Assembly (NCBI GenBank): GCA_031280885.1 | Contig: JAITGD010000100.1 | Span: 1 to 32,986, forward strand | Source: Prevotellaceae bacterium | Lineage (GTDB): Bacteria; Bacteroidota; Bacteroidia; Bacteroidales; UBA932 | Direction of reading: 5' to 3' | Length of the DNA: 32,986 bases | Part shown: positions 1-32,986 of the stretch, in pieces | How positions within the stretch are numbered: the stretch's first letter is position 1 | Layout of the letters: every line of letters begins with the position of its first letter | Notes under the pieces: generated by a model | What the model saw: the letters and a program-made list of their open reading frames with translations, nothing else | Told to the model about the DNA's origin: nothing | Databases searched by the model: none | Position numbers and translations under genes: made by a program

Positions 1-79
1 AAAGACCTTCGATTATCTTCGCCTGCGGCAAACTGTGAAAAACCATCAAAACCGAAGTTTTACTATCATACATAATCAT
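1..79 (-). CDS. Possible 5' end of a leftward gene, cut by the window edge
   Basis: On the minus strand an ATG at 79 opens 26 codons that run off the left edge without a stop (protein begins MIMYDSKTSVLMVFHS). A TACCTTTG box, the Bacteroidota -7 consensus, lies 47-54 nt upstream at 126-133 on the same strand. The fragment is too short to assign to a family. It could also be a chance open frame; the promoter-like box is the main reason to keep it. Confidence 0.35.
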   Translation of the reverse strand, partial: MIMYDSKTSVLMVFHSLPQAKIIEGL

Positions 80-125
80 TGTTTTACATTAACCGTTAAT
101 CAAAAACAGCAAAACTTATCGGCAT

Positions 126-133
126 CAAAGGTA
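126..133 (-). promoter_or_regulatory. Candidate -7 box TACCTTTG for the leftward edge gene
   Basis: Exact match to the Bacteroidota -7 consensus TAnnTTTG on the minus strand. No clear TTTG -33 box was found at the usual distance. Confidence 0.35.
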
Positions 134-150
134 GTAAAAATTATGAATTG

Positions 151-420
151 ATGAATCAGGATTGCAGGAACCAAGAACCAGGACGCTACGCAGTCAATTA
201 AGAATTAAGAATTAAGAGAGCTACGCAGTCTGGAATCTATTTCATTTCTTTGTGTAAAAAATCTTACACGAAGTTCCACGAAGAAGGTACGAAGTTCCAC
301 GAAGACTATTTCACCAAACCAAACTGCGTAGCTCTCTTAATTCTTAATTCTTAATTTTTAATTCTTAATTGCCTGCGTAGCGTCTTGGCTCTTGGTTCTT
401 GAAATCTTGCAATCCTGAAT
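151..420. repeat. Large imperfect inverted repeat (foldback element)
   Basis: The left arm at about 151-229 and the right arm at about 323-420 are near-complete reverse complements. They share, in order, AATCAGGATTGCA, AACCAAGA, GACGCTACGCAG, multiple AATTAAGA units and GAGAGCTACGCAGT. The right arm has extra AATTAAGA-type units and a few inserted bases. The 93-bp centre contains a direct repeat of CGAAGTTCCACGAAGA at 269-284 and 290-305. No ORF of note lies inside. It resembles a non-autonomous foldback or MITE-like element, but no target-site duplication could be identified. Confidence 0.7.
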
Positions 421-435
421 CCCGATAATTTTTCT

Positions 436-443
436 TATCTTTG
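436..443 (+). promoter_or_regulatory. Candidate -7 box TATCTTTG upstream of the 507 gene
   Basis: TATCTTTG followed by CA matches the Bacteroidota -7 element and lies 63 nt before the ATG at 507, just outside the foldback element. A -33 TTTG is not evident. Confidence 0.45.
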
Positions 444-506
444 CAGCCTTCGTGCCATGTTTTATAAACGGGGACGAAGGTTGTTTTTCATCAAAAGTGC
501 AAGATT

Positions 507-920
507 ATGACCAACAAAGAACAACTGACGGCTTATGCAATTAAAATGTCCCGAAGAGGCGACAGGCTCAGGGATATAGCGAACTATTTGGATAGACAGG
601 GCGCAGATAATCAGCTCAAAAGTGAAATAATTACCGAGATTGAAGAATTTGCAAAAGCAGAAAAACAGGCAAAAGAATCACAAAGCAAATCTAATAAAAC
701 ATTGATTTGGAAAGTGATAATCATAATCGGGATTTTGCTTCTTGGACTTGCCCTCTTGCTTCCGGACAGCAAAATAATGATACTCTTGTATTGGTCGATA
801 ATCTCAATATCTATTGGCCTGTATTTTAGAGTAAAACAGATACGTAGTAAAGATCGGACGCGGCGAGAGCGTCTGGATGAAAATAAACAAAGATTTTTAA
901 AAAGGAGATTAGTAAAATGA
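507..920 (+). CDS. Small two-helix membrane protein coupled to a KamA-like gene
   Basis: 137 residues of unrecognised family. Residues 1-60 are charged and helical, with a pattern of short helices (RRGDRLRDIANYLDRQG) that resembles small helical or HTH-like domains but cannot be assigned. Two hydrophobic segments at about 66-86 and 89-107 predict a membrane hairpin, and the tail (108-137) is very basic. The stop codon overlaps the next gene's start as ATGA (917-920), so translation is probably coupled and the two products are likely needed together. One guess is a membrane anchor or accessory factor for the radical SAM protein; nothing in the sequence proves it. Confidence 0.75.
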   Translation: MTNKEQLTAYAIKMSRRGDRLRDIANYLDRQGADNQLKSEIITEIEEFAKAEKQAKESQSKSNKTLIWKVIIIIGILLLGLALLLPDSKIMILLYWSIISISIGLYFRVKQIRSKDRTRRERLDENKQRFLKRRLVK

Positions 921-2242
921 AAAAGTATCAATCATACACTCTGCTAAATTACAGAAAGATACCGCAATGTTCGCGGCTTTCGAAAGATCACATCGAAGCG
1001 CTGGAAACGGTCGGGCGCGTTTTGCCCTTCAAAACAAACAATTACGTAACCGATGAACTGATAAATTGGGACAAGGTGCCGGATGATCCGATGTTTACGC
1101 TGAATTTCCCGCGTCGCGAAATGCTTGTACCTGAATATTATGAAGCCCTCAGATCGGTAATCGAAAAAAACGACGACAGGGCAACGGAGGAAACTATCGA
1201 GAGGATACGGATGGCGCTGAATCCAAACCCTTCGGGACAGGAACACAACGTGCCGGAAATGAACGGAATAAAACTCGACGGGCTGCAACATAAATATCGA
1301 GAAACGGTTTTGCTTTTCCCGCGACACGGCCAAACTTGCCATGCTTACTGCACTTTCTGTTTTCGATGGCCGCAATTTTCTAATCTCAAAAACAAAAAGT
1401 TCTCGATGAGGCAGAACATGAACGCTTATCTGACTTATATTAAGGCTCATCCCAAAGTTACCGACGTGCTTCTGACGGGAGGAGACCCTATGACAATGAC
1501 TGCCGGACTGTTACGCGAATATATCGAACCTTTGCTGAAACCCGATATGCGACAGATACGAAATATACGCATCGGAACTAAAGCGCTGGCTTACTGGCCA
1601 TACAGATTCACGACAGATAAAGACGCCGACGAAATATTGCGACTTTTCGACGAGGTAGCGCGGGTGGGAAAACATCTTGCCATAATGGGACATTTCAACC
1701 ACCCGGCGGAACTTTTGACCGAATCCGTGAAAAACGCTATACAACGAATCAGAAACACTGGTACTCAAATACGTACACAATCGCCGCTGCTGAAACACAT
1801 CAACGATAATCCCGACGTTTGGGCTGAAATGTGGAAAACACAAGTGAGTCTCGGATGCATACCATATTACATGTTTGTGGCGAGAGACACCGGCGCAAAA
1901 CATTTTTTTGAAATACCGCTGGCGCTCGGACAGAGAATATTCCGAAAAGCATATCAGAAAGTTAGCGGAATTTGCCGCACAGTACGCGGACCAAGCATGA
2001 GCGCGCACGCCGGAAAAATACAAATTCTCGGAGTAGGAGAAGCTGAAGGCAAGGTCTTTGTAATGAGATTTTTACAAGGAAGAAATCCCGATTGGGTAGG
2101 ACGACCATTCTTTGCAAAATACGACCCGAAAGCAACCTGGTTCGACCAGCTGCATCCGGCTTTCGGCGAAAAAGAATTCTTCTTTGAAAGCGAGCTTAAC
2201 GATTACCTGCGCGAGACCCTCGAAAGGCACCGCGAATTTTAA
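917..2242 (+). CDS. KamA-family radical SAM protein (lysine 2,3-aminomutase-like)
   Basis: 441 residues. The radical SAM cluster motif is CHAYCTFC, with C141, C145 and C148 in the CxxxCxxC spacing that binds the 4Fe-4S cluster and S-adenosylmethionine. LLTGGDPM at about 185-192 is the glycine-rich SAM-binding strand seen in KamA and EpmB proteins. Lysine 2,3-aminomutases use PLP bound to a lysine in a PGGGGK motif; here the nearest candidate is K367 in SAHAGK, so the PLP site is degenerate or different. The long N-terminal region (1-135) and the extended C-terminus also differ from classic KamA. The substrate is therefore uncertain and the enzyme should not be called a lysine 2,3-aminomutase outright. 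It overlaps the upstream membrane-protein gene by 4 nt. Confidence 0.85.
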   Translation: MKKYQSYTLLNYRKIPQCSRLSKDHIEALETVGRVLPFKTNNYVTDELINWDKVPDDPMFTLNFPRREMLVPEYYEALRSVIEKNDDRATEETIERIRMALNPNPSGQEHNVPEMNGIKLDGLQHKYRETVLLFPRHGQTCHAYCTFCFRWPQFSNLKNKKFSMRQNMNAYLTYIKAHPKVTDVLLTGGDPMTMTAGLLREYIEPLLKPDMRQIRNIRIGTKALAYWPYRFTTDKDADEILRLFDEVARVGKHLAIMGHFNHPAELLTESVKNAIQRIRNTGTQIRTQSPLLKHINDNPDVWAEMWKTQVSLGCIPYYMFVARDTGAKHFFEIPLALGQRIFRKAYQKVSGICRTVRGPSMSAHAGKIQILGVGEAEGKVFVMRFLQGRNPDWVGRPFFAKYDPKATWFDQLHPAFGEKEFFFESELNDYLRETLERHREF

Positions 2243-2342
2243 ATCCGAAGAAAAATTTATGCTCAAATAGATTTAATGCTTAACTTTAAGGCGCTAAATT
2301 TATCTTTTTTTCGAGATAAATAGCTGAAAATTAAATTATTGG

Positions 2343-3884
2343 ATGTTTAGAAACATTAAAAAAATCAGGTCGGCGCTGATTTCTGTATATCACAAGGACA
2401 AACTTTCCGACGTCGTCCGACTGCTTTCCGATTCGGGAGTGAGCATTTATTCAACCGGCGGAACTTTCGAGTTTTTAAAAGAAAACGGATTCGAAGCAAA
2501 AGCTGTCGAAGAACTTACAGGCTACCCTTCTATACTTGGAGGGCGAGTGAAAACCTTGCATCCCAAAATATTCGGCGGAATATTGGCTCGGCGAGACAAT
2601 GAGGACGACATTCGACAACTTGAACAATACGAAATTCCTCCTTTTGATTTGATAATAATCGACTTGTATCCCTTCGAGGAAACCGTTGCATCCAAAGCAG
2701 GACACGACGAAATAATAGAAAAAATCGACATCGGAGGAATATCGCTGATACGAGCAGCGGCCAAAAATTTCAAAGACGTCCTGATTGTTTCCTCGCGCAA
2801 ACAGTACGGCGAATTGCAGTCCTTGCTCGAAAACAAAGAAGGTGAGACAGATATCGACGATAGAAGACGATTTGCCGAAAAAGCTTTCCAAAATACCATG
2901 CTCTACGATGCAAGCATTTTCAAATATTTCAACGAAACGGCGCATAGCACAGACGTACAGGTGATTGAAGAAATGTCGTCCTCGCCGGCTCACGAGTTAC
3001 GTTACGGCGAAAACCCTCATCAAAAGGGAGTTTTCTTTGGAAATCTGTACGAAATTTTCACTCAACTTCATGGTAAAGAAATATCGTACAACAATTTGCT
3101 CGACATCGACGCAGCTCTGCGCCTGATAAACGATTTCGACGAAGCTACCTTTGCTGTGATAAAACACAATAACGCTTGCGGTTGCGCTTCCGACGCCGAC
3201 ACGGTCGAAGCATGGCGAAAAGCTTTGGCCGGAGATCCGGTCTCGGCTTTTGGAGGAATAATCGTTACGAACCGCGAAATCGATAAGGCCTGCGCCGACG
3301 AAATAAACAAAATATTTTTTGAAGTCATACTCGCTCCGCAGTATTCCGAAGAAGCTTTGCAGATTTTGAAATCGAAGAAAAACAGAATCATCCTCGAAAC
3401 AAAAAAATGCGAAACAGCTGTACGTCAATATCGTTCACTGCTCAACGGACTGCTGGTGCAGGACGCCGATTCGCTTACAGAAACAGCAAAACATCTAAAG
3501 ACTGTTACGCAAAAATCGCCAACAGAAAAGGAAGTAGCTGATTTACTGTTTGCTAATAAAATCGTCAAACATTCAAAATCCAACGCCATCGTTCTGGCTA
3601 AGGACGGGCAGTTGCTGGCAAGCGGCGTGGGACAAACTTCGCGAGTGGATGCGCTGAAACAGGCCATCGAAAAGGCAAAAAATTTCGGCTTTTCTCTGTC
3701 GGGAGCGGTTATGGCTTCCGATGCTTTTTTTCCTTTTTCCGATTGCGTCGAAATCGCTTTCGGCGAGGGCATAACGGCGGTCGTTCAGCCGGGAGGCTCG
3801 CAACGCGACAACGAATCAATAGATTATTGTAACAAAGTAGGTATGACAATGATTTTCACCGGATTCAGACATTTTAAACATTGA
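2343..3884 (+). CDS. purH: Bifunctional AICAR formyltransferase/IMP cyclohydrolase PurH
   Basis: 513 residues, normal for PurH, catalysing the last two steps of de novo IMP synthesis in the cytoplasm. The N-terminal MGS-like cyclohydrolase domain (about 8-130) shows SVYHKDK, YSTGGT and GGRVKTLHPK. The C-terminal transformylase domain shows LRYGENPHQ at about 219-227 and the KHNNACG motif with catalytic K274 and H275. It ends with SDAFFPFSDCVE and QPGGSQRDNE, typical of the family. A short imperfect hairpin (about 2293-2323) lies in the leader. It is followed 56 nt later by mreB, an order seen in many Bacteroidota. Confidence 0.97.
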   Translation: MFRNIKKIRSALISVYHKDKLSDVVRLLSDSGVSIYSTGGTFEFLKENGFEAKAVEELTGYPSILGGRVKTLHPKIFGGILARRDNEDDIRQLEQYEIPPFDLIIIDLYPFEETVASKAGHDEIIEKIDIGGISLIRAAAKNFKDVLIVSSRKQYGELQSLLENKEGETDIDDRRRFAEKAFQNTMLYDASIFKYFNETAHSTDVQVIEEMSSSPAHELRYGENPHQKGVFFGNLYEIFTQLHGKEISYNNLLDIDAALRLINDFDEATFAVIKHNNACGCASDADTVEAWRKALAGDPVSAFGGIIVTNREIDKACADEINKIFFEVILAPQYSEEALQILKSKKNRIILETKKCETAVRQYRSLLNGLLVQDADSLTETAKHLKTVTQKSPTEKEVADLLFANKIVKHSKSNAIVLAKDGQLLASGVGQTSRVDALKQAIEKAKNFGFSLSGAVMASDAFFPFSDCVEIAFGEGITAVVQPGGSQRDNESIDYCNKVGMTMIFTGFRHFKH

Positions 3885-3940
3885 TTGGGAATCAAGAATC
3901 AGGATACTAATTAAGAATAAATTTCAACCGAGAATAATAT
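3885..3940. repeat. Short copy of the dispersed AATCAAGAATCAGGAT / AATTAAGAAT repeat
   Basis: The purH-mreB spacer contains AATCAAGAATCAGGAT followed by AATTAAGAATAA. These are the same words, in the same order, as the left arm of the foldback element at 151-229, so this looks like a degenerate member of the same intergenic family. Confidence 0.45.
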
Positions 3941-4963
3941 ATGGCATTTTCATTTTTAACTCAGGAGCTTGCGATGGACCTGGGTACGGCAAACACAATC
4001 ATCATTCAAAACGACAAGATAGTGGTGGACGAACCGTCCATAGTGGCTATCGACAGAAACACAGGCAAAACGATTGCTATTGGCGAAACAGCCAGGCAAA
4101 TGCACGGTAAAACGCACGAGAATATAAAAACGGTGCGTCCTCTGCGCGACGGAGTTATAGCCGATTTCGAGGCAGCCGAGCAGATGATACGCGGGATGAT
4201 AAAGATGATCAACCCGAAAGGCCGCTGGTTTACACCTTCATTACGGATGGTGGTGTGTATCCCTTCGGGAAGCACCGAAGTAGAAGTGCGCGCAGTACGC
4301 GACTCGGCCGAACATGCCGGCAGCAGAGAGGTTTACCTTATCCACGAACCGATGGCCGCCGCGCTTGGAATAGGTATCGACGTAGAAGCGCCTAACGGTA
4401 ATATGGTGGTGGACATAGGCGGTGGCACTACCGAAATAGCTGTCGTGGCGCTGGGTGGGATAGTTTGTAATATGAGTATTCGCGTGGCTGGCGACGATTT
4501 TACCGGCGATATTCAACAGTATATGCGTCAGCAACATAATATCAAAATAGGTGAACGTACTGCCGAAGATATCAAAATAAAAGTAGGCTCGGCTTTGACT
4601 CTCTTAGATGTTCCGCCTGAGGACTTTACCGTTCGCGGACCCAATCTGATGACCGCCTTGCCGGTGGAAATTCCTGTAAATTATCAGGAAATAGCTCATT
4701 GCCTCGACAAGTCGCTGATGAAAGTCGAAGCAGCTGTGATGGACGTACTTGAACAAACGCCGCCCGAATTGTATGCCGACATCGTGCAAAACGGAATTTA
4801 CCTCACCGGAGGAGGCGCCTTGCTACGCGGTCTGGATCAACGTCTTACCGACAAATTGAACATACAAGTAAACGTAGCCGAATATCCATTGCACGCCGTA
4901 GCTCGCGGAACAGGTATAGGACTGAAAAACATCGGAAAAGGAGTACCGTATCTGTTTCGATAG
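3941..4963 (+). CDS. mreB: Rod-shape-determining actin-like protein MreB
   Basis: 340 residues, full length. MreB is a bacterial actin that polymerises with ATP under the inner membrane and positions the elongation machinery. The phosphate-1 motif DLGTANT is at 13-19, the phosphate-2 motif VVDIGGGTTEIAVV at about 156-169, the adenosine motif YLTGGGALLRGLD at about 287-299, and IHEPMAAALGIGIDV in between. In Bacteroidota mreB is usually followed by mreC, mreD, a PBP2 gene and rodA; here the next gene is a convergent NfeD-like gene, so mreB ends the run. Confidence 0.96.
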   Translation: MAFSFLTQELAMDLGTANTIIIQNDKIVVDEPSIVAIDRNTGKTIAIGETARQMHGKTHENIKTVRPLRDGVIADFEAAEQMIRGMIKMINPKGRWFTPSLRMVVCIPSGSTEVEVRAVRDSAEHAGSREVYLIHEPMAAALGIGIDVEAPNGNMVVDIGGGTTEIAVVALGGIVCNMSIRVAGDDFTGDIQQYMRQQHNIKIGERTAEDIKIKVGSALTLLDVPPEDFTVRGPNLMTALPVEIPVNYQEIAHCLDKSLMKVEAAVMDVLEQTPPELYADIVQNGIYLTGGGALLRGLDQRLTDKLNIQVNVAEYPLHAVARGTGIGLKNIGKGVPYLFR

Positions 4964-5027
4964 TCCTGGCTCTTGACTCCTGTAATCTTGGCTCTTGATT
5001 CCTGTAATCATGGCTCTTGATAGCCAT
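4964..5027. repeat. Three tandem copies of a 22-bp TCTTGGCTCTTGATTCCTG-type repeat
   Basis: The spacer between the convergent mreB and NfeD-like genes consists almost entirely of TCCTGGCTCTTGACTCCTG, TCTTGGCTCTTGATTCCTG and TCATGGCTCTTGATAGCC, spaced at 22 bp. Related words occur at 380-420 and 23675-23710. It has no hairpin plus T-run, so it is not an obvious intrinsic terminator. Confidence 0.6.
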
Positions 5028-5597
5028 TTACGCCCGTTCGACCAGCAGCAAATTTCCGTTGATGATTGATTTGACCACTATGGGTTCGCCCGTTTTCAGG
5101 TGTTCGCCTTCGGTCATCGCATCATATTCGCGCACAGCGCCTTTCACGGCAATTTGTACCTTGCCGGCTCTGCTTTTATGCTCGGATATAGGCACATAAA
5201 CGATTCCGGTAAGTCCCAAAGTATCTTTGGATTCGATGTTACCGCTGGATTCCAGCTTGCTCATAAAATACAACAACAGCATCACCGCAGCGGCCAGAAC
5301 AATCCCTCCCAAAGTCGAAAGGATGATAATCAACGGTTTACTTTCAACGTTGCCGTAGAGCGATATACCTGTCCAACTGAAACCCAGCATGAAATTTATC
5401 AAGCTACGGATAGTAAACAGCTGAAATGGAGTAGGATCACCTTCACTACCGCCGTGTACGTCGGCCTGCACACCGTCGTGCGCATCCATTCCGATGAATG
5501 TCAGTATGGATTGTATGATGAAAATCAACGAAGAAGGAATGGCGATAGCCCACAAAATCTTCTCAAACGAATCTAATGAAATCCAAAATTCTATCAT
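5028..5597 (-). CDS. NfeD-like membrane protein (OB-fold C-terminus)
   Basis: 189 residues. Three hydrophobic segments at about 14-36, 60-82 and 87-113 are followed by a soluble beta-rich domain (about 118-189: LGLTGIVYVPISE, GKVQIAVKGAVREYDA, EPIVVKSI, LLLVERA) that fits the NfeD OB-fold. The length and plan match short NfeD proteins such as B. subtilis YuaF, which lack the ClpP-like protease domain and work with flotillin-like proteins in membrane organisation. No flotillin gene is in the window. A TAAATTTG -7 box lies 34-41 nt upstream (5631-5638). It converges on mreB. Confidence 0.75.
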   Translation of the reverse strand: MIEFWISLDSFEKILWAIAIPSSLIFIIQSILTFIGMDAHDGVQADVHGGSEGDPTPFQLFTIRSLINFMLGFSWTGISLYGNVESKPLIIILSTLGGIVLAAAVMLLLYFMSKLESSGNIESKDTLGLTGIVYVPISEHKSRAGKVQIAVKGAVREYDAMTEGEHLKTGEPIVVKSIINGNLLLVERA

Positions 5598-5630
5598 GAT
5601 AAAACAGTTTTACATTTATAAATTAATGCA

Positions 5631-5638
5631 CAAATTTA
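5631..5638 (-). promoter_or_regulatory. Candidate -7 box TAAATTTG for the NfeD-like gene
   Basis: Matches TAnnTTTG on the minus strand, 34-41 nt before the ATG at 5597, inside the divergent promoter region shared with the DUF4180 gene. Confidence 0.4.
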
Positions 5639-5688
5639 GTAATTTAATTTGGCATTGAAACAGGCAGCTCCGATTTCGGGGAAATGCT

Positions 5689-5696
5689 TACCTTTG
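5689..5696 (+). promoter_or_regulatory. Candidate -7 box TACCTTTG for the DUF4180 gene
   Basis: TACCTTTG followed by CG, 34 nt before the ATG at 5730. Consensus -7 element; a -33 box is not clear. Confidence 0.45.
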
Positions 5697-5729
5697 CGAA
5701 AATTTTTTATGGAATAAACGATTGTATTT

Positions 5730-6068
5730 ATGGAAACAAAGTTTCACGGACGAGGTATAGTTGAAATAATTGACGACAATCTTCTTATCAAAGAAGCTGA
5801 CGATATGTTCACTTTATTCTGGATAAACGATTGCTCGACTATACTGCTTAGAAAAGAACACTTTGTGGACGATTTTTTTAATTTATCCACAGGAATTGCA
5901 GGCGAAATCCTGCAAAAATTTTCTACTTATAGGATGAGGATGGCAATTATTGGCGATTTTGAGAACATAAAGAGCAAAGCCTTAAATGATTTCATCTACG
6001 AAAGCAATAAAACTCGACGGATACTATTTGTGAAAACATTGGAAGATGCTCTGAAAATATTTGAATAA
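5730..6068 (+). CDS. DUF4180 domain protein
   Basis: 112 residues, the whole length of a DUF4180 domain. Conserved segments visible are the middle block DDFFNLSTGIAGEILQKFS, then MRMAIIGDF and DFIYESNKTRR, ending in a short FVKTLEDALKIFE segment. The biochemical function of DUF4180 is not established; the alternating hydrophobic strands and helices suggest a small alpha/beta sensor or regulatory fold. It has its own promoter-like box and sits 58 nt before the GH76 gene. The family assignment rests on remembered motifs. Confidence 0.8.
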   Translation: METKFHGRGIVEIIDDNLLIKEADDMFTLFWINDCSTILLRKEHFVDDFFNLSTGIAGEILQKFSTYRMRMAIIGDFENIKSKALNDFIYESNKTRRILFVKTLEDALKIFE

Positions 6069-6126
6069 CAGCGTGTAGACCTTTAATTCTTTTTTTATTA
6101 TGTTTGCAGAATTAAAATATTTATGT

Positions 6127-7317
6127 ATGAAACACATCGGCAGATATCTAATTGTCTTATTGACCTTTGAAATATTCGACATACAGGTCGGATGGGCGCA
6201 AACCAATGAAAACCTGGCACGTGCACAGCAGATACTGAATAAGATTTATGAATGTTACGGAGAACAAAACTCAGGATTATTGTACGAAAATTATCCTTTA
6301 GATACAAGTTATACAGCGAGTTATTTAGCAAGCGCTGATACCGGACCCAAGAAACGATTTGCATATTTATGGCCATTTTCCGGTACTTTTTCGGGCATTA
6401 ACGCCATGTTAAAAACCTCGAAAGAGGATCAGTATCTTAATATACTGAAAGAGCGGACTTTGCCAGCTCTGCAACGATATTATGACGATTCGCGTCGTCC
6501 GCCTTCTTACGCCTCATATCTGAGCGAAGCGGGCTTGTCAGACCGTTTTTACGACGATAATGTCTGGCTTGGAATTGATTTTATCGAATTGTATCTGCAA
6601 ACAAACGATAAAACGTATTTGCATAAAGCAGAGGAGATTTGGAGCTTTATACTCAGCGGAATCGACAACAAATTGGGGGGAGGTATTTATTGGTGTGAGC
6701 AGAAAAAACGCTCAAAAAACACCTGCTCAAACGCTCCGGCTTCCGTCCTGGCTTTTAAGCTCTTTCAAGCTACTGATGACAGTCTTTACTTTAAAACCGG
6801 ATTGGAACTTTACGAATGGACTCAGAAAAACCTGCAAGATCCTGTGGATAAATTATATTGGGATAATATAGCCTTGTCGGGAAAAATCAACAAAGCTAAA
6901 TATCCGTACAATAGCGGACAAATGTTACAAAGCGCCTCGCTCCTATACAAATTAACCGGAAATCAAAACTATCTATCCGAGGCGCAAGCACTTGCAGAGG
7001 CTTGTGTTAGTCGCTTCACAGAAGAGCACGTCGATAGCAACGGACAGATCTTCAGGCTCGTGAAGCCTGGAAATGTCTGGTTCGTAGCCATCATGATGCG
7101 TGGCTTTACAGAATTGTATCATATAGATGCTAACATACAGCACCTGAGAATATTCCATAGCAGTTTGAATTACGCATGGACTCATGCTCGCGACGAAAAC
7201 AGCCTCTTCGACGAAAATTGGACTGGGCTGACTAACAAGAAAATCAAATGGCTGCTCAATCAGGCCGCCTTCCTCGAAATGTACGCATCAATAGCCTCTA
7301 TATTTGTCAGTAACTAA
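6127..7317 (+). CDS. Secreted GH76-family alpha-1,6-mannanase-like glycosidase
   Basis: 396 residues from the chosen start at 6127, where an N-terminal signal peptide (MKHIGRYLIVLLTFEIF, cleavage probably after GWAQ) begins at once; an upstream in-frame ATG at 6100 would add nine residues before it. The body is an (alpha/alpha) barrel-type protein. RFYDDNVWLGIDF at about 140-152 carries the paired aspartates (D143-D144) that form the GH76 catalytic dyad. GGGIYWCEQ, YPYNSGQM and NENWTG-like blocks (FDENWTG) are also typical. GH76 enzymes cleave alpha-1,6-mannan backbones of fungal or bacterial glycans. No SusC/SusD pair flanks it, so it is not in a classic utilisation locus. Confidence 0.85.
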   Translation: MKHIGRYLIVLLTFEIFDIQVGWAQTNENLARAQQILNKIYECYGEQNSGLLYENYPLDTSYTASYLASADTGPKKRFAYLWPFSGTFSGINAMLKTSKEDQYLNILKERTLPALQRYYDDSRRPPSYASYLSEAGLSDRFYDDNVWLGIDFIELYLQTNDKTYLHKAEEIWSFILSGIDNKLGGGIYWCEQKKRSKNTCSNAPASVLAFKLFQATDDSLYFKTGLELYEWTQKNLQDPVDKLYWDNIALSGKINKAKYPYNSGQMLQSASLLYKLTGNQNYLSEAQALAEACVSRFTEEHVDSNGQIFRLVKPGNVWFVAIMMRGFTELYHIDANIQHLRIFHSSLNYAWTHARDENSLFDENWTGLTNKKIKWLLNQAAFLEMYASIASIFVSN

Positions 7318-7342
7318 ATACTATAGCACATACTAAAAGTAT

Positions 7343-8314
7343 ATGAAACCTTACATCACTACGGCAATTGTCGTCTTAGCTGCTCTTGCCTGGCTCTTAT
7401 TCTCGCGGATGGAGATATTCAACTCCGATAGACACTTTGCTGTGGATGAGCCAGATGCCATCACTCGTATCGAACTAAGTTCAGCCGAAAAACGAACTGT
7501 CCTCAGTAAGTCTAACAATCAATGGAGGATATACGACGAAAAGGCTAATCAGCTTGCAGTAAAGACCTTGCTGCGTATCATAACAGACATCAACGTGGAA
7601 TACCCTATGCCTAAAGTCCATGAAAATCAATTGCTCGAACTGAATACCGACGAAAAAAGCTTGCATATACTGATATACGAAGGCGATAATTGCATACGAA
7701 ACTGCCACCTAATGTTCACCGAATCTTCGGGTTGCATTGGATTGATAGACGGCAGCAAACAAGTTTATTGCCTGAAAGTACCCGGTATCGACGACAATTC
7801 CCTCTCCGAATGTCTAAGCCCTGAACCTCTGTATTGGCTACGAAACCAGCTCTTCGATATCCATCCTAATCAAATTCTGTCGATTACGCTTACCAACAAC
7901 GAACACCGAGAGGAATCTTTCTCGATAACCTGCTCCGACTCTGCTGTTATCATCACCGACTTCAATGGAAATCAACTCCCAATGAATAAGGACGACGCCG
8001 ACAAATACCTCTCTTACTTTATGAACGTTAGCTTCGAGAAATACATCGACGCCGCTAATCTATCCAAAGAAAAACTGCAGCAAATAATCCAATCGGAACC
8101 ATCTCACATTCTTACCCTCGAAACTGCCGACGGAAAACTCAGCTACAAAGCTACATACATAACCGAACCCGACAAAATAGACGAATACGGACAAGCACTA
8201 ATCTACAACCGTAACTGCTTCTACCTGATGCTTCCAGACGGAAAACTTGCGCAAGCAAAGTGGATCAGCTTCGACATCCTGTTCAAAAAACCAACGCAAT
8301 CGAACCCTTATTAA
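7343..8314 (+). CDS. DUF4340-like membrane-anchored protein
   Basis: 323 residues. One N-terminal hydrophobic segment (about 5-20) anchors an extracytoplasmic domain. The order HFAVDEPDAITRIELS, WRIYDE, then a helix and INVEYPMPKV, then YCLKVPGID and WLRNQLFDI matches the DUF4340 pattern (substrate-independent beta-sandwich units found in Bacteroidota and near gliding-type ABC systems). Function is unknown. It begins 25 nt after the GH76 gene and ends 17 nt before the sigma-54 activator, so the three are probably cotranscribed. Confidence 0.7.
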   Translation: MKPYITTAIVVLAALAWLLFSRMEIFNSDRHFAVDEPDAITRIELSSAEKRTVLSKSNNQWRIYDEKANQLAVKTLLRIITDINVEYPMPKVHENQLLELNTDEKSLHILIYEGDNCIRNCHLMFTESSGCIGLIDGSKQVYCLKVPGIDDNSLSECLSPEPLYWLRNQLFDIHPNQILSITLTNNEHREESFSITCSDSAVIITDFNGNQLPMNKDDADKYLSYFMNVSFEKYIDAANLSKEKLQQIIQSEPSHILTLETADGKLSYKATYITEPDKIDEYGQALIYNRNCFYLMLPDGKLAQAKWISFDILFKKPTQSNPY

Positions 8315-8331
8315 CAACAGCAACTAATATC

Positions 8332-9525
8332 ATGGATCTACAAAGTATAAAACAGAGATTCAACATAATCGGCAACTCGCCGGCGCTTAACAGAGCCTTG
8401 GACGTGGCCTGCAGAGTAGCCCCTACCGACCTCTCGGTACTGATAACGGGCGAAAGTGGAAGCGGAAAGGAAGTCTTCCCCCAGATAATCCATCAATACG
8501 GCGCGCGTAAACACGGACAGTACATCGCTGTAAACTGCGGCGCCATACCCGAAGGAACCATTGATTCAGAGCTTTTCGGACACGAGAAGGGATCGTTTAC
8601 CGGCGCCCACGACACCCGAAGAGGCTACTTTGAAGTAGCTCACGGCGGAACCGTATTCCTGGATGAAGTAGCTGAACTACCGCTTTCTACACAGGTACGT
8701 CTCCTCAGAGTGCTCGAATCCGGAGAGTTCATGAAAGTAGGATCCTCTGTGGCACAAAAAACCGACGTGAGAATCGTCGCCGCCACAAACGTAAACCTCT
8801 CTCTTGCAATCCAACAAGGACGGTTCAGAGAGGACCTGTACTACCGCTTGAACACGGTGCCGATTGCAGTGCCGCCTCTCCGAGATAGAGTCGAAGACAT
8901 CCACCTGCTATTCAGAAAGTTCGCTGCTGATCATGCAGAAAAATACCGGATGCCTACCATTACGCTCGACAGCGAGGCGCGTACTGAACTCGAACGCTAC
9001 AGCTGGCCCGGAAACGTCCGGCAACTCAAAAACGTCGCAGAGCAAATATCGGTAATAGAATACAGCAGAAGCATTGATAAAGAGACCCTAAGACGATACC
9101 TGCCCTCGCCTCAGAACAACCTCCCGATGCTATACAGAGGCCGAGACGAACTCGCCCCAGAATCCGAAAGAGAGATCCTTTATAAGATACTGTTCGACAT
9201 GCGCAACGATGTTAACGAACTGAAACGCTGGATGTACGGAATCATTAAGGAGGGGCTGACAAGCGCCGCTCCCAGAGCCGAATACATCGAAACTACTGAT
9301 CGTAACATCGAAAGCCTTCGACAAGCAACTATTACCGATACCGAAGAGATTGAGGAGGAGAACGTGGATATACTTCAAACTCAAGAGATAGAGACTATCA
9401 AGAAAGTCCTGAAAAAGTACAACAACAAACGACGACCTGCTGCCGAAGCGCTCGGCATATCGGAACGAACACTGTACCGCAAAATAAAAGACTACAACAT
9501 CGACGAAGAACATGATTATGAGTAA
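8332..9525 (+). CDS. Sigma-54-dependent transcriptional activator (AAA+ and Fis HTH, no receiver domain)
   Basis: 397 residues from the ATG at 8332; the longer frame from 8260 overlaps the upstream gene by 55 nt. The AAA+ core begins almost at the N-terminus: Walker A GESGSGKE at 40-47, sigma-54 contact loop GSFTGA at 87-92 (canonical GAFTGA with A to S), Walker B FLDE at 109-112, and the arginine-finger region FREDLYYRL. A linker of about 100 residues leads to a Fis-type helix-turn-helix at the C-terminus (RRPAAEALGISERTLYRKI). No receiver, PAS or GAF domain is present, so control must come from partner proteins or expression level. It is followed by an intrinsic terminator. Confidence 0.92.
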   Translation: MDLQSIKQRFNIIGNSPALNRALDVACRVAPTDLSVLITGESGSGKEVFPQIIHQYGARKHGQYIAVNCGAIPEGTIDSELFGHEKGSFTGAHDTRRGYFEVAHGGTVFLDEVAELPLSTQVRLLRVLESGEFMKVGSSVAQKTDVRIVAATNVNLSLAIQQGRFREDLYYRLNTVPIAVPPLRDRVEDIHLLFRKFAADHAEKYRMPTITLDSEARTELERYSWPGNVRQLKNVAEQISVIEYSRSIDKETLRRYLPSPQNNLPMLYRGRDELAPESEREILYKILFDMRNDVNELKRWMYGIIKEGLTSAAPRAEYIETTDRNIESLRQATITDTEEIEEENVDILQTQEIETIKKVLKKYNNKRRPAAEALGISERTLYRKIKDYNIDEEHDYE

Positions 9526-9565
9526 GTAAGCCCACTTATACCACCTCGTATCGATGATACCGAAC

Positions 9566-9600
9566 ACAGGGACTTGACCACAACTCAAGCCCCTGTTTTT
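9566..9600 (+). terminator. Intrinsic terminator after the sigma-54 activator gene
   Basis: Left arm ACAGGGACTTGA (9566-9577), loop CCACAAC, right arm TCAAGCCCCTGT (9585-9596) with one mismatch, followed by a T run. It lies 40 nt after the stop codon. Confidence 0.75.
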
Positions 9601-9626
9601 ATATCAGCTCAAAATCAAACATTTAT

Positions 9627-9805
9627 CCCAAGCAGCCTCCGGTCGGTGTCCCAAGCAGCCTCCGGTCGGTGTCCCAAGCAGCCTCCGGTCGGTGTCCCAA
9701 GCAGCCTCCGGTCGGTGTCCCAAGCAGCCTCCGGTTGGTGTCCCAAGCAGCCTCCGGTCGGTATCCCAAGCAGCCTCCGGTCGGTGTCCCAAGCAGCCTC
9801 CGGTC
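9627..9805. repeat. 23-bp tandem repeat (minisatellite), about 7.8 copies
   Basis: A 23-bp unit beginning CCCAAGCAGCCTCCGG and ending TCGGTGT repeats at 9627, 9650, 9673, 9696, 9719, 9742 and 9765, with a last diverged copy at 9788. Copies 1-4 and 7 are identical; copies 5 and 6 have one change each. Because 23 is not a multiple of 3 and the unit has no stop codon in several frames, it opens long chance ORFs on both strands, none of which looks like a real protein. Confidence 0.95.
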
Positions 9806-10077
9806 TGCATCTACATCCAATTATAAGTTTAAATTAACTTCGGATGCGGATTTGCCGTGAAATTAGAGTCAATATCAATCCGACATTAAATCCTTATTTA
9901 CACAATGGTTAAGCCTGATTTAGACGAAGATTAAACTTGGCGTCAGTCAAAAACAAATGAACATTTCTGTCAAAATCAGCGTTTGTATCATATAATAACA
10001 CAAAGCAAGCAAATTTTGCATCATACAAGCTGAAATTATATGCTATCAGATAATATTATTAATTGAATATAAAGGCA
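9806..10077. other. Intergenic leader before the large adhesin gene
   Basis: AT-rich sequence without an ORF, hairpin terminator or exact TAnnTTTG box. AAAGG at 10071-10075 just before the ATG at 10078 is a weak ribosome-binding site. TTTGTATC near 9984 and AAATTTTGC near 10011 are possible but imperfect promoter elements. Confidence 0.4.
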
Positions 10078-13000
10078 ATGAAACGATATCATCACTTAAT
10101 CTTCATTCTATTGACTGCCTATATCTGCTGCGGACTGACGCTCTCGGCACAGATCGACCTCTTTGAGCCGGGAACTAACGATGTCGCTGTTAATAAGAAT
10201 CTAAAGCTGATGGGAAACGCTAAACTGACCGCCGGTACGGGTGCGGGGCAGGACAGAATCGGCAGCGGATACATCCGGCTTACGGATGACGTTAAAAGTC
10301 AAGTCGGAGGAATAATAATCGACGAAGCCTTCCCTTCTAACATGGGCGTTGTGGTTGAATTTGAATACCTCTCCTGGACTAAAGGTCAAAACCTCCCTGC
10401 CGACGGTACCGCAGTCTTTCTGTTCAATGCAGCGTACAACTCGCAGAATTTTAAGCTCGGAGCCGTTGGTTCAGGCTTAGGATACGGAGGACCTAACGGC
10501 AGCGACGGAGCCACGGGTGGATACCTTGGACTCGGCTTAGATGAATACGGAAACTGGGGGAAAGGATACTCAGCCTACGACGGAGGAATAGTGTCGTCCA
10601 CAAGCACACGTATTCACTCAAACATCTCTGTTCGTGGCAGTAGTCCCTCCACGCCTTTCATTAAGGGATCGAAGACTGTCGACTTAGGATTCTCTCTTGC
10701 TGTACGCGGATACCAAAACCGGCCTTCGCAATCGGCCTACTTCCACAAGTTCCGCATAGCGCTCTTATACAATGCCTCAAGAAACAGGTATAATGTATCA
10801 GTATATCGACAAGGCTCTGTGAATGGAGCTTGGCGCATGATCATCAACTCTACGGAATTGAGCGCCGCTCCGCCCCAGAACCTAAAGGTGGGTATATCTG
10901 CCAGCACCGGCTCTTTTTATGGTTACCACGAGATACGTAACCTCCGAATCAGCACTCCGGGCGAAGTTGCAGTCAGCTCGCTTACCCCGCAGAACGTAAT
11001 CGGTGGAACGAACACAAGTTATACTGTTACAGTTAATAACGACTCTCCATCTATGCTAAACGGAGTCAGCTTCACACACCTGCTGCCACCTGGTTTTGTG
11101 CCGAGCGGCCCTCCGGTTTTCAAGGGAAGCAACACCGGCGATGCACTCGTATCTGGCTCATATTCACAGAATGGCCGATACGAAGCACAATTAAACATAG
11201 CCAATAACAGCAAGGCAACTCTCACTTTCTCTGGATATTTCAACAATAAGCAGAGAACCACAGTAACAGCCACCGCCTTTGCTAAGGCGCCGCCGAAATA
11301 TACTGATACCGACATTAACAACGACACTACGCGGCTCAATTTCACACTGCTATCCCCATTCGCTGCTTTCGGCGACGCACCCTCGTCTTATGGCGAGGCA
11401 AGGCATCAGGTGGACAATAATCTCCATCTGGGAACGTGGGATTCTGCAAAAGTTCAGCAGTTTGCAATGCCTTCTGCCTTAGCTAACACCGCCGCCAACG
11501 ACGATGCCGCAACTATCGTCCATTCGGGCGATCGTACCCAGATGAACCAGACATTATCTCCTGATTTCTACTGGGATAGCAATAGAAGATTAATTGCTTC
11601 TGTGGATGTGAAGAACTCGGCAGGCAGCGCGAAGCTCTTCGGATGGATTGACTTCAACGGAAACGGGCGATTCGAAGCCTCCGAAGCTGCTAATGTTAAT
11701 GTTACGTCCTCAGGGAAATATACTCTCACCTTTAATAATATAGACTCACAGCTTCGGAACGGCAATACATACATGAGGCTACGTTTAAGTACTGATCCGG
11801 CTATAACTCAATCGAATCCCGACGGAAATCTACTCGACGGCGACGTTGAGGACTACCTCCTGCAGCTTCGTCCTTTGGATGTGAATATAAGCGCATCACA
11901 CACAAAAGCTAAATTTGGTGAAAATATAGATTACGGCTTGGAAGTCATAAATAATTGCCCTTTTGCTCTGACACTTACAGAAGTTCGCGACACGCTTTCG
12001 CCCTATCTGACATACGTATCCGGCAGCGCCTCGCCAGCAGTTACATCCGATAGCCCTTTGAATATAAACACAAGTCCGCTTAGACGTCAGCTCCTAAAGT
12101 GGCCTTCGCGAGCTGTAGCATCCAACGGTAGAAACACTTACACCTTTAAGGCTACCATAAGTCAAGCCCCGCAGATATATGGAGACCTCCTTATATACAA
12201 CCGCGCTTCAGCCTTGATTAATGGAGGCAATACCCTCTCGAACAACGTGGTAAGCACCTCTGTAATAGCTCTTGAAGCAATCGCAGATCTTGCCGTAACC
12301 ACAACCGGACTTCCGGTGCAAATCAATCTCCTCTCGAACGACCTGCTGCCCGGATGCACAAACACAAGTGTTACAGTGATTTCGCGAAATCCAAAGGCAG
12401 GATACGTATCAATCGACCAGCAGAACGAAGCCTCGTACAAGCCTGACCTTAGGCACTTTGGAATAGATAGCTTTACCTACGTCCTTAACGGATGTTTGCC
12501 AAATGTGGACGCCGATTCGACACAGGCATACGTCCTTACCTTAAAGCCTGACGCACTGCGATATCTGACATGTCCGGGCGCCTCCGTTACCATCGGTATG
12601 GCAGCTATTCCCGAAGTAAGCTACCATTGGTACGATTCTCAAACAGGGGGTAATATAGTATCAGGAGGCAACGGCTCTAACAGTATCACACTGAATAAGG
12701 TCTCAAGATCGCAGAGCTGGTGGGTCGAATCGCGATGGCGGGGGCGCGTATTCCCTCGTTACCAGGTAGTTCTGGATATAGACAACAGCTGTGGCGACGC
12801 CTCTCCAACGGGATGCGCACTAACCGGCTCGCTAATCTGGAAGGAGGATTTCGACCTCTACGACGATGGCCTGAACCCTGCAAGTAATGTATTTAGTAGC
12901 GAAGGACTTGCACCTGGAATGACTACCTACAACTTTGCCCAAACCGATGCTAACATTGCCGGCGCATCGGTCAGAAATGAAGGCTATTATGCCATTATCA

Positions 13001-14430
13001 AGCATGGCCAGAACATTTGGGTTGCTGATAACTTTAAGGACGATCACACATCGCCGACCAACAGCAACATCGGCCGCTTCTTCATTGCTAACGGTAAATC
13101 AGCTGTGGATAAGGTGTATGAACAGGCCATATCGAATCTTTGCCCAGGCACAACCCTGTATCTTTCCTTCTGGATGCGCGGGTCGGATGCTATAATCCGA
13201 TGGAATATTCACTCCGCCTTCGACGGTAGCACGCTTGCGAGCTTCCTCGTACCAGAATTACCATCCGGTACTCCCGGCGATTGGCTCCAATACGGGTTCA
13301 GATTTACTGTCCCCGACAATATTGATTCCGTGTACTTTGATCTCTATAACTACAGCACTAAAAGCTCGGGGAACGACTTCGCCATTGACGACATAGAGGT
13401 GAGGCTCTGCGTTTCGCCTGTGATCGCCTTCGTTAATGGACTTCAAGAAACTTCCGTCTGTTATAATGATACTCTGCGGTTTACGGTAGCTCCCTATACC
13501 GACGACGGTGTGCTGATAACTTCAGCTTTGGATATGCTTAAAGGCTACTGGATTAGATCATCAACAGGAGATATAAACAACGACAGCGATTGGAGCATAA
13601 TCTCTGGCAGTGAGGTAAATGGATCCGCAGGCGGACGTGTCTTAAACGTCCCTGAATTACAGATAATATCGTCGGCCGACAGCACTCTGTATTACCGCTT
13701 TGTGGTGGAAAAAGCCAACTCCGGCGCCTTGCAGAATATGAGTTGCCGAGCGGTGTCGGATATCTTGTCAGTGCATGGTTATGTGCATATTACGAATTAT
13801 CCTGATATCCGGCTTCAACTCTGTCCCACACCGGCACGGCCTCTGAAACTCAGCAGCTACCTCGACACGGTTTATCTTAAAACCCTTGCCTGGAGTACAA
13901 TATCTCGCGGTTCGCCTCTCTTTGTAGGAAACAGCGCAACGACTACCGGAGAAGTACTCACTAATAACTTCAACCTCGGCACTCATATCTATCAATATAA
14001 GGTTGAGAATGTGTGTACTATCGACTCCGGACGTGTTTACATCAAGGTATTGTCAAAAGCCACCGTCGGCTTCCTGCCCGACACTCTAATCGTATGCCGC
14101 TCGATTCAATCATCAGCACATCTTCAACTAAATCAGATCTTAGGGCTTGAGGCTAACGGCAATTGGGAAATCCCTGTCGATCTGCAAGCCTTCGTTACCT
14201 CGCCACCGCCTCAGTCGTACTTCAACGGCGCCTTTATCTTTGATGCACAGTCGGCTTGGCAATCATTAAACACCGACCAATCATACAATTTCAACTACAA
14301 AGGCGACGGTAATTCAGCCGCCTTCAAGTTCACATATAACACTGGCGCCTACGCCAATCCACCATCGCAATCCTGCGTCGGCGACATCCAACACGAACTC
14401 GTAATAATAGTTACCAGCAAAATGCTATGA
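10078..14430 (+). CDS. Large secreted lectin/GEVED/DUF11 multidomain surface adhesin
   Basis: 1450 residues from the ATG at 10078, which starts a signal peptide ending near LTLSAQ; a TTG five codons upstream is less likely. Domains read from the N-terminus (approximate positions): L-type (legume-like) lectin sandwich about 30-295, with DGTAVFLFNA and GGYLGLGLDEYGNW strands; a DUF11-like repeat about 305-410; a GEVED domain about 425-595 (FGWIDFNGNGRFEASE, LDGDVEDYLLQL); a second DUF11-like repeat about 600-730; a Big_9-like Ig domain about 735-825; an Ig-like CHU-type module about 830-900; a jelly-roll/MAM-like module about 918-1110 (WKEDFDLYDDG); and cysteine-containing beta modules to the end. 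A recognisable type IX CTD is not seen at the C-terminus. It probably binds glycans at the cell surface. Confidence 0.85.
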   Translation: MKRYHHLIFILLTAYICCGLTLSAQIDLFEPGTNDVAVNKNLKLMGNAKLTAGTGAGQDRIGSGYIRLTDDVKSQVGGIIIDEAFPSNMGVVVEFEYLSWTKGQNLPADGTAVFLFNAAYNSQNFKLGAVGSGLGYGGPNGSDGATGGYLGLGLDEYGNWGKGYSAYDGGIVSSTSTRIHSNISVRGSSPSTPFIKGSKTVDLGFSLAVRGYQNRPSQSAYFHKFRIALLYNASRNRYNVSVYRQGSVNGAWRMIINSTELSAAPPQNLKVGISASTGSFYGYHEIRNLRISTPGEVAVSSLTPQNVIGGTNTSYTVTVNNDSPSMLNGVSFTHLLPPGFVPSGPPVFKGSNTGDALVSGSYSQNGRYEAQLNIANNSKATLTFSGYFNNKQRTTVTATAFAKAPPKYTDTDINNDTTRLNFTLLSPFAAFGDAPSSYGEARHQVDNNLHLGTWDSAKVQQFAMPSALANTAANDDAATIVHSGDRTQMNQTLSPDFYWDSNRRLIASVDVKNSAGSAKLFGWIDFNGNGRFEASEAANVNVTSSGKYTLTFNNIDSQLRNGNTYMRLRLSTDPAITQSNPDGNLLDGDVEDYLLQLRPLDVNISASHTKAKFGENIDYGLEVINNCPFALTLTEVRDTLSPYLTYVSGSASPAVTSDSPLNINTSPLRRQLLKWPSRAVASNGRNTYTFKATISQAPQIYGDLLIYNRASALINGGNTLSNNVVSTSVIALEAIADLAVTTTGLPVQINLLSNDLLPGCTNTSVTVISRNPKAGYVSIDQQNEASYKPDLRHFGIDSFTYVLNGCLPNVDADSTQAYVLTLKPDALRYLTCPGASVTIGMAAIPEVSYHWYDSQTGGNIVSGGNGSNSITLNKVSRSQSWWVESRWRGRVFPRYQVVLDIDNSCGDASPTGCALTGSLIWKEDFDLYDDGLNPASNVFSSEGLAPGMTTYNFAQTDANIAGASVRNEGYYAIIKHGQNIWVADNFKDDHTSPTNSNIGRFFIANGKSAVDKVYEQAISNLCPGTTLYLSFWMRGSDAIIRWNIHSAFDGSTLASFLVPELPSGTPGDWLQYGFRFTVPDNIDSVYFDLYNYSTKSSGNDFAIDDIEVRLCVSPVIAFVNGLQETSVCYNDTLRFTVAPYTDDGVLITSALDMLKGYWIRSSTGDINNDSDWSIISGSEVNGSAGGRVLNVPELQIISSADSTLYYRFVVEKANSGALQNMSCRAVSDILSVHGYVHITNYPDIRLQLCPTPARPLKLSSYLDTVYLKTLAWSTISRGSPLFVGNSATTTGEVLTNNFNLGTHIYQYKVENVCTIDSGRVYIKVLSKATVGFLPDTLIVCRSIQSSAHLQLNQILGLEANGNWEIPVDLQAFVTSPPPQSYFNGAFIFDAQSAWQSLNTDQSYNFNYKGDGNSAAFKFTYNTGAYANPPSQSCVGDIQHELVIIVTSKML

Positions 14431-14541
14431 CAGTAGCTATGCTCTTGTTATACGATGGTTAGACAGTAGTTATACCGGTGGTTATACAGTAGTTATACCA
14501 TAGTAAGTTTGACGATACATAAAGGTTGATATTTCTTTATT

Positions 14542-14561
14542 CCGCAGGCTTTAGCCTGCGG
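14542..14561. terminator. Perfect 20-bp palindrome, possible terminator of the adhesin gene
   Basis: CCGCAGGCT, two T, AGCCTGCGG form a 9-bp GC-rich hairpin 111 nt after the adhesin stop codon. It lacks a good downstream T run, so it may be a processing or repeat element instead. Confidence 0.4.
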
Positions 14562-14614
14562 TTAATAAAGTATCGCCCCTGCTGGGATTCCTTTTGATGG
14601 TCAGCTTCAATACA

Positions 14615-14800
14615 GCGAAGCCCTCGATTTCAGTCGAGCGAAGCCATCTATCTTATTCTGCATCAGCCTAAGATATCGTATGCCGGCAGCCTCTTGTCCT
14701 TGCTCGGTGTGTTCCCACACACCGAGTAGAATCAGCCTGCTGTTTTAGGTCGGTGTGTGGGAACACACCGAGCTAAAACCGGAAGCTGTTTTTATGCTGA
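14615..14800. repeat. 186-bp repeat, copy A (upstream of the DUF4469 gene)
   Basis: Begins CGAAGCCCTCGATTTCAGTC and ends AAACCGGAAGCTG...GCTGAT. It contains two hairpins: CTCGGTGTGT (14703-14712) with ACACACCGAG (14717-14726), and GTCGGTGTGT (14749-14758) with ACACACCGAG (14763-14772). Copy B at 15740-15925 is collinear at roughly 85-90 percent identity by eye. Confidence 0.85.
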
Positions 14801-14849
14801 TTGAGAACCTACCTTAAACGTAGTATAAAGCGGATAAATAAAAAAACAC

Positions 14850-14857
14850 TATCTTTG
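14850..14857 (+). promoter_or_regulatory. Candidate -7 box TATCTTTG for the DUF4469 gene
   Basis: TATCTTTG followed by CAG, 58 nt before the ATG at 14915, downstream of repeat copy A. Confidence 0.5.
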
Positions 14858-14914
14858 CAGCTGATTCAACCTGCGTTTAGTCGCTTTATTTATTCACTTT
14901 TAATTTGATATACA

Positions 14915-15661
14915 ATGAGAAGCGTATTTGAATTTATATGGAAAGTCTGGTTGCAGAAACATTCCATTTCTACTAAGGATTCGGCTGAGTATCGGGCAGA
15001 AATATCGACCTCCGGCAGCACTATTCACAATAAGGATATTGCTCGGATAATTATCGATGAAGGCTCGGAGAATCAGTATGAAACTATACTCAATATCATA
15101 AACCGTCGAGACGGCATCGTAATGAAGCACGTGGCTAATGGAGGCGCTGTGCAGGATCGTTGTCTGCATATCGCTCCGCATTTACTTGGAATCTGGAAGG
15201 ATACCGATACAAAGCTAAATCCTAAGATTCACAAGATTACGATAGATGTTCGTCCTACGGTCGAGTTCCGCTCGATCTTAAAGAAGGTTCGGATAGATCT
15301 TCTTGGCATTAAGGGACATGGCTCGCAGATAGACCTTGTTACCGACGTCAGTACGCGGCGAACCGACGGTCACATCACTTCCGGCGAGGATATAATTATA
15401 AGTGGAGCTAAGATCAAAATCGCCCCTGCGGATGCTTCCGACGTCGGCATCTTCCTTCAAAACAACTCAACCGCTGAGATTTATAAACTCCAAAACCGGC
15501 TTATAGAGAACAAACCAAGCGTGGTCATTGCCCGTTTGCCTGCTCTACCCTCCGGCGAGTACTCCCTAAGCCTTGCCACGAGATACAGCCACGGCGGACG
15601 AAATAAGCCCTTGAAGACATCAAGGATCATTACTTATAATCAAACACTAAACGTAGAGTAG
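14915..15661 (+). CDS. DUF4469 protein with HU/IHF-like DNA-binding N-terminus
   Basis: 248 residues. The plan matches the bacteroidetal DUF4469 family: an N-terminal IHF/HU-like module (about 1-120; EYRAEISTSGSTIHNKDIARIII resembles the DDYMAxV...IxxxDIxxVL pattern) and a C-terminal beta domain (about 150-248) with GEDIIISGAKIKIAP, DVGIFL, NKPSVVIARLPALPSGEYSLSLATRYS and a final LN-V motif. Members are thought to bind DNA, but their role is not known. The gene is transcribed from its own TATCTTTG box and is bracketed by two copies of a 186-bp repeat. It follows the adhesin gene in the same direction. Confidence 0.8.
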   Translation: MRSVFEFIWKVWLQKHSISTKDSAEYRAEISTSGSTIHNKDIARIIIDEGSENQYETILNIINRRDGIVMKHVANGGAVQDRCLHIAPHLLGIWKDTDTKLNPKIHKITIDVRPTVEFRSILKKVRIDLLGIKGHGSQIDLVTDVSTRRTDGHITSGEDIIISGAKIKIAPADASDVGIFLQNNSTAEIYKLQNRLIENKPSVVIARLPALPSGEYSLSLATRYSHGGRNKPLKTSRIITYNQTLNVE

Positions 15662-15739
15662 CAACAGCACAAGCAGTTTTGAACGTTTATAAAGAAGCTC
15701 TGTCGATTTCAATCCAGCAAAGCCTTCGATTTCAGTCGA

Positions 15740-15925
15740 GCAAAGCCCTCGATTTCAGTCGAAAGCCCACCTCTATCTTACTCTGCATCAGCTTAAGCTA
15801 TCGTATGCCGGCAGCTTCTTGTCCTTGCTCGGTGTGTTCCCACACACCAATCAGAATCAGCCTGCTGTTTTAGGTCGGTGTGTGGCGACACACCGACCTA
15901 AAACCGGAAGGTGTTTTAGGCTGAT
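15740..15925. repeat. 186-bp repeat, copy B (downstream of the DUF4469 gene)
   Basis: Collinear with copy A at 14615-14800. It shares CAAAGCCCTCGATTTCAGTC, TCGTATGCCGGCAGC, TCTTGTCCTTGCTCGGTGTG, AATCAGCCTGCTGTTTTAGG and AAACCGGAAG. The first hairpin has lost its perfect arm (ACACACCAAT in place of ACACACCGAG); the second is kept with compensating ends (GTCGGTGTGT with ACACACCGAC). An extra TTCGATTTCAGTCGAGCAAA unit lies just upstream at about 15724-15743. Confidence 0.85.
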
Positions 15926-16074
15926 ATATTTCCGTGAATCAATCAAAAGCAGTATTTGATCTGCATGAAACATCAACAGCGATTTGCTGCTATTACTGTC
16001 TTTATCAATAGATAGCAATCAATTTTATAGCTGAATAATATCTGTTTGCAGTCATCAATAGAAGAAGAAATGTA
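15926..16074. other. Intergenic sequence without recognised feature
   Basis: AT-rich, no convincing ORF or repeat. It separates repeat copy B from the terminator that closes the convergent DUF4924 operon. Confidence 0.4.
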
Positions 16075-16106
16075 AAAAGACCTCAGCGTGGTGGCTGAGG
16101 TCTTTT
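16075..16106. terminator. Strong bidirectional intrinsic terminator
   Basis: AAAAGACCTCAGC (16075-16087), loop GTGGTG, GCTGAGGTCTTTT (16094-16106) form a perfect 13-bp stem with A and T runs on the two sides, so it can stop transcription from both directions. It separates the rightward DUF4469 gene from the leftward DUF4924 gene. Confidence 0.9.
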
Positions 16107-16178
16107 GATGCAGATGGGGTAAACCCGCTATATGTGTAATTGTAAGTGATTAAATCTTGCTTTCGGTGTTTTAATCGC

Positions 16179-16709
16179 TTAGCTTGCTGCTTCTTCGGCT
16201 TGCCGGAATTTGGCGGCGAGATATGCCACCATTGCTCCTATTCGCTGGAAGGCTTGGTTTGTTTCCTGCGAAAGGTCTTGATGCTTCATATTGAGCAGCA
16301 GCTTCATATACAGAGCGTCGAAGCTGGTTTCGACGTCTCCTGCGCGGTGGTTTCCGTTTCTGTTACGGAAGTCTTCGAGATCGTTTACGGCGGCTTTATG
16401 CAGCGCCGCATACTTGCTATCGGTTTGAAGGAGAGATGCGTGCAGGATGTTCAACTCGCCTATTAGTTGCAATGTGTGGCAATTGTGGCCTGCCTGTTCT
16501 TTACGCTCCTCTTTGAGAAGGTTCACAATGCTTATGTACCAGAAGAATATCTCTTGCTTTTTGTTATCGTCGGCCTCGTGCGGGGCTACCAGAGCGGAGT
16601 ATATCTTATCCGGATTCAGAGCTAAGGCTCTCATAAGATCCTCAAGCTGCCAGATATACAGAATGTATTCTGCAATATTTTCGCGCCGTTTGCGTTTAGC
16701 GAGCAGCAT
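16179..16709 (-). CDS. DUF4924 family protein
   Basis: 176 residues, cytoplasmic and all-helical by appearance. The N-terminal ENIAEYILYIWQLEDLMRA and the later SFDALYMKLLLNMKHQDLSQET match the bacteroidetal DUF4924 family as I remember it. Function is unknown. The ATG overlaps the S46 peptidase stop as TAATG (1-nt overlap at 16709), so the two genes are translationally coupled and cotranscribed, and transcription would stop at the terminator 16075-16106. Confidence 0.8.
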   Translation of the reverse strand: MLLAKRKRRENIAEYILYIWQLEDLMRALALNPDKIYSALVAPHEADDNKKQEIFFWYISIVNLLKEERKEQAGHNCHTLQLIGELNILHASLLQTDSKYAALHKAAVNDLEDFRNRNGNHRAGDVETSFDALYMKLLLNMKHQDLSQETNQAFQRIGAMVAYLAAKFRQAEEAAS

Positions 16710-18874
16710 TAGTTTCTGATTGTCATTTCGTTCAACAGGTATCCGGCTTCGGCATACTTGTCTATTATAAAGAGTATATATCTAATATCGACGTTTATAC
16801 ACCGTTGCAGATTGTGTTCAAATGCAAGGTCTCCGCTCATTGCCTCCCAATTGCCGTCGAAAGCGGTTCCAATCAGCTCACCTTTACTATTTAAGACGGG
16901 GCTTCCGGAGTTTCCTCCGGTAATGTCTCCATCGAAGATAAAGTTCACCGGCATACGCCCGTCCTTAGCTGCATATCGTCCGAAGTCCTTGTTATTGAAG
17001 AGGGTTTTCAGTTTTTGGGGGACATGAAATTCGCTGTTGTTCGGGTCTTCTTTCTCGATAACGCCTTTGAGTGTGGTCAGGTGCGAGAACTGTTTGGCGT
17101 CGGCTGGGGTGTATCCCTTTATCGTGCCGTAGGTCAGCCTCATAGTAAAGTTTGCGTCGGGATATAGATTCCTTTTGCCTTTGTACAGCAGCTGAAGTCC
17201 GGCGATGTATTTGCGCCGTCCTTCTGTGTATTGCACATCGCTAAGGCTGTCGGCACGAGATAGTTCTGTCTCTTTACTGTTGATGGATAGCACCAGCTTC
17301 ACCAGCGGGTCTTTGTCCATGATTTCGACTGAGGGTGATTTGAGGAATTCGCCGACCTTGTCCACATCTACGAACAGGCTCTTATTGAAGAGGTTATTTG
17401 CGTACTCTTGCCAATTATTTCCGTATCTTGCTTTCAGTTCGGGAAAGATTTTGGCTTGATCTGCGGCAGGAACGTCTTCGGAATAGAGTTTAAACATTGC
17501 CGCCGCTATCTTCCTGTCCGTAGGCGTGTTATAGTCCTTAAAGAACTTATCTGCCCTTACAATGAGGTCAACGGTCATCTGTTGGATTCGTTCTTCGGAT
17601 GGCTTAGCTTGCTCTTTTAGAGCTTCATAGAGGGGGATAAATCTTCGCGCAAAGCTCGTGATTTCGCATCCGCGCCACAGGGCTTCGTATATGTATTGCG
17701 AGGCGTATAGATTTGATGCTCGGTTCTTTACTGCGGATTCTATCAGTTTTAGTGCGTCTCCATATTGGGCATTGATTTGGGCGTCCGAAGAGAGCATGTT
17801 TGCGAATGTTTCCTCTTGCAATTGCTTCTGTTCGATGACATTGAGTTGTGTCAGCGCCCGATTCATTCCGATGGAGTTTTTCCAGTAATTGCTTGATGTG
17901 TTGTATTTATTGGCATATTGTATTCGCACCTTTGGGTCTGCGTTCATGTCCGCTTTCATGATTTCTTGACGTATGCCTCTTATTTTGATTCGATTAGCGT
18001 TCTCGATTGACATTCGTTCAGCCACTTCCCATGACGTCATGTAGCGCTGTGTGCTTCCCGGGAATCCGAGTACCATCGCGAAGTCGTTCACTTGGAATCC
18101 TTTGAGCGAGATGGGGATGTGATACTTCGGTTTCAGGGGCTGATTTTGAGGCGAGTAGTCGGCTGGATTTCCCTCCGCATCGGCGTATATTCGGAATAGA
18201 GAGAAGTCGCCTGTATGTCTGGGCCACATCCAGTTATCGGTTTCGTCCCCAAAGTGTCCTATTGACGAAGGCGGTGCGCCCACCATTCGTATATCGTTGT
18301 ATATCTTATATATGAATAGGTAGTATGCGTTTCCGCCGTACATTGCTACTACTCTGGCTCGTTGGGTTCTGGGATTGACGCCTGCCTGTTTTGTTATTGA
18401 ATCCGAGATGCGGCTGACTATTCTGTCGCGCTCGATTTCGGATTTGGCGCTGTTAGCTTCCGGCATGATTTGTTCGCTAACGTCTTCTATTCTTTCGAGA
18501 AAGAGTACGTTAAGACCTGGAGTATGAAGCTCTTCGCTTTGATTTCTCGCCCAGAATCCCTCTTTGAGGTAGTCGTGTTCGAGAGTGCTGTGGGATTGGA
18601 TTGCACTGTATCCGCAGTGGTGGTTTGTGAGTACAAGTCCCTGATCTGATATTACTTCTCCGGTGCATCCTCCTGCGAAAATCACTACGGCATCTTTCAG
18701 GCTTGCCTTGTTGATTGCATAGATTTGCTCGGGCGAGAGTTTGCATCCGGCTCGCTTCATGTCTTTGATATTGAGCTTTTCAATCAGAGGGAGCATCCAC
18801 ATTCCCTCGTCGGCTTGGAGCCTCGTTGTTGTCAGTATTGAAACAAGTGCTAAGGCTGTTACTAATCGGTTCAT
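16709..18874 (-). CDS. S46 family serine dipeptidyl-peptidase (DPP7-type)
   Basis: 721 residues with a signal peptide (about 1-21), normal length for S46. These periplasmic exopeptidases remove N-terminal dipeptides. The catalytic triad regions are visible: TNHHCGY (H85-H86), WPRHTGDFSLFR (Asp near 220) and GGNSGSP (Ser near 654). In characterised members the residue 18 positions after the catalytic serine sets P1 preference: Gly in DPP7 (hydrophobic), Arg in DPP11 (acidic). Here that residue is the Gly of AFDGNWEAMSGD, which favours DPP7-like specificity. It lies 57 nt after the GNAT gene and overlaps the DUF4924 gene by 1 nt. Confidence 0.95.
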   Translation of the reverse strand: MNRLVTALALVSILTTTRLQADEGMWMLPLIEKLNIKDMKRAGCKLSPEQIYAINKASLKDAVVIFAGGCTGEVISDQGLVLTNHHCGYSAIQSHSTLEHDYLKEGFWARNQSEELHTPGLNVLFLERIEDVSEQIMPEANSAKSEIERDRIVSRISDSITKQAGVNPRTQRARVVAMYGGNAYYLFIYKIYNDIRMVGAPPSSIGHFGDETDNWMWPRHTGDFSLFRIYADAEGNPADYSPQNQPLKPKYHIPISLKGFQVNDFAMVLGFPGSTQRYMTSWEVAERMSIENANRIKIRGIRQEIMKADMNADPKVRIQYANKYNTSSNYWKNSIGMNRALTQLNVIEQKQLQEETFANMLSSDAQINAQYGDALKLIESAVKNRASNLYASQYIYEALWRGCEITSFARRFIPLYEALKEQAKPSEERIQQMTVDLIVRADKFFKDYNTPTDRKIAAAMFKLYSEDVPAADQAKIFPELKARYGNNWQEYANNLFNKSLFVDVDKVGEFLKSPSVEIMDKDPLVKLVLSINSKETELSRADSLSDVQYTEGRRKYIAGLQLLYKGKRNLYPDANFTMRLTYGTIKGYTPADAKQFSHLTTLKGVIEKEDPNNSEFHVPQKLKTLFNNKDFGRYAAKDGRMPVNFIFDGDITGGNSGSPVLNSKGELIGTAFDGNWEAMSGDLAFEHNLQRCINVDIRYILFIIDKYAEAGYLLNEMTIRN

Positions 18875-18931
18875 ATTTACAATGTTTTACAATTTTAATT
18901 TTAATTACAATGTATTTGCAGTTTCTGTGTC

Positions 18932-19414
18932 TTACTGCAAGCTCTTTTCCATGATGAAGTCGTTCATGAAGTGTCCTTCGCCAATGTCGAAGTCTCTTTC
19001 GCCCACGATGGAGAATCCCATGCGTTCGTAGAAGTGTCGCGCTTTATTGCGGCGATTGACTACTAACCAGAGCTTTTGCAGTTTGTGTTTACGGGCAAAG
19101 TTTTCCGTTTCTTCGAGCAGGAAGCGTCCGTAGCCTTTGCTCTGAGCTTCCGGCATGATGTATATCTTTTGGATGACGAGTGTGTCCCCGTTTATCATCA
19201 ATGAGAGGTATCCTACTGGTTCATCGTCGTATAGAATGTAATACGAACTGTTTCCTGTGCAATCCTTTCTGATCTTGTCGGGAGCGTACATCATTTCAAA
19301 CATGTAGTCGAGTTTGTCGTGCGGATCCAGATATTCGTAGGTTTTGTACCAAACTTTCGACGCAAGTAGCCTGATTAGTTCGGCTTGTTCGCCTGTGGCT
19401 TGCAGCAGTGTCAT
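18932..19414 (-). CDS. GNAT family N-acetyltransferase
   Basis: 160 residues. The acetyl-CoA binding motif A is VIQKIYIMPEAQSKGYGRFL (about 80-99), with QSKGYG fitting Q/RxxGxG/A; motif B follows as LWLVVNRRNKARHFYERMGF. The closing GEGHFMNDFIMEKSL is usual for small bacterial GNATs. The substrate is not predictable. It begins 22 nt after the MscS gene's stop and precedes the S46 peptidase gene on the same strand. Confidence 0.93.
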   Translation of the reverse strand: MTLLQATGEQAELIRLLASKVWYKTYEYLDPHDKLDYMFEMMYAPDKIRKDCTGNSSYYILYDDEPVGYLSLMINGDTLVIQKIYIMPEAQSKGYGRFLLEETENFARKHKLQKLWLVVNRRNKARHFYERMGFSIVGERDFDIGEGHFMNDFIMEKSLQ

Positions 19415-19436
19415 TCTTTATTTTTTTAATCAGCTT

Positions 19437-20231
19437 TTAATTGATGTGAACATCCATTTGAGGAAAGGGAAAATTCAAACCTTCGGCGGGAAAAGTCTTA
19501 TATACTTTTTCATTGAGATCGAATTGCACGGGAACCAGATCGGCGGCGCTGGTCCAGATTCTTACCATTATGCTGATCGAACTGCTTCCAAGTGTTGATA
19601 CAACGATGATAGGCGTGGGATCTTTGTACACGCGATTGTCGGCTGAGATAATCGTCGTCAAGATTTTACGCGCTTTATCCACGTCGTCGCCGTATGCGAT
19701 GTCGTAAATGGTTTCGAGCCTCCGTATTCCCTCTCGCGTATAATTAATGATGGCGCCGTTGGCCAAAGAACCATTCGGAATGAAAATACATTTGTTGTCG
19801 GGAGTGATTATCATGGTGGTAAACATGGCGATTTCCTTTACTGTACCCACAAATCCCTGCGCTTCGATGACGTCGCTGACCTTAAACGGCTTCAAAAAAA
19901 GGATAATCACCCCGCCTGCAAAATTTTGAAGCGTACCCGACAATGCCATGCCAACGGCCAAAGACGCCGCAGCAAGAATAGCCGTTATGGACGTCATCTC
20001 AACACCTACGCTTGCAACGGAAATCAATATGGTGAGAATCTTAAACAAAATGTTTAAAAACGAGGTGAGAAATGAGGATAGAGAAACATCTATGCTGCGC
20101 TTTTCGAGTACCTTTCTTAAATACTTCGTGAACTTGCCGGCAAGCCAAAATCCAGCTATCAAAACCAAAACCGCCGATACAAGTTTTAAACCGTAACTTA
20201 TTACAAACGAAAGTATGACGTCAATGTTCAT
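19437..20231 (-). CDS. mscS: Small-conductance mechanosensitive channel MscS
   Basis: 264 residues, similar in size to E. coli MscS. It is an inner-membrane heptameric channel that opens on hypo-osmotic shock. Three hydrophobic segments occur at about 8-30, 55-75 and 80-110; the last (AAASLAVGMALSGTLQNFAGGVIILFL) is the pore helix TM3 with its Gly/Ala packing pattern. The cytoplasmic beta domain starts at KPFKVSDVIEAQGFVGTV and includes FIPNGSLANGAIINYTREGIRR. A TATCTTTG box lies at 20259-20266. It heads the leftward run mscS-GNAT-S46-DUF4924. Confidence 0.94.
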   Translation of the reverse strand: MNIDVILSFVISYGLKLVSAVLVLIAGFWLAGKFTKYLRKVLEKRSIDVSLSSFLTSFLNILFKILTILISVASVGVEMTSITAILAAASLAVGMALSGTLQNFAGGVIILFLKPFKVSDVIEAQGFVGTVKEIAMFTTMIITPDNKCIFIPNGSLANGAIINYTREGIRRLETIYDIAYGDDVDKARKILTTIISADNRVYKDPTPIIVVSTLGSSSISIMVRIWTSAADLVPVQFDLNEKVYKTFPAEGLNFPFPQMDVHIN

Positions 20232-20258
20232 CTTAAATAATCTTTAATGATCCAAGCG

Positions 20259-20266
20259 CAAAGATA
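20259..20266 (-). promoter_or_regulatory. Candidate -7 box TATCTTTG for mscS
   Basis: TATCTTTG followed by CG on the minus strand, 28-35 nt before the ATG at 20231. Confidence 0.5.
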
Positions 20267-20425
20267 AACACATTTCGATGAAGTGGGAAATCTTACTCGA
20301 AATGAATGTTCGCAAAAATGAAAAACATGCAGACTGAAGATTTAATCCTAATTTTGTGCGAAATAAACAAGATTCTGTAACTTTTAAAATAGATTTACGT
20401 TATATCGACAAAAAATTAAACAAGA

Positions 20426-20911
20426 GTGAGCGCCAAAGAATATAACAAATGCGTGGACCTTTATGCCGATAGTCTCTATAGATTTGCCGTAAAGATGATG
20501 AAACAAAGCGAAGCAGCCAAAGATATTGTGCAAGATTCATTCGAAAAACTGTGGACAAACTGCCGAAAAATCGAAGTCGATAAAGCTAAATCTTACCTCT
20601 TTACGATTGCCTATCATGCGATGATCGACGAAGTTAGAAAATGTAAACGCAAAGCAGAATTTATCTTGCAAAATCCCAAAACCGAATCGCATAACTATCA
20701 ATATTCCGACTTGAACGAATTGTTGCATCGCGCAGTGGATAAATTACCCGACATTCAAAAATCGGTGCTGCTCCTCAGAGATTATGAAGGATACTCTTAC
20801 GCCGAAATCGAAGAAATTACCGGACTTAACCAAGCTCAAGTCAAAGTATATATCTACCGAGCAAGACTTTATATGAAACAGTATATCGGTAGCCTCGAAA
20901 CTGTGGTGTGA
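20426..20911 (+). CDS. ECF-type RNA polymerase sigma factor
   Basis: 161 residues starting at a GTG (20426). Region 2 is at about 10-75 (YADSLYRFAVKMMKQ, AKDIVQDSFEKLWTN, AKSYLFTIAYHAMIDEVRK) and region 4 at about 105-155 (LPDIQKSVLLLRDYEGYSYAEIEEITGLNQAQVKVYIYRARLYMKQ, written here only as its known HTH span). There is no region 1 or 3, as expected for the ECF group. The next gene starts within 21 nt of the stop or overlaps it, and the set resembles a sigma/anti-sigma/target operon. Confidence 0.93.
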   Translation: MSAKEYNKCVDLYADSLYRFAVKMMKQSEAAKDIVQDSFEKLWTNCRKIEVDKAKSYLFTIAYHAMIDEVRKCKRKAEFILQNPKTESHNYQYSDLNELLHRAVDKLPDIQKSVLLLRDYEGYSYAEIEEITGLNQAQVKVYIYRARLYMKQYIGSLETVV

Positions 20912-20931
20912 TAACTAAATCATCAGAAAAA

Positions 20932-21888
20932 ATGAATAAAACGTCGAATATGTCAGATAACAATTTGCCGAAGTTATATCCCAATGAAAATTTGAAATTT
21001 AGAGCAAAAGATAAACTTAGTCGCGCCGAAATTCTGGACTACGAAGGTAGCGATTTTGAATTGCAATGTATTGCCGCGGCTGAATGTAACGAAATCCCGC
21101 AAAGTGCCGCAAATGATAAACTTGAACTCATACGATATTATGCCGAATTGAAACTTAAACCGGATGAAAATATCAAAATGATGAGTAAACAATCGCTGAA
21201 AAAATCGGGAAAATTACGTCTTCTGATATGTGCCGCAAGTGTGGCTGTGGCCGCCGCAACGATTTTGTATGCAGTGTTTTTAACCGAAAATGCAAACAAT
21301 GAAACGGAGACAAATGCCGCTGTCGTCGAAAATCATACAAAGAGGCTAAAAATGGATACAATAATCGAAAACCGGAATACGGTGAAACAAAGACCCGAAC
21401 CGATGAAAATAAAACAGATAGCACAGAAACCAAAACCGGTCGAAAATCATCAAGAAGAACCCGCAATAAAGCGCGAATACTTTGCTTATGAGCTAATCCG
21501 ACAGAAAACAGCCGAAATCGATAATGCGCAGACATCAAACATAAACGTCGATGTGCTGCGGAATATCACAAGCGAAGAAAAATATGTGCAAATCGTCCAA
21601 AATATCGACGCAGTGGAGGACGACGAGGAAACAAACGACGAAAATGGAGCGTCGATAAGAAATTTCTTGACAAATAAACTCCGACAAACTATACGCGGAA
21701 AAGCAGCTGATAAACTTATTGCCGAATGGATTATCAAAAACGAAGGCGAAGGAAGCCTCGAAATATATCCAAGCAAAAATATGAACACAACTGTCATGCA
21801 AGAGTACGATGAGAATGGAAAACTTGTCGCTACAAAAATATTTACTTCCAAAGACTTAAGCTACGACCTTCAATACGCATCAAAATAA
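20932..21888 (+). CDS. Single-pass membrane protein in the anti-sigma position
   Basis: 318 residues from the ATG at 20932; a GTG at 20908 that overlaps the sigma-factor stop would add eight residues. A cytoplasmic N-terminal part of about 90 residues is followed by one transmembrane helix at about 95-117, with lysines and arginines on the cytoplasmic side (KKSGKLR). The long outer segment is charged and low in complexity (KPKPVENHQEEPAIKRE), ending in a small folded region (about 255-318). No zinc-binding HxxxCxxC anti-sigma motif is visible, so its role as the anti-sigma factor is inferred from position and topology. Confidence 0.7.
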   Translation: MNKTSNMSDNNLPKLYPNENLKFRAKDKLSRAEILDYEGSDFELQCIAAAECNEIPQSAANDKLELIRYYAELKLKPDENIKMMSKQSLKKSGKLRLLICAASVAVAAATILYAVFLTENANNETETNAAVVENHTKRLKMDTIIENRNTVKQRPEPMKIKQIAQKPKPVENHQEEPAIKREYFAYELIRQKTAEIDNAQTSNINVDVLRNITSEEKYVQIVQNIDAVEDDEETNDENGASIRNFLTNKLRQTIRGKAADKLIAEWIIKNEGEGSLEIYPSKNMNTTVMQEYDENGKLVATKIFTSKDLSYDLQYASK

Positions 21889-21933
21889 AACTAAGGATAG
21901 AAATTATTAATAACAATTTAAAATCAAAAATCA

Positions 21934-22902
21934 ATGAAACGGATTATTGTAATCATCGCAAGCTCGCTAATTGCCCTAACATCCAGCCTAAAAGCTCAAG
22001 ATACCATACACATCAAAAATGTAAGCAGCCTTGAAGCCGTAAACGACTCGCTTAGAAGCTTGGTGAGAATACTCGAATCGAAAGACACAATCATCGGAAC
22101 GCCAGTGAGAATACATCTCGAACAGGAGACCGCGCCGAAGCCTCAAACAACCGAAAAAAGAACCCTTGTGCAAGTACCCGGAGGCGGTGAAATGATTATA
22201 TTTACCGATGAAAAAGGAGAAGTTCGTAAAACAATCTACAAAAACACCCGAAACAGCAAAAAACGCCGGCCATATTACTTCGATACTTACATTGATTTGG
22301 GCGCAAATCGAACTGCAAACTCAAAACTCTTTCAAGCAAGCTCGCCGCAAAACCCAACAGGATGGCCGAATCTCGTTGGCAATACCTCGATGTCGTTTGC
22401 ATTCTACGGAATGTCGGGTGTAAGGATGAATTTCATCAGTTTTGAAACGGGAATGGGATTTGAATGGTTCAACTTTCGATTTTCAAACGGAATGACCTTA
22501 AAAAATGTAAGCGGAATGACTACGGCAATCGACGCGCGCGATATTTTACCGGAAGGCGTATCGGTGTCAAAATCCAAACTCACAGTGTCGTATCTCAGTT
22601 TTCCGATTATGATAAAATTTAGCGGCAAGAGAAGAAGCAGATGGATGAATAACAGTTTTTTTGTGTCGATGGGCGTAAATCTTGGAATAAATCTTGGTCA
22701 TCACACAAAAGTTGTGCACTCGGGAGGAAAATTTAAGGACTTTGAAGAGCTAAACATAGCCCCTCTGCGTTACGGTTTTACAGCTCGGATTGGTTTCGGC
22801 TCGGTTGGAATCTTCGGGCAGTATTATATGACTCCATTGTTTTCGACAGGAAAAGGTCCGCAGGTTTATCCGTATGTAACCGGCGTTTCACTTACATTTT
22901 GA
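21934..22902 (+). CDS. Outer-membrane beta-barrel protein (PorT-like)
   Basis: 322 residues. The signal peptide MKRIIVIIASSLIALTSSLK is followed by AQ. Residues about 22-110 form a periplasmic linker, and from about 113 alternating amphipathic strands (YYFDTYIDLGANR, FAFYGMSGVRMNFISFETGMGF, LSFPIMIKF, FFVSMGVNLGINLG, YGFTARIGFGSVGIFGQYY) end in LTF, as expected for a bacteroidetal OMP_b-brl_2 barrel. It closes the ECF sigma operon, which suggests that the sigma factor responds to or controls this barrel. A long-loop hairpin follows. Confidence 0.8.
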   Translation: MKRIIVIIASSLIALTSSLKAQDTIHIKNVSSLEAVNDSLRSLVRILESKDTIIGTPVRIHLEQETAPKPQTTEKRTLVQVPGGGEMIIFTDEKGEVRKTIYKNTRNSKKRRPYYFDTYIDLGANRTANSKLFQASSPQNPTGWPNLVGNTSMSFAFYGMSGVRMNFISFETGMGFEWFNFRFSNGMTLKNVSGMTTAIDARDILPEGVSVSKSKLTVSYLSFPIMIKFSGKRRSRWMNNSFFVSMGVNLGINLGHHTKVVHSGGKFKDFEELNIAPLRYGFTARIGFGSVGIFGQYYMTPLFSTGKGPQVYPYVTGVSLTF

Positions 22903-22914
22903 AAGCATAAAAAA

Positions 22915-22969
22915 AGAAGCTGCCTGCAAGAAAACATCGCAAGGATGGTTGATTTTCGAGGCAGCTTCT
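22915..22969. terminator. Long-loop hairpin between convergent genes
   Basis: AGAAGCTGCCT (22915-22925) pairs perfectly with AGGCAGCTTCT (22959-22969) across a 33-nt loop, preceded by an A run. It lies between the barrel gene and the convergent 23006-23320 gene and probably ends transcription, mainly for the leftward gene. Confidence 0.6.
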
Positions 22970-23005
22970 AAGGCTCATCATTACATTCGTCGCCTTCGTC
23001 GCAAA

Positions 23006-23320
23006 TCATCGTTTATCTTCAATTCCGAACTCTCGCCACAAAGCCTGTGCGATATCCATCTTGATGATTTTACGTGCCTCAGCAGCTTGCTTACGCATCT
23101 CTTCTCGTTTTGCTACGGCCTCGGCAGTTTTTTCTTTAAGCAAAGCTTTCAGAGTTTCCTGCTCAATGTCCAAGGCAATGCAAGCATCGACTTTTTCTTG
23201 TAGCGAATCGGCAAAATCAGAATCGATTTTGCGCTGGGCGAGAACATCTTGGTGTAGGCGTATGCCATGTACCATGACTCCTGTTGCAATGATGTCGTGA
23301 TCGTATGATCTATCGCTCAT
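23006..23320 (-). CDS. Small coiled-coil protein of unknown function
   Basis: 104 residues, soluble, no signal peptide. From about residue 38 it is almost entirely helical and charged (DSLQEKVDACIALD, LKALLKEKTAEAVAKREEMRK, AEARKIIKMDIAQALWREFG), which suggests a coiled coil. I do not recognise the family. It has the best promoter in the window (TTTG, 21 nt, TATCTTTG) 40 nt before its ATG, and it ends at a hairpin shared with the convergent barrel gene. Its own promoter and clean boundaries make it a real gene. Confidence 0.75.
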   Translation of the reverse strand: MSDRSYDHDIIATGVMVHGIRLHQDVLAQRKIDSDFADSLQEKVDACIALDIEQETLKALLKEKTAEAVAKREEMRKQAAEARKIIKMDIAQALWREFGIEDKR

Positions 23321-23359
23321 AGTAATAAAAAATTAAGTTAAACATAAAAATTATCGCTG

Positions 23360-23392
23360 CAAAGATACTACATTTATTTTAAATCATCCAAA
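23360..23392 (-). promoter_or_regulatory. Full Bacteroidota promoter: -33 TTTG, 21-nt spacer, -7 TATCTTTG
   Basis: On the minus strand TTTG at 23389-23392 and TATCTTTG at 23360-23367 are separated by 21 nt, within the 19-21 nt consensus. It precedes the ATG at 23320. Confidence 0.65.
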
Positions 23393-23504
23393 CGAATTTT
23401 AAAGTTTTTTTTTCGGACTACAGCGGCGCTTAACCCTGTGCCTGAAATATCCCACAAAAGTGTTTTGTGAGATAATTTTTGAGAAAAGTTTGGTGTCTTA
23501 GGAG

Positions 23505-23552
23505 ATCATTAAGGACTTTAAGGTCATTAAGGACCTTAAAGTCTTTAATGAT
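23505..23552. repeat. 21-bp stem hairpin in the intergenic region
   Basis: ATCATTAAGGACTTTAAGG (from 23505) pairs with CCTTAAAGTCTTTAATGAT (to 23552) around a 6-nt loop. The only imperfection is one G-T pair. The sequence also contains the short direct word CATTAAGGAC twice. It lies in the 404-nt gap between the coiled-coil gene's promoter and the 3' end of the glutaminase-like gene. Confidence 0.75.
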
Positions 23553-23608
23553 GATTATTATTATCTGATTTGAGAGCTTACATTGCTTTGCACCAATCAT
23601 CAAAAAAG

Positions 23609-23644
23609 AACAGAGGCGCAAACAATAAAGTCTGTGCCTCTGTT
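23609..23644 (-). terminator. Intrinsic terminator of the glutaminase-like gene
   Basis: AACAGAGGC (23609-23617) and GCCTCTGTT (23636-23644) form a 9-bp stem. On the minus strand it is followed by a TTCTTTTTTG tract, 81 nt after the stop at 23725. It could also act on the plus strand, which has TTTTA after it. Confidence 0.7.
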
Positions 23645-23674
23645 TTACGGTTTTTGTTAGATCGTCCGGAAGTC

Positions 23675-23712
23675 TTGATTCTTGGTTCTTGAATCCTGGC
23701 TCTTGGTTCTTG
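23675..23712. repeat. Two tandem TCTTGGTTCTTGAATCCTG repeats
   Basis: TCTTGGTTCTTGAATCCTG occurs twice with a 22-bp period just beyond the 3' end of the glutaminase-like gene. It belongs to the same family as the repeats at 4964-5027 and 380-420. Confidence 0.6.
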
Positions 23713-23724
23713 AATCCTGTAACC

Positions 23725-26202
23725 CTACTTTTCGTCCATCAGTTTAATAAAAAATCCGCCGACTACCGATCTTGCTTGGAAGCCGCGTTGATTGGGCTTG
23801 TCGGTAAAATACCAATCGGTCATGGGGACGCGATCTGTGGTTTCGTTAGCAAACTTATAAATCGGTTCGATAAACTTCTCGAAAGTGGCTTTATCCTTAG
23901 CGAGAGTTGCAGTCCAAATAATCCAATCGGCTTTAGTATATGTTTCGCGGTTATCAAGCGGAAGGCCATATATGTTTTGCTTGCCGAGATACCATGCAAT
24001 CTCGGCGTCGGTGATATCTTTCGCAAAGACGTCGGTTTTAAGCAATTTATCCCAAACGAGATTATATTTTTGGCTCCATGTACCCTGCTGGTCGAAGGTA
24101 AGTCGATAATGGTCGCTGTCGGCAGCCATGGTTTTCCATTGAGCAGCCATTTCCTTTGCTGTGGCAAGATATTTTTCGGCGACGTCCTTCTTACCCAGCA
24201 TGTCGGCTAACTTGGCGTATGAGGCAATACCCATTATGGCTTTGATAGACAGATTAGTGTTGTGGGCAAAATGACCGGCAAAATCGTCGGTACACAATTG
24301 ATTTTCGGGGTCAAGCCCGTTTTCCACTAAATAATCCGTCCACACTGTGAGAACATCCCAATGCTTTGCGGCATAATCGGCATTACCTTCGGCGTCGGCA
24401 ATGGCAGCTGTGAGAATAATCATGTTACCCGATTCTTCTACCGGCATGTCTCCGCCATAAGTCTGGCCGTTTGCTATTGGATACGTTCCGACGTCGTGAG
24501 CAGCAAAAGGCTTAGTCCAACGTCCGCTTTCGCTATAGTAGAATATATGATTCAGCAGGCCTTTACACAGTTCGGGATTGTAAATCAAAAACAAAGGTGC
24601 GGATGGATAGGTTACATCGACGGTGCCAATCGAACCGTTGCTGAAGTTTTCCTTCGATAGAAAGAGTAGTTCCCCGTCGGGCGATTTCACTAACTTGTGT
24701 GCCGAGATTGCTTGCCGATACACTAAGGCGCATAACTCGGCGTATTTTACTCCACCCGCAAGGCTTGCGCGTTTCATCAAATCGGCGTCGAAAGCGGCGC
24801 ATTGTTTCATCAGGCTTTCATAATCTTTATCGGCCTGCGCAAAGGCGTCGATGATGGTCTTCGAGCTGTCGGCGTTCCAATACGGACGAAGATTCGTGCC
24901 GAAATATTGAATCGAATAGATGTCGTCGTATCCAAGCATGATGCGATTTGAGATTTGCGTTTTTCCTTCTACTTTTCCGATCTTGTGAATCACCGCCAGA
25001 TGCTTACGTCCTTCTATTGAATCGACGTTTGGAGTTTCGCCATCAGTAAAAGCTCTTCGGAGAGCCGCCGGATCGCCAGTGAGATATTGATATTCGGGTG
25101 CGTCTTTACCCGCAAGGTAAAAGTAACCCCAATCGATACGTACGTTATCACCCTTTTTTCCAAGGATTTCTTGCGAAGCGCTTCCGGTTTTAAGATAGCT
25201 CAATCCGTTTGCAGCAAACTGTTCTGCGCGGCTTTCCTGATATGGTTTGTTAAGCGCCCAGGCAGGTGCGGCTTCAAAATAAGCGGCCACGTTGTGCGCT
25301 TTGCCGTCGAGCGAGCTTACTTTGTAGGTGAGATAGTTCACCGGACGCGAAATCAATTCAAGATTATCCATCAGCAAGGGTGCAGTGAAGCTTAGCTGCA
25401 ATTCAACGCCTCCGCAGGCAAAGACATAGTGAGTTTGCGTGGCTTGAACTTCTACTGATTTCTGTTCGGCGGCTTGTGCGAGCTTGTTTTCAAGAGGAAT
25501 TGCCACGCTAAGGCCTACATCAATCAACGCTTCTCCGGCGGTGTTTTCGCAGTGCATTGCGATGATGTTACGACCGGGTTTAAGCAGCTTTACCGCTTCT
25601 TCGGGAAGCTCCATCAGCTTGCCGTCGCCACAACATCCGGCACGGAATACTTCCACACCGTTGAAGTAAATCTCCACAATGTCGTCGTGCGAATAATTCA
25701 AGAAGATTTTATTAGTCAAATCTTCTTCGGATAGTTGCACTTCGCGTCTCATCCAAATCTCACGGACGGGGTTTTCCCACAAAGTCCTTACGGCGGTCAT
25801 ATTTCGGCTACCGAAGGCAGCCTGACCTCGTTTCCACTTTGCATCGTCGAAATCCGTCGCGTTCCACGAGTCGGCGGGCTTGTCGAAGGTATAAGCGCCC
25901 TCCCACGCCTCTTCGCCGGCCATCTTTGCGAGCGCTTTGTAGAGAGTGCTTTCATTTCCCATGAAGCGATAGGTCAAACTATCGACGCTTAAAGCTCCAA
26001 TCAGAGGAAAATCGGCTCCTGTCCAGTGTTTCACAGCTCCGTCGTACAAGTTATCGTTAAAAGCCCACCCCGAAGTGTAAGGATCAATGCTTACAAGCGG
26101 ATAAGCGGGCGCACGCAACGAATTGCGCGTCTTGTTCGTTTCCGAAGGCTGACATGCAGCCACTAAAACGATGATCATTGAAAATAAAAATGCTTTTTTC
26201 AT
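23725..26202 (-). CDS. GtaA-type glutaminase-domain lipoprotein (DUF5127/DUF4965/DUF1793)
   Basis: 825 residues from the start at 26202, where MKKAFLFSMIIVLVAAC is a lipoprotein signal with the lipid-carrying Cys at 17; a longer frame adds 13 residues. The N-terminal part (YPLVSIDPYTSGWAFND, WTGADFPLIGALSVD) is the start of the glutaminase A-like family. An inserted beta-sandwich at about 105-245 (WNATDFDDAKWKRGQAAFG, NYSHDDIVEIYFNG, NIIAMHCEN) resembles a galactose-binding or GH2-type module. The C-terminal two-thirds match DUF4965 and DUF1793 (FQARSVVGGFFIKLM at the end). Fungal and bacteroidetal relatives are annotated as glutaminases, but activity here is unproved. Promoter box at 26239-26246. 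Confidence 0.85.
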   Translation of the reverse strand: MKKAFLFSMIIVLVAACQPSETNKTRNSLRAPAYPLVSIDPYTSGWAFNDNLYDGAVKHWTGADFPLIGALSVDSLTYRFMGNESTLYKALAKMAGEEAWEGAYTFDKPADSWNATDFDDAKWKRGQAAFGSRNMTAVRTLWENPVREIWMRREVQLSEEDLTNKIFLNYSHDDIVEIYFNGVEVFRAGCCGDGKLMELPEEAVKLLKPGRNIIAMHCENTAGEALIDVGLSVAIPLENKLAQAAEQKSVEVQATQTHYVFACGGVELQLSFTAPLLMDNLELISRPVNYLTYKVSSLDGKAHNVAAYFEAAPAWALNKPYQESRAEQFAANGLSYLKTGSASQEILGKKGDNVRIDWGYFYLAGKDAPEYQYLTGDPAALRRAFTDGETPNVDSIEGRKHLAVIHKIGKVEGKTQISNRIMLGYDDIYSIQYFGTNLRPYWNADSSKTIIDAFAQADKDYESLMKQCAAFDADLMKRASLAGGVKYAELCALVYRQAISAHKLVKSPDGELLFLSKENFSNGSIGTVDVTYPSAPLFLIYNPELCKGLLNHIFYYSESGRWTKPFAAHDVGTYPIANGQTYGGDMPVEESGNMIILTAAIADAEGNADYAAKHWDVLTVWTDYLVENGLDPENQLCTDDFAGHFAHNTNLSIKAIMGIASYAKLADMLGKKDVAEKYLATAKEMAAQWKTMAADSDHYRLTFDQQGTWSQKYNLVWDKLLKTDVFAKDITDAEIAWYLGKQNIYGLPLDNRETYTKADWIIWTATLAKDKATFEKFIEPIYKFANETTDRVPMTDWYFTDKPNQRGFQARSVVGGFFIKLMDEK

Positions 26203-26238
26203 CACATTAATTGGTAAAAAGTGTAATATATTTCGATG

Positions 26239-26246
26239 CAAAAATA
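26239..26246 (-). promoter_or_regulatory. Candidate -7 box TATTTTTG for the glutaminase-like gene
   Basis: Matches TAnnTTTG on the minus strand, 37-44 nt before the ATG at 26202. Confidence 0.45.
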
Positions 26247-26297
26247 GTATCTTTTTTTGACTTAATGATTAGTGATTAATGATTAATCATTCTTTTT

Positions 26298-26423
26298 GGA
26301 CTTTTGGACTTTTGGACTGTTAGACTTTTGGATTTTTATGGACTTATGGACTTATGGACTGTTAGACTTTTGGATTTTTATGGACTTATGGACTTTTGGA
26401 CTGTTAGACTTTTGGATTTTTTT
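26298..26423. repeat. 42-bp tandem repeat, three copies
   Basis: A 42-bp unit built from GGACTTATGGACTTATGGAC, TGTTAGACTTTTGG and ATTTTTAT starts at 26298, 26340 and 26382. The copies differ at few positions (TTTTGG or TTATGG). A related, degenerate stretch recurs at about 26846-26912. Confidence 0.9.
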
Positions 26424-26433
26424 GGATGGATTT

Positions 26434-26461
26434 GTATTGGTGTTGCGCGCAACGCCCCTAC
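26434..26461. repeat. 28-bp palindrome, copy 1 (one arm decayed)
   Basis: Centre TTGCGCGCAA, right arm ACGCCCCTAC, left arm GTATTGGTG, which has lost perfect pairing with the right arm at two positions. It is preceded by TTTGGATGGATTT and followed by GCG, as in copy 2. Confidence 0.8.
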
Positions 26462-26465
26462 GCGA

Positions 26466-26717
26466 CCTCACAAAAAGGATTTGTAACCTTACAAAAGTGA
26501 TTTGTAAGCTTACAAAAGTGTTTTGCGACCTTATAAAAATGATTTGTAAGCTTACAAAAGTGTTTTGCGACCTTACAAAAATGATTTGTAAGCTCACAAA
26601 AGTATTTTGCGACCTTACAAAAAGGATTTGTAACCTTACAAAAAGGATTTGTAACCTTACAAAAAGGATTTGCGACCTTACAAAAAGGATTTGCGACCTT
26701 ACAAAAAGGATTTGTAA
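26466..26717. repeat. 21-bp tandem array, 12 copies, each an imperfect palindrome
   Basis: The unit begins CCTTACAAAAAGGATTTG and ends TAA or CGA (21 bp). Most units contain TTACAAA and TTTGTAA as inverted halves. Units 2-7 alternate in pairs (a unit ending TAA, then one starting GC and ending CGA), giving a 42-bp higher-order period; units 8-12 are nearly identical. The period is a multiple of 3, so a chance 149-codon frame runs across both arrays. Confidence 0.95.
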
Positions 26718-26845
26718 CTATCCAAAGCCCCGCAACCTTATTTAAACCTTATTTAAATAACAAAACAAGCTCAGTAGCTAAGTTGATAATACGCAAAACA
26801 ACCTCATTACCTCATTAGATAAATGCAATTATCTATCTTTTTTGG

Positions 26846-26912
26846 ACTTTTGGACGTTTTTTTTGGACTTTTGGACATTTGGACGGTTAGACCTTTGGAT
26901 TTTTTTGGATGG
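26846..26912. repeat. Degenerate copy of the TTTTGGAC repeat family
   Basis: TTTTTGGACTTTTGGAC, GGACATTTGGACGGTTAGAC and CTTTGGATTTTTTTGGATGG follow the same order as 26382-26430 and lead into palindrome copy 2, so a segment containing repeat plus palindrome is duplicated. Confidence 0.75.
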
Positions 26913-26916
26913 ATTT

Positions 26917-26944
26917 GTAGGGGCGTTGCGCGCAACGCCCCTAC
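26917..26944. repeat. 28-bp perfect palindrome, copy 2
   Basis: GTAGGGGCGTTGCG (26917-26930) is followed at once by its exact reverse complement CGCAACGCCCCTAC (26931-26944). REP-like; no RAYT transposase gene is in the window. Confidence 0.9.
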
Positions 26945-27084
26945 GCGATGAAAAAATGATGTTGTGGAAGACCTACGGCCTTCTTGGGATGCTGTGGATT
27001 GTTTTTCTATTGATATTAATGCCCTGCGGGCATCAGGATTGCGTAGTGATTTTTGATACATCAGAAAAAAGTTTGCTGCCACTA

Positions 27085-27140
27085 ACAGTCTAACAGTCTA
27101 ACAGTCCAACAGTCCAAAAAAAAAGTCCAACAGTCCAAAA
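27085..27140. repeat. CTAACAGT / CCAACAGTCCAAAA repeats, inverted relative to the upstream family
   Basis: Tandem CTAACAGT and CCAACAGT words, then two CCAAAA runs, are the reverse complement of the TTTTGGACTGTTAGAC family. They lie immediately upstream of the V-ATPase B promoter. Confidence 0.75.
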
Positions 27141-27147
27141 AAAATAC

Positions 27148-27155
27148 TACTTTTG
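27148..27155 (+). promoter_or_regulatory. Candidate -7 box TACTTTTG for the V-ATPase B gene
   Basis: Matches TAnnTTTG, 22-29 nt before the ATG at 27177. The likely transcript leader is very short. Confidence 0.5.
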
Positions 27156-27176
27156 CGGTCTAAACAATATGTACGT

Positions 27177-28496
27177 ATGGAAAAGAAAGCATTTCAGAAA
27201 GTTTACACGCGGCTTCAGGCAGTAACCAAAGCCACTGTCGCGGTAAAAGCCAACGGAGTTGGAAGTGAGGAATTAGCAATGGTAGGCGATCGATTAGCGC
27301 AGGTAGTAAAGATTGCCGGAGAGATGGTTACTTTGCAGGTTTTTGCAGGAACCGAAGGGATAGCTACCGATACAGAGGTGGTTTTTCTTGGCGAACCGCC
27401 GACATTGCGTGTTGGCGACGAGCTTGCGGGACGATTTTTTAACGCTTATGGTAAGCCCATCGGAGGCGGGCCTGAATTGAGCGGAGAAAAGCGTGAAATC
27501 GGCGGGCCTTCGGTGAATCCCTATCGACGGAAACAACCATCGGAATTTATTCCGACAGGCGTCGCGGGCATCGATTTGAATAACGCGCTGGTGTCGGGTC
27601 AAAAAATACCTTTTTTTGCCGACCCCGATCAGTCGTATAATCAAGTGATGGCCTTGGTGGCTTTACGCGCAAAGGTCGATAAGATTATCCTTGGAGGGAT
27701 GGGGCTAAGTAACGACGATTTTCTGTTTTTTAAGAAGACGTTTGAGAATGCAGGGGCTTTAGATCGGATAATTTGCTTTGTAAACACCACCGAACAGCCT
27801 CCTGTGGAGCGATTGTTGATTCCCGACATGGCGCTTACGGCTGCCGAGTACTTCGCTGTCGATAAAAACGAAAAGGTTTTGGTTCTTCTTACCGACATGA
27901 CGCTTTATGCGGATGCGCTTAGCATTGTGTCGAACAGAATGGATCAAATTCCATCGAAGGATAGTATGCCGGGGTCATTGTATTCGGATCTTGCGAAGAT
28001 TTACGAGAAGGCAGTGCAGTTACCCGAAGGAGGATCGATTACGATTATCGCTGTTACAACTCTCAACGACGGTGATATTACTCACGCCATTCCCGATAAT
28101 ACAGGATATATCACCGAGGGACAGCTTTTTCTTCGGACGGATAGCGACACAGGCAAGGTGGTGGTCGATCCGTTCCGCAGTCTTTCGCGTTTGAAGCAGT
28201 TGGTTATCGGAAAGCAAACGCGCGAAGATCATCCGCAGGTGATGAACGCCGCAGTAAGGCTGTATGCCGACGCTGCAAATGCAAAAACGAAGATGGAAAA
28301 CGGTTTTGAGCTTTCGGATTACGATAAACGTTGCATGGGATTCGCGCGCGACTATTCACAGAAGCTTTTGGCTGTGGATTTGAACGTCGATGCCGAAGAA
28401 ATGCTCGATCGTGCCTGGGATCTTTTCGCCGAATACTTCAATCGGAACGAAGTGGGGATAAAAGATGCTCTTACCGATAAATATTGGAAGCATTGA
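27177..28496 (+). CDS. atpB: V-type (A/V) ATP synthase subunit B
   Basis: 439 residues from the ATG at 27177; an in-frame ATG at 27153 overlaps the promoter box and is unlikely. This is the non-catalytic regulatory B subunit of the V1/A1 head. Family blocks are GPSVNPYRRKQPSEFIPTG, GIDLNNALVSGQKIPFFADP, PPVERLLIPDMALTAAEYFA, LTDMTLYADALSIVSNRMDQ and SLSRLKQLVIGKQTREDHPQ. As expected there is no Walker A P-loop. In Bacteroidota the gene normally sits between subunits A and D; here it is alone, preceded by repeats and followed 24 nt later by a PPIase gene. Confidence 0.96.
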   Translation: MEKKAFQKVYTRLQAVTKATVAVKANGVGSEELAMVGDRLAQVVKIAGEMVTLQVFAGTEGIATDTEVVFLGEPPTLRVGDELAGRFFNAYGKPIGGGPELSGEKREIGGPSVNPYRRKQPSEFIPTGVAGIDLNNALVSGQKIPFFADPDQSYNQVMALVALRAKVDKIILGGMGLSNDDFLFFKKTFENAGALDRIICFVNTTEQPPVERLLIPDMALTAAEYFAVDKNEKVLVLLTDMTLYADALSIVSNRMDQIPSKDSMPGSLYSDLAKIYEKAVQLPEGGSITIIAVTTLNDGDITHAIPDNTGYITEGQLFLRTDSDTGKVVVDPFRSLSRLKQLVIGKQTREDHPQVMNAAVRLYADAANAKTKMENGFELSDYDKRCMGFARDYSQKLLAVDLNVDAEEMLDRAWDLFAEYFNRNEVGIKDALTDKYWKH

Positions 28497-28520
28497 GCGC
28501 TCTCTTAGAGTTTTTGTGAG

Positions 28521-29066
28521 ATGAAATTTTATCGAAGTAAGTTCGCTTTCGAGCTGTGTGTTCTCACATGCTTTTTGGGGGGGATGTCGGCGACGGGTTG
28601 CGTCGAGGATCACGCGCCGATACTTTCGACGGCAGCGATAAAACCCGAAAAATTGATAGCAATCAATAAATATCTTGTCGAAAAGGAGAAAGAAGTAATC
28701 GAGCTTTTTGTACGTCGTCAGGGCTGGAAGATGACTCGGACGGAGGATGGTTATTATTGCGAGATTTTCGACGAGGGTTCGGCACGCAAGCCTCTTGCAG
28801 GCGAGTTAGTGATTTATCGTCGGAAGGTAAAATTGCTTGATGGGACTCTTTGTTACGAAACGGAAGCGGAAATGCCCGAAGGATTTATCGTAGATGGCGA
28901 CGATGAGATTTCGGGCATGCACAGGGCGGTTCGATGTTTGGGTGCGGGAGCTTGTGCGCGGTTTATATTTCCTCAAAGGTTGGCGTATGGACTTCAGGGC
29001 GATTTCGACCGGATTCCACCGCTGTCGGCGCTGGTTTATACAGTCGAGATTATCGAGATTAATTGA
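28521..29066 (+). CDS. FKBP-type peptidyl-prolyl isomerase lipoprotein (GldI-like)
   Basis: 181 residues. The N-terminus is a lipoprotein signal with lipobox SATGC (Cys 27). A helical segment (about 40-70) leads to a C-terminal FKBP domain with AGELVIYRRKVKLLDG, ISGMHRAVRCLGAGACARFIFP, a YGLQGD flap and PPLSALVYTVEIIEI. The plan and length match GldI, the gliding-motility PPIase lipoprotein, though several FKBP active-site positions are not confidently matched. It starts 24 nt after the V-ATPase B gene, so is likely cotranscribed. Its 3' end overlaps convergent hisS by 31 nt. Confidence 0.8.
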   Translation: MKFYRSKFAFELCVLTCFLGGMSATGCVEDHAPILSTAAIKPEKLIAINKYLVEKEKEVIELFVRRQGWKMTRTEDGYYCEIFDEGSARKPLAGELVIYRRKVKLLDGTLCYETEAEMPEGFIVDGDDEISGMHRAVRCLGAGACARFIFPQRLAYGLQGDFDRIPPLSALVYTVEIIEIN

Positions 29067-30415
29067 TTGCGCGCTTCGGCGGTAAGCTCAATCGGAGTTT
29101 GTTCTCTGTTTCTCATGTTTCGGATCATGGCCGAGCGGGATTTAATTTCGTCGCCTCCGATTATTGCCACGAAGGGGATTCCTTTTTTATCGGCATATTC
29201 GAGTTGTTTTTTCAATTTTGCATTTTCGGGATACAGTTCCACAGCGACACCATCCATCCGAAGGGCATTTGCGATGTTCAAGCAGTGAATTTCTTCTTCT
29301 TCGCCCATGTTTGCGAACATGATTTGAGTTCCGGCGTCGGCGCTTTTAGGAAAAAGTTCGAGCGCGGTCAGCACATCATAGATGCGGTCGGCTCCAAAGG
29401 ATATTCCTACTCCTGAAATATTCTTCAAGCCGAAAATTCCGGTTAGGTTATCGTATCTACCGCCTCCGCAAATGCTTCCGATTTCCACGCCGTTGGCTTT
29501 TACTTCGATGATTGCTCCGGTATAATAGTTGAGGCCTCGAGCAAGCGCGAGGTCGAGTTCGATTTTCACCTTGATTCCTGCTGACGCCACATAGCTAAAC
29601 AGTTTTCGGGTTTCGTTCAGGCCTTCGGCGGCGATTTTTGAGTTGTGAAGAATCAGGTCGAGCTTCGTTAGTTTTTCGTTCGACGAGCCATTCAGTATCA
29701 AAATAGGTTCGAGGATTTGCCATTGGTTTTCGGTGAATCCGCGGGATTTCAATTCATCTTTGACGGAGTTTAAACCAATCTTTTCGGTTTTATCAATAGC
29801 CACTGTCAGCTCGGTAAGATGCTCGCTCATGTTCATAATTTCGGCGATTCCGGCCAGAATTTTGCGGTTATTGATTTTAACGGTAACGTCGATGTTCAAT
29901 TTCGAGAACACTTTTTCGATAATTTGCAATAATTCGGTTTCGTTAAGCAGAGAAGAGCTTCCGATGACGTCGGCGTCGCATTGATAGAACTCGCGATAGC
30001 GTCCTTTTTGCGGTCTATCGGCTCTCCATACAGGTTGAATCTGAAAGCGTTTAAACGGGAATGTGATTTCGTTACGATGTTGCACAACGTAACGGGCAAA
30101 GGGGACTGTTAAATCGTAACGAAGGCCTTTTTCGCAGATACGGCTGCTTAGGGCGGCAGCAGCGTCGTCGTTGAGAAGATCCTTAGGCACATCGCGAAGA
30201 AAGTTTCCAGAGTTGAGGATACGGAAGAGGAGTTTGTCGCCTTCATCGCCGTATTTTCCGGTAAGGGTATCGAGCTGTTCCATAGCCGGAGTTTCAATTT
30301 GAACAAATCCGAAGAGTTTGTAAACTTCTCGGATCGAGTCGAAGATATAATTTCGTCTTGCGGTTTCAAGCGGCGAGAAATCGCGTGTACCTTTTGGTAT
30401 TGAGGTGTTACTCAT
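29036..30415 (-). CDS. hisS: Histidyl-tRNA synthetase
   Basis: 459 residues from the ATG at 30415 (MSNTSIPKGTRDFSP, the usual HisRS start); a longer frame to 30496 would run into the hairpin array. The enzyme charges tRNA-His with histidine in the cytoplasm. Class II motif 2 is FQIQPVWRADRPQKGRYREF and the histidine-specific RGLNYYTG motif is present in the middle. The C-terminal anticodon-binding domain carries GIPFVAIIGGDEI. The last 31 nt overlap the convergent PPIase gene. Confidence 0.97.
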   Translation of the reverse strand: MSNTSIPKGTRDFSPLETARRNYIFDSIREVYKLFGFVQIETPAMEQLDTLTGKYGDEGDKLLFRILNSGNFLRDVPKDLLNDDAAAALSSRICEKGLRYDLTVPFARYVVQHRNEITFPFKRFQIQPVWRADRPQKGRYREFYQCDADVIGSSSLLNETELLQIIEKVFSKLNIDVTVKINNRKILAGIAEIMNMSEHLTELTVAIDKTEKIGLNSVKDELKSRGFTENQWQILEPILILNGSSNEKLTKLDLILHNSKIAAEGLNETRKLFSYVASAGIKVKIELDLALARGLNYYTGAIIEVKANGVEIGSICGGGRYDNLTGIFGLKNISGVGISFGADRIYDVLTALELFPKSADAGTQIMFANMGEEEEIHCLNIANALRMDGVAVELYPENAKLKKQLEYADKKGIPFVAIIGGDEIKSRSAMIRNMRNREQTPIELTAEARNQLISIISTV

Positions 30416-30460
30416 AATAGTATTTTGTAAATGTATTTTTGAATAATTGATATGATAAAA

Positions 30461-30807
30461 GCCACAAAGTTTGTTCGGAAGGTTTAAAAAATGCAAACTA
30501 AAAAAAAGAAAATGAAAAAGAAAATCATTTTAACGGAGATAAATCCGACTCGCTTTGTGGCTATTTGATCTATTTAAAGCCACAAAGCTTGTCGGAAATC
30601 AAAAATATTTAAAACTAAAAATGAAAAATTCACTAAAAATATGAAAAAAACATAAGAAGATACCGATTTGCTTTGTGGCATAAATTCTGTTTGACGTCAA
30701 GAGTGTTTTAAAGCCACAAAGCTTGTCGGCGAAAAATAAACATTAAGAAATGAATACGTGTATAACTAAAACTATAACAATAAACAAAATCCGACTTGCT
30801 TTGTGGC
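30461..30807. repeat. Array of three related long-loop hairpins
   Basis: Unit 1 is 30461-30561, unit 2 is 30579-30679 and unit 3 is 30713-30807. Each starts with a version of GCCACAAAGCTTGTCGGA and ends with a version of TCCGACTTGCTTTGTGGC. The arms pair as GCCACAAAGC with GCTTTGTGGC and GTCGG with CCGAC, separated by a symmetric TT/TT mismatch (cleanest in unit 3). Loops are 59-65 nt and A-rich but not conserved in sequence. Units 2 and 3 are followed by ATAAA, then TCTGTT. Short frames in the loops (for example at 30491) do not look conserved. The array fills the space upstream of hisS. Confidence 0.9.
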
Positions 30808-30971
30808 ATAAAATCTGTTCGATTCATTGAGGTCTAACAGTGTGTAAATCTATTTCAAACAACGTGATTTCAAGGGCTTTTCCAATTTTATCAAGCTACC
30901 TGCTTTCAGACGATTCATGTGGTCTTCGGCGGGTCAAATGTAATAATTTTTTGAATGTACTTCATTTCGTT
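30808..30971. other. Intergenic sequence, nothing recognised
   Basis: AT-rich tail between the hairpin array and the 3' end of the CHU_C gene; no ORF, terminator or repeat supported. Confidence 0.4.
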
Positions 30972-32360
30972 TTACTGTCCGCGAAACAGATGTACTGTTC
31001 CGGTGAATTGTTTTCCGGCATATTGTTTTCCGTCCCATCCATCGCCGGAGACTACGTAGTGATATATTCCCGAAGCACATTCGGCTTTATTTCCCAGATA
31101 CCTTCCGTTCCAGCCTTCCCAGAGGGCAGCTTCTCCGGCGTACTTGTAAACGAGGTTTCCGTTGCGTCCGTATATTTTGATGTTTATGTTTCGCATCGAA
31201 GTCGGTTCGTTTCCGACGATAAATTTGAAAACGTCGTTCATTCCGTCTCCGTTAGGCGAGAAAACATTTGGAATACTTGAGCTTTCGAGCAGCGAATGTT
31301 CCACCGTAAGGTCGTATTCTTTTCCGGCGGCGTCGCGCGGACGCGCCATACTGCGACATCCGGTGCTTGTGTTTTCGACGGCGAGGCTCACCGGCCATAT
31401 TCCCGGCGTATAATGTATTTCGTCGGCGATATTTTCTGTGTTATAAATCCAAAGGGTATCGTTTTTTTGGATATTTATTTCCTGATTAAACATTCCTATC
31501 CAGCGGAACTTATCGGCATTTATACTTTTGTTATTCAGTTTGATTCGATATAGCGCTTCGCCTCTGAAAGTGGTCGTTGGAGTAAAGATTCCGTTTTCGT
31601 CGCGCACAAGCACGTCGAAATCGGCATACGAAGCCAAACAAGGAACCGTCGCTGAAGTGATTTTATTCGACCGATAACCAAAAACATCCGTCATTTCGGC
31701 GGAATATTCGGCGTCGGCAAGTGGAGCGGGGTCGATTCGTGTGAAATACATATCGCGCGAGCTTTTCCAAGCGTCGTTTGTATATCGTCCGCCGGCGCTG
31801 ATGTCGGCGCTTGCTTCCCACGTGATTGTAAAATTGTTTCTGATGAATTTTGTTTGTATTGCATTGAGGTCGCAGAAATCGAAATAGTCAAAATAATTTG
31901 GATTTGTGCGATATTCTTGTTCGGCTTCGACTTCGAGTTTGAGAAAATCGCAGTTATTGTCGGCGACAATGATGTTGTTGAGCACAATTTTGTCGTAAAA
32001 CACCCAAGCTCTGAAAGTGTCGGCTTCGGCAGCATTGCTTCGACGTAACATGTAGCCTCCGGGCTGTACATCGACGATGGATTGAAGTTCGGAAGAATCG
32101 GTTTGAACAAGATTGACTGTCTGCGTAGATTCGTCGAATTTGTACCATTCAAAATGCGCCGGCAATCCATCCGTGCTTGAGGATTTGATTTGTGGCTGAT
32201 TTTGATACGGAACAAAGAAAGTGAAGATAAAAGTAGAATCGTTCACTTGCATATTATGCTCCACCCTGCTGTAATCGGCCCTAATACCGACGATCTGCGC
32301 AACGACGTCGAATCGAGCTAAACAGCATATAATCAGAAGAACTATGTGAACTTTTTTCAT
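30972..32360 (-). CDS. Secreted protein with gliding-motility/T9SS C-terminal domain (CHU_C)
   Basis: 462 residues. The signal peptide MKKVHIVLLIICCLARFDVV is followed by AQ. The middle (about 25-350) is beta-rich, with repeated Tyr and Asp, and not assigned. The C-terminal CHU_C domain (about 362-462) is clear: SIPNVFSPNGDGMNDVFKF, NINIKIYGRNGNLVYKYAG, WEGWNGRYLG, ASGIYHYVVSG and a closing TVHLFRG. Such domains direct export and surface attachment by the type IX secretion system, so the organism should have one. A TACATTTG box lies 25 nt upstream. Confidence 0.9.
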   Translation of the reverse strand: MKKVHIVLLIICCLARFDVVAQIVGIRADYSRVEHNMQVNDSTFIFTFFVPYQNQPQIKSSSTDGLPAHFEWYKFDESTQTVNLVQTDSSELQSIVDVQPGGYMLRRSNAAEADTFRAWVFYDKIVLNNIIVADNNCDFLKLEVEAEQEYRTNPNYFDYFDFCDLNAIQTKFIRNNFTITWEASADISAGGRYTNDAWKSSRDMYFTRIDPAPLADAEYSAEMTDVFGYRSNKITSATVPCLASYADFDVLVRDENGIFTPTTTFRGEALYRIKLNNKSINADKFRWIGMFNQEINIQKNDTLWIYNTENIADEIHYTPGIWPVSLAVENTSTGCRSMARPRDAAGKEYDLTVEHSLLESSSIPNVFSPNGDGMNDVFKFIVGNEPTSMRNINIKIYGRNGNLVYKYAGEAALWEGWNGRYLGNKAECASGIYHYVVSGDGWDGKQYAGKQFTGTVHLFRGQ

Positions 32361-32384
32361 ATACTTTTCTTAAATTCATACTTG

Positions 32385-32392
32385 CAAATGTA
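32385..32392 (-). promoter_or_regulatory. Candidate -7 box TACATTTG for the CHU_C gene
   Basis: Matches TAnnTTTG on the minus strand, 25-32 nt before the ATG at 32360. Confidence 0.5.
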
Positions 32393-32443
32393 GTTATCTT
32401 TTGGGATATGGAACATCCGCATGACAAAGTGAAAACATTCTTG

Positions 32444-32451
32444 TATCTTTG
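32444..32451 (+). promoter_or_regulatory. Candidate -7 box TATCTTTG upstream of the structured leader
   Basis: TATCTTTG followed by CA on the plus strand. It would start a transcript that includes the folded region 32561-32696 and the coding region from 32796. Confidence 0.45.
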
Positions 32452-32560
32452 CACCGTATTTTATGAGTAAAACTTTTTGTGAATGAAATAAGAAACATAA
32501 ATAGTGCTAAATAGCACAAAAACAGACATAAAGGAATAGCATTTACTGATTTTTTAGGCT

Positions 32561-32696
32561 GTACGAAGTTCCACAAACGATACAACCCCGAAACAATTAG
32601 GTGAATGCTCACGTGTAGCGTGAGCTTAACTTATTCGGGGAAGATATTACAAAACATTTATTGGAGTAATATCGTAGGTCGTGGAACACCTTGTAC
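32561..32696 (+). ncRNA. Candidate structured leader RNA with a three-way fold
   Basis: Closing stem P1: GTAC (32561-32564) with GTAC (32693-32696), and GTTCCAC (32568-32574) with GTGGAAC (32681-32687). Inside it are two arms. P2 is CCCCGAA (32586-32592) with TTCGGGG (32634-32640), continued by P3 GCTCACG (32607-32613) with CGTGAGC (32619-32625) around loop TGTAG. P4 is GATATTAC (32643-32650) with GTAATATC (32666-32673). All stems are perfect. The transcript strand is inferred from the upstream TATCTTTG box and the downstream lipoprotein frame. I do not recognise a known riboswitch class. Confidence 0.6.
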
Positions 32697-32795
32697 GGCG
32701 GTAAGGTAAGTTTCACGCTATTTTTTTGTCCTAAAACCAGAGTTAGAGTATTTACATTATTTCATATAGAACCAAAACTTTTAAATTAATATTTT

Positions 32796-32986
32796 ATGTA
32801 TCAAGAGATTGAAAAAACAGCAGCGAATGTAAACAGTTGCAACGCAATGGAGCGAGAACCCATTTCAAAAAAACCGCGTCAGTCCGAAAAACGAGAAGAG
32901 CAGGAGATTTCTGAAGTTCGGGGTCTTGTTGCTGGCAATCTTATTGTCGGTAACAGGATGCAACAAAGATACGCCTTCCGTTATTC
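32796..32986 (+). pseudogene. Start of a probable lipoprotein gene, frame broken at an A7 tract, cut by the window edge
   Basis: The ATG at 32796 opens a frame beginning MYQEIEKTAANVNSC. The downstream lipoprotein signal (KFGVLLLAILLSVTGCNKD, with lipobox SVTGC) is in the next frame. That frame has no ATG: it runs back to a TAA inside the first frame. Deleting one A from the A7 run at 32867-32873 joins the two, giving one protein with an N-terminal extension of about 40 residues and then the lipid-carrying Cys. This may be a sequencing error, phase variation, slippage or a true mutation. A second ATG at 32849 is an alternative start. The family is unknown because the gene continues past the edge. 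Confidence 0.55.

Follow-up and report, generated by a model that had tools for sequence, protein, structure and literature searches.

What kind of element is the array of three inverted repeats that lies in front of hisS in a Prevotellaceae bacterium, and why do its ends remain matched while its interiors do not? The window, the whole stretch of 32,986 nucleotides that was analysed, carries this array in noncoding DNA between the gene of a T9SS type B sorting-domain protein and hisS, both coded on the same (minus) strand. A sequence-only reading had described three long-loop hairpins with two-box arms upstream of hisS, and had suggested a new family of structured repeat, a folded single-strand recombination site or a regulatory leader of hisS. 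The three inverted repeats are present where that reading had placed them (Table 1), and our preferred interpretation, held at slightly less than even confidence, is that they form a REPIN/BIME-like cluster that is an orphan and was amplified in a single lineage, within the noncoding T9SS-hisS DNA.

The array is built from a 17-nt word, GCCACAAAGC-NN-GTCGG, which occurs in six copies of strictly alternating orientation within 30461-30807. These copies form three inverted repeats in tandem. The spacers of units 1, 2 and 3 measure 66, 67 and 61 nt, and gaps of 17 and 33 nt separate the units. Each arm comprises two boxes (GCCACAAAGC-TT-GTCGG / CCGAC-TT-GCTTTGTGGC). The TT/TT mismatch that had been said to split the boxes in all units is found at the centre of the fold in units 2 and 3, but unit 1 has TT/TC and deviates in its left arm (GCCACAAAGTTTGTTCGG) by one additional base, its pairing being retained despite the altered arm. 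On the plus strand, A accounts for 59-66% of each of the three spacers, and all keep the same A-rich orientation. The short flanks, TTTAAA on one side and ATAAAnTCTGTTnGA on the other, would have been copied along with the units.

Table 1. Features of the T9SS-hisS region, with positions in the window
Feature	Position	Strand	Details
hisS, histidine-tRNA ligase	29036-30415	-	TIGR00442, E 5.5e-118
Noncoding stretch, T9SS gene stop to hisS start	30416-30971		about 556 bp; holds the array
Unit 1, inverted repeat	30461-30561		101 bp
Arm 1L	30461-30478	+	GCCACAAAGTTTGTTCGG, diverged copy
Unit 1 spacer, A-rich	30479-30544		60% A on plus strand; alignment to other spacers at chance level
Compact hairpin, unit 1/unit 2 gap	30544-30596		arms 1R and 2L; 11 bp + 2x2 mismatch + 6 bp; 15-nt loop (predicted)
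Arm 1R	30545-30561	-	GCCACAAAGCGAGTCGG as minus-strand reading
Unit 2, inverted repeat	30579-30679		101 bp
Arm 2L	30579-30595	+	GCCACAAAGCTTGTCGG
Unit 2 spacer, A-rich	30596-30662		66% A
Compact hairpin, unit 2/unit 3 gap	30663-30729		arms 2R and 3L (predicted)
Arm 2R	30663-30679	-	GCCACAAAGCAAATCGG as minus-strand reading
Flank after arm 2R, conserved	30680-30694		ATAAATTCTGTTTGA; 13/15 identical to 30808-30822
Unit 3, inverted repeat	30713-30807		95 bp
Arm 3L	30713-30729	+	GCCACAAAGCTTGTCGG, same as arm 2L
Unit 3 spacer, A-rich	30730-30790		59% A
Arm 3R	30791-30807	-	GCCACAAAGCAAGTCGG as minus-strand reading
Flank after arm 3R, conserved	30808-30822		ATAAAATCTGTTCGA; 13/15 identical to 30680-30694
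T9SS type B sorting-domain protein gene, upstream of hisS	30972-32360	-	TIGR04131, E 9.1e-10; PF13585

Between units 2 and 3, the arms and flanks match at 52 of 55 positions (95%), comprising 23/23 in the left flank and arm, 16/17 in the right arm and 13/15 in the right flank. The spacers, in contrast, align no better than shuffled sequence of equal composition, which bears out the earlier remark that the loops diverge against conserved arms. The ends are conserved and the spacers are not; that pairing is the reason may be inferred. A failure of the arms to covary had been proposed as grounds for abandoning a structural reading, and among the 15 pairs examined across the three units, 11 are invariant, three carry a one-sided wobble change and none has changed on both sides; with three copies, too few to be decisive, this absence of compensatory change neither proves nor excludes a selected structure.

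The same six alternating 17-bp copies, regularly spaced at two distances (61-67 bp and 17-33 bp) and with A-rich spacers skewed on the same strand, could also be six protein-binding sites on double-stranded DNA with A-rich DNA between them, serving as an operator or as a recombination or inversion site (e.g. three tandem invertons), and five tyrosine recombinases are encoded in the genome. We consider this improbable, given that the centre is TT in the left arms and AA or GA in the right arms, so that paired sites differ, that the array lacks an adjoining recombinase gene, that every spacer lies in the same A-rich orientation and that the spacers hold weak promoter matches, none of them clean.

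Folding on both strands, which had been suggested as a check, is strong throughout: on both strands each unit folds far better than its dinucleotide shuffles, with z from -3.7 to -5.3, as does the whole array (z -6.5 and -7.3). Any of the six arms can base-pair with any other that runs the opposite way, and the predicted fold of the array is ambiguous. Under DNA energy parameters, the three units appear as hairpins, whereas the RNA-energy minimum consists of compact hairpins spanning the inter-unit gaps, with arms 1L and 3R closing the remainder; the hairpin in the gap between units 1 and 2 reaches -29.3/-29.9 kcal/mol (z about -9). The long-loop picture is one of these two predicted folds, recovered with DNA parameters but not the RNA minimum, in which the gap-spanning hairpins are more stable.

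The geometry of the hairpins had called to mind the attC sites of integrons, in which two paired boxes lie on each side of an unpaired central spacer, followed by a variable loop, and whose hallmarks are a GTTRRRY core, extrahelical bases involved in strand choice and gene cassettes (PMC3518468). The array resembles such folded single-strand recombination sites in its boxes, which pair and are separated by an unpaired, symmetric spacer, in its variable loops and in its tandem copies. It departs from them (PMC3518468) in its loop of 61-67 nt and symmetric 2x2 mismatch, and in the lack of core, extrahelical bases and cassettes. Direct reading of the arms revealed no GTTRRRY/RYYYAAC core, as the sequence-only reading had itself observed; no extrahelical base is common to the units, the 1-nt bulge of unit 1 being unshared and units 2 and 3 having just the symmetric 2x2 mismatch; no cassette ORFs lie in the 17 and 33 bp gaps between units, and no integrase gene adjoins the array. 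An attC-type identity is therefore scarcely credible.

Turning to the neighbouring genes, the T9SS gene and hisS nearly abut in all ten congeners with a readable junction, where the array is absent, and the distance from the T9SS stop to the IPKG motif of hisS is 571 nt here vs 13-88 nt in the congeners. About 550 noncoding bases, including the array, are therefore extra in this species. A loss in the other congeners would be a less simple account than a gain here, and since hisS is only 62-72% identical among these species, the date of the gain is not a fine one.

Such a position, directly upstream of hisS on its sense side, together with mutually exclusive stems of similar strength, makes a cis-regulatory hisS leader possible, and this is the main rival to the REPIN/BIME-like reading: alternative six-arm pairings, within units or across gaps, would switch transcription or translation. 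A Bacteroidota-type promoter match, itself weak, is located on the minus strand immediately upstream of unit 3 (CTTG-N18-TAGATTTA, 30874 to 30845), and promoter scans of the array region returned weak matches only. The placement of the array between the T9SS gene and hisS, on the coding strand that the two share, is in keeping with the earlier leader proposal, but the array is missing from 10/10 congeners with a readable hisS junction, its arms show no compensatory changes, and the nearest stem, some 45 nt from the start codon, leaves that codon uncovered. Nor does a known leader class apply: none of the Rfam covariance models, including T-box, reached its gathering score (just noise at E up to 5), and no site in the array has the compact stem and T run of an intrinsic terminator, which also speaks against the hairpins being ordinary terminators. 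We judge the leader unlikely on balance. A more specific version, in which lineage-specific interchangeable stems between two cotranscribed genes give hisS an RNA switch with several states, or an insulator, with no need of a transposase, is decidedly doubtful. Mimicry of the tRNA-His acceptor stem (GTGGC/GCCAC) was also considered and rejected, the strands running in opposite order.

The same strand could instead encode tandem small genes for hydrophobic, type I toxin-like peptides, read from units 3 and 2, each of which spans an ATG before the first arm to a TAA after the second (MPQSKSDFVYCYSFSYTRIHFLMFIFRRQALWL; MPQSKSVSSYVFFIFLVNFSFLVLNIFDFRQALWL) and is open. The unit lengths of 101, 101 and 95 are in phase, the 15 nt preceding the ATG are conserved and the single arm difference is synonymous (AAA/AAG). 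However, 25% and 47% of shuffles leave the T-rich strand open by chance, unit 1 lacks a start and contains three stops although its arms continue to pair, the start codon borders on the stem or falls within it, and unit 3 has an alternative frame of greater hydrophobicity; with no Pfam match and no relative among 399 family genomes, such genes are very improbable.

The search for copies of the arms, which covered the whole genome, placed them at this locus only: within two mismatches the arm sequence is confined to the array, and up to three mismatches no copies were found elsewhere in the assembly beyond the control rate. What had been proposed as a new family of structured repeat is thus a structured repeat, but a single locus rather than a dispersed family. 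Beyond this genome, a DNA-similarity search of 61 genomes returned no homologue of the array, just A-rich chance matches; the arm pattern revealed no array in 200 family genomes, where single scattered matches were near control level; and a covariance model run on 13 genus genomes recovered just the three units, all others being A-rich chance matches at E 0.03 or worse. The outer-arm pair, sought in about 85,000 species (one genome each) and viral contigs, yielded single unrelated hairpins and no array, and no such array was found in the phages and plasmids searched. Other tandem arrays of at least two inverted repeats sharing arms were absent from 1.58 Mb of own, congener and family DNA. Hairpin arms beginning with GCCACAAAGC do occur in unrelated phyla (L056, L060, L062 and L066; Clostridia, Planctomycetota, Ignavibacteriales and Bacteroidales), and those of L060, L062 and L066 run on into CCACAAAG/CCACGAAG-like words. 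A congener (G006, contig C249, L191:1400-1620) has a 42-bp tandem repeat, AAAAATACATTATGTAAAAAGTTTCTCGACTTGGTCGGGAAG, every unit of which contains a small hairpin.

The REPIN/BIME-like reading draws on two described systems. Tandem REPIN clusters have their units in tandem together with flanks, with short unshared stretches between units (PMC3116915), and BIMEs consist of regularly spaced intergenic units of alternating orientation (PMC2817692). Like the tandem REPIN clusters of Pseudomonas fluorescens, the array has conserved inverted ends of 16-17 nt, a freer spacer and a long hairpin, and likewise tandem units, conserved flanks, short unshared stretches, an extragenic location and a lineage-specific occurrence (PMC3116915). 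With BIME-2 or atypical BIMEs it has in common regular units, alternating orientation, two kinds of intervening segment and an intergenic position (PMC2817692). The array therefore has short, conserved ends that lie inverted to each other and pair into a hairpin, the spacer between them being less conserved, and its flank-bearing units stand in tandem with alternating orientation, whereas many dispersed copies are not present, 3-mismatch matches elsewhere being at about control level.

REPINs occur in hundreds of dispersed copies and are linked to RAYTs (PMC3116915), unlike the array, which occupies one locus and for which no RAYT was found: the RAYT-type Y1 transposase model (PF01797) gave no matches in the 89%-complete assembly while control genomes gave matches. 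Tandem REPINs are usually near-identical throughout, whereas the spacers of the array are fully diverged. In BIMEs every unit is itself a REP, palindromic and headed by GT(A/G)G (PMC2817692), which the 17-nt arm is not; REPs have an internal palindrome, and the arms here are without a clear one. Because the layout fits and two defining features, dispersed copies and a RAYT, were not found, we call the array 'REPIN/BIME-like' by architecture and orphan by descent. Y1 (IS200/RAYT-like) transposases are present in five other genomes of the genus (G001, G003, G006, G009 and G010).

A further likeness is to the BrickBuilt MITE of Porphyromonas gingivalis, which is intergenic and species-limited, with inverted ends and a tandem structure in a Bacteroidales genome (PMC4596501), and for which effects on neighbouring transcription are possible (PMC4596501). 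Unlike the array, BrickBuilt has 19 dispersed copies, and a 23-bp minisatellite makes up its interior (PMC4596501). The array itself was rejected as a MITE on account of its single genomic location, with no target-site duplication evident at its ends by eye. It was rejected as a replication origin as well, there being no DnaA-box cluster at the array; GC skew was uninformative.

On the REPIN/BIME-like reading, local tandem amplification would have taken a palindromic element, about 95-100 bp long and matching over 17 nt at its two ends, to three units, flanks included; the first copy may have arrived by transposition through a since-lost transposase, or arisen by template-switching at a quasi-palindrome. 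The ends would then have stayed matched while the A-rich interiors drifted, the pairing ability of the ends being what is kept. If the T9SS-hisS region is transcribed, the leader RNA of hisS would contain strong stems formed by the six arms, either inside units or, with greater stability, across gaps, and these stems might partly decouple hisS from the upstream gene. The array would persist as structured, mostly tolerated DNA, its paired ends presumably maintained through either gene conversion or selection that acts on structure.

If this is true, the locus holds a REPIN-like tandem cluster at a single site without a transposase, its ends kept and its interiors free, inserted in a tight gene pair. 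It would also be a natural test case for asking what maintains paired ends, gene conversion or selection for a structure in RNA or DNA, and a clean one, as ten close relatives have the locus and lack the array. If inert, the array would be a further instance of the genome's repeat-rich intergenic DNA.

That background is considerable. Intergenic long-loop inverted repeats number about 65 per Mb in the 1.07 Mb surveyed (about 40% of the genome), and a randomised genome sequence (first-order resampling) yields almost none at the observed scores. Many of their arms are words of 7-11 nt (TTTTGGAC, CCAAGA, AATTATG, GCAGAAA, TTGTTATACA, CCACAAAGC), and CCACAAAGC, the start of the array arm, is about fourfold over-represented in the sampled genome (35 vs about 8, the six-arm array counted in). 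The array could be a functionless by-product of the process behind the genome's short-word hairpins (arms e.g. CCACAAAGCTCACAAAG): CCACAAAGC opens other repeats too (e.g. L090:2140-2297 and L094:5100-5330), and inverted repeats are somewhat rarer between divergent genes (9/53 vs 64/208). Against this, those families, which are single hairpins or direct repeats, contain neither the second box GTCGG nor a two-box arm, and neutral drift fails to explain ends conserved at 95% beside unalignable spacers. We give such an origin a low probability; the array's outer box may be drawn from the genome's word stock, the second box and tandem layout being its own.

Other repeats of this genome deserve mention. 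Very large intergenic inverted repeats, with arms made of runs of degenerate 7-11-nt words, lie at 26293-27146 and 157-409 of the window, and likewise at L073:7114-7399, L091:19211-19407 and L125:10469-10751; their arm words (TTTTGGACTGTTAGAC; CAAGAACCAAGA; TTGTTATACA) belong to many families genome-wide. At L094:5100-5330, units of about 40 bp (ATTCCCACAAAGCTCACAAAGCTCACAAAGTTTTTTCTTTA) are repeated directly in tandem. A hairpin with the sequence TTTTACCGCAAAGGGCGCAAAG...CTTTGCGGTAAAA, about 65-87 bp in length, is dispersed over at least four places (L124:2259-2343, L087:4289-4375, L073:4923-4987 and L173:6613-6697), and the L124 and L087 copies, the two read out, have flanks in common, as in a MITE. 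Finally, intergenic tandem repeats with a 23-bp unit of differing sequence (e.g. TCCCAAGCAGCCTCCGGTCGGTG x 7.8) are found at 9626-9805, 15703-15762 and 14447-14499 of the window, a period equal to that of the BrickBuilt minisatellite of Porphyromonas gingivalis (PMC4596501).
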